Shown here in pieces: positions 1 through 46,715 of a stretch of 46,715 nucleotides of DNA. The DNA comes from Myxococcales bacterium (GTDB taxonomy: Bacteria > Myxococcota_A > UBA9042). The notes under the pieces were generated by a model. It saw nothing but the letters and a program-made list of their open reading frames with translations, searched no databases and had not been told where the DNA came from. Position 1 is the stretch's first letter. Each line of letters opens with the position of its first letter. Where the stretch lies: assembly GCA_009692465.1 (NCBI GenBank), contig SHZD01000017.1:1-46715 (forward strand). The letters are read 5' to 3'. The position numbers were made by a program, and so were the translations under genes.

Positions 1-147
1 CTATTACGATCCGACAGGCTCCTAGCCAGTCAACTATTCTCAACTGTCCGAGAACTGCGCGGAGTGAATCCGTGCAGTTTCGGACAGTTGCCGCCGTCTA
101 GCCAGACGGCGCTAGGAGCGAGTCGGAATACTCCGACACGCTCCTAG
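1..147 (+). repeat. Family I CTAG-bounded hairpin repeat, 5'-truncated by window start
   Basis: This corresponds to element positions 61-207 of the 207-bp repeat seen complete at 21707-21913 and, inverted, at 16291-16497. It contains the stem CAACTGTCCGA/TCGGACAGTTG, the small hairpin GCCGTCT/AGACGGC, and the terminal 36-bp hairpin between CTAG sites ending at 147. The window starts inside it. Confidence 0.9.
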
Positions 148-165
148 GCAGATCTCAAAAGCGGG

Positions 166-468
166 ATGTGTGTACCCACATCGGCGTCAGACTGCTTGGG
201 CAGTGTTCAATGTGTTCGCGCTGGCGTGTGTGGCTTTGATCCAAGCGGCAACAGCAGCAACGGCGTGCCGATCGGTGACGGCTACGCGGACCCTTTGGTA
301 AAATGCGCAGCGTTGTTAGCCTGTTTTGAAGACGGTCTTTGTGTGTACAGCGCCAAAAGGCGTGCCTGTGTCGCCGGCGGCGCGGCCGACTGTAATGCCA
401 GCAGCGGATGCCTGCGCGAACGTAAGTGCCTGTTTCGCACTCAGGAGCAAGATTGCGTAGTGCCGTAA
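166..468 (+). CDS. Small Cys-rich protein, probably the 3' remnant of a larger gene
   Basis: This 100-aa frame has ten cysteines in short spacings (for example CLGSVQC and CNASSGC), like the C-terminal disulfide-rich modules of Myxococcota secreted proteins. It has no signal peptide and no clear ribosome binding site. The frame is open upstream only to the TAG at 145-147, which belongs to the end of the family I repeat. The simplest reading is that the repeat, or a rearrangement at it, cut the front off a longer secreted protein. It could also be a small unexpressed frame. I do not recognise a function. Confidence 0.4.
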   Translation: MCVPTSASDCLGSVQCVRAGVCGFDPSGNSSNGVPIGDGYADPLVKCAALLACFEDGLCVYSAKRRACVAGGAADCNASSGCLRERKCLFRTQEQDCVVP

Positions 469-557
469 GCCAATTCGCCCGGTTGCTCGATCGGCGGCAC
501 GCCAGCCTTGTGCCCTAATGCCCGCTGCCTAATGCCCGCTGCCAGTGCCCAGCCATT

Positions 558-687
558 AAGCCCCATTTCCAGCACACAGAGACAAGCCCCATTTCCAGCA
601 CACAGAGACAAGCCCCATTTCCAGCACACAGAGATAAGCCCCATTTCCAGCACACAGAGATAAGCCCCATTTCCAGCACACAGAGAG
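558..687. repeat. 26-bp tandem repeat, five units
   Basis: Five nearly identical 26-bp units starting AAGCCCCATTTCC and ending CACACAGAGA(C/T). Only the last base of a unit varies. The unit length is not a multiple of three and no gene covers it, so it is a non-coding minisatellite. The rest of 469-907 holds no gene I can support. Confidence 0.95.
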
Positions 688-907
688 TTCGCTCAAGCAG
701 GTCGCCGCGACATGTGCTCCAGTGCCGTCGTTCGGCGCGGTGGCCGTCTACCGTTATGAGGGCTTTTCGCTAGTGTCATAGCTGCCGGCTGGCGTTGCGT
801 CGCAGCCGGTTGCCGCCTGACGCCCGGTTGCACCCACACCGCCCACCGGATTCGTATCGGAAATGCCGTCGAACGCCGGTGGCAGACGCTATACGTGGTC
901 ACCTAAA

Positions 908-1027
908 TTCGAGATCAACCTTTGACCGGAGCCGCGAGTCGGCTGCGCAGCAGACGCGAGCTTGGCGACCCACTGAGCAAGCACGAGATCGGCGGTCCGG
1001 CATTTGATGCCGGACTTCGGCGATCGA
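908..1027 (+). repeat. Family II structured repeat, diverged copy h
   Basis: It has the family II core (GCGAGTCGGC, then GACGCGAGCTTGGCGACC, then ACTGAGCAAGCAC) and a perfect 9-bp terminal hairpin GTCCGGCAT/ATGCCGGAC at 995-1015. Short outer complementary ends (CGAGATC near 910, GATCGAG at 1021-1027) enclose it. It lies tail to tail with copy i. A clear TNA duplication is not visible. Confidence 0.7.
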
Positions 1028-1035
1028 GCACAGCA

Positions 1036-1065
1036 GCGAATCGGTATACCCCGACACGCTCCTAG
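1036..1065 (+). repeat. Family I terminal hairpin fragment
   Basis: The sequence GCGAATCGGTATACC followed by CCGACACGCTCCTAG matches the right-hand terminal hairpin of the family I repeat, but the left CTAGGA arm is missing. It sits between two family II copies in opposite orientation, so this intergenic region is a composite of both families. Confidence 0.7.
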
Positions 1066-1066
1066 A

Positions 1067-1190
1067 CTCGATCGCCTAAGTCAGGCATTATGCCGACTTG
1101 GGTCGATCTGGTGCTGGCTGGGTGAGTCGCCAAGCTCGCGTCGGTCGTGCAGCCGACTCGCGGCGACCAACCTAGGTTGATCTGCAATTT
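1067..1190 (-). repeat. Family II structured repeat, diverged copy i
   Basis: On the reverse strand it carries the family II core (GCCGCGAGTCGGC, GACGCGAGCTTGGCGAC) and a terminal hairpin AAGTC-GGCAT/ATGCC-GACTT at 1078-1099 with one bulge. It faces copy h across a family I fragment and ends about 30 bases before the fibrinogen-like gene, so it probably lies in or near that gene's promoter or leader. Confidence 0.7.
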
Positions 1191-1222
1191 CGGGTCCTGT
1201 CCACAGTCTCGCTTGAGGTCCA

Positions 1223-3133
1223 ATGTTCAAGTCTAAGCAATTGCTTGGTGTTATTACGATCGTGCTCAGCGTTATTGCCCTAGGGTTGCCGTGGGTCACC
1301 CCAGCGCGCGCCGAGCCGATCGATCTGGCCGTCCAAGGCGCACTGACCAGCACCAGCGGCGGACCGGTCACCGATGGCGGCTATCCAATGGGCTTTGCCT
1401 TTTACGCCGACAAGACCGGTGGCGCCCCGCTGTGGAGCGAGCTGTTCCTGGGCGTCACCGTCAAAAACGGGGTATTTTCAACGGTGTTGGGGTCTGGCAC
1501 CACCAAGCTTGACCACAGCCTGTTCACCTCCGCCAAGCCGGTGTATGTCGGCGTTACGGTCGGCATCGATCCCGAATTGCCGCGCGAAGTGTTGCGGCGC
1601 GCGCCGTTGGCCATTCACGCCATGGCAGCAGCAGTAGCTGGTGACCTGCAGTGTAGCGGCTGCATTGGCAGCAACGACTTGGCTAAAGCCGCGATTACTG
1701 GCGAAAAAATAGCGCTCGGCGCCGTCGGAGCCAACCACGTGTCGTTCAACTGGGCGGGGTCAGACAGCCCGGGCGGGGTCGCTACCTATGCCATCGGCGC
1801 CAATACGGCCAAACTGGCCGAGAACGCGGACAACGCCAAACTGGCGGCGCTGGCCGACGAGGCCCTGACTGCCAATTTGGCCAAAAACTTGCAATGCACC
1901 GGTTGCGTCGGCAGCGACGACGTCGCCAAGGGCAGCATCACCCTAGAAAAACTGGCAGCCGACGTCGCCAACGGCTTCGTCTCGGTCAAGGGCGGCAAAA
2001 TTGACGGGGCTTTGGAAGTGACGGGCGCCTTGAGCGCTGGCGGCGGCATCGACATGCAAGGGTCGGCGCTGACCAAAGCCGCGATTGGGGTGGGCGATGC
2101 CAATGTGGCCGTCTGTACAGCTAAAGAGGCTGGACAATTGCTGTTCGACAAGGTCAGTTCCCGCCTGTACTTGTGCGACGGCACCAAGCAACGCCGTCTG
2201 ACGGTGTGCTCCGAATTGTGCGCGCCGGCAGCGACTATTGACTGCGGTACCTCGATTAGCGACGGCTGCGGCGACGCCAATGCCCTGTGCGGCACTGGCA
2301 GCAAATGCGACGCCGGCAAGACCTGCAGCAGCGGCAAGTGCACCGCGCCACCCGGCAGCCAGACCAATCCGGCGGCATCGTGCAAGGTGGTGCTCGCCGC
2401 CAGTGTCACTGCAAAATCAGGCCCTTACTGGCTAGATCCCGCCAACACTGGCAAGCCCTTCCAAACGTGGTGCGACATGGACACCGCTGGCGGCGGTTGG
2501 ACACTGGTGGCGATCATTTCGAGCGTCGATGGAGTGGCGTCGATGGCCTGTGGCATGAATTGGGATTACAAATCAGCATTGTGGACCAACACAACCACGC
2601 TCGCCGCGGCCGACTTCGACGAGAACAAAGACCACAAGTACGACAGCTACGCCACGCTGCCGTTCGGCGAGTTCTTGATGGTTGAAAAGGTCGCGACCAA
2701 AGTGGGGTACAAGCAGTGGAAAGTGGGCAACCACACCAGTTTTGCGGTGATGATGCAAGGGGGCTGCGCGACGCTGGCCGATGCTGCGGTGGCCTCTGGG
2801 GGCACGATTAGCGCCGACAATGCGGTGATTTTCAGCAACAACCTCAAGCGCAACTGCAACAGCGATTACACCAACAACGACGACCTGAGCCGCTTGCACG
2901 GCAATAACCCCAACAACCCGCAGGGCAATTGCTACAACGGCGGCTGGGGCTTGGGCGTTGACGGCGACACGCCGAACTGCGAGTGGGCCAGCGAGGCGCG
3001 GCCGCAGTACGGCGGGTGGTCAACCCAGTGCTACTCGGAAACTGGATTTTACGCCGGTGGCGAATTGTGCGGGGCGGGTTGCGCCAAACACCATGATGCT
3101 GGGGTGTTTGCTGGTAGTTTGTTTGTCAGGTAG
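1223..3133 (+). CDS. Secreted fibrinogen-like domain protein
   Basis: 636 aa. Residues 1-30 form a signal peptide ending ARA before EPIDL, so the protein is exported. Residues about 35-150 resemble a beta-rich adhesin-like head. Two short CSGC/CTGC modules with repeated Ala-rich segments follow (about 140-250), then a Cys-rich linker (about 330-370). From about residue 375 a fibrinogen-C/intelectin-like domain begins, with the hallmark CDMDTAGGGWTLV and later C-rich loops, ending SLFVR. Such domains bind glycans or proteins at the cell surface in known families; the ligand here is unknown. The ATG follows GAGG at suitable spacing. A family II repeat starts seven bases after the stop and supplies a terminator-like hairpin. 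The gene is convergent with the one at 3380-5224. Confidence 0.85.
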   Translation: MFKSKQLLGVITIVLSVIALGLPWVTPARAEPIDLAVQGALTSTSGGPVTDGGYPMGFAFYADKTGGAPLWSELFLGVTVKNGVFSTVLGSGTTKLDHSLFTSAKPVYVGVTVGIDPELPREVLRRAPLAIHAMAAAVAGDLQCSGCIGSNDLAKAAITGEKIALGAVGANHVSFNWAGSDSPGGVATYAIGANTAKLAENADNAKLAALADEALTANLAKNLQCTGCVGSDDVAKGSITLEKLAADVANGFVSVKGGKIDGALEVTGALSAGGGIDMQGSALTKAAIGVGDANVAVCTAKEAGQLLFDKVSSRLYLCDGTKQRRLTVCSELCAPAATIDCGTSISDGCGDANALCGTGSKCDAGKTCSSGKCTAPPGSQTNPAASCKVVLAASVTAKSGPYWLDPANTGKPFQTWCDMDTAGGGWTLVAIISSVDGVASMACGMNWDYKSALWTNTTTLAAADFDENKDHKYDSYATLPFGEFLMVEKVATKVGYKQWKVGNHTSFAVMMQGGCATLADAAVASGGTISADNAVIFSNNLKRNCNSDYTNNDDLSRLHGNNPNNPQGNCYNGGWGLGVDGDTPNCEWASEARPQYGGWSTQCYSETGFYAGGELCGAGCAKHHDAGVFAGSLFVR

Positions 3134-3139
3134 TTGAAC

Positions 3140-3282
3140 TTAGGAATTGTCCCAGAATAAGTCATTGTGGGACTGGTTCCGTTTGCTTGCTTTGTGGGTC
3201 GCTACGCTCGCGTCCTCAAAGGCCGACTCGCCGCTCCTGTGTTACCCAGATCGATCGAGTTAGTGGAGGACAGTTCCTTAGG
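3140..3282 (-). repeat. Family II structured repeat, copy a
   Basis: Flanked by TTA on both sides (3140-3142 and 3278-3280). The inverted ends are GGAATTGTCC and GGACAGTTCC. Read from the upstream gene, the first feature is the hairpin GTCCCA/TGGGAC (3149-3173) with loop AAGTC, followed by T-rich CGTTTGCTTGCTTTG, then the conserved core containing GCCGACTCGCCGCTCC and CGATCGAGTTA. It lies between convergent genes. Confidence 0.88.
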
Positions 3283-3379
3283 CAGAAAAGCCAAGTCGGC
3301 GCCACCGCGGTGAGTGCGCTAACCGGGCTCACTTGCGAGCCGTGTTCACTTTGGGCCCGTGCCAATTTTCGCTATGTGC

Positions 3380-5224
3380 CTATTTTCGGGCGGGCGGATG
3401 GCCATCAACTCGCAGTTCTTGCAAAAAATACGGGGGCATACACACCGCCACCGTTGCCGAAGCCGCCATGCACGCGTAGTCGTCGCGACACGGTTCGTCT
3501 AGGCCGCACCTGCGCAGCCGCGCCGGTCGCAAGGACGACGATGCACACTGGTCAAACGGTGTACCGCGGGCCAAGCAGGCATTGAATTCGACAATTCCAG
3601 GAATTCCCGCACACGGCGCCAGCGGCCCCGCCGTCACTGCACAGCCCGCCGCGCACAAACCGGCGGGAAAGCCAATGCGCGAAGTCTCGCAATAGCCTGC
3701 ACCGCAAGACAATTGGCTGCTTTTGGGCACCGTTTCTAAGCCGACGGCTTTGCCCGCCAGCACGAGGCCGGCCTCGCACGGGTCGCCAATTGCGCGCTGG
3801 GCCGGCAAGCACACTCCGACGTCGCGGTCATCGATCTGCGCGCACTGCAACCCCGCCGCACACTTCCAGTCTTTTTCGAGGTGCAGACCGCAATGCTCGC
3901 CGTGACCGGCTTGGCTGGGCTGACGCGGCACTTCAGGTGGCGGCCGCTCATGGCGCGGCTTGGCGCCAGTGGCCAGCGCGTGCAAGTAGGCCTGACGCCG
4001 CGGTAAATCGGTCAGCAAGTGCGCGGACGCCGCCACCGCCAGCCGCCCGGACTGCCAACCCGCCGCGGTCGCCCCAGAGCCGGGCAGGTGAAATCCAGCA
4101 ATGGCTCGGCTCTGATGGCAACCGGTGCAACTGTGCTGGTCCAACCGGCGCAGCCGAGTGGCCCCCAGGACCTTGTCGCCAGCGCCCAACGTCAGTACAT
4201 CCGCGTCGTCGAGAAGCTGGGCAAACGGTCGATTGGCCAGCCGCATCAAGCTGCGCGGGGCCATGCTCAGCGCCGCCGTCGCCCACAATTGCTGCGGAGC
4301 CAGCGCAAGGCCGGCATCAATCTGAGTGGCCGTATGCGGCAAGCGCAACCACTGGCGCAATTTGGCTAACTTAATGCTGTCTTTGGCAATCGCCGCAACG
4401 TCGAGTTGGTTTTCCATGGCCGCTGGCCGCAGCACTGTCCCTTGCGGCTCCAGCACGTGCATGGCGTACTCGGCGTGGCCGCCCAAATCGGCGCGCACCG
4501 TCGACGGCCAGCGCAAGGTCTGCACGTTGAGTTCAATGGCTTTTACCGGCAATTTCGCCCAGTTATCGAGCACTTGTGGAGTGCCATCGCTGCGGCGGTT
4601 TTTGGCCAGCGCGGCGCAATCGCCATCGAGCCAACGCACGGCGTTGACCGTGAGCGGCAACCGCGAGGCGACACTGTGGCCATTGACTTGGGTGCGGTAG
4701 GTCAAGCGGTAAATCAGGCGCAGCTCGCCACAGTGCTCTGGCGCAAACGGGGCGCGGTCCAAGCGCAGAGCGACCGCCACCAGCTGTAGCTGCGCCGTTG
4801 CCGACTGCAGCCAACCGACATCGAAAAGGCGGTGATTGTAGCGCATGCCGACCCCGGCTTTGGGGTCCGCGTTGCGCGCTTGAGCGACATCCGTGGCGAC
4901 GACTTGGACCAAACTGCGGTAGGCCGCCGATTGGGCATGCAAGGCGGCCAGATCGGCGACGTCTAGGCTAAACACGGCGCGGCCAAACGGTAATTCAGTG
5001 GATAGGCGCTCTAAGCGCGCCGGATCGGCCACAAGCGCATCGGCGGTCAAAATCGCGACTGGCGCGGGCAACGCGGCGATGGAGATAACGAGCAACGGCA
5101 GCCACATCAGCATGGGCGTACCGTACTGGATGGGCGGCTGGTGGGCAATAGCGCTTGCCAAACCCAGTGGCGCGCCGCTGGGCACGACCTCGATGGGTAT
5201 TGGCGACGGCCTAGGATTGCCCAT
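3380..5224 (-). CDS. Exported Cys-rich protein with a c-type heme-like CxxCH motif
   Basis: The chosen start (ATG at 5224) follows GGAG at eight bases and gives 614 aa. A later ATG at 5113 starts a cleaner signal peptide (MLMWLPLLVISIAALP) and is a real alternative. The first half is a globular domain with no family I recognise. A single CTGCH at about residue 361-365 is a possible covalent heme site. The last 200 residues are rich in cysteine pairs (CGLHLEKDWKCAAGLQC and similar), as in Myxococcota secreted proteins. The frame is open further upstream, but that part reads through a 10-bp tandem repeat whose unit is not a multiple of three, so I exclude it. Function unknown; a periplasmic or outer-surface redox role is inference. 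Confidence 0.75.
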   Translation of the reverse strand: MGNPRPSPIPIEVVPSGAPLGLASAIAHQPPIQYGTPMLMWLPLLVISIAALPAPVAILTADALVADPARLERLSTELPFGRAVFSLDVADLAALHAQSAAYRSLVQVVATDVAQARNADPKAGVGMRYNHRLFDVGWLQSATAQLQLVAVALRLDRAPFAPEHCGELRLIYRLTYRTQVNGHSVASRLPLTVNAVRWLDGDCAALAKNRRSDGTPQVLDNWAKLPVKAIELNVQTLRWPSTVRADLGGHAEYAMHVLEPQGTVLRPAAMENQLDVAAIAKDSIKLAKLRQWLRLPHTATQIDAGLALAPQQLWATAALSMAPRSLMRLANRPFAQLLDDADVLTLGAGDKVLGATRLRRLDQHSCTGCHQSRAIAGFHLPGSGATAAGWQSGRLAVAASAHLLTDLPRRQAYLHALATGAKPRHERPPPEVPRQPSQAGHGEHCGLHLEKDWKCAAGLQCAQIDDRDVGVCLPAQRAIGDPCEAGLVLAGKAVGLETVPKSSQLSCGAGYCETSRIGFPAGLCAAGCAVTAGPLAPCAGIPGIVEFNACLARGTPFDQCASSSLRPARLRRCGLDEPCRDDYACMAASATVAVCMPPYFLQELRVDGHPPARK

Positions 5225-5264
5225 CGAAATTCTCCGCGGCCCCCGATTTGGGATGCCAGTGCCC

Positions 5265-5304
5265 TGTCGCTCGCTGTCGCTCGCTGTCGCTCGCTGTCGC
5301 TCGA
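5265..5304. repeat. 10-bp tandem repeat, four units
   Basis: Four units of TGTCGCTCGC upstream of the CxxCH protein gene. A 10-bp unit changes reading frame with every copy, so this stretch is probably untranslated leader or promoter DNA. The wider gap 5225-5497 also holds two short inverted repeats: GGCGTAC/GTACGCC (about 5327-5344) and GACAGT/ACTGTC (about 5354-5372). Confidence 0.9.
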
Positions 5305-5497
5305 CAAGGAGCAAGGCGCTTGACGACTGAGGCGTACTTGCGTACGCCGATGAGACAGTCCTGCGAACTGTCTAGGAGGAAAGCGACGCCGCGACGCAGA
5401 GATGCGCCCAAAGCGGGGGATCGCAGCGGCCCGACACCCTTGCAGCCGCTACCAAACGCTGGCAAATTCAGGTGATGCTGCACCCGATCCCATTCGC

Positions 5498-6860
5498 GTG
5501 ACCGCGCCCGCCCGCATCCACGCCGCCCTCACCGCGCTCGCCAGCGTCGCCGCCGTCGCTGCAGTGACCGGGGCCATGGGTTTGGGCGCGCCCATCGTTG
5601 CCTCGTGCCTGGGTGCCGCCAGCGTGAGTGGGTGGTGGTGGCGGCGCAGCGTGGCTGCCTGGGTGGATTCCTCGCCAGATTCTGCTGCAGATTCAATGGT
5701 CTTCGCTATTCTGGTCGGCGGTGCGACTACTGTAGGCCTAGTGCCCCATGCGGCATTTTGCCTCGCCGTAGTGTGCGGCCAGCCGATGGGGCAATGACAG
5801 GTGCTGACGCTGGATTTGGCAGTCGCCGCCACGGCTTGGCTCGGCGCCCGCCGCTATCCGCAGCCGCAGACCCAAGTCTGGCCCACTCTGACGGCACGCT
5901 GGCCGCTGTGGCTAGCGGCGGGCGGATTTGGGCGGCTGTACGGCCTGCGCCACGGCGGGGCGCTGTCGCCCATGGGCGTGCGTCCAACAAGCCGCCAGCA
6001 TGGCGATGGGCCGCACTGGCGGTGAAGTGGACCTGTTGCGCGGCAATATCGGCGACGCCCAGTTGGGCAATGCCGGCCTGATTGCTGGGGCGTGGCTGCG
6101 CGGTCTGGATATGGCCCACTTGCACGCGCTGACCGGCGCGGCGTTGGCGCTGGCGGGCTGGCGTCTGGGCACACGGGTCAGCCCAAATCAGCGCGCGGGG
6201 TGGGCGGGGCTGGTGGTATTGGCAGCCAATCCGCTGGTGCTGGTAGCGCCACTGGCCGACGAAAATAGTTTTACGCTCGCGGTGTTAAGTATCGCCGTGA
6301 CCGTCGCTCAACAGCCACAGCCAGCGTGGCTGTGGCTGGGTGCCTTAGTCGGGTTTGCCTTTACCCTGCGCCACCCGCTGGCGGTTGCGATACCCGCGTT
6401 TGCGCTACTGGCGCGCCAGCAGGCCGGCTGGCGGCATGGCGTGCTGCCGCTGCTGGCGGCGGTGCTGCTGGCGTCAGCGGTGGAACACGCCCACCACCTG
6501 CTGGCTTTTGGTTCGCTGTTGGCCTTTGAGACCCACGCTCAGGTGCCAGCCCAAACGTACAGCATCGGTGACTGGTCGTTTGTGGCTCGCGGCCTGATGA
6601 ACTGGCCGCTGCACGCCGAGCTGGTGCGCACCCCGCACAATCCGTGGCCGATGTGGCTGCAGTGGCCGCTGCACGCTGTGGCCCACCTCGGGATTGCGGT
6701 CGCCGCCGCGCTGCTTGCTGGTCCTATGGCGGTTTGAGCGCCTGTCCTCCGGCGCCGTGCGCGCACAGGGCCCAGTGGTGTTTTGGCACAATTAACGGCC
6801 AAACTCTGGCTCTTGGCAGCACTGGTCAAACCCGCCATGCTAAGCACTTACGGCCGATCT
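5498..6860 (+). pseudogene. Decayed polytopic membrane-protein gene
   Basis: Hydrophobic, Ala/Leu-rich coding sequence continues for about 1.35 kb but no single frame spans it. From GTG 5498 the frame reads to TGA at 5795-5797, resumes in the same frame (VLTLDLAVAATAW) to 6025, shifts near 5950-6000 (GGEVDLLRGNIGDAQLG) and runs to 6737. It then appears to shift twice more (LLVLWRFERLSSGAV, then LTAKLWLLAALVKPAM) before ending about 6860. Multiple transmembrane-like segments suggest an integral membrane enzyme or transporter; a glycosyltransferase-like fold is only a guess. The upstream part could be a separate small membrane protein. The alternation of frames with sustained hydrophobic character is the evidence for decay. 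Confidence 0.55.
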
Positions 6861-6883
6861 TGGGCCGCCGAGATTAGCTGCCT

Positions 6884-7726
6884 ATGTGGTTTGATCACCC
6901 GCACATCCGCCAATTGATTGAACTTGCCCTAGCCGAAGATGTCGGCACTGGCGACCACGCGACCTCGGCAACCATTGCGGCAACTGCGGTAGGCGGGGCC
7001 AGCGTGCGCGCCAAGTCCGACGCAGTGCTGTGCGGGGCGCCGCTGTTTGCCCAGGTGTTCACCCGCGTCGATCCACGCTTGCAGGTGCAACTACTGGTCG
7101 CGGAGGGCACTGCAGTCACCGCGGGCACCGAAGTCCTGCGGATTTACGGGCCGATCGGCTCCGTGCTGACCGCAGAACGCACGGCGCTCAATTTTCTGCA
7201 GCGTCTGTCGGGGGTGGCGACATTGACCCGCGCTTACGTCGATGCCATTGCGGGTACCGGGGCGCGCATCGCCGATACCCGTAAAACCCTGCCTGGTTTT
7301 CGCAGCTTGGACAAATACGCCGTGCGCACCGGTGGCGGCGCCAATCACCGCACCGCGCTGGATGCCGGTATTTTAGTCAAAGAAAATCATACCCATGCAG
7401 CAGGATCGGTGGCGGAGGCCGTGCGGCTCGCGCGCTTGGTCGGCTCGCACCTGTTGCGGGTTGAAGTCGAGGTCGAGACGCTACAGGACCTGCAGCACGC
7501 GCTGGACGCCGGCGCCGAAGTGGTCTTGCTCGACAACATGAGCCTGGAGCAGCTGCGGCAAGCGGTGCTGATCACCAATGGCCGCGCGCTGTTGGAAGCC
7601 AGCGGCAACATGACTCTAGAACGCGTGCCCAGTGTCGCTGCCACCGGCGTCGCTCTGATTTCGGTCGGGGCGCTGACCCACTCGGCGGTGGCCGCCGATT
7701 TCAGTTTACGCTTGCATGGGGCCTAA
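6884..7726 (+). CDS. nadC: Quinolinate phosphoribosyltransferase (nicotinate-nucleotide pyrophosphorylase, carboxylating)
   Basis: 280 aa, the usual length of NadC. It converts quinolinate and PRPP to nicotinate mononucleotide, CO2 and pyrophosphate in de novo NAD synthesis in the cytoplasm. Family motifs are all present: EDVGTGDHAT near the start, ERTALNFLQRLSGVAT, DTRKTLPGFR followed by KYAVRTGGGANHR (substrate-binding Arg/His/Lys), LVKENH, VEVETL, LLDNM, EASGNM and the closing SVGALTHS. It follows the decayed membrane gene closely and is followed by a sugar dehydrogenase; no nadA or nadB is in the window. The final 18 bp of the gene and what follows are duplicated in tandem. Confidence 0.95.
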   Translation: MWFDHPHIRQLIELALAEDVGTGDHATSATIAATAVGGASVRAKSDAVLCGAPLFAQVFTRVDPRLQVQLLVAEGTAVTAGTEVLRIYGPIGSVLTAERTALNFLQRLSGVATLTRAYVDAIAGTGARIADTRKTLPGFRSLDKYAVRTGGGANHRTALDAGILVKENHTHAAGSVAEAVRLARLVGSHLLRVEVEVETLQDLQHALDAGAEVVLLDNMSLEQLRQAVLITNGRALLEASGNMTLERVPSVAATGVALISVGALTHSAVAADFSLRLHGA

Positions 7727-7746
7727 CCCTTGCATGGGGCCTAGCC
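7711..7746. repeat. 18-bp tandem duplication across the nadC stop codon
   Basis: CTTGCATGGGGCCTA(A/G)CC occurs twice in a row. The first copy encodes the last codons and stop of nadC; the second fills the gap before the next start codon. Confidence 0.9.
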
Positions 7747-7747
7747 G

Positions 7748-9007
7748 GTGAATGCTGGTGAGAAAAAATCGCTGATTCTGTTGAGCGCCCTGCTGATTCT
7801 GCTGGCAGCGGTGGTCTGGAACGTGGACGAATTGCAGTCGTGGTGGCAAGACCCGCCCGACCCGCCAAGCAGTGTCCCACCCTTGCCCAAGCTCGCTGCC
7901 GACATGCGCAAAATTGCGGAAGGATTTTCGCAAATTACCGACTTGCAAGCGGTGCCACCGCCGCTGCCCGAGGCGTGGCTAGTCGTGGTCGAAAAGACCG
8001 GCGCGGCGCATCTGCTCGACACCGCGACAGGTAAGCGCGCGCTGCTGCTAGAAAAAACTGTCGCCACTAGTTCCGAGCAGGGCCTATTGGGGCTGGCGTT
8101 TGACCCCAATTTCGCTGAAAATCGCACATTTTACACCAACAGCGTGGTCACGGTCGCCGATCAGGATTTTACCAGCATCGACCAGTGGCGCTTTGGCGGC
8201 AACGTGTTTGGCGGCGAAAAGGCTACTGAAGTCCGGATCATCCTGCGCATCGCCCGACCGTATGCCAACCACAACGGCGGTCAGTTGGCCTTTGGGCCGG
8301 ACGGCTATTTGTACATCGGCACGGGCGACGGCGGCAGTGGCGGTGATCCGCACGGCCATGGTCAAAACCCGCTGTCCTTGCTGGGTAAGATGCTGCGCAT
8401 CGATCCGCATCTGCGCGCTGATTTGCCGGTGGAGGTGACGCCCAGCGCCGGCAACGCCGGCTACCGTGTCCCGGTCGACAATCCGTTCGTCAGTGAACCG
8501 GGGTACGCGCCCGAATTGTGGGCGCTCGGGCTGCGCAATCCGTGGCGCTATAGCTTTGATAGTATAGGGCAATTATGGGTCGCCGATGTCGGTCAACATC
8601 AGTGGGAAGAAATCGACGTGGTCCGACCTGCCGACAACTTGGGCTGGAATGTGCGCGAAGGCGCTCAGTGTTTTGAGCCTAAAACAGGATGCAAAACTGG
8701 TGGTTTGGTCGAGCCGGTCTGGCAAGGGCGCCACCCGCGCCATGTGTCGATTACCGGTGGCTTTGTCTACGCTGGCAGCACGATTGCGGCCTTGCAAGGC
8801 AAGTACGTGTTTGGCGATTTTGGGGTGCCGGCGCTGTTTGCCATCGATGCCGAGCCGGCGTCCCCTACTTCCCAGCGACCGCTGTATCTGGTCGCCGAGC
8901 ACAAACTGATGGTCAGTACTTTGGGTCGCCGCCGCGATGGTGAGCTGTATGTTGGCGATTTTAATGGAAGTATTTGGCTATTGGTCGCTGCCGATTCGCC
9001 ACGCTGA
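7748..9007 (+). CDS. Membrane-anchored PQQ-dependent sugar dehydrogenase family protein
   Basis: 419 aa starting at GTG. Residues about 8-27 form one membrane anchor, followed by a Pro-rich linker and a six-bladed propeller of the glucose/sorbosone dehydrogenase family (soluble aldose dehydrogenase, YliI-like). Motifs seen: SSEQGLLGLAFDPNF, NHNGGQLAFGPDGYLYIG, TGDGGSGGDP, LGKMLRIDP, WALGLRNPWRYSFD, DVGQHQWEE and ITGGFVYAGS. Known members oxidise aldoses in the periplasm with PQQ, using the His in NHNGG and nearby Gln/Arg residues. Substrate here is not predictable. The gene is 21 bases after nadC and convergent with the aldehyde dehydrogenase gene. Confidence 0.88.
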   Translation: MNAGEKKSLILLSALLILLAAVVWNVDELQSWWQDPPDPPSSVPPLPKLAADMRKIAEGFSQITDLQAVPPPLPEAWLVVVEKTGAAHLLDTATGKRALLLEKTVATSSEQGLLGLAFDPNFAENRTFYTNSVVTVADQDFTSIDQWRFGGNVFGGEKATEVRIILRIARPYANHNGGQLAFGPDGYLYIGTGDGGSGGDPHGHGQNPLSLLGKMLRIDPHLRADLPVEVTPSAGNAGYRVPVDNPFVSEPGYAPELWALGLRNPWRYSFDSIGQLWVADVGQHQWEEIDVVRPADNLGWNVREGAQCFEPKTGCKTGGLVEPVWQGRHPRHVSITGGFVYAGSTIAALQGKYVFGDFGVPALFAIDAEPASPTSQRPLYLVAEHKLMVSTLGRRRDGELYVGDFNGSIWLLVAADSPR

Positions 9008-9023
9008 GTCCAAGGGCTTGGAC
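9008..9023. terminator. Hairpin between convergent genes
   Basis: A perfect inverted repeat GTCCAAG/CTTGGAC starts directly after the sugar dehydrogenase stop and could serve both convergent genes. No clear T-run follows, so termination is inferred from position and symmetry. Confidence 0.5.
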
Positions 9024-9040
9024 GACCTACAGCGTGCGGC

Positions 9041-10573
9041 TCACCCGACCAACCCACGCAACAACTGGGTATCGGCCTGAATCGCCGTGCGTTGCCAATA
9101 CCAGCGCAAGCCGCGCTCGCCGCCCAGTTCTTCGCCGCCGCCGGCTTTGCCGGGCCCGCCATGCACCAACGCCGGCATGACGGCGCCGTGGCCACAGCCT
9201 TGATCGAAGACCTTGGCACTGCCCCAATAGACCCGACCGGTGTACGGCGCGATGCCCAGCACCACGGCCTGCGCCCACGGCAGGTCATCGCTGTACACAC
9301 TGGCCGCCAAACTGCCGCCGCCGCGCGCCACAATTTCAATCACTTCATCGGCTTGGCCCGAGCACGGCAACAGCGTCGCCGCCGGCCCAAACACCTCGTG
9401 GTCGTGAACATACCGCGCCGCGGCGCCCTGGGTGGTGACAAATAAAGTTGGCGGCGCATAGCAGCCTTGGGTCGGCAGACCTTGGGCTTGCCAAACAATT
9501 TCAGCATGTTGGGCCAGCGCGTCCAGCCCCGCGATGACGTCGCGCTGCTGAGTGGGTCCGGCCACTGGGCCAACGCTGGTCCCCTGTTGGCCCGGATCGC
9601 CGATGCGGGCGTCCTGCAACCGGGCGACTAACTCGGCGCGCACCTCATCCAAGCGTTCGGCCGGCACAATGATGCGCCGAATCGCCGTGCACTTCTGCCC
9701 AGCCTTTTGGGTCATTTCGCGCACCACTTCGCTCAAGAACATGGTCCACACGTCGCTGTTGGGCAGCACATCGGGACCCAAAACGCTGGCATTGAGCGAA
9801 TCGGCCTCGACGTTGACCGGCACGTTGTACAGCAGCACCTGCGGATGACCCTTAATCTGCCGACCCGTGCTGCCCGAACCGGTGAACACAATGCAGTCTT
9901 GCGGGCCCACGTGGTCGAGCAAATCGCCAGCGGAACCGACCAGCAGTTGCAACACCCCATCGGGCAAGATGTTTTCGGCCTGCCACAGCTGCACCAGCCG
10001 CAGCGACACCAGCGCCGTCGCCGTCCCGGGTTTGGCCAGCACCGGCAGACCGGCTAGCAACGCGCAGGCCAGCTTTTCGCATAGATTCCATGCCGGAAAG
10101 TTAAAGGCATTGATATGAATGGCAATGCCCCGCCGTGGGGTCAGCACATGTTGACCGACGAAACGCTTGCTGCGCGAAAACTGGATCTGATCGCCATCGG
10201 CCAACCACGTCCTGTCGCCTAAGCCCGCGCCCAGCTTGGCGTAAAAGGCCAACGTCCCCGCCGCACCGTCGACGTCGAACTTGCCGTCGCCGCGGGTAGT
10301 GCCCATGTTGAGTTCGGAGATGTCGAGCAACTCATCGCGATGGCTGACAATTACGGCGGACATTTTGCCCAACAAGTCAGCACGTTGAGCAAAAGTCAGG
10401 CTGCGAATCGCCGGACCGCCGACGCGGCGACCGTAGGCCAGCGCGGCACCCAAGTCCAAGCCACGACTAGACGTTTGGGCGATGACGGCGCCGCTGGTGG
10501 CGCTGTGCAGGTCGGTTTGCGGATCACTGCCCGCTTGCCAACTACCGCACAAGAAGCTTTTGAGGTTTTGCAT
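9041..10573 (-). CDS. PaaZ/BoxD-type CoA-semialdehyde dehydrogenase
   Basis: 510 aa, one aldehyde dehydrogenase domain. It resembles the N-terminal half of PaaZ (which oxidises 3-oxo-5,6-dehydrosuberyl-CoA semialdehyde) and stand-alone BoxD (3,4-dehydroadipyl-CoA semialdehyde, aerobic benzoyl-CoA pathway). Catalytic Cys lies in GQKCTA at about residue 293 and the general-base Glu in VEADSLN at about 255; NAFNFPAWN and GSGSTGRQI are family motifs. The C-terminal MaoC-like hydratase of full PaaZ is absent, and no paa or box genes are nearby, so the aromatic pathway assignment is open. It is 48 bases downstream of the DprE1-like gene and probably co-transcribed with it. Confidence 0.85.
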   Translation of the reverse strand: MQNLKSFLCGSWQAGSDPQTDLHSATSGAVIAQTSSRGLDLGAALAYGRRVGGPAIRSLTFAQRADLLGKMSAVIVSHRDELLDISELNMGTTRGDGKFDVDGAAGTLAFYAKLGAGLGDRTWLADGDQIQFSRSKRFVGQHVLTPRRGIAIHINAFNFPAWNLCEKLACALLAGLPVLAKPGTATALVSLRLVQLWQAENILPDGVLQLLVGSAGDLLDHVGPQDCIVFTGSGSTGRQIKGHPQVLLYNVPVNVEADSLNASVLGPDVLPNSDVWTMFLSEVVREMTQKAGQKCTAIRRIIVPAERLDEVRAELVARLQDARIGDPGQQGTSVGPVAGPTQQRDVIAGLDALAQHAEIVWQAQGLPTQGCYAPPTLFVTTQGAAARYVHDHEVFGPAATLLPCSGQADEVIEIVARGGGSLAASVYSDDLPWAQAVVLGIAPYTGRVYWGSAKVFDQGCGHGAVMPALVHGGPGKAGGGEELGGERGLRWYWQRTAIQADTQLLRGLVG

Positions 10574-10621
10574 GGTTACAGCCCATATCGATCGGCCGCG
10601 TTGGCCGGTGGCGAGCGGAAA

Positions 10622-12103
10622 CTAGACCAAGTTGGCCGCGGGGGGCAAGTTGGTGGGACTTGGCGACCGGGCGTCGTCGAGCACCCGCTCCAGCAATGCT
10701 GAGCGCAAAATCCCATCCGGATCCAACTGTTGCCGCCACTGCGCGAATTGCTGCAAGCGCTGCGACCCGAACATCTGCGCCACGGTCTGCGCGCGCACCG
10801 TCGCATCTTTGGCAAAATAGACCTTGCCACCGGCCGCGGCGACGATGTCGTCCATCGCATGGCACAACTGCCACAGAGCCTTGCGATTGCTGGCGGTTAC
10901 CGCAAAATCTTGGGCCAGCGAGTAGCCATCCAAACCGTGGCTGAGCAGGAACTCGTCCGGCCGATGGCGCTTGACCACCGCCAGCCAGGTCACTAACCCG
11001 TGCTGCCGTTGCAGGTCCAGGACTTGGGCAAACACTTGGCGCGCGTGCTGTTTAGGCACAAAAATCTGGTGTTGAATCAAGCCCCCAGGGCTGTAAACCT
11101 TCTTCCAATTGGGCACGTAATCGAGCAAAAAGTGAAACGCAGCATGGCTTTGTCGGTAACGCTTGTCGCGGGCCAGCAACCACCCCGACCAATAGCGAGC
11201 GACATTGACCACACGCATGCCCCAAGCGTTGGAAAATGGCTTTAGCGCCAGCCACATCCACGCCTTGGGGATGATGCCGAACAAGCGCAGGGGCAGCTGT
11301 TGGTGGCGCACTTGCAGGGCCGTCGCGGTGTCCGTTTCGTCGCCAGCGTGCAAGTGATAGGCGGTGTGGATCAAACTACGGCCCTGAGCGGCGCCGCTGG
11401 CAAAAGCGTCGAGCCAGGCGACGATGTAGTCGGAACTTGTGGCGTGGTGCTCAAAAAACGTAAACAGTTCATCGAGATTACGCGCCACCGTCGCCCAGAC
11501 CTGCAGCCGCGCGGCGTGGATTTTTTTCAGCTGCAGCTCGACTTCCAGAATCACCGCTAGTTGACCAAAACCGGAGATCACGGCGAAAAACAGCGGATCC
11601 GCCGGGGTAAGCTCGCGCTGGCTGCCATCGACGAACAGAACCTTAATAGCCCGAATATGCTCGCCAATGGGCCCGGCAACCGCGGCATTTTTGCCGTGGA
11701 TGTTCATCGCCGCCGCGCCGCCCAAGGTCGGGGCCATGGTCCCAGACACCACCGGCGGCCACCAGCCGTGGGCAACGGTATGCTGCCAAATTTGCGCAAT
11801 CGTGGTGCCGGTTTCGCCGCGAATGACTCCGCTGATCGCGTCGAAAGCGACAATCCGGCAAATGCCGGTCACATCGACGACGGTTGTCCCGCAGGCGGCG
11901 TCACCGTAGGAGCAACCGCTGCCGCGCACAGTGAGCGGCCGACGCTGGGCCCGCGCCCAATCAACGATTTGAGCGAGTTGTTGTTGGGTGTTGGGTCGCA
12001 ACACATCGGCAGCGCCACCGACTGCCATGCCCCAGCCGAGCACGGTTTCGCGCAGCAACGCTAGGGGCGCTGGGGGCGCTGGCTGGGAATCGACGGTCGC
12101 CAA
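10622..12103 (-). CDS. DprE1-like FAD-dependent oxidase
   Basis: 493 aa with a VAO/PCMH-type FAD-binding domain in the first 200 residues (VRGSGCSYGDAA, SGTMAPTLGGAAAMNIHGKN) and an ALO-type C-terminal domain. Gene order and sequence resemble decaprenylphosphoryl-beta-D-ribose 2'-oxidase, which with DprE2 epimerises polyprenyl-phospho-ribose to arabinose at the inner membrane. The neighbouring reductase 6 bases upstream supports the pairing. Actinobacteria use the pair for arabinan walls; in a Gram-negative background the sugar product would more likely feed surface glycan or lipid. A more general FAD-linked oxidase of unknown substrate cannot be excluded. Confidence 0.78.
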   Translation of the reverse strand: MATVDSQPAPPAPLALLRETVLGWGMAVGGAADVLRPNTQQQLAQIVDWARAQRRPLTVRGSGCSYGDAACGTTVVDVTGICRIVAFDAISGVIRGETGTTIAQIWQHTVAHGWWPPVVSGTMAPTLGGAAAMNIHGKNAAVAGPIGEHIRAIKVLFVDGSQRELTPADPLFFAVISGFGQLAVILEVELQLKKIHAARLQVWATVARNLDELFTFFEHHATSSDYIVAWLDAFASGAAQGRSLIHTAYHLHAGDETDTATALQVRHQQLPLRLFGIIPKAWMWLALKPFSNAWGMRVVNVARYWSGWLLARDKRYRQSHAAFHFLLDYVPNWKKVYSPGGLIQHQIFVPKQHARQVFAQVLDLQRQHGLVTWLAVVKRHRPDEFLLSHGLDGYSLAQDFAVTASNRKALWQLCHAMDDIVAAAGGKVYFAKDATVRAQTVAQMFGSQRLQQFAQWRQQLDPDGILRSALLERVLDDARSPSPTNLPPAANLV

Positions 12104-12109
12104 GCGCAG

Positions 12110-12847
12110 CTAGATCGCCAAGCGGCGGAAAATAAATGAAGGAATACAGACGATTATGCCCATGATTGCCCGGTAGCCCCAGTGCACATACACGGTATGT
12201 TCGCCGCGTTGTAGGGCCACAGCGATGCGGCGGGCGGCTACGGCGGCGTCGACCGTGAGCGGCAACTTGCTGCCGCCCAACATCGGGGTGCGCACCGGTC
12301 CGGGCTTGATCGTCACCACGCTGACCCCTTGGACGGACAGACGATTTCGCAGTGCTTCCAAGTAGGTATTGAGCGCGGCCTTGGATGACGCATAGGCCGG
12401 TGCCAAGCGGCGCCCACGGTCGCCCGCTACCGAGCTGATGCCGCACAGCACCCCACGCTTGCGCTCTTGCATATACGTGGCCCCGCAATTGAGCCAGGCC
12501 ATGGCGCCAATGACGTTGACCTCAATGATATGGCGGTCTTTGACGCTGTCGAATTCGCTGGGGCCGACATCGGGCATGACCCCGGCGCTGTACACCAGCG
12601 CATCGCAACTGCCGAGTTGGGCGAGCAGATCCTGCCAACAGGCCCCTACCGCGCTCAAGTCGGCGGCGTCACACGGACGCACCACCGCGGTGGCGCCAAG
12701 GGCTGTCACTTGGGCGGCGACTGCACTGAGTTCCGCCGGTCGGCGGGCCACCAAACCCAAGGTGCGACCCGGTTGAGCCAGCGCTTGGGCCAACGCGGCG
12801 CCAATGCCCGAGGAGGCGCCAACGATGATAATAGTTGAAAGTTCCAT
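12110..12847 (-). CDS. DprE2-like short-chain dehydrogenase/reductase
   Basis: The ATG at 12847 follows AAGGA at a good distance and gives 245 aa; the frame is open further upstream but that part lies in a family II repeat. It has the SDR nucleotide site GASSGIGAAL near the N-terminus, the structural Asn in NVIGAMAW, the catalytic Ser in GISSVAGDRG and the YxxxK in AYASSKAAL. The C-terminus ends in a hydrophobic stretch (IMGIIVCIPSFIF), as in DprE2 proteins that sit at the membrane. In the model it reduces the keto-sugar made by the DprE1-like partner. Family II copy b ends 37 bases before the presumed start side and would be part of the leader. Confidence 0.8.
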   Translation of the reverse strand: MELSTIIIVGASSGIGAALAQALAQPGRTLGLVARRPAELSAVAAQVTALGATAVVRPCDAADLSAVGACWQDLLAQLGSCDALVYSAGVMPDVGPSEFDSVKDRHIIEVNVIGAMAWLNCGATYMQERKRGVLCGISSVAGDRGRRLAPAYASSKAALNTYLEALRNRLSVQGVSVVTIKPGPVRTPMLGGSKLPLTVDAAVAARRIAVALQRGEHTVYVHWGYRAIMGIIVCIPSFIFRRLAI

Positions 12848-12883
12848 GCGTTCCTTGGCAACTGGGTCAGCGGCGTAGTGGGC

Positions 12884-13024
12884 TAAGGATGTGTCCTTAA
12901 ATAACTCGATCGACTCGCGCAACACTGGAGCGGCGAGTCGGCCATGGAGGACGCGGGCTTAGCGACCAACGAAGCCAGCAACCGAAACCAGTCCCACAGT
13001 GCCCTATTTGGGGACAGTTCCTCA
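12884..13024 (+). repeat. Family II structured repeat, copy b
   Basis: It contains the core GGAGCGGCGAGTCGGCC then AGGACGCGGGCTTAGCGACC. Flanks are TAA on the left and TCA on the right, so the 3-bp duplication is imperfect. The end hairpin is GTCCC/GGGAC. TCA at 13022-13024 is the reverse complement of the TGA stop of the Cys-rich gene, so the end of the repeat supplies that stop. It separates that gene from the DprE2-like gene downstream. Confidence 0.85.
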
Positions 13025-13819
13025 TTTCGGCATGCAGCCGCCGGCCGCGCATTTGGCCCACTGCGGACAGTCTTGGTCAACTACGCATTCGAGACAGAAT
13101 TCTTTCTTCTTGTCACAGACTTGCCAAGGCTGGCACTGGGTCGTGGAGGTGCATTTCTTGGGCTTGGCGACGCAGTGGTAGCCCAAACAGGCCGCTCCCG
13201 CAGCGCAATCGCTCAGCCCCGTGCACTCGGCGCACACGCCTAAGCTGGTGGCGCACACCAACTTGACCGCTGAGCACACTTTGTCGCCGCTGCACTCGAT
13301 TTCTGCGGCGCAGCTGCCCTGCCAACAATACTGGTCGGTCTTGCAGTCCGTGGTCGACAGGCACTGCACGCACTTGCCGGTATCGACGTTGCACCAGGCC
13401 CCGCGACACTGGCTATTCGCGCTGCAGCCTACCCCTGCCGAGTCCGCGATTTCTGTGACCGCAGCGTCCACCACCGCGACTTCGAGCAGTGCAGGGCCAT
13501 CGCTGACCGTGTCAGCGAGGGTCACTTCGGCTGCCGCGGCCTCGACGGTGCTGGTATCGGCGGTGCTGTCGGCGCCAGTGGGGGTACTGTCGGCGGCCGC
13601 GGTTTGACCATCACTAGGGGTATCGATGCCTGCACTGCCGTCACCTGCGCCAACGCTGGGCTTGACGACGACGGCTTCACTGCAGGCTGCCGCGCCGAGC
13701 AACATGGCGACTGGCAAGAACATGGCGACTGGCAAGAACATGGCGACTGACAAGAACGTCGCGACTGGCAAGAACGTCGCGACTGGCAACAGCAACTTGA
13801 TGATTTTGCAGATTTTCAT
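13022..13819 (-). CDS. Cys-rich lipoprotein with a repeat-expanded signal peptide
   Basis: The ATG at 13819 follows GGTGAG and gives 265 aa. The signal peptide is MKICKIIKLL followed by five hexapeptide repeats (LPVATF, LPVATF, LSVAMF, LPVAMF, LPVAML) and a lipobox GAAAC, so the mature protein should be lipid anchored. A Ser/Thr/Ala/Asp-rich spacer (about 55-135) precedes about 20 cysteines in short pairs (CSANSQC, CLSTTDC, CTGLSDC), a pattern common in Myxococcota surface proteins. The hydrophobic core of the signal peptide is encoded by an 18-bp minisatellite. The stop codon lies in the end of family II copy b. Function unknown. Confidence 0.85.
   Translation of the reverse strand: MKICKIIKLLLPVATFLPVATFLSVAMFLPVAMFLPVAMLLGAAACSEAVVVKPSVGAGDGSAGIDTPSDGQTAAADSTPTGADSTADTSTVEAAAAEVTLADTVSDGPALLEVAVVDAAVTEIADSAGVGCSANSQCRGAWCNVDTGKCVQCLSTTDCKTDQYCWQGSCAAEIECSGDKVCSAVKLVCATSLGVCAECTGLSDCAAGAACLGYHCVAKPKKCTSTTQCQPWQVCDKKKEFCLECVVDQDCPQWAKCAAGGCMPK
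13701..13790. repeat. 18-bp tandem repeat encoding a signal-peptide core
   Basis: Five units of AACATGGCGACTGGCAAG with a few changes. The unit is in frame with the lipoprotein gene on the reverse strand and encodes six hydrophobic residues, so copy number directly sets signal-peptide length. Confidence 0.95.
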
Positions 13820-13911
13820 CGGCGACTCACCGCAACTAGGGTCGGCAGCAGCTAGTGTAGCACGGCTGAGCGCAGGCGGGGAGAGCACCCTTGCGTTGCT
13901 GCGTTGCCGGT

Positions 13912-14706
13912 CTAACCTAGTAATTCAATGCTTTTGCGCACCAGCAGCGACATCGCCCCAGCCAAAAGCAGCCCATACACCAATTTGCGAAAGGGCTCGG
14001 CGGCGATCTGGCGGTGAATCCGATTGCCGACCAGCCGACCGACAAGCAAACAGGGCAACAGAGTCGCGCTCGTCGCCAAGGTGCCGGTGTGCAAGTGGCC
14101 GAGCGAGACAAACTGGACCATCAGCGCGGCACCCAACACCAACCACAGCACCGCCAATGTCGCGCGAAATATGGACTTTTCAGTCAATTGTCGGCTAGTC
14201 GCCCATACCACCAACGGCCCGCCTGAACCATAGATGCCGTGGACAATCCCGCCACTGAGCAAGCCCACGGTCTGGGCACTTCCATGACCTACGGCTCCAA
14301 GGCCACCGTCCATCGCCGCAGACCCAAGGCCAGGCGGCCGATCGAGTGGCGGTTGACGGGGCCCACGCCACAGTTCAAGGGCCGCCAGTGTCGCCACCAG
14401 CACTGCGTAGGCCAACAGCAGCCACGGCCCCGGCGGTGTCAGCCGATACACCCCCATGCCCAGCAGCGTGCCCAGACCGACCCACGGCAGCATCCGCCTT
14501 AGCAGAAAGGGCCAAGCGATGTGGCCGCGGTCGCGGACCGCAATTGACAACGAAAGCAAGAAGTTAACCGGCACAAACAGCGGCAAAAGCTGCTCGAGCG
14601 GCAGCAGTTGGGCCCCCAGCGTGACCGTAATCACGGTGCCGCCAAAACCAGTGATGGCCTCAGCGACAAACGCTAGACTGACAATGGCATACAGGGCAAT
14701 TGGCAT
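13912..14706 (-). CDS. TauE/SafE family membrane permease
   Basis: 264 aa with about seven or eight hydrophobic segments. The opening FVAEAITGFGGTVITVTLGA and the second-half SGGIVHGIYGSGGPLVVWA are the paired glycine-rich motifs of the TauE/SafE (DUF81) family. Members export sulfite, sulfoacetate or other small organic anions across the inner membrane; the substrate here is unknown. It stands between the Cys-rich lipoprotein gene and the decarboxylase-like gene, all on the same strand. The 25-bp tandem array fills the gap just before its start, so it may alter spacing to an upstream promoter. Confidence 0.88.
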   Translation of the reverse strand: MPIALYAIVSLAFVAEAITGFGGTVITVTLGAQLLPLEQLLPLFVPVNFLLSLSIAVRDRGHIAWPFLLRRMLPWVGLGTLLGMGVYRLTPPGPWLLLAYAVLVATLAALELWRGPRQPPLDRPPGLGSAAMDGGLGAVGHGSAQTVGLLSGGIVHGIYGSGGPLVVWATSRQLTEKSIFRATLAVLWLVLGAALMVQFVSLGHLHTGTLATSATLLPCLLVGRLVGNRIHRQIAAEPFRKLVYGLLLAGAMSLLVRKSIELLG

Positions 14707-14715
14707 CGGCGAGCA

Positions 14716-14865
14716 GTCCTATGCCGCGGCGCTGTGTTTGGTCCTATGCCGCGGCGCTGTGTTTGGTCCTATGCCGCAGCGCTGTGTTTGGTCCTATGCC
14801 GCAGCGCTGTGTTTGGTCCTATGCCGCAGCGCTGTGTTTGGTCCTATGCCGCAGCGCTGTCGTCG
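14716..14865. repeat. 25-bp tandem repeat, six units
   Basis: Six units of GTCCTATGCCGC(G/A)GCGCTGTG with TTTG at the end. The outermost unit contains the real 3' end and TAG stop of the decarboxylase-like gene (stop at 14844-14846). The other units are copies of that gene end laid out in the gap before the TauE/SafE gene. Confidence 0.95.
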
Positions 14866-16181
14866 AGCGAATCGATAAAGCCGACAATCAACTCTTGGGC
14901 CATCCCGCGATCAGGCAGCGAACCCATCATGCTGTACATCGCCGCCTGGCCATCGTCAGCTGCCGGCAAGCCGCGCACTTGGGCTGCCGCCGCACTCAGG
15001 TCGGCCAAAAAAGCGTCGACGTGGGGCGCATGGGCGGCGGTAATCATAGCGTGCAGGGCCGGCGGCAGTTGCTGGCGGTCCAGATGCCAACCGCGCTCTT
15101 CCATCGCGTCGCCTAACCGGTAGATGTCGCCGTCGTCGCAGGTAAAGGCGAACACGGTGGCGTCGGGCTCGCCCAATACCCGCAGTCCTTCGATCGCGGC
15201 AATGCCGGCCATCATCGCGCGGGCCGCGCCCAAACTTTGGCGGGCAAGCCGCAAGTAGCCGTCTTGACCCAAGAAATGCAGCACCGCCCACGCCGCCGCA
15301 ATCGGCCCGCCCGGCCGGGTACCGGCGGCAGACGGCGAACCCCACAGACCGCCCGGCCAATCGGCGTGACTCATAAACTGGTGTTTGCGCAGGGCCCGAT
15401 CGCGATACAGAATCAGCGAGGCCCCTTTGGCCGCATAGCCGTACTTGTGCAGGTCGCACGAAATCGAGGTTACCCCCGGCACCCGCATATCCCACAGCGG
15501 CATCTGCCGACCTTGTTCGCCATCGATCACTTCAACAAACGGCAAAATCATGCCGCCCAGGCAACTGTCGACGTGACACAAGATGCCGCGCGCTTGGGCT
15601 AACGCCGCCAATTGCTCAATTGGATCAACGACTCCATGCGGATAGGCCACCGAACTGCCGACAATCAATACCGTGCGCTCGGTCAGCAGGTCCGCAGCGG
15701 CTGCGGCATCGGCGCGAAAATCGGTGCGGACGGGCAGCCAAATGGGTTCGACATCAAAGTAATGCGCCGCTTTGACAAAAGCCGGATGGGCGGTGGTCGG
15801 CAGCAGCATTTGCGGCTTGGTGATGCCTTTTTCGGCCCGGCCCCAGTCGCGGGCGGTCTTGACGGCCATCAACACCGATTCAGTGCCACCCGAAGTCAAG
15901 GTGCCGACGGCGTTGGGATCGCCGAGCAAACCGGCGGCGATCGCCAAGGCTTCGGTCTCCATGCGCCGCAAGCTGGGAAAAGCCATCGGATTGAGCGCAT
16001 TTTCAGAAAAACACTTGAGAAATGCGGCTTCCAGCAGCGATTTGACTTCTTCACCGGCGTAGTAGACCAGGCTAAAAGTGCGGCCGTCTTTCCAGTTGGC
16101 ATCGCCGGTCCGGTAGCCATCCAGGGTAGATAGCACCGATTCACGCGACCAACCGGTCGGCGGCAAGGCGTCGATAGGCAT
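14844..16181 (-). CDS. PLP-dependent decarboxylase/lyase, sphingosine-1-phosphate lyase-like
   Basis: The ATG at 16181 follows AAAGGG and gives 445 aa; the longer frame to 16268 lacks support. Group II decarboxylase fold: SGGTESVLMAVKTAR binds the phosphate, HVDSCLGGM holds the Asp that contacts the PLP nitrogen, and SCDLHKYGYAAKG contains the Schiff-base lysine. GGLWGSPSAAGTRPGG is typical of sphingosine-1-phosphate lyases and related aldehyde-lyases rather than glutamate decarboxylases. A role in breaking phosphorylated sphingoid bases fits an organism that makes sphingolipids, but this is inference. A hydrophobic anchor, present in eukaryotic forms, is absent. Confidence 0.82.
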   Translation of the reverse strand: MPIDALPPTGWSRESVLSTLDGYRTGDANWKDGRTFSLVYYAGEEVKSLLEAAFLKCFSENALNPMAFPSLRRMETEALAIAAGLLGDPNAVGTLTSGGTESVLMAVKTARDWGRAEKGITKPQMLLPTTAHPAFVKAAHYFDVEPIWLPVRTDFRADAAAAADLLTERTVLIVGSSVAYPHGVVDPIEQLAALAQARGILCHVDSCLGGMILPFVEVIDGEQGRQMPLWDMRVPGVTSISCDLHKYGYAAKGASLILYRDRALRKHQFMSHADWPGGLWGSPSAAGTRPGGPIAAAWAVLHFLGQDGYLRLARQSLGAARAMMAGIAAIEGLRVLGEPDATVFAFTCDDGDIYRLGDAMEERGWHLDRQQLPPALHAMITAAHAPHVDAFLADLSAAAAQVRGLPAADDGQAAMYSMMGSLPDRGMAQELIVGFIDSLDDSAAA

Positions 16182-16290
16182 AGAGTACCCTTTAGTTTTA
16201 GAATTTTGAGGGCCCTGACCTGCGGGCTCAGCGCCAGTATTCTTCATCCCCAAGAAATTCGCGAACACTAACTGTCATTTGCTCGGCTAA

Positions 16291-16497
16291 CTAGGAGCGT
16301 GTCGGAGTATTCCGACTCGCTCCTAGCGCCGTCTGGCTAGACGGCGGCAACTGTCCGAAACTGCACGGATTCACTTCGGGCAGTTCTCGGACAGTTGAGA
16401 ATAGTTGACTGGCTAGGAGCCTGCCGGATCGTAATAGATTCATTGTGTATAACTTGATAGGCATTCAACAACCGATTGATTTCCGACAGGCTCCTAG
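16291..16497 (-). repeat. Family I CTAG-bounded hairpin repeat, complete copy
   Basis: 207 bp from CTAG to CTAG, in inverted orientation relative to the other copies. Its ends are CTAGGAGCGTGTCGGA and TCCGACAGGCTCCTAG. Inside are the 36-bp hairpin (16291-16326), the hairpin CGCCGTCT/AGACGGCG, the long stem CAACTGTCCGA/TCGGACAGTTG, and a further inverted pair starting CTAGGAGCCTGCCGGA near 16413. It occupies most of the gap between the S1P-lyase-like gene and the PLP enzyme. Confidence 0.95.
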
Positions 16498-16577
16498 GCG
16501 ATGGGGTTTGGTGCTACGAGATGGGATTTGGGTGTGCCAAAAGTTTGTGATGGCGCAGAGTCGGGCGGGCGCCCCGG

Positions 16578-18062
16578 TTGACTCCACCCCGAATCCAGCC
16601 CAAAGTCCGCGCCCGACGGCCACCTGTGCCGCCGGTCGTCCACTTGCCCATGCCCACTTCTGCCCACCCCAGCACCCTCGCCATGGATCGCTTCGTCGCC
16701 CGCTCCACCGGGCTGCGTCAACCGCGCATTTCGGTCCCCGTGCCCGGCTTGCCGACCCTGCCCGATCTGAAGAAGCTGGCCCGCGACCGCCGCAGCGCTG
16801 GTCTGCCGGTCATCGACCAATCGGCCGGTGACATTGACGACGTCGGCCAGCCACTGCATCCCGATCTGCCGGCATGGGTGCAGGAAACGCGCGATGCGCT
16901 GGTGGCTGCCGGAGCGTCGGAGTTGCGCCGCACCCAAGGCGATGCCTACGGTTATCCGGGCAATTACCAACAGCAGTACGCGGCGGTGCTGGCGATTTTG
17001 GCCGGCAGTTGGGGCATCACTGGCCCGTGGCAGGGGGTGCAGACGGTGTCGGGCCGCGCGGTGCTCGACTGCGCGTTTCGCGGCCTGATTGCGCGCGCTA
17101 AAGCCAACAAGCTCCCCCAACCTTACGCGCTGGTGCTTGACCCGTTGGCGTGGTCGGGCTACCAGCCGCTGGCCGCTGACCTCGACCTGCAGTTGATTCA
17201 CATGCCGGCAGTGATGGGCCACGGTCTGGCGGCTAGTGCTCAAGGCCTTGGGGCTGCGCTCGAATTTGCTGCGGAGCGCGCCATCTCTGTCATCGGCGTG
17301 CTGCCAGTGGTGCCGAGCAATCCGAGCGGGATTGGCCTGACCGCTGACGAACTGGTCACTATTGCGCAAACCTGTGCGGCTGCCGACGTGCCGATGCTGG
17401 TCGACGCCTTTTATTCGCCGCTCGACCCGCGGGGCCACGCTGTGTGTGTGCCGTTTGGGCTGTTGGCCGCCCGACTGGCTCCCGAAGTGCTGGGCATGGT
17501 CGGGCTGGTGGTCGGCGAGACCAAAGTCGCCAGCTCGCAGAACAAGACCGCGAGCCTGCTGTGGTGCGCGCCCGCCGGCCACGACGACACCGCCAAAGTG
17601 GTGGTGCACCATGCCGCCGAGCGGCTCAAGACCACCAACCTGTATCCGCGCCCGCACGAGGCGGTGGTGGCGGCGGCGCTGCATACGTTTCCTTTGGGCC
17701 TGCACGCGGCGATGGGTCCGCGCTACGTGGCGCTGCGCGATGCCCGCGAGGCGATGCGCGCCCAGTGCGACCGCTTGGGGATTCCGCTGTCGATTGGCGG
17801 GTCGTTTTACGGCACGGCGGCGCTAGTGGATAGCGAAGGCGACAGCCTGTTGCGCGACAGTGAGGGCCGACCGCTCAGCGATGCCCGCGCTGTCATGTCG
17901 GAACTGGTCGCGCGCTACGGATTGGTGGGGGCGCCGGGCGGCATGTTCTCACCTGCGCCCGAAGCTACAGTTCTGGTGCGCCTGACCGCGGCGGTCACCT
18001 TGACCGACATCGAACGCGTGGGGCAGATCTTGGCGCAGTTGCTGGAGCAAGCTCGTGGTTGA
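16578..18062 (+). CDS. PLP-dependent aminotransferase-fold enzyme of unknown substrate
   Basis: Up to 494 aa if the TTG at 16578 is used; ATGs at 16650 and 16683 are alternatives and none has a clear ribosome binding site. Residues from about 70 form a fold-type I aminotransferase domain: AYGYPGNYQQQ, an NPSG motif in VVPSNPSGIGL, DAFYSPLDP for the cofactor Asp, candidate Schiff-base lysines in GETKVASSQNK, and a late Arg in VLVRLTAAV. It overlaps the next gene by eight bases, so the two are translationally coupled. The partner has a glutamate-cysteine-ligase fold, which suggests a joint route making an amino acid and linking it to another. That is inference. A family I repeat lies just upstream. 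Confidence 0.8.
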   Translation: MTPPRIQPKVRARRPPVPPVVHLPMPTSAHPSTLAMDRFVARSTGLRQPRISVPVPGLPTLPDLKKLARDRRSAGLPVIDQSAGDIDDVGQPLHPDLPAWVQETRDALVAAGASELRRTQGDAYGYPGNYQQQYAAVLAILAGSWGITGPWQGVQTVSGRAVLDCAFRGLIARAKANKLPQPYALVLDPLAWSGYQPLAADLDLQLIHMPAVMGHGLAASAQGLGAALEFAAERAISVIGVLPVVPSNPSGIGLTADELVTIAQTCAAADVPMLVDAFYSPLDPRGHAVCVPFGLLAARLAPEVLGMVGLVVGETKVASSQNKTASLLWCAPAGHDDTAKVVVHHAAERLKTTNLYPRPHEAVVAAALHTFPLGLHAAMGPRYVALRDAREAMRAQCDRLGIPLSIGGSFYGTAALVDSEGDSLLRDSEGRPLSDARAVMSELVARYGLVGAPGGMFSPAPEATVLVRLTAAVTLTDIERVGQILAQLLEQARG

Positions 18063-19779
18063 CCGTATTTCCGCCCGCCGTCTCGACACCATTCGCCGGG
18101 CCATCGACGAGGGCGCGCCGCACTTGGGCCCCGAGACCGAAGGCATTGTCATCGACACCCGCACCTTCGATGTGCTGCACACACTGGGCGGCCAGCAGCC
18201 AACCACGGCCATTCAGCAGTGGTTGCGGGCCCGCGGCGACGACGTGGCGCAGCTTGCCCTAGAAATCGTGCCCGACGTGCCTGAAACGACGGTGGAGGCC
18301 AATCCCGCGCCGCTGCGCTCGCCGGTGTCGACCGCGGCTGCCCAGCGCCTGATGGCCATCTTGGTCGATTCGGCCCTGCAAGGACTGAACAGCGAATTCG
18401 GCCATCGCGCCCAACTGCTGCACGGCGCGGCGTGGCGACCGCCGTGGATTACCCAGGACGATGCCTCGCTGGGCTGCGACCCGTTCAAGCGCTTCTACTA
18501 CCAGTATCAGATTGGGGTCCACGGCGACAAAGTGGGCGCGGCGGCGGGCGACCACTTCAATCTGTCGGCGCCGTGGCTGGGCGATGTGGGCGAGGCGGAT
18601 ATTTCGCGTAAGCTCATTGAAATGACAGGGCGCATGCGGCTGGTCGGCGGCGCGCTGTCGATTGCGCTGTCGGCCTCGTCGCCGCTGTTTTTTGGCGCTG
18701 GGTTTGAACGGCCGGCCCCGGTGTTCGGTACCAGCATCACCCCGTGGGAGTCGGCGCGGCTGGGGCACGTGTGGCCGGGCCGAACGCTGATGGATGTGTC
18801 GGGCTTGTACCGCGATCCGGTGCAGTTTCGCCGCACCATGCGTCGATTCGCCGAGTCGGGGACCCTGCTGTCGGGCCGCGATATTTGGCTGGCGGTGCGG
18901 GCCCAACCGGGTCAGTTGGTGCCGGGTCAGTTAGTGCCGGGTGGGCGCTCGTTTGAGCAACTGTGCGTCGACGCCAGTCTGGACCTGCAGTCGGTCGACG
19001 GTATGGCTCGAGCCAAAGAACTGCTGCACGCGTGTTTTCGCTTTGGACCCCATTTTTCAGAAAATCCGCTGCGCAACGATCCGGCGTGGCGAAAAATGGA
19101 AGATTGGCGCCAAGACATGCTCGACCGCTTGATTCGCACCCCGCGCAACCGGGTGGAAGTGCGCACGTTGGAGACCCCGCCCGCGTTTGCCGCTGACAGT
19201 CCGGGCGGCGATTACCGTACGCCTTACGCTTGGATCAAATCGGTGCACGCTTTCTTGGAAGTGCTTTTTGTGTGGCTGGCGGAAAATCCGACCCAGGTCG
19301 AAGAACTCGAATATGGCGAACTGGAGCTCCAAGCCGCCAAAAGCAACGAGCAGGCCGTGCTGTACGGGGGTCTCAACGCGCAGATTCGCTGGATTCCGGC
19401 GTCGATGCGGGCGATGACGGCGCGCGAGGCGTTGTCGCGGGTGCTCGCCGATTCGGCGGTTGTCGCTGAGGCGCTCGGGCGCACGGACGACTTGGAGCTG
19501 GTGCGGCGGGCTGCCGCTGGAGAAGTGGCGCCGCCGGCTGAGCGCATTCGCAAAGAGCTCGGCTCGTGGTACGGGATTGACACCGACAATCGGCACAATG
19601 CGCGTTTGCTGCCCGATGATTCCTATCCGCGCGAGTTGCTGCGGCGAACTCGGGAGGCGATGGATCTGGAGTTGGAGCAAATCGCCGCGGATGTGCCGCG
19701 CTTACCGGCTTTGGACCAGACCAGTATTGCGGCGATGCTGGCTACGGTGCGGCGGGTGCGGGGGAGTCAGCCGGCCTAG
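18055..19779 (+). CDS. Glutamate-cysteine ligase-fold carboxylate-amine ligase-like protein
   Basis: 574 aa starting at GTG inside the end of the previous gene. The N-terminal half has features of the GCS2/carboxylate-amine ligase superfamily: GPETEGIVID, TVEANPAPLRSP, the acidic/His strand GAAAGDHFNLSAPW and NRVEVRTLETPP near residue 362. These correspond to metal and ATP-binding strands in known ligases that join an amine to a carboxylate using ATP. It is longer than typical GCS2 enzymes, with an extra helical C-terminus. Coupling to a PLP enzyme argues against plain glutathione synthesis. The stop TAG lies in a CTAG at the end of a family I hairpin shared with the convergent peroxidase gene. 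A short 15-bp duplication (about 18910-18939) encodes PGQLV twice. Confidence 0.72.
   Translation: MVDRISARRLDTIRRAIDEGAPHLGPETEGIVIDTRTFDVLHTLGGQQPTTAIQQWLRARGDDVAQLALEIVPDVPETTVEANPAPLRSPVSTAAAQRLMAILVDSALQGLNSEFGHRAQLLHGAAWRPPWITQDDASLGCDPFKRFYYQYQIGVHGDKVGAAAGDHFNLSAPWLGDVGEADISRKLIEMTGRMRLVGGALSIALSASSPLFFGAGFERPAPVFGTSITPWESARLGHVWPGRTLMDVSGLYRDPVQFRRTMRRFAESGTLLSGRDIWLAVRAQPGQLVPGQLVPGGRSFEQLCVDASLDLQSVDGMARAKELLHACFRFGPHFSENPLRNDPAWRKMEDWRQDMLDRLIRTPRNRVEVRTLETPPAFAADSPGGDYRTPYAWIKSVHAFLEVLFVWLAENPTQVEELEYGELELQAAKSNEQAVLYGGLNAQIRWIPASMRAMTAREALSRVLADSAVVAEALGRTDDLELVRRAAAGEVAPPAERIRKELGSWYGIDTDNRHNARLLPDDSYPRELLRRTREAMDLELEQIAADVPRLPALDQTSIAAMLATVRRVRGSQPA
18910..18939. repeat. 15-bp in-frame tandem duplication
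   Basis: GGTCAGTT(G/A)GTGCCG occurs twice in a row inside the ligase-like gene and encodes a doubled GQLVP loop. Confidence 0.85.
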
Positions 19780-19811
19780 GAAAGTGTCGGAGTATTCCGA
19801 CTCGCTCCTAG
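19776..19811. repeat. Solo family I terminal hairpin (36 bp) at a convergent gene junction
   Basis: CTAG, then an arm containing GTGTCGGA, its complement TCCGAC, and a closing CTCCTAG. It matches only the right-hand 36-bp module of the full repeat. The palindromic CTAG at 19776-19779 provides the TAG stop of both convergent genes at once. Confidence 0.9.
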
Positions 19812-21383
19812 CGACGTTAGGTCGCCAGCATGAAAGTACGGCGCCGACAGCGCGACCCCGCGCAACGACTTGGTTCGAAACTGGCCGATCTGCGACGGAT
19901 CGGATAGCAACCCGGCCAATTTGCCAGTCATGGTATTGTCGCTGTACTTGCCGTTGCTGTTGAACGGACTAGCCAGCAGCGGCGGCACATCCTTGAACCG
20001 ACCGGGGTCGGGAACCTTCTTGGCAAATCCAGACGGCACCCCAAGCGCGTGAAATTTACCATCGCTCAGCGCCGGGCCGCTGTGGCAGTCGACGCAATTG
20101 GCCTTGCCGATGAACAAGGCGAGCCCGTTTGGGGCTGATGGCGACAGCGCCTGTTTGTTGCCGGCCATGAATTTGTCAAACGGGGCATTGCGGCTGACGC
20201 ACAACCGCATGTAAGCGGCAATCGCCTTGCCGTAGTTGACGAAGATAGTGGTGGCGATTTCGCGGTCAGCAGCAGCCATGCCTTCCCACGCACCGTCAGG
20301 TTGGCCTGCTTGCTTGGGCTTGCCGGCAGGCGGAAATCGATAGGCGTCCGCAGCCTTGTTACTCAGCGCCGGATTGAGCGGCGTCGGAAACACCGCGTCA
20401 TAGTCCTGCTGGTACTTGTTGAACAGCACATGAGCGACGGCCAGCCGCGACGAGTTGAAGAGGTTGGGATTTTCGGCAACGGTCAGCGACAGCGCCCATT
20501 GCGAATCAAAACGCCCACCCCAATTCACCCACGTATAGAACGCGGAGTTGACCACAGACAGGGCATTGCGTGGTTCGGGAGTATCGGGCTCAGTGCCGTA
20601 CGGTGTGGGATTGACCTTGTCGGTGCTCTGGTCCATCGCCTCACCCGCATGACAGCTGGAACAAGCGATGTTTCCCGCAGTGGGCGGCTTAAAGGTGCTT
20701 ACGCTATACGAGGCATCGAAGTACAACTTTTGCCCAAGAACCGCGGCCTTGGCATTGTCAGCGTAGGCGTTGGTCGGGTCGGGCGGAACATCTGCAAGCG
20801 GCGACAGCGTGTTCAGGACCGTCCACTGAGCGGCGCTGAACTGGGGGGCTTCGACCGGTTCAGGGGTGTCTTGTGCCTGCGCGGGAGTGTCCAACTCCTG
20901 CCCAATGGTGTCCAACTCCTGCGCAGTGGTGTCCAGCGCCTGCCCAATGGTGTCCAACTCCTGCCCAATGGTGTCCAACTCCTGCCCAATGGTGTCCAAC
21001 TCCTGCCCAATGGTGTCCAACTCCTGCCCAATGGTGTCCAACTCCTGCGCAGTGGTGTCCAGCGCCTGCGCAGTGGTGTCCAGCGCCTGCGCAGTGGTGT
21101 CCAGCGCCTGCCTGGGGGTGTCCAAGGGCTGCACGGCGGTGTCCGCCACCTGACTGGCGATGTCTGGTGCGGCGGCGTTGACGGGTCCATCGACTGCGGT
21201 GACCGCCTCAACCGGATTCGCAGAATCGAAAGTGGCCGTCGCGTCGGTCGCGGTCGCTTGGTCAGCGTCCTGGATAGTGGTCGGGTTCGGCGCGCTCGCC
21301 GTGGTGCAACCGGCTAAAATAGCTAAGTAAACACCGCTAGCGCAGGCCAAAGCGCCATAGGGTCGATTGAGTTCGTATTTCAT
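19776..21383 (-). CDS. Lipoprotein di-heme cytochrome c peroxidase/MauG-like, C-terminally truncated
   Basis: The ATG at 21383 gives 535 aa. A lipobox in LAILAGC marks a lipoprotein. Residues about 75-165 contain 13 heptad units of the LDTIGQE/LDTTAQA type, a repeat-made spacer. The enzyme domain follows: LGQKLYFDASYS, heme site 1 CSSCH, NSAFYTWVNWGGRFDSQW, heme site 2 CVDCH, then FRTKSLRGVALSAPYFHAGD. Such proteins reduce peroxide or oxidise other substrates in the periplasm. Family members continue about 60 residues past YFHAG; here the sequence turns into the translated family I hairpin (GASRNTPTLS) and stops, so the C-terminus is lost. Both heme motifs survive, so activity is uncertain rather than excluded. 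Confidence 0.82.
   Translation of the reverse strand: MKYELNRPYGALACASGVYLAILAGCTTASAPNPTTIQDADQATATDATATFDSANPVEAVTAVDGPVNAAAPDIASQVADTAVQPLDTPRQALDTTAQALDTTAQALDTTAQELDTIGQELDTIGQELDTIGQELDTIGQELDTIGQALDTTAQELDTIGQELDTPAQAQDTPEPVEAPQFSAAQWTVLNTLSPLADVPPDPTNAYADNAKAAVLGQKLYFDASYSVSTFKPPTAGNIACSSCHAGEAMDQSTDKVNPTPYGTEPDTPEPRNALSVVNSAFYTWVNWGGRFDSQWALSLTVAENPNLFNSSRLAVAHVLFNKYQQDYDAVFPTPLNPALSNKAADAYRFPPAGKPKQAGQPDGAWEGMAAADREIATTIFVNYGKAIAAYMRLCVSRNAPFDKFMAGNKQALSPSAPNGLALFIGKANCVDCHSGPALSDGKFHALGVPSGFAKKVPDPGRFKDVPPLLASPFNSNGKYSDNTMTGKLAGLLSDPSQIGQFRTKSLRGVALSAPYFHAGDLTSLGASRNTPTLS
20887..21159. repeat. 21-bp tandem repeat, 13 units
   Basis: Units of GTGTCCAACTCCTGCCCAATG with two main variants (AACTCCTGCCCAATG and AGCGCCTGCGCAGTG). 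The unit is in frame with the peroxidase gene on the reverse strand and encodes a seven-residue spacer. It is not a CRISPR array because there are no spacers. Confidence 0.95.
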
Positions 21384-21516
21384 GGTTGTCACCAGAGCGT
21401 CACTGGAGCGCGCAAAGTCAACACGCAGGTGGCGACAAAAGGTTACGCTCGATGATCGGGATGGCGGACGCGTTGAGCAATCGGTTACCTGGCCGCAGGC
21501 CGCGGCTTGGAGCTGG

Positions 21517-22410
21517 TCAACCACCGCCAGCCGCAGACCGAAGGCCAAGCACTTTGACTCCAGCTACGGCGCCGACTGCCACCAAGATCAGCATCGGCAG
21601 CGCGTGACCGCCAGCGACGTGCTCGGCATTGGATAGCGGGCACCACAAGTCGACGAACACGCCCGCCCAAGCGCCCGCTGCCGCGCCCAACGCTGCGCCT
21701 GTCCAACTAGGAGCCTGTCGGAAATCAATCGGTTATGAAATGTCTTTGCGGTTATACACAATGAATCTATTGCGATCCGACAGTCTCCTAGCTTCTCAGA
21801 TATTCTCAACTGTCCAAGAACTGCCCGGAGTAAATCCGTGCAGTTTCAGACAGTTGCCGCCGTCTAGCCAGACGGCGCTAGGAGCGAGTCGGAATACTCC
21901 GACACGCTCCTAGGGGCCACTGCAACAGATTGCCGACGCAACCACATCGACGCCAGCAGCACCATGGAAGCGAGCGCCAACGTCAAACCCTAGGCAGCGC
22001 CAGCCGATGCGCTCAAAGGGCTCGGCATAGCTGCTGGCGAAGGTAATCAGCCACACATTGGCCACGACCGGGGTAGCCAGCGCGACTAGAGCCAATTGGC
22101 TAGTCGGATGGCCGAGCATCGAGCGACGCCGACCCGCCGCAACCACCGACACTGCGAGCGCCAGTGCTGCCGCGCCGGTCGCAATCGCCACAGTCAGTTC
22201 CACAGGCCGACCTTGGCCGTGGGCCAACCCTCCGGCGAACTGAAAAATCGCCAGCATCGCCAGCCCAGCGAGGCTGTAGACCACCAGTACCCGACGACGC
22301 CGATCCAGTCGGGTGGGCGAGGGCTGCTGCCGCGCGGCCGCCAGCACCCGATCGCGTAACACTACCGACGGCTGGTCCGGTGAAGAAGACATGGTTGCAA
22401 CCTGTTTCAT
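21517..22410 (-). pseudogene. NrsF-like (DUF1109) anti-sigma gene split by a family I repeat
   Basis: The 5' part starts with an ATG at 22410, overlapping the sigma gene stop as ATGA, and encodes several membrane segments. The 3' part (21706 down to the TGA at 21517-21519) encodes SWTGAALGAAAGAWAG, then VDLWCPLSNAEHVAGGHALP, the conserved Cys-Pro and His motif of NrsF proteins. The two parts are separated by the repeat at 21707-21913. Deleting the repeat with one CTAG joins VAVAP to SWTG in frame. A second lesion at another CTAG (21990-21993) shifts the frame by one base; dropping one base gives CLGLTLALASM. NrsF proteins are inner-membrane antagonists of ECF sigma factors, so this one is almost certainly inactive. 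Confidence 0.85.
21707..21913 (+). repeat. Family I CTAG-bounded hairpin repeat, complete copy inserted in the anti-sigma gene
   Basis: 207 bp including CTAG at both ends. Terminal inverted repeats CTAGGAGCCTGTCGGA and TCCGACACGCTCCTAG. Further CTAG sites at 21788, 21864 and 21878 mark module borders: left module 21707-21791 with its own inverted ends, central stem-loop with CAACTGTCC-type arms, and the right 36-bp hairpin 21878-21913. It interrupts an otherwise continuous coding sequence, which shows it moved in. Confidence 0.95.
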
Positions 22411-22919
22411 GGTCCTTGCGTCCTCGGTTTGGCGGCGGGGTCGGTGGTCAAAGCCGCTCGCAGGGTGGCGCAGGCCCGGTGCAGCCGCAGCTTTACCGCG
22501 CCAATGGTCGTGCCCAGCACTTGCGCCGCTTGAGCCAGCGACAAGCCGTCCTGTTTTACCAGTTCAAAGGTGGCCTGCTGTACCGCGGGCAGTTGCCCAA
22601 AGATCACCTCTAACCGCCGGGACGCCTGGGCCTGCTGCACGCATTCGTCGGGCAGCATCGCCTCGGCAGAAAGATGACTATCGCCCCGCATATCATGGGT
22701 ATCATGCAGCACTTCGCGGCGCCGCCGCCGATAGGCATCGACGGCCAGGCGACGGGCGATCGCATACACCCACGGCAGCACGTCGGCCCCAGTGACATAC
22801 GATCCGCGGGCCAGATGAATGTGAAGCATGGTCGTTTGCACCAAGTCTTCAGCCAGTTGCCGGTCGGCCGTCTTGCGCAGGAGGAAGCCAAATAGGCGCG
22901 GCGCCAGAGCATCGTACAA
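22407..22919 (-). CDS. ECF-type RNA polymerase sigma factor, start region damaged
   Basis: From TTG 22919 it gives 170 aa. Region 2 is clear (LFGFLLRKTADRQLAEDLVQTT, then VLPWVYAIARRLAVDAYR), as is region 4 with its helix-turn-helix (FELVKQDGLSLAQAAQVLG, TIGAVKLRLHRA). It should direct polymerase to a small regulon and be restrained by the NrsF-like protein encoded immediately downstream with ATGA overlap. The frame continues upstream as GDDEAFAAL, a usual sigma N-terminus, up to an in-frame TAG; the only ATG (22961) reads M-D-S-stop. That TAG lies in the inverted repeat at 22949-22968. So the factor either starts at TTG without its first residues or is a pseudogene. Confidence 0.78.
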   Translation of the reverse strand: MYDALAPRLFGFLLRKTADRQLAEDLVQTTMLHIHLARGSYVTGADVLPWVYAIARRLAVDAYRRRRREVLHDTHDMRGDSHLSAEAMLPDECVQQAQASRRLEVIFGQLPAVQQATFELVKQDGLSLAQAAQVLGTTIGAVKLRLHRACATLRAALTTDPAAKPRTQGP

Positions 22920-22948
22920 AGCAGCAAAGGCCTCGTCATCGCCGTTAG

Positions 22949-22968
22949 CCTAGCTATCCATAGCTAGG
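22949..22968. repeat. Short CTAG-containing palindrome over the sigma-factor start
   Basis: Arms CCTAGCTAT and ATAGCTAGG separated by CC. It contains two CTAG sites, an ATG and the in-frame amber codon of the sigma gene. It could be a footprint of a CTAG-targeting element or an operator. Confidence 0.7.
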
Positions 22969-23138
22969 GTCGCGGCGCGCGGCCCGCTTTGGGCTGCAGC
23001 AGCCGACTCCGGGGCCGCTAGGTCGGCGACCTGAATCGCTAAAGCGCGGCTCGTCATGGCGGACCCGAACGGTTACCTGGGTGAGCAAACGGGGATGGAA
23101 GGTGCATCCGTGCCTCAAGTCCGGCCGCAGTGACTCCA

Positions 23139-23161
23139 GTGACGTTCAATGCAAGCGTCAC
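23139..23161. promoter_or_regulatory. Inverted repeat upstream of the sigma gene
   Basis: GTGACG and CGTCAC arms separated by 11 bases, about 180 bp before the sigma gene on the reverse strand. The symmetry suits a dimeric regulator site, but no regulator is assigned. Apart from this and copy c, the gap 22969-23432 holds nothing I can support. Confidence 0.35.
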
Positions 23162-23268
23162 ATGTGCCAAACGCCACCACGCAGCAACCGCGCGAAAGTT
23201 ACGCGGCGGACCGACGGCGCGACATGCGGAGGTAGCCCCCAAAGGCGTTCAGGCCGATGGCAGCGCAT

Positions 23269-23410
23269 TTAGGGCCTGAGCAAGAATTACTCGATCGACT
23301 TGCGACAGGGGCGGAGCGTGCAGGCGGCTTGCAAAGCCGCGAGTCAGCGACTCACTCAGCCAGCAATGGGCCGGGGTGCAAAATCGACTTGGTTTTGTAG
23401 GGGCCCTTAG
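23269..23410 (+). repeat. Family II structured repeat, copy c
   Basis: Flanked by TTA on both sides. Inverted ends TAGGGCCTGAGCAA and GGGGCCCTTA. The terminal hairpin combines GGGCC/GGCCC and GCAAAAT/GTTTTGT arms around the loop with CGACTT (23366-23406). The core is more diverged (GCGTGCAGGCGGC) but keeps ATTACTCGATCG and CCGCGAGTCAGCGACTCAC. It starts 23 bases after the stop of the gene at 23433. Confidence 0.85.
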
Positions 23411-23432
23411 TCAACGGAATTGCAAGGGAGGG

Positions 23433-24188
23433 CTAATCAAAGTCGGGCAAATGATTGAGCACAGTCTCAAGCGCCGCCCCGACTTGCATGGCCAAATCCG
23501 CCGCCGCCATCGGAAAAAATAGAGCTGAGAGCGGCATTCCATCAGGTTCGCCGGCTTTTTCTTGCCATCGCCCTAGCGCTTCATCGTCGCGCAGCAGGAC
23601 GGCGCTGGCGGTGGCGTGAGTCGGCGAGCTCTCACCGTCCCACGCTGGAAAAAACGCACAAATTTCATTTGGATCGCGATCTTCGACCCCTTGATTGTCG
23701 CACTTAAGCAGTAGCTTGGTGGTGCGGTCTTCCGCGCAAACTGCGCGCACTTCACCGTTTTTTTGCAGAGCGCGACCCACGGCCAAGGCGGCCAGCGGGC
23801 CCAACAGCGCCACTTCGGTCTGACCACCAAACTTGAACACCAATCCGGTTGGCTTGGTCGAAATCAGGCCAGCCAGCCCGGTCACTTTGCTGCCGTCGAC
23901 CGTTAGCAGGTCAAAGGCCACCAGTGCATCGCAGTCGCGCTTGAGGTCTTCGGGTGACTCGCCCAGCGTTTGCTCAGCCGATTCCAGAACCCGCTCCAGC
24001 GGTTGCATCCAGCCGCGCGCCAAAAGCGCTGAAACCATGTAGCTCAGCAGCCGACGCTGCGAGTCGGTGGTCGACTCCGCAATGGCCTGCCAATAAGCGG
24101 CGATCTCAAGGCCGGGCATGGCCTTAGCCACTTTGGCCCGCACAAGATCGCCGCGATCGCCGAGCTCAACATTGGCTAGAAATCCCAT
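23433..24188 (-). CDS. Unassigned protein with faint alkylmercury lyase-like C-terminus
   Basis: 251 aa, no signal peptide or membrane segment, so probably cytoplasmic. Residues 1-80 are helical. From about residue 80 the order DCDALVAFDLL, LISTKPTGLVFKF, EICAFFPAWDG and a late helix loosely follows the MerB pattern, where two cysteines and an aspartate break carbon-mercury bonds. Spacing of the first Cys to the Asp differs from MerB, and no mer genes are present, so mercury chemistry is not supported. A domain of unknown function is the safer label. The ATG at 24188 is the only good start. Family II copy c follows the stop. Confidence 0.6.
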   Translation of the reverse strand: MGFLANVELGDRGDLVRAKVAKAMPGLEIAAYWQAIAESTTDSQRRLLSYMVSALLARGWMQPLERVLESAEQTLGESPEDLKRDCDALVAFDLLTVDGSKVTGLAGLISTKPTGLVFKFGGQTEVALLGPLAALAVGRALQKNGEVRAVCAEDRTTKLLLKCDNQGVEDRDPNEICAFFPAWDGESSPTHATASAVLLRDDEALGRWQEKAGEPDGMPLSALFFPMAAADLAMQVGAALETVLNHLPDFD

Positions 24189-24309
24189 TGTCGCCTCGGC
24201 AGAACTACGTTAGTAGGGATGAATTCTTGGTCTTTATGTCGGTCGCGGCCGTCAATCTGCTTGGCCGGCGGCCACCAGAAGCTATTGCTTGGGCGGCGTC
24301 CACCCAAAG

Positions 24310-24561
24310 CTATTGCTTGGCCAGCATCCTAGCCATGCGCCCGATCTTGCGGGCAGCGCGCTTCTTCGGAATGGTGCCTTTGGAGGCGCTTGCAGCCAAT
24401 TGCGACATTAGCTCAGGCAATTGCGCCGCACCGGTGCCAGCGGACGCAGCGGCATCGAATTTACGAATCGCGGTCCGATTGGCGGCGCGACCACTGCGAT
24501 TGCGCTCGCGCGCTTTTTCGTTTTGACGAACCCGTTTGAGGGCAGAGACGTGATTGGCCAC
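24310..24561 (-). CDS. rpsT: 30S ribosomal protein S20
   Basis: 83 aa starting at GTG 24561, preceded by GAGG at five bases; the frame to 24594 lacks support. It binds 16S rRNA early in 30S assembly. The sequence ANHVSALKRVRQNEKARERN at the start and SKGTIPKKRAARKIGRMARM at the end are the bS20 signature, with the expected basic helices. It is monocistronic in appearance, between epmA and the gene at 23433. GTG rather than ATG may lower expression. Confidence 0.9.
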   Translation of the reverse strand: MANHVSALKRVRQNEKARERNRSGRAANRTAIRKFDAAASAGTGAAQLPELMSQLAASASKGTIPKKRAARKIGRMARMLAKQ

Positions 24562-24760
24562 AGTATCCTCGGTGCCGAATTTGCGCAAGCGCACAATTGC
24601 GGCAAGGGCGCACCATTATTGCAAAAAGCTCAGGTGATGCCGGGGTGAAAACTTGGGCAAAACCATTTTAGTTTTGCGCGCATATCGAGCAGCGACCGCA
24701 AACAGCAGGCGCTCAGGGCCGCGTAGTCTAGGCCCGCAAGCGCGATTGGTCAAGGGCTAT

Positions 24761-25804
24761 CTACGCTTGCTCGAACCCAAAAGGCAGGACCTCGCCGATG
24801 TCGCCGGCGCCAATCAGCGCCATGAGCAGACGATCGACGCCCACGGCGACCCCGGCTGCAGGCGGCATTCCGCTCGCCAGCGCCGCCAAAAAACGCTCAT
24901 CAAGCGGATACAAGGGCCGCTGCAGCCGTCGCCGGTCAGCCAAATCCTGTTCAAAACGGCGCCGTTGCTCTGGCGCGTCGGTCAGCTCGGAAAAACCGTT
25001 GGCGAGTTCAAGGCCGTAATGATAAATCTCAAATCGTTCAGCACGTTGCGGATGGTTTGGCACCGGACGAGCCAGCGAGCCCAAGCAGCGCGGCCACGGC
25101 GCTAATACCACCGTCGGCATGCTCGCCAACCGCGGATCCACGCGCTCGACCAGCGCCTGCATCAGCACATCGGCAAGGGTGTCGTCCGCACGCACGTCGA
25201 TGCCCGCCTGCTTGGCGCGATTCATCACCGCCGTGTCGCTGGCCATTTCGCAATCAAATCCAGCCCATCGCCGCAGAGCTTGGCGCACCGACAGATTCTG
25301 CCACCGAAGGTCGGGATCGAATGCCTTCTGCACACTCGGCCGTTGCCACAGCGGCGCCAGCTCGGCAACGTGCAGGGCGCGCCAACAGTGGCGAAACAGG
25401 GCTTTGCAATCAGCAACGATAGTCCGCCAGTCGGCGTCGGCGCGATACCACTCCAGCATCATGAATTCGGGGTTGTGCAACTGACTGTGCTCGCCGCTAC
25501 GAAAAGCGTGTTGCAGCACATAGATACGGTCAAAGCCCGCCGATAACAAGCGCTTGCAGAAATACTCGGGGCTGGTGGTCAAAAAGCGCTCGACCATTGG
25601 CCCACCCATGCCGGTCCGCACCTGCACGCGCATGGCGTCCAAGTGCAACTCCAAGCCCGGGCTGGTCGCGAGTTGCGGCGGATCGACTTCACAAAAGTGG
25701 CGGCGGTCAAAAAACTGCCGAATGGCCCGCAGCAGGACCGCCCGCGCCTGCACCGCCCAGTACAGGCGAGCCTGCTCGGCAGAAAAACGTTGACGATCAG
25801 TCAC
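24761..25804 (-). CDS. epmA: EF-P--(R)-beta-lysine ligase (GenX/PoxA)
   Basis: 347 aa from GTG 25804; a longer frame to 25891 would overlap the upstream gene. A class II lysyl-tRNA-synthetase-like enzyme without an anticodon domain, which in characterised species attaches beta-lysine to elongation factor P. Motifs: VDPPQLATSPGLELHL, RFLTTSPEYFCKRLL, FRSGEHSQLHNPEFMMLEWY (motif 2), FEIYHYGLELANGFSELTD and the motif 3-like GVAVGVDRLLM. EF-P and EpmB are not in the window. It follows the periplasmic-protein gene by 17 bases and may share its transcript. Confidence 0.88.
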   Translation of the reverse strand: MTDRQRFSAEQARLYWAVQARAVLLRAIRQFFDRRHFCEVDPPQLATSPGLELHLDAMRVQVRTGMGGPMVERFLTTSPEYFCKRLLSAGFDRIYVLQHAFRSGEHSQLHNPEFMMLEWYRADADWRTIVADCKALFRHCWRALHVAELAPLWQRPSVQKAFDPDLRWQNLSVRQALRRWAGFDCEMASDTAVMNRAKQAGIDVRADDTLADVLMQALVERVDPRLASMPTVVLAPWPRCLGSLARPVPNHPQRAERFEIYHYGLELANGFSELTDAPEQRRRFEQDLADRRRLQRPLYPLDERFLAALASGMPPAAGVAVGVDRLLMALIGAGDIGEVLPFGFEQA

Positions 25805-25821
25805 TTGAGGAGGACGCGGCG

Positions 25822-26442
25822 CTATTCGGCGGCGACGTTGTACGTGCGGTCCAGCGGATTGCGGTCGATGGCCGAGCGCACCAATTCCCATACGGCTGGC
25901 GCTTTGGCCTTGAACGATCCGGCGCTCGTGGCCTCGCCGTGGTAGATTTTGAGGCTGGTAGTGTCGGCTTCGCTGCCGCCGGGAGGTGGATCGCCCGGTT
26001 TGGCCATGATGCGCAGCGTATTGTAACCGACGACCAGGTCCTGAGTCATTTCAACGGTGAACTTATTGGAATCCAGACCGATTTTCTGAAACAGCTTGCC
26101 GTTAATCCAGACATCAAAGGCAAAGTTAACCTTGGGATTAGGTTCATAAACAAGGACATAGCGCATCTTGGTCTTGGCCGTCGGCGTGCGCGCGGCTGCG
26201 TAGTCGGATTGGCCGCTGAGTTGCTGGCTGCCATCGGCGGCCGCTTCGATGCGATAGCCCGGCGACAGAATATGCACATCGCCGTTCACGTCGAATTTCA
26301 CCGAGCAGTTGGTCAATTCAGCGTTTTTCAACGACGTAATGCGTACGCCATTCAGATAGACCTCAGCCGCTTGGGCCGGAACGGCCGCCACCATCAGACT
26401 GAGCAGCGCCATCGCCGCAGTTTTGCGCAAGTGCCAAAGCAT
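25822..26442 (-). CDS. Periplasmic protein of unknown function
   Basis: The ATG at 26442 follows GAGG at five bases and gives 206 aa. Residues 1-25 form a signal peptide ending PAQA before AEVYLNG, so it is exported. The rest is beta-rich (VYLNGVRITSL, ILSPGYRIEA, FAFDVWINGKLFQKIGLD, GYNTLRIMAKPGD). The pattern suggests a jelly-roll or immunoglobulin-like binding fold, but I do not recognise a family. It precedes epmA by 17 bases. Confidence 0.75.
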   Translation of the reverse strand: MLWHLRKTAAMALLSLMVAAVPAQAAEVYLNGVRITSLKNAELTNCSVKFDVNGDVHILSPGYRIEAAADGSQQLSGQSDYAAARTPTAKTKMRYVLVYEPNPKVNFAFDVWINGKLFQKIGLDSNKFTVEMTQDLVVGYNTLRIMAKPGDPPPGGSEADTTSLKIYHGEATSAGSFKAKAPAVWELVRSAIDRNPLDRTYNVAAE

Positions 26443-26618
26443 AGTGACCTCAAACGCGCAAACGGCGCGCACTGGACTCAACGCGCGGCCTAACCGGCGA
26501 TTCGCCCATGCGACATTGTAGCGGGCTGGCGCCAAGCGCAAGTTTTTCGGTCACAAGTGCTCAAAGGGCACTGTGGACGGCCTTGCAGGCGCTGATCGCC
26601 GAGGCGGACGACCCTGCA

Positions 26619-27497
26619 CTACGGCGCTTTGACCCACGCCGGCAAATCGCCGCACTGATCTTGCCAGCCGGTGCACACTTGCGGGGTATTCTGGAATGAA
26701 TTGAAGGCGGTAATCAAACACTTGATCTTAGCCGACAAGCGCGTGTTGTCCAACTTGCCGCCGGGCGTGACCCACTGAAAGCAGGCCCAGCCGCAGCAAT
26801 CTTCCGTTTTTGGCTTGGGCCACAATTGGCACGACTTGAGCAGGCCTTTGCATACGGCGACGCAAGCCTGCTTGGCTTCACCGAATTGGGGCAGCGCGCC
26901 GGCTTTGTCCTGCCAGTCGCACACAACTGGGTCGACTTGAATCTGGCCGTGAACGCTGGGACTTTGGCACACTTTGGTCGGTAAGTCGGTGATCAGCACG
27001 ATGTTCTTGTAGGTCGGCTTGGCGCACAGCTCCCAGCTGGGGTTGGTTTGGTGGCACTGGGCGACGTTGGCGCAGATCGGCAGGCACAGCGGCGTGCTCG
27101 GGCCGGCAAAATCCTTGGGCATTTGCACGCAAAATGCCGCCGCGCCGTTGAGTTCTGGCTGCTTGCAGTAGTCCTTGACCTGCGCCGGTTGGCAGGTGGC
27201 AGCGCAAAACGGCTTGGCGTAGTCGCTGTCCAAACAGAAAAAGCCCTTGCTGCAGCCGATCGCCGGATCACAGAGCGCTCCAAATTGCGGCAAGACGGCA
27301 ACGTCAGCCGGGCCGGCGTCGACCGCGACCCCGACGGCGGCCTCGCCACAACCGCTTAGCATTGCAGGGATTAGGGCGTATAAAAGAATAACTCGATCGA
27401 TCTGCGAAAAGAACGGAGCAGCGAGTCGGCTGTAAAGACGCGAGCTTGCGACCCACGCAGCAAGCAAACGGGCACGGTAAATGGATGACTTATTCAT
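26619..27497 (-). CDS. Cys-rich lipoprotein whose signal peptide was split by a family II repeat
   Basis: The mature part begins at the lipobox LSGC and contains about 20 cysteines (CDPAIGCSKGFFC, CQPAQVKDYC, CCGWACFQW), a secreted disulfide-rich protein of unknown role. The frame as it stands opens at ATG 27497, which lies in the terminal hairpin of repeat copy d, and reads 35 unnatural residues through the repeat before VILLYALIPAMLSGC. The true start appears to be ATG 27556, on the far side of the repeat. Removing the repeat and one TTA yields a normal lipoprotein leader. The severed leader ends at a TGA that overlaps ATG 27497 as ATGA, so coupled translation might rescue expression. Otherwise it is a pseudogene. 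Confidence 0.8.
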   Translation of the reverse strand: MNKSSIYRARLLAAWVASSRLYSRLAAPFFSQIDRVILLYALIPAMLSGCGEAAVGVAVDAGPADVAVLPQFGALCDPAIGCSKGFFCLDSDYAKPFCAATCQPAQVKDYCKQPELNGAAAFCVQMPKDFAGPSTPLCLPICANVAQCHQTNPSWELCAKPTYKNIVLITDLPTKVCQSPSVHGQIQVDPVVCDWQDKAGALPQFGEAKQACVAVCKGLLKSCQLWPKPKTEDCCGWACFQWVTPGGKLDNTRLSAKIKCLITAFNSFQNTPQVCTGWQDQCGDLPAWVKAP

Positions 27498-27511
27498 TTA
27501 CGAGCCCTTAG
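27371..27511 (+). repeat. Family II structured repeat, copy d, inserted in a signal-peptide coding region
   Basis: Flanked by TTA on both sides (27371-27373 and 27508-27510). Inverted ends AGGGCGTATAAA and its partner ending ACGAGCCCT. Terminal hairpin GTAAATG/CATTTAC (27477-27501) with ATGACTTATT in the loop. Core GAGCAGCGAGTCGGC and GACGCGAGCTTGCGACCCAC. It divides a lipoprotein leader between its Ala-Ala-Leu and Ile-Pro codons. Confidence 0.92.
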
Positions 27512-27556
27512 GGCAGCGATGGCGAAAAAGGCGGCGACGCCGAGGGAGTGCGACAT
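27511..27556 (-). other. Severed 5' end of the Cys-rich lipoprotein gene
   Basis: On the reverse strand this encodes MSHSLGVAAFFAIAA and the first base of the next codon. Joined across repeat copy d it continues LIPAMLSGC, giving a 24-residue leader with n-region, hydrophobic core and lipobox. As it stands the frame ends soon inside the repeat. Start codons here and of the ABC operon are divergent and 76 bases apart. Confidence 0.85.
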
Positions 27557-27632
27557 GGGCACAGCATAGCTGCAGCGGGCCGCCAACCCCAAGCCTCTAT
27601 CGCTGTCGCCGCTTTGCAGGCACTATCGCGAC

Positions 27633-28619
27633 GTGAACGCTGACGCCCAACAACCGGTGCCTCCAAATCAGCCGGTCGCCATTTTACGCGGCGTGTCAAA
27701 GACTTATGGCGAGCTACCTGCTCTGCGCGACATTGAACTGGCCATCCCACGGGGCGCGATTGGCCTGCTGGGGCCCAACGGCGCCGGCAAATCGACGCTG
27801 TTTCGCCTGCTTTTGGGGCTGGAAACCGCCGATCACGGCAGCATCGATGTGCTGGGCATGGCGATGCCGGACCATAGTTTGGAAGTGCTGGCCCGCATCG
27901 GCTATATGCCTGAAGACGATAGCCTTTTTCCAGGACTCGACGGTTTGGGGCAAGTGGTCCACGCCGCCCAGTTGTGTGGCTTGTCGACCACGGATGCACG
28001 TAGCCGGGCCCATCGCGCGCTGGATTTGTGTGGCCTCTCGGATGCGCGCTATCGGCAGGCCAAGTCCTTTTCGCTGGGCATGCGCCAGCGGTTGCGGCTG
28101 GCGATGGCGATGGCCCATGGGCCGGAGTTGCTGATCCTCGACGAGCCTACGGCGGGCTTGGATCCCGAGGGACGTCACCAAATGCTTGACTTAATTACAG
28201 AAATTGCTAACCAAGGCGTGGCGGTGGTGCTGTCGACTCACGTGCTGCCCGACGTCGAATCGGTGTGTAGCGAAGTGATCCTGCTGTCGCGCGGCCAAGT
28301 GGGGTACACGGGATCGGTCTCAGCTTTCAAGCAGGGTACGGGATCGCGGTGGAAGGTGAGAGTAGTCGGCGATCCCCAACGCTTAGCAACTGTTGTCAAA
28401 ACTGCTGGTTTTGACAGTGAAGTGACCGGCCGCATCGTGGTGATCGCAGCACCAGTCGATGCCGGACCGCGGCTGTGGCAGTTGTGTGCTGAGGCCGATA
28501 TCGGCGTTCGCTCTTTTGGCCCCTTAGAAGAGGATATGGGTGCAGCATTCGTTCGGCACTTGCGTATTGATGATCCATTGCGCAAACAAGCGCTTGAACG
28601 CCAAACGGAGGCTTCGTGA
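27633..28619 (+). CDS. ABC transporter ATP-binding protein, ABC-2 type (first pair)
   Basis: 328 aa from GTG. Walker A GPNGAGKS, signature FSLGMRQRLRLAMAM, Walker B LLILDEPTAGLDPEG and the switch His in VLSTHVLPD are all present, so it should hydrolyse ATP. A C-terminal extension of about 100 residues resembles the regulatory tail of ABC-2 exporters. It overlaps the next permease gene by four bases. The operon holds two ATPase-permease pairs. Known ABC-2 systems export drugs, lipids, polysaccharides or proteins; the cargo here is not evident. Confidence 0.9.
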   Translation: MNADAQQPVPPNQPVAILRGVSKTYGELPALRDIELAIPRGAIGLLGPNGAGKSTLFRLLLGLETADHGSIDVLGMAMPDHSLEVLARIGYMPEDDSLFPGLDGLGQVVHAAQLCGLSTTDARSRAHRALDLCGLSDARYRQAKSFSLGMRQRLRLAMAMAHGPELLILDEPTAGLDPEGRHQMLDLITEIANQGVAVVLSTHVLPDVESVCSEVILLSRGQVGYTGSVSAFKQGTGSRWKVRVVGDPQRLATVVKTAGFDSEVTGRIVVIAAPVDAGPRLWQLCAEADIGVRSFGPLEEDMGAAFVRHLRIDDPLRKQALERQTEAS

Positions 28620-29581
28620 GCGCGCCCGCGTTGCCAGGCGATCGCCCTGCCCTGCGCACCGCCGTGGTGTTTGAACCGGGCGGCTACGCGCGCTTTGCCG
28701 GGACCAAAGTGCCGCCGAGTCAACGGGTTCTGATGCTCATCCGCGTGTTTGTCGGCGACCAGTGGCATTCCACCAAGAGCAAGCTCTTTGGCAGCTTGTT
28801 TGTGTTGCCAGCGCTGGTGATGGCGACCATTGTCATCGTGCGTGCCAAGATCGACATCGCCCAAATTGGGGTGCCGCACCTAGAAGAAGCCAAGTGGATC
28901 ATGACGTTGCTGGCGTATCTGACGCACATCAACGCTGGCTTTCTGTTGTTGGGATTGTCGACCCAAGTCGCCCCACTGATTGCCCGCGATGGCCATGAGG
29001 GGGCTCTGCTGCTGTATTTTTCGCGGCCGGTGCTGCGATCGCACTACCTGATGGCGCGAACCGGTGCGGCATTCTTGAGTAGTGTCGCGCAGTTGCTGGT
29101 GCCCGCCTTGCTCTTGCTGCTGGTGATGCTGAGCCAATACGGGCTGCAACCCGGCGGCTGTCCGTGGTCGGGCGCGGCCGGCATGGCGTGGTGGCTGGCG
29201 CTGCTGCTAGGTCAGGTGCTGTCGGCAGTGACGGTAGCGGCGTTAGCGGCGCTGATGGCATTGGCAGCGGGCGCGTTGGTGCGCAATCCGAGTTCGGCGC
29301 CACTGGCCTTTGGTGGCACGATTTTGGCCAGCACGGCGGCGTCGTGGGTGTTGCAAGCGGCGTGGGGCCGCGAGTCGGCGGCGCGGGCGGTGGACTTGCA
29401 TCACGCTATGTCGTCGCTGTGGGTGTTGCTGTCGTTTCCGATCGATCCCAGTCGGCCACCCAACACGGCGGCGATGGCGGCGGCCGGAGGCTTGGTGCTG
29501 TGGATCGCGATGGCTGCCGGTTCTTGGTTGGTTTTGCAGCGCTTTTTGGCCAATCCTCCTCTGGGCAAAGGTCGATCCTAA
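28616..29581 (+). CDS. ABC-2 type permease (first pair)
   Basis: 321 aa from GTG overlapping the previous stop. A soluble N-terminus (about 1-55) precedes about six hydrophobic segments, with the GHEGALLLYFSRPVLRSHYL loop typical of ABC-2 permeases between the second and third segments. It should form the membrane channel for the ATPase encoded just before it. The next gene begins directly after the stop, so the four genes are one transcription unit. Confidence 0.82.
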   Translation: MSAPALPGDRPALRTAVVFEPGGYARFAGTKVPPSQRVLMLIRVFVGDQWHSTKSKLFGSLFVLPALVMATIVIVRAKIDIAQIGVPHLEEAKWIMTLLAYLTHINAGFLLLGLSTQVAPLIARDGHEGALLLYFSRPVLRSHYLMARTGAAFLSSVAQLLVPALLLLLVMLSQYGLQPGGCPWSGAAGMAWWLALLLGQVLSAVTVAALAALMALAAGALVRNPSSAPLAFGGTILASTAASWVLQAAWGRESAARAVDLHHAMSSLWVLLSFPIDPSRPPNTAAMAAAGGLVLWIAMAAGSWLVLQRFLANPPLGKGRS

Positions 29582-30538
29582 ATGGTGTTCGCCCACCCTT
29601 GCGCCCAGCCTGTCGTGCAATTCTCGCGGGTGACCCGCCAATTTGGTTCACGTTTGGCGGTGTTGGACTGCACAGTCGAGTTGCAACCGGGTGTCGTCGG
29701 TCTGCTCGGGCCCAACGGCGCCGGCAAGACTACCTGGCTCAATTTGGCGGCCGGTTTGATTATGCCTACTTCGGGGCAGGTGCGCTGGCTGGGCGGCTTG
29801 GAGCGGCGCGCCGAGGGGTTGGACAACCGCATCAACCTGTGTACCGACAACGACCAAATGCCTCGGCGGCACACGGTAATGCAATGGCTAACGGCGATGC
29901 TGCGGCTGGCAGGCTGCCCCAACCTGTACGCGGAGCAGCGCGCCGGGCAAATGGTCGATCGGTTGGGGTTAGAGGCCAAAAAAGACGCTAAGTTGGAGAC
30001 CCTGTCGCGCGGCCAGCGCCAGCGCGTCAAGCTGGCCCAGGCCTTTGCTCTGCCGGCGACGCTGCTGTTGCTGGACGAGCCACTCAACGCCTTGGATCCG
30101 GTATGGCGGCGCGAGGTAGTGGCATTGATGAACGAGTCCGCGCGGGCCGGCGCCTGTGTGGTGGTATCGAGCCACATTCTGGAAGAGGTCGAAGCGCTGG
30201 CCAACTGGTTGGTGCTGTTGTTCAAGGGGCGCCTGGTGGCCTCGGGGAGCCAAGACGACATTCGCGACATGCTACACAACCAGACGACATTGCTAAAAAT
30301 TACCTGTTCGGACGCTCGGGCCTTGGCCCGTGAATTGTTGGCTCTAGCTCCAGTGACGCTGCTGCGGGTCGAGACCAGTGCCAACGACATGCTGACGGTG
30401 CAGGCAGCGGACGCCGAACTGCTGTGCCGCGCCATGCCCAAAGCGGTGCTGGCGAGCGGGGTATCCGTGAGCCGCGTTGATACGCAAGGCGATGATCTTG
30501 TTAGCCTGTTTGGCGCTCTTGCCGCCGAGGTCCGTTAG
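29582..30538 (+). CDS. ABC transporter ATP-binding protein, ABC-2 type (second pair)
   Basis: 318 aa. Walker A GPNGAGKTT, signature LSRGQRQRVKLAQAF, Walker B LLLLDEPLNALDP and switch His in VSSHILEEVE are intact. The D-loop reads NALDP rather than the more common AGLDP, unlike its operon partner. A C-terminal domain of about 90 residues follows. It begins directly after the first permease stop and is three bases from the second permease gene, so the two ATPases may form a heterodimer or serve two separate exporters. Confidence 0.9.
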   Translation: MVFAHPCAQPVVQFSRVTRQFGSRLAVLDCTVELQPGVVGLLGPNGAGKTTWLNLAAGLIMPTSGQVRWLGGLERRAEGLDNRINLCTDNDQMPRRHTVMQWLTAMLRLAGCPNLYAEQRAGQMVDRLGLEAKKDAKLETLSRGQRQRVKLAQAFALPATLLLLDEPLNALDPVWRREVVALMNESARAGACVVVSSHILEEVEALANWLVLLFKGRLVASGSQDDIRDMLHNQTTLLKITCSDARALARELLALAPVTLLRVETSANDMLTVQAADAELLCRAMPKAVLASGVSVSRVDTQGDDLVSLFGALAAEVR

Positions 30539-30541
30539 CCC

Positions 30542-31327
30542 ATGGCGATGTCCAACTGGAGCCTGACCGACGTGACGTGGCCGACCCGGCTGGGGACGGC
30601 AGCGGCAATTGCGCTGCATTTTTCACAGCATCTGCGCACTACGCTGACAATTCGACGGCTGTGGCCGTATCTGTTGCTGACAGTGCTGCCGATCATCGCG
30701 GCGGCAGGGCTGGCGCGGCTGGCCCTGGATGATTCGTCAGCCGTTGGGCGGTTTTACCAACATTTTGCCATGCGGGCGCTAGCGTTGTGTGCGCTGGGTC
30801 TGGGCACCGCAGCGATTCGCGAGGACGCAGAGGCGGGCGCCCTGCCCTTGTTGTTGCTCAAGCCACGCGCGGCGCTGGCCTTGCCGGTCGGGCGCTTGCT
30901 GGCGGTGGCGGCGGTCGTTGGCGCGCTGGGTGCGGCGATGATGGCAGGGTCTACGCTGTTGTTGCTGGGGACGGCCTATTCGCCAGAAGTTGGCTATATT
31001 GTGCGTCAATTCTTGGCGGCGATTTTCGGTGGTCTGGCATGGGCCGGGATTTTCGTGGCGCTGGGGACGCTGTTCAAAGCCGGCACCGCGCTGGGTCTGG
31101 GCTTTATGGTAGTGGTTGACCTGCTGATGGCCCAATGGGTCGATCTGGCGGCTAAAGTGTCGCCGTCGACGTATATCGGGATTTTAGTTCAGACTTTGCC
31201 GGGCAAGGATCTGGTGGCCGCCAACACCGCAGACCAAATCCCGGGCGCGGTGGTGGCGCTGACCGTGTTGGGGGTGATCGGTGCAGCAGTGGCGGTGTTG
31301 CGGTTGCAAAGGGATGTGCCGCAGTAG
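30542..31327 (+). CDS. ABC-2 type permease (second pair)
   Basis: 261 aa with about six hydrophobic segments and the REDAEAGALPLLLLKPRAAL loop after the second, matching the equivalent loop of the first permease. It should pair with the ATPase encoded immediately upstream. It closes the operon; family II copy e separates it from the convergent AAA gene. Confidence 0.82.
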   Translation: MAMSNWSLTDVTWPTRLGTAAAIALHFSQHLRTTLTIRRLWPYLLLTVLPIIAAAGLARLALDDSSAVGRFYQHFAMRALALCALGLGTAAIREDAEAGALPLLLLKPRAALALPVGRLLAVAAVVGALGAAMMAGSTLLLLGTAYSPEVGYIVRQFLAAIFGGLAWAGIFVALGTLFKAGTALGLGFMVVVDLLMAQWVDLAAKVSPSTYIGILVQTLPGKDLVAANTADQIPGAVVALTVLGVIGAAVAVLRLQRDVPQ

Positions 31328-31361
31328 GTCTAGTTGCATTCCTACGCCGTGCGTTGTTCAG

Positions 31362-31502
31362 CTAAGGATTGGTGACAAAATAACTCGATCGTTCGGCAAT
31401 GCGCCGGAGCAGAGAGTCGTCTTGCAAAGACGCGAACTTGCGACCCACCCTGCCAGCAAAAAGGACTTGTGACAGAACGACTTGTTCTGTCACAGGTCCT
31501 AA
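31362..31502 (+). repeat. Family II structured repeat, copy e
   Basis: Flanked by TAA on both sides. Inverted ends AAGGATTGGTGACA and TGTCACAGGTCCT. Its terminal hairpin is the strongest of the family: GTGACAGAAC/GTTCTGTCAC with loop GACTT (31469-31493). Read from the AAA gene this hairpin is followed by AAGTCCTTTTT, a classic intrinsic terminator. The AAA stop codon overlaps the right-hand TAA. Confidence 0.92.
31469..31493 (-). terminator. Intrinsic terminator of the AAA ATPase gene, supplied by repeat copy e
   Basis: Ten perfect base pairs, a five-base loop AAGTC, and a downstream T-run on the reverse strand (five Ts at 31458-31462), starting six bases after the stop codon. Confidence 0.8.
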
Positions 31503-33688
31503 AACAGATCCGCAACCCCCACCGAACTTCGAAACACCTTGCCGGCATTCTTGCACTCTTGCCGCGCTGCATACTCAAAGTGCTTGAAACGCAAGATGTC
31601 GTTCTCGGCGGCGCCCTGATAAGCCGCCCGCAACACGGCGTTCTTGATGTGACCACCCGACAGCTCGTAGCGTCGGCCCAGCTCGTCAAAATCCAGCGAT
31701 GTTTCGACCGGACAATTTCGCGGCAGCAGGGTCTTCCAAATCTGGGCCCGAAACGGTGCTTCGGGAAACGGGAAGTGAATCTTAAAGCCGATGCGGCGCT
31801 GAAAGGCCTTGTCGATGTTCTTTTCCAGATTGGTGGTCAAGATGACAATGCCGTCGAAATTTTCGATTTCTTGCAACAACATGTTGGTCGCCATGTTGCT
31901 GTAGCGGTCGACGCTGGAATCGACTTTGGTGCGGCTGGCGAACAACGAGTCGGCCTCGTCGAACAACAGAATCCCGTGTGAAGCCTTGGCAGTCTCGAAG
32001 ATTTTCTCAATGTTCTTCTCGGTTTCGCCGATCCACTTGCTCACCACCCGCGGAATCGCGATCTGGAACAATTGCTGGTCCATTTCATTGGCCAAAATCG
32101 TCGCACACAGCGTCTTGCCCGTACCGGGTTCGCCAGAAAACAAAGCGACGATGCCCTTGCCCGTGCTCATCTTTTGGGCAAAACCCCAGTTGTGCATCAC
32201 GTGCGAGCGATGGCGGGCGGCGACGAAAAGTTCTTCGATATCATCGCGAGTCTCTGGCGGCACCACGAGGTCAACCAACGTCAGTCCATGCTTTTTGCGC
32301 ACGGCGTATTCGTCCAGACTGGCGCGGATTTGTTCGTGACAGGCCTTGCGCAGCACTTCAGCGCCGATCAACGGCGCACCTGGGCTTAGAGAAAACGACC
32401 GATTTACAGCTACTTGCATCGCGTTGCGAATCAGCGCACCGGGAAAAGTGAACTGGCCCGCCAAGGCCATGATGTCGTCTTGGTTCTCAAACGCCACCCC
32501 ATCGGGCAGGTGCAAGTCAAAAATGCGCTTGCGCTCAGTCGGCCCCGGTGTGTCCAAAACCAGCCGTTGGACCACAAATCGGTCGAGGTTGCTGTCCAGC
32601 GCGGCGGTATCGCGCGAAGTCAGCAGCGTCAAGCCCGGATGGCCTTGTAGCGCTGCTTGGACCACATCGACCTTGGTGCTGCCCTTGGCCAACAGGCCAT
32701 CGACGCCATCGAGCACCAAGATCGCATCGATCAGGCGAGCTTGATCCAAGGAAGACAACAAGTTGCGCTGGACGTCGACGTCGTTTAGATCCGTCAGCCG
32801 GGTGGCGTCAATCTCCAGAATCGGTCGCTGCAAGTGATTGGCCAAGCCGTCGACCAGCATCGACTTGCCGGTACCGGGTGACCCCGAAATTTCGACGACC
32901 AAGCCAGGAGCCATTGAAAACGGCGACTTAGTCACAGAAACCCGCAGCGAACGCCGCGACCACGCGTCCAACAACGTCAGCATCGGATCGAGGTCGCCGG
33001 GCGGCAGGATCACTTGATCCAAATGCACCTGCGAGCGCCGAAATTGGGCGATACCCGACATCGATACGTCGAGTAAACCCTCATTTCCTAACAGTAATTG
33101 CAGAGCGCGCGGAGCCGGTGCCACTTCATAGCCCAGCAAATTATCGGCACCAGAGTCGCGGCGGTCCAGCGAGATTAGGCGGGCGTTGCGCAGGGGCGCG
33201 TCGGGCATGAAGTGGGTACGCAAGCCCAAACGCTCAACGGCATCGGTACGCAAGAACTCAATACATAGGCGCACATCGACGTAGTTGGCCAGCAGGTTGT
33301 CGTTGAACCGCGCAATCGAATCGCGAACCTCGACGTCCACTTGCGGCGCCAACGCCAGCACCAAGATGTCGCGATCGTCGGTCGAAAGATCCGCTTGATC
33401 GGCCAAAATCTCAATCGGCAGGCGGAGGTTGGCTTCTTCAGCCAATCCCTCGACTTGGGCCAGTTTTTTATAGGCGCGCCGCACCTCAACTTGGGTCGGT
33501 TCGACGGACAGCAGCGCTTCTTCGTCGGTCAGACCGGCGGCTTTGGCCTGCCGCACTTGGGTGGCCATGACCAAGCGTTGCCGCATGTGGGTACATGCTG
33601 CGGCCAGCCAGCGCTGACATAAGGCAATGCGCTCAGCGGGTTGCAACTCAAGTGCGCCGGGTTTCTTAATTGTCTTGAGCTTGGACAT
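31499..33688 (-). CDS. Double AAA+ ATPase, related to the ATPase of contractile injection systems
   Basis: 729 aa. An N-terminal helical region (1-200) precedes two AAA modules. The first has Walker A GSPGTGKS at about 270 but a weakened Walker B, LVLDGVDG, lacking the catalytic Glu. The second has GEPGTGKT at about 518, LLFDEADSLFASR, sensor TTNLEKNIDKAFQRR and SGGHIKNAVLRAAY. This layout and the SKWIGETEKNI segment resemble Afp15/PVC15 ATPases of extracellular contractile injection systems and Cdc48-like remodelers. No sheath, tube or baseplate genes are present, so it may be a stand-alone remodeler. The Shine-Dalgarno GAGG lies at the edge of repeat copy f, so its leader includes that repeat. 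Confidence 0.85.
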   Translation of the reverse strand: MSKLKTIKKPGALELQPAERIALCQRWLAAACTHMRQRLVMATQVRQAKAAGLTDEEALLSVEPTQVEVRRAYKKLAQVEGLAEEANLRLPIEILADQADLSTDDRDILVLALAPQVDVEVRDSIARFNDNLLANYVDVRLCIEFLRTDAVERLGLRTHFMPDAPLRNARLISLDRRDSGADNLLGYEVAPAPRALQLLLGNEGLLDVSMSGIAQFRRSQVHLDQVILPPGDLDPMLTLLDAWSRRSLRVSVTKSPFSMAPGLVVEISGSPGTGKSMLVDGLANHLQRPILEIDATRLTDLNDVDVQRNLLSSLDQARLIDAILVLDGVDGLLAKGSTKVDVVQAALQGHPGLTLLTSRDTAALDSNLDRFVVQRLVLDTPGPTERKRIFDLHLPDGVAFENQDDIMALAGQFTFPGALIRNAMQVAVNRSFSLSPGAPLIGAEVLRKACHEQIRASLDEYAVRKKHGLTLVDLVVPPETRDDIEELFVAARHRSHVMHNWGFAQKMSTGKGIVALFSGEPGTGKTLCATILANEMDQQLFQIAIPRVVSKWIGETEKNIEKIFETAKASHGILLFDEADSLFASRTKVDSSVDRYSNMATNMLLQEIENFDGIVILTTNLEKNIDKAFQRRIGFKIHFPFPEAPFRAQIWKTLLPRNCPVETSLDFDELGRRYELSGGHIKNAVLRAAYQGAAENDILRFKHFEYAARQECKNAGKVFRSSVGVADLF

Positions 33689-33695
33689 GCAGCAA

Positions 33696-33840
33696 CCTCA
33701 GGAACTGTCCTCAAATAACTAGATCGATCTGGGCCACACAGGAGCGGCGAGTCGGCCTTTCAGGACGCGAGCTTAGCGACCAACAAAGCAAGCAAACGGA
33801 ACCACACCCAAAATGACTCATTCTGGGACAGTTCCTCAGG
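33696..33840 (+). repeat. Family II structured repeat, copy f
   Basis: Flanked by TCA on both sides. Inverted ends GGAACTGTCC and GGACAGTTCC, perfectly complementary. Terminal hairpin CCCA.AATG/CATT.TGGG with ACT loop (33807-33827). Core GGAGCGGCGAGTCGGCC, AGGACGCGAGCTTAGCGACC, AAAGCAAGCAAACGG. It lies 46 bases after the M16 stop and directly before the AAA ribosome binding site. Confidence 0.93.
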
Positions 33841-33886
33841 GCAAACGTAGCACGCCGTAACCGCGAAGTCGCCAGCCCGAGCAGAG

Positions 33887-36883
33887 CTACGGTTTCGCCT
33901 GCGGGCCGCCCAAATGGACCGTCGTTGGCGTGACATCCGCCGGTGGTGCCAACGCGGCTGTTCGCTCCAAGACCTGGCGGTGGACTTCTTCGCGCAGGCG
34001 CTTGTCGGCTAACTCGGTGATAAAAAACGAGACGTCCCGATAGATCGCTGCAGATTCTTTGGACATTTTTCCAGCGGAGACTTGCTTGTCAATGTCGCGC
34101 GCCATGCGCATCACGTCGACCGAAGCCAGCGCCAAATCGCGCACTGTAAACGCCGTCGGCAGTTCGAGATAGGCGGAAACGTCGGTCTCATCGGTGCTGG
34201 TGCGCAACGCGGCCAGAGCCCCGGCGCTGTTGAGCGCTTTGAGACCGATGACTGCGACCACTTTGCCGATCGGCTTGGTCGCGGACAGCGCCGCCATTAA
34301 CGCCGGCTCCGCGTCGGCACCCAACGGCGCGATGTCGTCGCGGGCCAGCAACGCCGCCATCCGCTTGGGGTCAATCGTGCGCCAGCGCGGCGTTCGATAA
34401 TTGCCGTCGTCTTTGAGTCCAGCCAGCACCCGCCGTAGGCCCGACACCCCGCGGTAGCGCGTCAACAGGCCAGCCGCCAGCCAGCGGTCGTCGGCATTGC
34501 GCATCACCAGCAGGTTTTCCATGTGGCTTTCTACGCGGTCAAAACGGGCCGAGAGTTCGCTACCCTCGCCGCCATCGGTCGCTTTTTGCACTGCCAGTTG
34601 CTTGAGCAACTCGCGCGCTGTCTTCATCAGCCCAGCGGTGCGCGTCACCGCGTGTGGCATGTCCAGACCTTGCTGCATGGCGTGGACATCGAGCAAAAGC
34701 GCCAAAGAATCAATGCCTTGGACATGGCCGAGCGCGTCGAGATCGGCCTGCACTGGCGGTACACCGTAGAGGTAAAATCGCCGATACCCTCGGAGCAAAG
34801 CCTTTGTATTAGCAGCGTTTTTGTAGCGCAACAGGGCGTCAGCAGCTTCATGGCGGCGCACATTGTTGGCCAGCCAGTGCTCAAGCACCGCGCCACAAGA
34901 ATCGCCGAGCAGGATAAGGTCGCCCTCCTCCAAGCGCGCCTCCGCCAACGCCAACACTTGATCGGGAGTCTTGGTGCCATCGACGTCGGCAAAGGCCCAC
35001 GTCGCCACTGCGTCGCGCAACGCCTTGCTCTCTTCGGCATTAGTGTCAGGGCGCTTGCTATCCGCGCCGGTAGAATTGGCCATCGCCAACAGCAGTGTGT
35101 GGGCGCGCTTTTGCACTGCAAGTTCGGGATCACGCAGCGCCGCCAACAGTCTGGACGCCAGCGCTGGCGCCAGCGATGCCTGCCAATCCGTGCTGGCGCG
35201 ACCCATGGTCAAAACCTTGTCCGACGCCGTACCGCGAGCGAGAAGCGCCAAGATATCGGCGCGAAACTGGGGCGAGCGCTCGGCCTGAGCGACATAGCGC
35301 GCTGCGGCGACCAAACCAGCCGGTGCTTTTTGCCACGCCGCAAAGGCTTCACTGCGATCGGTATCGCCCATCTCAGTGTCACTGCCCAAGAGCACCCGCA
35401 AAACATGGCCGGTCGTGTCGTGCTCAATAATTTGGCGACAAGCGGCATCCAACCCAGGGCGGGTCGAGGCGTAGTCACCGACCAGCACGGTCACCCGGCC
35501 TACAGCCGGAATGGACGCCAGCGTCGCCTCCAATACTTGGTCGGCAGTAATCGCCTGCAACGCTTGATTATAGTTTGAAAACTCGTCCGCAGCCAGCCCG
35601 TAGAGAGGCACTGCCGCCAAGTACTCTACCAACGAATCGCCAGAGGCCAATGCCAAGGCAAACTGCCCAGAAAGATAGCGCTTTGCCTCGTCCAATTCGC
35701 GCTCGGTCGGTCCTTGACGGCGCGCATTCTGCAACACGTCGTCAATTGCCCCCAGCGCGTCGCCCAATACTGCATTGCGAACACTACCTTGCAGCGACCA
35801 CCGCCCTGCAGTGCGCCGGGCGTCAAAACCGGAGTAGATCCCATAGGTATAGCCGCGTTTCTCGCGCAATTCGTTGAACAGCCGCGACGACGCTGACCCG
35901 CCCAAAATCTGATTGGCGACGATGAGCGCCGGCCATTGCTTGGTGCGCCGCGGTGGTCCCGGCACCACTTGGTGCATGGCGATTTGGACCGCGCCGTCGA
36001 CCGTGACCACGTGACAGGTATCAATGGTGGCCGGTTGCGGCAAAACCACCGTCGGCACCCACGGAATGGATTCGATCGCGGCGCCAAATTCGCGCTCGAT
36101 CGCTTGAGCCAGTGCGGCAGGCTCGATGTCGCCGACCACGGCCACGGTGCTGCCACCCAAACGGGTTGCCGCCGTCCACGCCTCCAGCAGTTGCTTGCGT
36201 TGAATCAGCGGCAGACTCTGCAGGGTCGGCGCGTCTGCGGCGTAGGGATGGTTGGGACTAAAGGCCAAGTTCAGGGCCAGCCGCGCGCTTATCGCTTCAG
36301 GATCACCGGCTTCGGCTTGCAGTTGCGCGGCGAGCTTGCGCCGGGTCGTTTCGATATCGGCCTTGTCGAAGGCCGGTTCGAGAACTAGCTCGCGGACCAA
36401 GGGCATCAGTTTGGTAAATTGGTGACTAAGAACCTGCGCTTCCACAACAACCGCATCGCCCAGAGCGTGCACCGACAGCGAAGCGCCCAAATCACCCAGT
36501 GCCGCGGCAAACGCAGTACCGGGATGGGCTTTGGTCCCCATCATGGCGACATCTTGGGCAAAATTTAGGGTGCCAGCGGGCCAGCGGTTGGCGGTGCCCG
36601 TCCACGCCAGCATTCGACCGCCGGGGATCACCCAGTGCAGATGAACCAGCGGCAATTCGTGGCGTTCGACGACCACCGCCGTGACGCCCGCTCCGGCTGC
36701 CGTCTTGCGAATCGGCACAATCGTCGGCTTCGGAAAATGGGCCTGCACCTGACCCGAAACTTGGGGCCGCGGCGGCCAGTTGTCGACGTCGAGTTTTTCA
36801 ACCGGCTTGGGCACCACCACCGGCGGCGCGCTGCAGGCGGGAGCGACGAACGAAATCAGCATCCAACGGAAAAGCGTTTTCAT
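33887..36883 (-). CDS. Inactive M16-family peptidase partner with long C-terminal extension, exported
   Basis: 998 aa with a lipoprotein-type leader (FVAPACS). Residues about 50-470 form the M16 two-domain fold. The zinc motif HxxEH is replaced (GTLNFAQDVAMMG), while the substrate-binding REKRGYTYGIYS near residue 355 is kept: the complementary pattern of the non-catalytic subunit in heterodimeric M16B proteases. A further 500 residues, apparently helical repeats, follow and are unusual for the family. The start overlaps the catalytic partner's stop as ATGA, so both are made together. The complex would act in the periplasm, perhaps clearing peptides. Confidence 0.85.
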   Translation of the reverse strand: MKTLFRWMLISFVAPACSAPPVVVPKPVEKLDVDNWPPRPQVSGQVQAHFPKPTIVPIRKTAAGAGVTAVVVERHELPLVHLHWVIPGGRMLAWTGTANRWPAGTLNFAQDVAMMGTKAHPGTAFAAALGDLGASLSVHALGDAVVVEAQVLSHQFTKLMPLVRELVLEPAFDKADIETTRRKLAAQLQAEAGDPEAISARLALNLAFSPNHPYAADAPTLQSLPLIQRKQLLEAWTAATRLGGSTVAVVGDIEPAALAQAIEREFGAAIESIPWVPTVVLPQPATIDTCHVVTVDGAVQIAMHQVVPGPPRRTKQWPALIVANQILGGSASSRLFNELREKRGYTYGIYSGFDARRTAGRWSLQGSVRNAVLGDALGAIDDVLQNARRQGPTERELDEAKRYLSGQFALALASGDSLVEYLAAVPLYGLAADEFSNYNQALQAITADQVLEATLASIPAVGRVTVLVGDYASTRPGLDAACRQIIEHDTTGHVLRVLLGSDTEMGDTDRSEAFAAWQKAPAGLVAAARYVAQAERSPQFRADILALLARGTASDKVLTMGRASTDWQASLAPALASRLLAALRDPELAVQKRAHTLLLAMANSTGADSKRPDTNAEESKALRDAVATWAFADVDGTKTPDQVLALAEARLEEGDLILLGDSCGAVLEHWLANNVRRHEAADALLRYKNAANTKALLRGYRRFYLYGVPPVQADLDALGHVQGIDSLALLLDVHAMQQGLDMPHAVTRTAGLMKTARELLKQLAVQKATDGGEGSELSARFDRVESHMENLLVMRNADDRWLAAGLLTRYRGVSGLRRVLAGLKDDGNYRTPRWRTIDPKRMAALLARDDIAPLGADAEPALMAALSATKPIGKVVAVIGLKALNSAGALAALRTSTDETDVSAYLELPTAFTVRDLALASVDVMRMARDIDKQVSAGKMSKESAAIYRDVSFFITELADKRLREEVHRQVLERTAALAPPADVTPTTVHLGGPQAKP

Positions 36884-38736
36884 TTCGCACCTTCCGTGGC
36901 TGTGGTCGGCAATTCGACTGGGACTGGGACTGGGACTGGGACTGGGGCTGGGGCTGGGGCTGGCTTTTCGGGTGCAATTGGGTCTGGTTTGCCGATTGGC
37001 GCCTCCGTGTACTTTTCAGCAGCTGGCCCGGTTGGCTTGTCAGTCGGAGCCGGGGCTGGGGCTGGGGCGCCAACGGAATCCGGGGCCGTCACCGGTGTCG
37101 CGTCGGCGGCTTGGGGTGTCGCGTCGGCGGCTTGGGGTGTCGCGTCGGCGGCTTGGGGTGTCGCGTCGGCGGCTTGGGGTGTCGCGTCGGCGGCTTGGGG
37201 TAGGGCTTCGGCGGCCTTGCGCCGTGCTTGCTCTTGCGCCCGCAGTTCAGCCGCGACCTTTTTAGCCTCAGCGTCGCTGATCGCCTTTTCGGTGCGGCGT
37301 ATCCAGTCGGGTTTGGATCCCACTGGGGTCGCGGCCGCGCCGACAGGCAACACTTCCAACTCAACTTCGCGGTCCCACGTCAGCCACATCCGCGCCACCC
37401 GCTGCACATCGGCCACCGTCACCGCCCGATAACGCGGCAATACTTGCGCCAGCTTGTTGGCGTCGCCGTAAAATACCTCAAACATCGCCAACAGTTCGGC
37501 CCGCCGCGCTGGACTTTCTGCCGCCATCACCCAGCCGGTTTCAAAGGCTACCCGCGCGCGGCGTAGCTCTTCGGGCGTTACCCCAAACTGGGCAATGCTA
37601 AGAATTTCTTCGCGAATTCTCTTCTTTGTCTCGGCAATCGCCGCCGGACCCGGTTCCGCCAGTTCGACGTAGACCTGAAACAAATCCATATCGCGACGGC
37701 CATGCGTGCCCGCCGAATAGCCCGACGCCAAGGTGCCTTGGCGCACCAGGCGCTTTTCCAGCCGCGAAGAATCGCCTGAGCCCAAGACTTCAGCTAATAA
37801 ATCAAGGGCATCCGAGTCAGGATCGGGGTGCGCAGGCACTTTCCACGCCAGATGAACAGCCGGCGCCCGCGTCAGCTTGTCGGTCAGACTGCCACTTTGA
37901 TGGCCCACTGGCGCCGGCTCTTCAATTTTGGTTCGCTGGATTTCCGCGCGGCGCACCACCAGCCCCAAAGTCTTGGTCACCAGCACTCGCGCCGTCGCCA
38001 CATCGACATCGCCGGACAGCACCAGCACGCAATTATTGGGCGTGTACCAACGCTGCCAAAAGTCGACAAAAGCCTGCACCGGCGCTTTGGTCAAATCGGC
38101 AATCGTGCCGATCGTGGCATGTCCCATCGCCCACGAGGCGTAGACCCGCTCGATGATCTCCAGATGCGAGCGCACCAATGGACGATTTTCAATTCTTTCA
38201 CGCAGTTCCTCCATCACAGTCTGGCGCTGATTTTCGACATTGGCGGCGTCGATAACCAGATTGGCAAACCGCTCGGCCTCGAGCCACAGCGCCAATTCCA
38301 AGGCCGGTCGCGGCACAACTTGGTAATACCACGTGCGATCCGCGCTAGTGTTGGCATTGAGATCGGCGCCCTGCCCTTCGAGCGCCCGCATATGCTCCAT
38401 TTTGCCGGCGTGTTTGCTGCCCTGAAACATCATGTGTTCAAAAAAATGCGCAATCCCGCTTAATCCTTTGGTTTCATCGCGCGACCCGACGTCGACCATG
38501 ATCCCTACCGCCACCAACGGCGCCGACCGATCGGTGTGCACCAGCACCCGCATCCCGTTGTTAAGGGTGAATTTGTCAAACACCCACGGCTTGGGCTGCG
38601 GCCACGGCGCTTCGGGCTCAACCGCAACTAGCGGCGGCTTTTTGGCCTTTTTGGCAGCCAGTGCTGGTTGCGCGGCAAGGCAAACGCCAACCGCGCATGA
38701 GACAACCACAGCCAGCGTAAGTTTTGATTTTTGCAT
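36880..38736 (-). CDS. Catalytic M16-family zinc metallopeptidase, exported
   Basis: The ATG at 38736 gives 618 aa and a signal peptide ending ALAA before KKAKK. The zinc-binding and catalytic HFFEH lies at about residue 96 in SGIAHFFEHMMFQGSKH, with the downstream Glu in the usual NANTSADRTWYY region. The fold spans about 45-480. It pairs with the inactive homologue encoded downstream with a four-base overlap. The C-terminus is a low-complexity tail with five ATPQAAD units and an AP/VP-rich end made of 6-bp repeats, possibly a spacer through the periplasm. Divergent from aspS across 132 bases. Confidence 0.9.
   Translation of the reverse strand: MQKSKLTLAVVVSCAVGVCLAAQPALAAKKAKKPPLVAVEPEAPWPQPKPWVFDKFTLNNGMRVLVHTDRSAPLVAVGIMVDVGSRDETKGLSGIAHFFEHMMFQGSKHAGKMEHMRALEGQGADLNANTSADRTWYYQVVPRPALELALWLEAERFANLVIDAANVENQRQTVMEELRERIENRPLVRSHLEIIERVYASWAMGHATIGTIADLTKAPVQAFVDFWQRWYTPNNCVLVLSGDVDVATARVLVTKTLGLVVRRAEIQRTKIEEPAPVGHQSGSLTDKLTRAPAVHLAWKVPAHPDPDSDALDLLAEVLGSGDSSRLEKRLVRQGTLASGYSAGTHGRRDMDLFQVYVELAEPGPAAIAETKKRIREEILSIAQFGVTPEELRRARVAFETGWVMAAESPARRAELLAMFEVFYGDANKLAQVLPRYRAVTVADVQRVARMWLTWDREVELEVLPVGAAATPVGSKPDWIRRTEKAISDAEAKKVAAELRAQEQARRKAAEALPQAADATPQAADATPQAADATPQAADATPQAADATPVTAPDSVGAPAPAPAPTDKPTGPAAEKYTEAPIGKPDPIAPEKPAPAPAPVPVPVPVPVELPTTATEGAK
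36915..36965. repeat. 6-bp tandem repeat in the M16 gene tail
   Basis: Runs of GGGACT and GGGGCT encode alternating Pro-Val and Pro-Ala near the C-terminus of the catalytic M16 protein. Confidence 0.85.
37094..37198. repeat. 21-bp tandem repeat, five identical units
   Basis: Units of GGTGTCGCGTCGGCGGCTTG plus G, in frame on the reverse strand, encoding the repeated ATPQAAD tail of the M16 peptidase. The copies are identical, so the expansion is recent. Confidence 0.95.
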
Positions 38737-38868
38737 GGGAATCACGACCTGCCCCGCTCGAACGAGCGCCGAATGTAGCACCGGTGGGGACTGCCGACTA
38801 GGCCTTGATGGACCTGCGCGAACCCCTTAGGATGCCGCCCCCGCTTTTGGCAGCGGTTGGAGAAGGCG

Positions 38869-40725
38869 ATGACCTCGATTTTGCTGACCTCGATTTTGCC
38901 GACCTCGATTTTGCCGACCTCGATTTTGCCGACCTCGATTTTGCCGACCTCGATTTTGGAAACGGCGCGGCGGACTTGTGGCAATGGCGTGTACCGATCT
39001 GGCGATATTGACCGTCAAGTCGCAGTGTTCGGCTGGGTGCAGGCCTATCGCAACCACGGTGGCGTGTTGTTTATCGATGTGCGCGACCGCACTGGTTTTG
39101 TGCAACTGCGCTGCGAAACCGATCGCGCGGCGGTGTACGCGACGGCGCTGACGCTGCGACCCGAGTGGGTGGTGGCGGCGACGGGCAAGGTCATTTCGCG
39201 CGCAAGCAATACCAATTCCAAGATTGCGACCGGCGACGTGGAGATTGAGGTCCACGCCCTTGAAGTCCTTTCCGAGGCGCAGACCCCGCCGTTTGAGATC
39301 AAGGACGGCGTCAACGCCAATGACGACTTACGCTTGCAGTATAGATACTTGGATTTGCGGCGCCCCGAACTGAGCAAGAACTTTGCCGCGCGGTCGCACA
39401 TCACCCAATTGACGCGCAAGTATTTTATCGAGCATGACTTTTTGGAGCTGGAAACGCCGATTCTGACCAAATCGACCCCAGAAGGCGCGCGCGACTATCT
39501 GGTGCCCAGTCGGGTGCACGGTGGGCAGTTTTACGCGCTGCCGCAGTCTCCTCAGCAATTCAAGCAGTTGTTCATGATGGCCGGGATGGATCGCTACATG
39601 CAGATTTGCCGCTGTTTTCGCGACGAAGACTTGCGGGCGGACCGGCAGCCGGAGTTTACCCAGCTCGATCTGGAAATGTCGTTTGTGACGCCCGAGCAAC
39701 TCTATGAGTTGTTAGAGGGTTACGTTGCTATGGTCTGGAAAGAGTTTTTGGGCGTCGACATCGCCTTGCCGGTGCAACGGATGACCTACGCGCAGGCGAT
39801 GGACACCTACGGCTGCGATAAACCCGACTTGCGCTTTGAGTTGCCACTGTGCGACATCACGGAGACAGTGCGCGGGGCGACAGAGTTTCGGGTGTTTACC
39901 GCGGCGCTTGAAAGTGGCGGCAGGGTCAAGGCCTTGGCGCTGCCCGACGGTTCTGCCTTTACCCGCAAAGACTTGGACACCACGTTGCCTCAAGAAGCGG
40001 CAACCCACGGCGCCAAAGGGCTGGCGTGGGCGCGGATCGCCGCAGGTGGCGAGTGGTCGGGGCCGGTGGCCAAGGCGCTGTCCGTCGAGTTGCGGGCCGA
40101 GTTGGCGGCCAAGTTGGGGGTCGGCGACGGCGCACTGATCCTGTTTGTGGCCGACAAGGCCGCGGTCGTCAACGCTTCTCTCGCGCGGCTGCGCTTGGTG
40201 GCTGCGGAGCGCCTGGGGCTTCTGCTCAAGTCCAAGTGGGCGTTCTTGTGGGTCACCGACTTTCCGATGTTTGAGTATGACGACGGCGAAAAGCGCTGGT
40301 CGGCGATGCACCACCCGTTTACCAGCCCGCGGCCGGACCAAGTGCATCTGCTAGACAGCGAACCGGGGGCAGTTTTGGCCCAGGCCTACGACTTGGTGGT
40401 CAATGGCACTGAGTTGGGCGGCGGGTCGATTCGGATTCACCGCAGTGACTTACAAGCCAAGGTTTTTGGGCTGCTGGGCTTGAGCGACGAGCAAGTGCGC
40501 GATAAATTTGGCTTCTTTGTCGATGCCCTCAAGTACGGCACCCCGCCGCACGGCGGCATCGCCTTTGGTTTGGACCGCTTGATGATGCTTTTAGTCGGCG
40601 CGGACAGTTTGCGCGATGTGATTGCCTTTCCCAAGACGGCGCGGGCGGCGTGCCTGATGTCGCAAGCGCCGTGTGCGGTCGATGAGCGGCAGTTGGCGGA
40701 GCTGCATATTGCGGTGGCGAAGTAG
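38869..40725 (+). CDS. aspS: Aspartyl-tRNA synthetase with a repeat-extended N-terminus
   Basis: The ATG at 38869 follows GGAGAAGG and gives 618 aa, normal for the bacterial type. It charges tRNA-Asp (or also tRNA-Asn if non-discriminating). OB-fold anticodon domain (about 35-140), motif 2 [14 protein letters not shown] near 250, a bacterial GAD insertion (about 300-420), and motif 3 [12 protein letters not shown] near 566. The first 30 residues are odd: six near-identical TSIL(P) units from a 15-bp minisatellite. The original N-terminus was probably [13 protein letters not shown]. All catalytic motifs are intact, so the extension is presumably tolerated. Confidence 0.95.
38872..38961. repeat. 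15-bp tandem repeat at the aspS start, six units
   Basis: Units of ACCTCGATTTTGCCG begin at the second codon of aspS and keep the frame. The first unit has CTG for CCG and the last ends GGAA. Confidence 0.95.
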
Positions 40726-40753
40726 GACGAGGCGGTCGCGGCGAATTCGTCCT
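40724..40753. terminator. Hairpin after aspS
   Basis: Arms AGGACGA and TCGTCCT, starting within the stop codon of aspS and facing a convergent gene remnant. No strong T-run follows. Confidence 0.45.
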
Positions 40754-40788
40754 AAGCGCGGGCATCAGCTGGCTCATAGCCCCGGCGT

Positions 40789-41005
40789 TTACTGACAGTT
40801 TCCGTTGCTGCACGTCTTGTTGGTGCCGCACTTGAAGCCATCGGGCAAAGTCTCGATCAGACAGCCTGAAGCGGCCAAGCAAAAATCGGTGGTACACGGA
40901 TTGTTGTCGTTGCAGACGACATCTTTGCCGACGCACTTGCCTGCCGTGCACGTTTCGTTGGCCGTACACGGGTTGCCATCGAAGCAGCCCTTGGAATCGC
41001 GCGCT
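40789..41005 (-). pseudogene. 3' remnant of a Cys-rich secreted protein gene
   Basis: On the reverse strand the frame ending at TAA 40789-40791 reads RDSKGCFDGNPC, then CNDNNPCTTDFC and CGTNKTCSNGNCQ. The D-x-N-P-C-T-x-D-x-C pattern is the repeat of Myxococcota Cys-rich surface proteins. The frame is open upstream only to about 41057 and has no ATG, GTG or TTG start, signal peptide or ribosome binding site. It is therefore the tail of a lost gene rather than a small gene. A duplicated AAAATGACGC lies just upstream (about 41020-41038). Confidence 0.6.
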
Positions 41006-41048
41006 TCAGCAAGCAGAAAAATGACGCAAAATGACGCGGTTCTTTGGG

Positions 41049-42047
41049 CTACTTACACGCCTTAAACGCAGTTTCCAAACCGGTCTTAACCCCGGCCTCG
41101 ACCGTTCCCGGCGCGGCTGTCGCCAGCTTGTCGAGCAAAGGCTTGCCAGCGTCTTTGGCGCACATGTTGCCAAGAATCGTCGGCACCCATGACTTGCCCG
41201 CGCCGTCCAGGATGTCGAAACTCTCAACCAGCGCGGCGACCAAAGCGTCGCTCTTGCCCTTGAAGCCACCCAATCCGCTCAAAATGAAGTCGCGGATCGC
41301 CGGATCGGCATTGGCCTTGAACACCGCGACTTGGCGGTCAACCGTCGACCAGCGGTCGTAGTCCAGTTTCTTTTCGACGACCCGCTGGTACTCCATCGGA
41401 CCCATGTTCATCACGCAGATGAACATGTTCCGCCAGCCCGGCGAGTTGGTCGAACTGCTGAGCGCATCGTCAATGCCCTTGAGCACCTCAGGATCGCTGG
41501 CCAGCGAAGTGCAGGCTCCTTGGGCAAGCGCTGAACGCACCGCGCTATTTCCCGTTCGCGCCGCTTGGGCCAGCTGCGACAGGATCGTTTTCTTGAACTT
41601 TTCCTTGTCTTCGGCAGACAGCGTCGGATTGGTGGTAACGCTGCCGACCATCCGAATTGCGGCACTAGCGGCGTCGACTGCGGCTTGACCCGGCTTGAAG
41701 TTCTCCTTTTTCTCGTCAAGTTCGCCGGCATTGAGAGCCGAAATGGCCATGTTGGTGGCAACCAGCTTGTCGTCCAAGCTGGCGGCAGCGGCTTTGGCAG
41801 TCATTTCAGCGATTTTTTCAGGCGTCATTGCCGTTGCAGCGGCAGCAGCGGCCGGGTTGGCTGCAGCGGCCTCGGCGGCAGGCTTGGCAGCGTTGTCGCC
41901 GGCCTTGCCTTCGGCTGGAGCTTCTGGCTTGGCTTCGGGTTTGGCCTCACCTGCAGCAGCGGCCTTGGGTTGCTCTTTGGTGCAGGACGCAGTGGACAAC
42001 GAGAGTGCGGCGAAGACGATAGCCGCGCGTGTGGACAACAGGTTCAC
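41049..42047 (-). CDS. Lipoprotein of unknown function with helical repeats
   Basis: GTG at 42047 follows AAGGAG at six bases and gives 332 aa; the frame is open further but unsupported. The leader VNLLSTRAAIVFAALSLS ends at lipobox TASC. An Ala/Lys/Glu/Pro-rich linker (about 25-75) resembles a periplasm-spanning tether. The rest is helical, with PGQAAVDAASAAIRMVGS, SALAQGACTSLASDPEVL and SFDILDGAGKSWVPTIL suggesting HEAT-like repeats. A scaffold role is inference. Repeat copy g lies between it and the upstream beta-barrel gene. Confidence 0.75.
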   Translation of the reverse strand: MNLLSTRAAIVFAALSLSTASCTKEQPKAAAAGEAKPEAKPEAPAEGKAGDNAAKPAAEAAAANPAAAAAATAMTPEKIAEMTAKAAAASLDDKLVATNMAISALNAGELDEKKENFKPGQAAVDAASAAIRMVGSVTTNPTLSAEDKEKFKKTILSQLAQAARTGNSAVRSALAQGACTSLASDPEVLKGIDDALSSSTNSPGWRNMFICVMNMGPMEYQRVVEKKLDYDRWSTVDRQVAVFKANADPAIRDFILSGLGGFKGKSDALVAALVESFDILDGAGKSWVPTILGNMCAKDAGKPLLDKLATAAPGTVEAGVKTGLETAFKACK

Positions 42048-42195
42048 AGGAACTCCTTGAGCGGCAAAATGGCCGTGCGACCGTACTGTGGACGCATTGG
42101 CGGTTGAAGTCAACCGGGCACTGCGATCGTACTGATTGTTCAACTGCCTAATCTGCAAAATAAAACCCAATCCAGCCTGAAGCGAATGTGGATCG

Positions 42196-42370
42196 CTAGG
42201 GCGGAGCGGCCAGATTTCGGCTGGGCTGTCCGCCAGCACCGCGAACAGCTATCGCTAATCCCGAGAAATTTCCGTCACGAACTTGGAGCGGCGAAACGCC
42301 GCGGGCGTTCGCTCGCGACCCACGAAACAAGCACGGAGGACCGTCCAGATGGCATCTGGGCTGTCCTCTA
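42196..42370 (+). repeat. Family II structured repeat, copy g (long, diverged)
   Basis: CTA occurs at both ends. The core (GGAGCGGCGAAACGCCGC, GCTCGCGACCCACGAAACAAGC) and the terminal hairpin with arms GGAC/GTCC and CCAGAT/ATCTGG are recognisable. It is about 30 bp longer than other copies on its left side. The right-hand CTA is exactly the stop codon of the beta-barrel gene on the reverse strand. Confidence 0.72.
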
Positions 42371-42919
42371 CAACGCCTTGAAATCCCAGCCCACACTCAA
42401 CATGGTGCCGGAGGTATTGGCCGAGTCGCCGATATCAAGGGCCAACACGGCGCCGCGCACGCTCAATGGTCCGGAACGCCAGCCAATGCCGATGCTTCCA
42501 CCCGGTTTGATGTCGCTCGTTCCAGTGGCTGCTGCGCCGTTGACGTGGCCAGTTGCCAAAGTCGGTCCAACCTCCGCGGTGGCGAATACACCGGCCGCGG
42601 TGCCGGTAGTACGGTAGACGAGTCCCGCCCACAACGCTTTGACGTCTATGCCAATTTTGGTCGTAATGCCGCCGGCGGTGAAGTCTTTTTCGCTACCGGC
42701 CAAGTAGCCAGCGCGCACGGTCAGGGCGAACTGCGGCTGCAGGGTGTGCTCGTAACGAACCAGCCCGAAATACTGCATTCCTGTCGAGTTCGCGAGCTTG
42801 CCGACAGGGACGTTGACGCCCAGATCCAAGCCCAGCACCCGCGGTGCGATGTCGGCGGCGGCAGGGACGGCGACCAAAAGCGAAAATAGGCATGAAAGCA
42901 GAGCAATTCGGCGGAGCAT
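42368..42919 (-). CDS. Outer-membrane beta-barrel-like protein
   Basis: The ATG at 42919 follows AAGGAG and gives 183 aa. Signal peptide MLRRIALLSCLFSLLVAVPA ends near AAADIAP. The rest alternates hydrophobic and polar residues with Gly-rich turns (VRYEHTLQPQFALTVRAGY, VGPTLATGHVNG, GGSIGIGWRSGPLSVRGAV) and ends VGWDFKAL. This suits a small eight-stranded outer-membrane barrel of the OmpA/OmpW type, though the family is not certain. The stop codon coincides with the target duplication of repeat copy g. Confidence 0.75.
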   Translation of the reverse strand: MLRRIALLSCLFSLLVAVPAAADIAPRVLGLDLGVNVPVGKLANSTGMQYFGLVRYEHTLQPQFALTVRAGYLAGSEKDFTAGGITTKIGIDVKALWAGLVYRTTGTAAGVFATAEVGPTLATGHVNGAAATGTSDIKPGGSIGIGWRSGPLSVRGAVLALDIGDSANTSGTMLSVGWDFKAL

Positions 42920-43130
42920 TGCGGGACTCCTTGGGGTTAAGCCGAGGGCTTGGGCGTTGGTTTGGCTGTCATTCATTGAGCTTGGCTGGCCTTCATTGGG
43001 TTTGGCCCACTTGTGGGTGGTGGTCGTGGTCGGGGAGAGTTCCGCATGCCGCCAAATCGGCACCCACGATGCATGAAGCTCCTTGAGCGGCATGTGGAAT
43101 GTGGGCCGCAGCTGCGGACCACCGCGGGGG

Positions 43131-43152
43131 TTGGGGGGCGGCGCGCCCCCAA
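43131..43152 (-). terminator. GC-rich hairpin after the interrupted gene
   Basis: Arms TTGGGGG and CCCCCAA around a GC-rich loop, 22 bases past the stop of the reverse-strand gene at 43174. The rest of 42920-43173 holds a palindrome CCGCAGCTGCGG and no gene. Confidence 0.5.
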
Positions 43153-43173
43153 GTTTCTAGTTAGGTCGCCAAT

Positions 43174-43791
43174 TCATTTAATTTTCGCCCTACTCCGCGT
43201 GCGCCCGAACGCCTGCCACGGCACCTTCGATTCTGCGGCCGCCTCAGCCAATTGCGCCTGAGCCTCTATCACATCGACCGCTGGAGCCACCCAGCCCATT
43301 TGCGCCTGCCACCGCGGCCACGTCGTCAAAATCCGCGCGTGATGGCCAGCGTCGGTGTGCACTTGGCGGCCGACGACCAGCAACCTGCGCTCGAGATCGG
43401 TGGCCGCCTCGCCAACCCCTGTGCGCCCAGCCAGCGGCAATTCGCCCGCCGCGGCGGTCTGCTGCCAAAGTTCGGTCGCGGCCGGCTTGAGCCCCGCCAT
43501 TTACCACGGCGAACCCACCTGCCCGACCGCCACCAACGCCGGCCACAGCCGCCGATGGACGTAGGTCACTTTTCCGTCGAGCAACCGCGTCGACAGCGCA
43601 TCCGGGTGGTCCTCCAGCAGGCCCAGCACCGCGTAAATCTGGCCGCCTGCCGCGTGGCCCCACCACGAACCGTGCACCGGACCGCCGGCCACCAGCGTTG
43701 CCACCGACGGCTGATTGGCGTCGGCCTGCAGCAACACGCCGCGCTCGCGCAGTAGCGTCAGGATTTCGGTTAACTGGTCTTGCGTCGTCAT
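43174..43791 (-). pseudogene. Conserved unknown-function gene with an in-frame TAA
   Basis: The 5' half (ATG 43791) reads to VHRRLWPALVAVGQVGSPW, then TAA at 43501-43503, and continues in the same frame with MAGLKPAATELWQQ through LERRLLVVGRQVHTDAGHHA to the end. Both halves look like one conserved protein found in Proteobacteria (GSWWGHAAGGQIYAVL, VTYVHRRLWPALV, QVHTDAGHHA). A Gln codon CAA changed to TAA is the simplest cause. It could instead be two coupled proteins, as ATG follows TAA directly. Divergent from the isocitrate lyase gene, with 58 bases between starts. Confidence 0.7.
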
Positions 43792-43849
43792 GTGGTGCTT
43801 CCCGTGGGGCACTGGATTGGCTCCCAGTCTGGATCAATTGCCGCCAAAA

Positions 43850-46231
43850 ATGCAATGCTTTTCGGAGTACTTCGCCAAGCAAGCAGCGGCGGCGCCACCG
43901 GTTGACGTCCAGCCCGCAAAGCGGCACGGTACGCAGGGGCATTTGCCTAGACTGGTGGCGCAAATGGTTAGTGAACTTGCAGAAAACTCAAGTGTTGCCG
44001 CGATTAGCGCGTGGTTTGCCCAGCCGCGCTTTGCCGGCATTGTGCGTTTGCACACGGCGCGTGAAGTCGCCGGTCAGCGCGGAACCATCGCCCAAGACTA
44101 CACGGTGGCCCGCTGCGCGGCCGAGGATTTTTTCGCACTGCTGCGGTCCATGTGCGACGAGGGCCGGTCGATCACCACCTTTGGCCCGTATTCGCCCGGT
44201 CAAGCGGTGGCCATCAAGCGGGCCGGCATCGAGGGCATCTACTTGGGCGGCTGGGCGACCAGCGCCAAGGGCAACGTCGACGAGGATCCGGGCCCCGATT
44301 TGGCCAGCTATCCGTTGTCGCGGGTGCCCGACGAAGCGGCGATGGTGGTGCGCGCGCTGCTGACCGCCGACAAGAATCAAGCCCACAGTCGCGGGCGCAT
44401 GACCGAAGAGCTACGGCAGGCGACGCCGGTGGTGGATTACCGGCCGTTTATTATTGCCGATGCCGACACCGGCCACGGCGGCGATGCTCACGTTCGCAAT
44501 TTGGTTCGGCGTTTTGTCGAAGTCGGGGTGCCGGGGTACCATATTGAGGACCAAAAACCGGGGGTCAAGAAGTGCGGGCACCAAGGCGGCAAGGTGCTGG
44601 TGTCCGAAGATGAGCAAATCAAGCGGATGTCCGCCGCGCGCTTTCAGTTGGATGTCATGGGGGTAGCGGGCATTATCGTCGCGCGCACCGACGCCGAATC
44701 GGCCACCTTGCTGGACGGGCGCAGCGACGAGCGCGACCAGCCGTTCATCTTGGGCGCGACCCATACTGTCGAGGTGCCGACGTTCAAAGCCGGGTTTATG
44801 GCGATTCTCAAGCGTTTCCATGGTCATGGTATTGAAGAGTTGAGCGGCTACCAGATTTACGCCACCTGTGCTTCGGAGTGCGCCGCCGCGGATCGCTGGC
44901 TGCAAGACCACGGTCTGGTGCAGGCGATTGATGATTCAGCTACTGGGCTACGCGACGGCAAAATTGCCACCGTCGATGCCGCGTTTGACAAGGTGTTCGA
45001 CCTGTACGTCGACCTGTGGCAAAAGATTGCCGGCATCAAGACTTGGGCCGAAGCGGTGGCAGACGTCATCGACTCGCTGCGCAGCGAAGGTCGCGATGTC
45101 GGCATGACCCGCGAGCAGTGGCTGGTCTGGGCCAACGGCGTGGGCTGGTACGAAGCCAACGAGCTGGCGCGGTCGATGGGGCTGTCGGTGCAGTGGGACT
45201 GCGAACACGCCAAAACGCCGGACGGCTACTACCAAATTCGCGGCGGCATTGAGTACGCCATCGCCAAAAGCCTGGCCGTCGCCCCTTACGCCGACATTTT
45301 GTGGATGGAGACCAAAACGGCCGACTTGCCCGACGCCAAGCGCTTTGCCGATGCCATTCACGCCCGCTTTCCCGGCAAGATGCTGGCCTACAATCTGTCG
45401 CCGTCGTTCAATTGGGATACCACCGGCATGGGCGATGAGGCGATGCGGGCGTTTCCCATTGAACTGGGCAAAATGGGCTTTGTGTTTAACTTTATCACCT
45501 ATGGCGGCCACCAGATTGACGGCATGGTCAGCGAGGAGTTCGCTGCTTCGCTGCGGCAAGACGGAATGCTGGCGTTGGCGCGCTTGCAGCGCAAATTCCG
45601 GCTGGTCGAGTCGCCGTATCGCACCCCGCAGTCGCTGGTCGGTGGGCCGCGGTCCGACGAAGCGTTGATGTCGCTTAGCGGGCGGACGGCGACGACCAAG
45701 GCGATGGGCAAGGGTTCGACCCAGTTTCAGCATCTGGTGCAGACCGAAGTGCCGCCCAAGCTGTTGCAGGATTGGCTGGCGATGTGGGCGCAGCATCACG
45801 GTCTGGATGGCAAGTTCAAGGTCTCGCTGCGGCCGCACAGCGCGGGGTCCGAGTTGCTGGAGCTGGCGATTCTGAACAGTGGCGGCGATAAGGTCCTCAA
45901 TGTGATTTTCGGCAACATTGTCGATCGGCGCGGGCGCAATATCTTGTCAATTCGCGACCAGAACAACTTCGACAGCAATTTGCGCAAGAAGCGCCTGATG
46001 ACGCTGGCGCATATCTTCTTGATCTATCGCTATAAAATCGTGACGGCGCACTTTGTCACCCCGACCGAAGACAACCAGCGGCAGGTGGTGCGGATGATGC
46101 AGACCGGGATTTTCTCCAATGTGCAGAGCGAATTGGGCGCGATTATTGTGGCCGATGTGGCGATTGATTGGGTCAAAGGCCTGCTGGGCGCGGACAAAGC
46201 AGCGATGGCAGCGTTGATTGCTAAAGCGTAG
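43850..46231 (+). CDS. aceA: Isocitrate lyase, long (AceA2-like) form
   Basis: 793 aa from ATG 43850; starts further upstream overlap the divergent gene. It cleaves isocitrate to glyoxylate and succinate, the first step of the glyoxylate shunt. The catalytic loop KKCGHQGGK lies at about residue 240, metal and substrate residues in DADTGHGG and HIEDQKPG, and NLSPSFNWD near 520. The length matches the ICL2/AceA2 type (about 760 aa) rather than the 430-550 aa forms. The C-terminal extra domain (about 620-793) corresponds to the region proposed to be regulatory in ICL2. A following gene starts at 46498 but is cut by a repeat. Confidence 0.93.
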
Positions 46232-46453
46232 AGGACGACAAACCGTGCCTGAAGAACACCTGCCCGCCAGCCGCCGGCAAGTGCATGATGCTGCCACCGC
46301 CGTGGGGGGACGCCAACTCCTGCACAGTCGGACGACAGAGCGATCGCAAACTCCGCAACCGGATCACATCTTGACGGTTTGTGGTGATTGCGATCGCCCT
46401 GCGTGTCAGATCGCGGTAGGGTGACAACGCACCACCTGCTCGTCGTACTGATC

Positions 46454-46470
46454 GTGCTCAGTTTGAGCAC
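46454..46470. terminator. Hairpin between isocitrate lyase and the next gene
   Basis: Perfect arms GTGCTCA and TGAGCAC with a three-base loop. No T-run follows, so it may be a leader hairpin of the next gene rather than a terminator. The rest of 46232-46497 shows no gene. Confidence 0.35.
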
Positions 46471-46497
46471 CCGCTTTCTTCCACCGGAGTCCACACC

Positions 46498-46573
46498 ATG
46501 AAGCCCGCCGCCACCCCCGCCGCCCTGATTGCTGCCCGCACCAACCAGCTGGACCCGACCATTGCCGCGCTAG
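46498..46573 (+). pseudogene. 5' end of a gene cut by a family I repeat
   Basis: ATG 46498 follows CGGAGT at a good distance and reads MKPAATPAALIAARTN, then DPTIAAL, where the coding sequence meets CTAG and the family I repeat. The frame then runs through repeat sequence to a stop at 46678-46680. The original continuation lies beyond the window. About 24 residues are too few to assign a family. Confidence 0.6.
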
Positions 46574-46715
46574 GAGCCTGTCGGAAATCAATCGGTTTTG
46601 AAATGTCTATCAGGTTATACACAATGAATCTATTACGATCCGGCAGGCTCCTAGCCAGTCAACTATTCTCAACTGTCTGAGAACTGCCCGGAGTGAATCC
46701 GTGCAGTTTCGGACA
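46570..46715 (+). repeat. Family I CTAG-bounded hairpin repeat, cut by window end
   Basis: Element positions 1-146, starting CTAGGAGCCTGTCGGA. Its last 86 bases match bases 1-86 of the window with three differences, so it is a different copy of the same repeat and not a circular join. Confidence 0.93.

Follow-up and report, generated by a model that had tools for sequence, protein, structure and literature searches.

A recently inserted, probably non-autonomous MITE-like repeat interrupts the signal peptide codons of a conserved cysteine-rich lipoprotein gene

How does a short repeat come to lie within the signal peptide codons of a bacterial gene, and what becomes of that gene afterwards? 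This question is raised by a gene for a Cys-rich lipoprotein on the minus strand of a 46,715-nucleotide stretch of Myxococcales DNA (the window), which is interrupted within its leader by a 134-bp repeat copy on the plus strand (27374–27507) with TTA on each side (27371–27373 and 27508–27510). This copy, of subfamily a, matches our model R1 over its full length and has no transposase-sized frame. It is bounded by imperfect terminal inverted repeats (TIRs) of about 21 bp, GGGCGTATAAAAGAATAACTC on the left (27374–27394, plus strand) and GGGCTCGTAAATGAATAAGTC on the right (27487–27507, minus strand), which pair at 17 of 21 positions in the subfamily consensus. Inside these ends lie a conserved core, GGAGCAGCGAGTCGGCTGTAAAGACGCGAGCTTGCGACCC (27415–27454, plus strand), and a 3′ hairpin (27470–27507, plus strand), in which the TIR is joined to its own reverse complement.

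The first-pass annotation held that removing the repeat and one TTA rejoins the two halves of the gene in frame, and this proved correct: excision of 137 bp restores MSHSLGVAAFFAIAALIPAMLSGC, giving a stop-free reading frame, MSHSLGVAAFFAIAALIPAMLSGCGEAAV..., that joins the 5′ part of the original leader (MSHSLGVAAFFAIAA, 27511–27556, minus strand, with the original ATG at 27556) to the remainder of the gene (LIPAMLSGC..., 26619–27370, minus strand). That fit had also been read as showing directly that the repeat is mobile, which does not follow, since the two halves of a gene rejoin in frame after removal of any insertion that has a target-site duplication (TSD); mobility rests instead on repeat-free orthologues and on paralogous empty sites, both of which bear it out. 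Similarly, the restored leader is textbook in part: its lipobox, LSGC, is canonical and fits [LVI][ASTVI][GAS]C after a hydrophobic stretch, but its n-region, MSHSL(G), is without Lys or Arg. The Cys-rich protein matched no Pfam family.

With a net gain of 137 bp (the element and one TTA), the frame is now shifted. The original ATG encodes a 20-aa peptide, MSHSLGVAAFFAIAALRARK, which stops at a TGA (27496–27494) that overlaps, as ATGA, the ATG at 27497 of a downstream 292-aa frame, MNKSSIYRARLLAAWVASSRLYSRLAAPFFSQIDRVILLYALIPAMLSGC... (26619–27497, minus strand). This frame starts within the element, which also supplies an SD-like AAGG 8 nt 5′ of the ATG, and reads without a stop into the Cys-rich protein. 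Its leader, ...VILLYALIPAMLSGC, is therefore part element (MNKSS...DRVILLYA) and part original (LIPAMLSGC), and has K/R, then the hydrophobic VILLYALIPAM (mean hydropathy 2.47) in place of the pre-insertion VAAFFAIAALI, then LSGC. The gene, described earlier as split, is thus interrupted in its leader but retains its lipobox behind a new start and a new hydrophobic stretch.

We infer from this arrangement that the element-supplied ATG and hydrophobic stretch may have replaced the original leader, with translation plausibly coupled through the ATGA overlap and the SD-like AAGG; the predicted 292-aa product would then be a candidate for lipidation and export. Two fates fit: the lipoprotein or its export may have been lost, or the product may be made from the element's ATG. 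The same start and open frame, MNKSFIYRARLLAAWVASSRLYSRLAAPFFSQIDRVILLHA, are built into the subfamily consensus, so that a copy of this subfamily could supply a leader to a gene if it landed close to the start and in the right frame. A scan for promoters and terminators around the lipoprotein gene found none. Directly 5′ of the original ATG lies the motif TATnCTGkGCCC (27557–27571), conserved in a congener, which suggests a leaderless or nearly leaderless transcript of the gene.

Orthologues provide the first line of evidence for insertion. Lipoprotein matches were found in 28 of the 36 genomes searched, namely the genome of the window and 27 relatives, and in nearly all orthologues read the N-terminus is unbroken and includes a leader and the Cys; the repeat is absent from the leader of every one of them (G002, G001, G003, G005 and other genera). 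In the congener G002 the locus is syntenic, with the divergent ABC-transporter ATPase gene (27633–28619 on the plus strand in the window; PF00005, E=4e-28) 77.6% identical, the lipoprotein about 71–72% identical and the next gene 75% identical. The G002 orthologue, observed directly, keeps the promoter-like TATnCTGkGCCCATG at its ATG and has an uninterrupted leader free of the element. Close relatives thus hold the intact leader that the first-pass annotation had expected there, and the contrary pattern it had named, distant orthologues with the repeat at the same leader position, was not seen among those read.

An old insertion fixed by shared descent, possibly as a regulatory part of the gene, would account for the element supplying a start codon and a reading frame continuous with the gene; against this stand the uninterrupted, element-free leaders of the orthologues and a copy that differs from its subfamily consensus at 2 positions only, which make such an origin highly improbable. 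The recent landing proposed earlier agrees with this 99% identity to the consensus and with both halves of the gene being still open. It is equally hard to believe that the junction is an assembly chimera formed at a repeat in this draft metagenome-assembled genome. Repeats did disturb the assembly, as the contig ends within them (1–148 and 46570–46715), but the TSD is the same on both flanks of the element, these flanks are parts of a single gene that rejoin in frame, and congener synteny continues across the site. The repeats at the contig ends belong to a second, palindromic family, CTAGGAGCGTGTCGGAGTATTCCGACTCGCTCCTAG, with further members at 16291–16497 and 21707–21914 (147–207 nt, 89–98% identical), and the assembly breaks there because both ends lie in it. 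The window also contains short tandem arrays at 20823–21194, 37073–37236, 38856–38973, 14691–14885, 531–712 and 13683–13794 (periods 21, 21, 15, 25, 26 and 18, respectively), some of which fall within long open frames.

The second line of evidence comes from the repeat family itself. Further full-length copies lie in the window at 3144–3276 (minus strand) and at 12887–13021, 23272–23406, 31366–31499 and 33701–33835 (all plus strand), together with partial copies at 915–983 (plus) and 1077–1164 (minus), and the same genome has many copies 97–99% identical to the leader copy at unrelated sites. A profile search gave 237 hits in 1.218 Mb of this genome, equal to 2.1% of bases, compared with 0 hits in a reversed-sequence control; the near-identical copies and this control show that the leader copy is no chance resemblance. 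Extrapolated from this sample, the genome would hold about 1,130 copies, or about 1,050 when contigs picked regardless of the element are used, and about half of the copies are full length.

In a set of 98 full-length copies drawn from several genomes, 57 have equal 3-bp flanks, a number that never exceeded 39 in 10,000 shuffles; no copy in this set pairs TAA with TTA. Among 115 copies in 1.22 Mb of the window's own genome, flanks were TAA/TAA in 43, TTA/TTA in 23 and mixed in 3, and the target consensus is C-TWA-G. The duplication is accordingly 3 bp and TTA at the leader, as annotated, but TWA in the family generally, with no specificity for TTA. One subfamily-a copy (G000:C292:2918–3051) sits within another repeat, and its flanks plus one TTA match several unoccupied paralogues with 94–98% identity across the junction; these empty sites prove insertion with duplication of one TTA. 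Elsewhere, a subfamily-b copy has landed in the hairpin of a subfamily-a copy and is bounded on each side by TAA, allowing for one additional A. Boundaries, target duplication, empty sites and membership of a multicopy family are in this way demonstrated for the element.

Copies avoid genes, with 36% of excised sites falling in frames of at least 250 codons compared with 83% of random TWA sites, so the leader insertion is of the rarer kind. Signs of a preference for targets at stop codons were weak (14% versus 6% of random TWA sites, for frames of at least 150 codons). Most close pairs, 23 of 29, are arranged head to tail. At one locus of the congener (L330, G002:C6:46900–47480), three identical copies form a perfect head-to-tail array that shares single TAAs. 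At another (L137, G000:C275), some 270 bp of a different repeat, seemingly bordered by CTAG, break up the core region of a copy.

Short, intergenic, hairpin-forming and present in many copies, the family could be mistaken for REP/RAYT-type palindromic repeats. Its defined ends, long TIRs and TWA duplication are out of keeping with that class, no GTAG-type REP motif was noted among the copies inspected, and RAYT-mediated insertion is not known to create TSDs; we regard this assignment as scarcely credible. The element matched nothing in phage and plasmid collections, nor in Rfam at the gathering score or at E≤1. Its properties are those of a miniature inverted-repeat transposable element (MITE): it is short and without a transposase gene, has TIRs and a fixed-length TWA duplication, and occurs as near-identical copies at unrelated sites.

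MITEs are moved in trans. The TIRs of the element are of the type GGAACTGTCC/GGACCTGTGAC/GGGCGTGTAAA. Members of the IS1031 group of the IS5 family produce 3-bp TNA repeats and have the TIR GAACCTGTCTAGTATCT (PMC12016507), and GGAACTGTCC and GGACCTGTGAC look similar to the IS1031-group end GAACCTGTCTAG. A transposase of the IS5 family, IS1031-like, thus seems the most likely agent; we infer this from the ends and the duplication, because no autonomous element with the same TIRs was found, either in 1.2 Mb of the window's own genome or near the transposase genes of the genus. PF13586 and PF13340 had no match in that genome (92% complete); IS5-type matches to these families occurred only in G002, G004, G017 and G019, none with the element's ends, and those of G002 and G004 are remnants. 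None of the genus's six genomes contained PF13359, the PIF/Harbinger-type transposase family, and PF01609 loci scanned for the TIR and TNA gave nothing credible.

Two apparent leads were rejected. TIR pairs 0.4–4 kb apart in the 1.2 Mb proved to be merely pairs of separate MITEs. An IS5-type transposase gene between two inverted full-length copies (L164, G002:C289) resembled an autonomous or composite element, but the copies have their own TSDs (TAA/TAA and TTA/TTA) and one truncates the 3′ end of the gene, so that we read the locus as a probable damaged IS hit twice. IS5-type elements with TWA-type flanks do occur in the bacterial family, among them one of G019 (L244, 785–2058); their TIR, GAGGGTGT..., is unlike that of the 134-bp element. 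The window's own genome contains a separate MITE family of about 200 bp with this GAGGGTGT... TIR, matching the G019 element; its copies (L200:4724–4928, L226:279–483, L185:16217–16421 and others) are TWA-flanked (TTA GAGGGTGTTTATCTTC...GAATGTAAACACCCTC), and their outer end is a recurrent insertion spot for the 134-bp element.

The interior of the element behaves differently from its ends. Between subfamilies of the window's own genome, divergence is 20–45% in the left part and 23–40% in the right part, compared with 10–24% in the core (27415–27454); within subfamilies, a neutral test of core against ends is confounded by sub-subfamilies. Covariation between subfamilies scored 0.230 for the end pairs and 0.291 for the structure with the 3′ hairpin, compared with about 0.14 in shuffles (0.136 ± 0.011 for the latter), which would mean that, as the TIRs turn over, both ends and the hairpin change in step. 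In the genera g6 and g9 the same core is flanked by different ends, and an outer stem GTCGCC/GGCGAC replaces GGAGC/GCGACC. In alignment A2, three pairs of the inner stem are changed on both sides, with a covariation of 0.143 versus 0.036 in shuffles, although these are small counts from related sequences. Of the 22 genomes of the bacterial family, 15, spread over six genera, matched a model of the core, as did a single one (G363) of the other 357 genomes searched in the phylum. In genus g6 (L284–L301; G019, G014), the core lies within an element with the ends CTAWACATSCCTGC and no clear target duplication. A core of about 40 nt that is conserved across six genera while the ends turn over is, judging from these alignments, the reverse of an ordinary MITE.

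This conservation, unusual for a MITE, and the failure to find a transposase gene with the element's TIRs speak against the MITE model. Both would be expected of a mobile unit mediated by RNA or single-stranded DNA, with the folded core as substrate and no DDE transposase, as would the covarying hairpin and core pairs and the same core between different ends in g6. However, inverted-repeat ends combined with a fixed 3-bp TWA duplication mark the work of a DDE transposase, and the TSD, and apparently the TIR, resemble those of the IS1031 group. Routes through reverse transcription leave variable duplications, and those through HUH enzymes or tyrosine recombinases usually none; we consider such a unit unlikely. 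A somewhat broader speculation, to which we give slightly more weight while still doubting it, is that the core, as folded RNA or ssDNA, is the true inherited unit, a lineage-specific module that swaps transposon ends between genera with a SINE-like logic, its copies exporting a start codon and a hydrophobic peptide into host genes.

Taken together, the evidence makes it likely that a non-autonomous MITE-like DNA transposon, moved in trans, recently inserted into the signal peptide codons of a conserved Cys-rich lipoprotein. A trans-acting transposase would have cut a C-TWA-G target and left a 3-bp TWA duplication, and the insertion would have occurred recently and, among the genomes seen, in this lineage alone. 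Ribosomes starting at the original ATG would then make the 20-aa peptide, and re-initiation at the overlapping ATG of the element would yield the 292-aa product with its hybrid leader. The locus thus records a mobile repeat that hit a signal peptide and possibly rebuilt it, with the uninterrupted version kept in a relative; it also brings to light, in an uncultured bacterial family, a group of elements that is very abundant and was active recently, and the conserved interior with changing ends makes the role of a bacterial MITE's interior testable.

Several known systems share parts of this picture. The eukaryotic PIF/Harbinger elements and Tourist MITEs have a TWA duplication, a palindromic TWA-centred target and TIRs starting with GG, all traits of the element described here, but the PF13359-type transposase is absent from the genus's six genomes. 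Within bacteria, the IS1031 group of the IS5 family (ISLrh, PMC12016507) shares the 3-bp TNA duplication and has an apparently similar TIR type, GNACCTGTC; its members are autonomous and about 0.9 kb long, whereas the 134-bp element is geneless and no IS with its exact TIR was found in those six genomes. Bacterial MITEs such as Correia, ERIC, RUP, Chunjie and QMITE1/2 (PMC10969869) are likewise short, transposase-less, trans-mobilised and mostly intergenic in their many copies, with TIRs and a TSD, and the roughly 1,050–1,130 copies estimated here compare with 711 for ERIC in Photorhabdus (PMC10969869); here, however, a structured core is kept across genera, the TIRs turn over and the search for a parent IS sharing these ends gave none. 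Rickettsia palindromic elements, repeats of about 150 bp that insert in genes and add a peptide (PMC10969869), keep the host frame open, whereas here the gain of 137 bp puts the gene out of frame and calls for a new start. Leader donation itself has a precedent in RU-2 within YPO1552 of Yersinia (PMC2759123). In that case the repeat and the host, an enterobacterium, are different; here the protein hit is a lipoprotein, and the target codons, the TSD and an intact syntenic orthologue can all be read. The single leader insertion is therefore a fresh case of a known kind of event, whereas the element family differs from usual MITEs in that its interior is conserved and its ends change.
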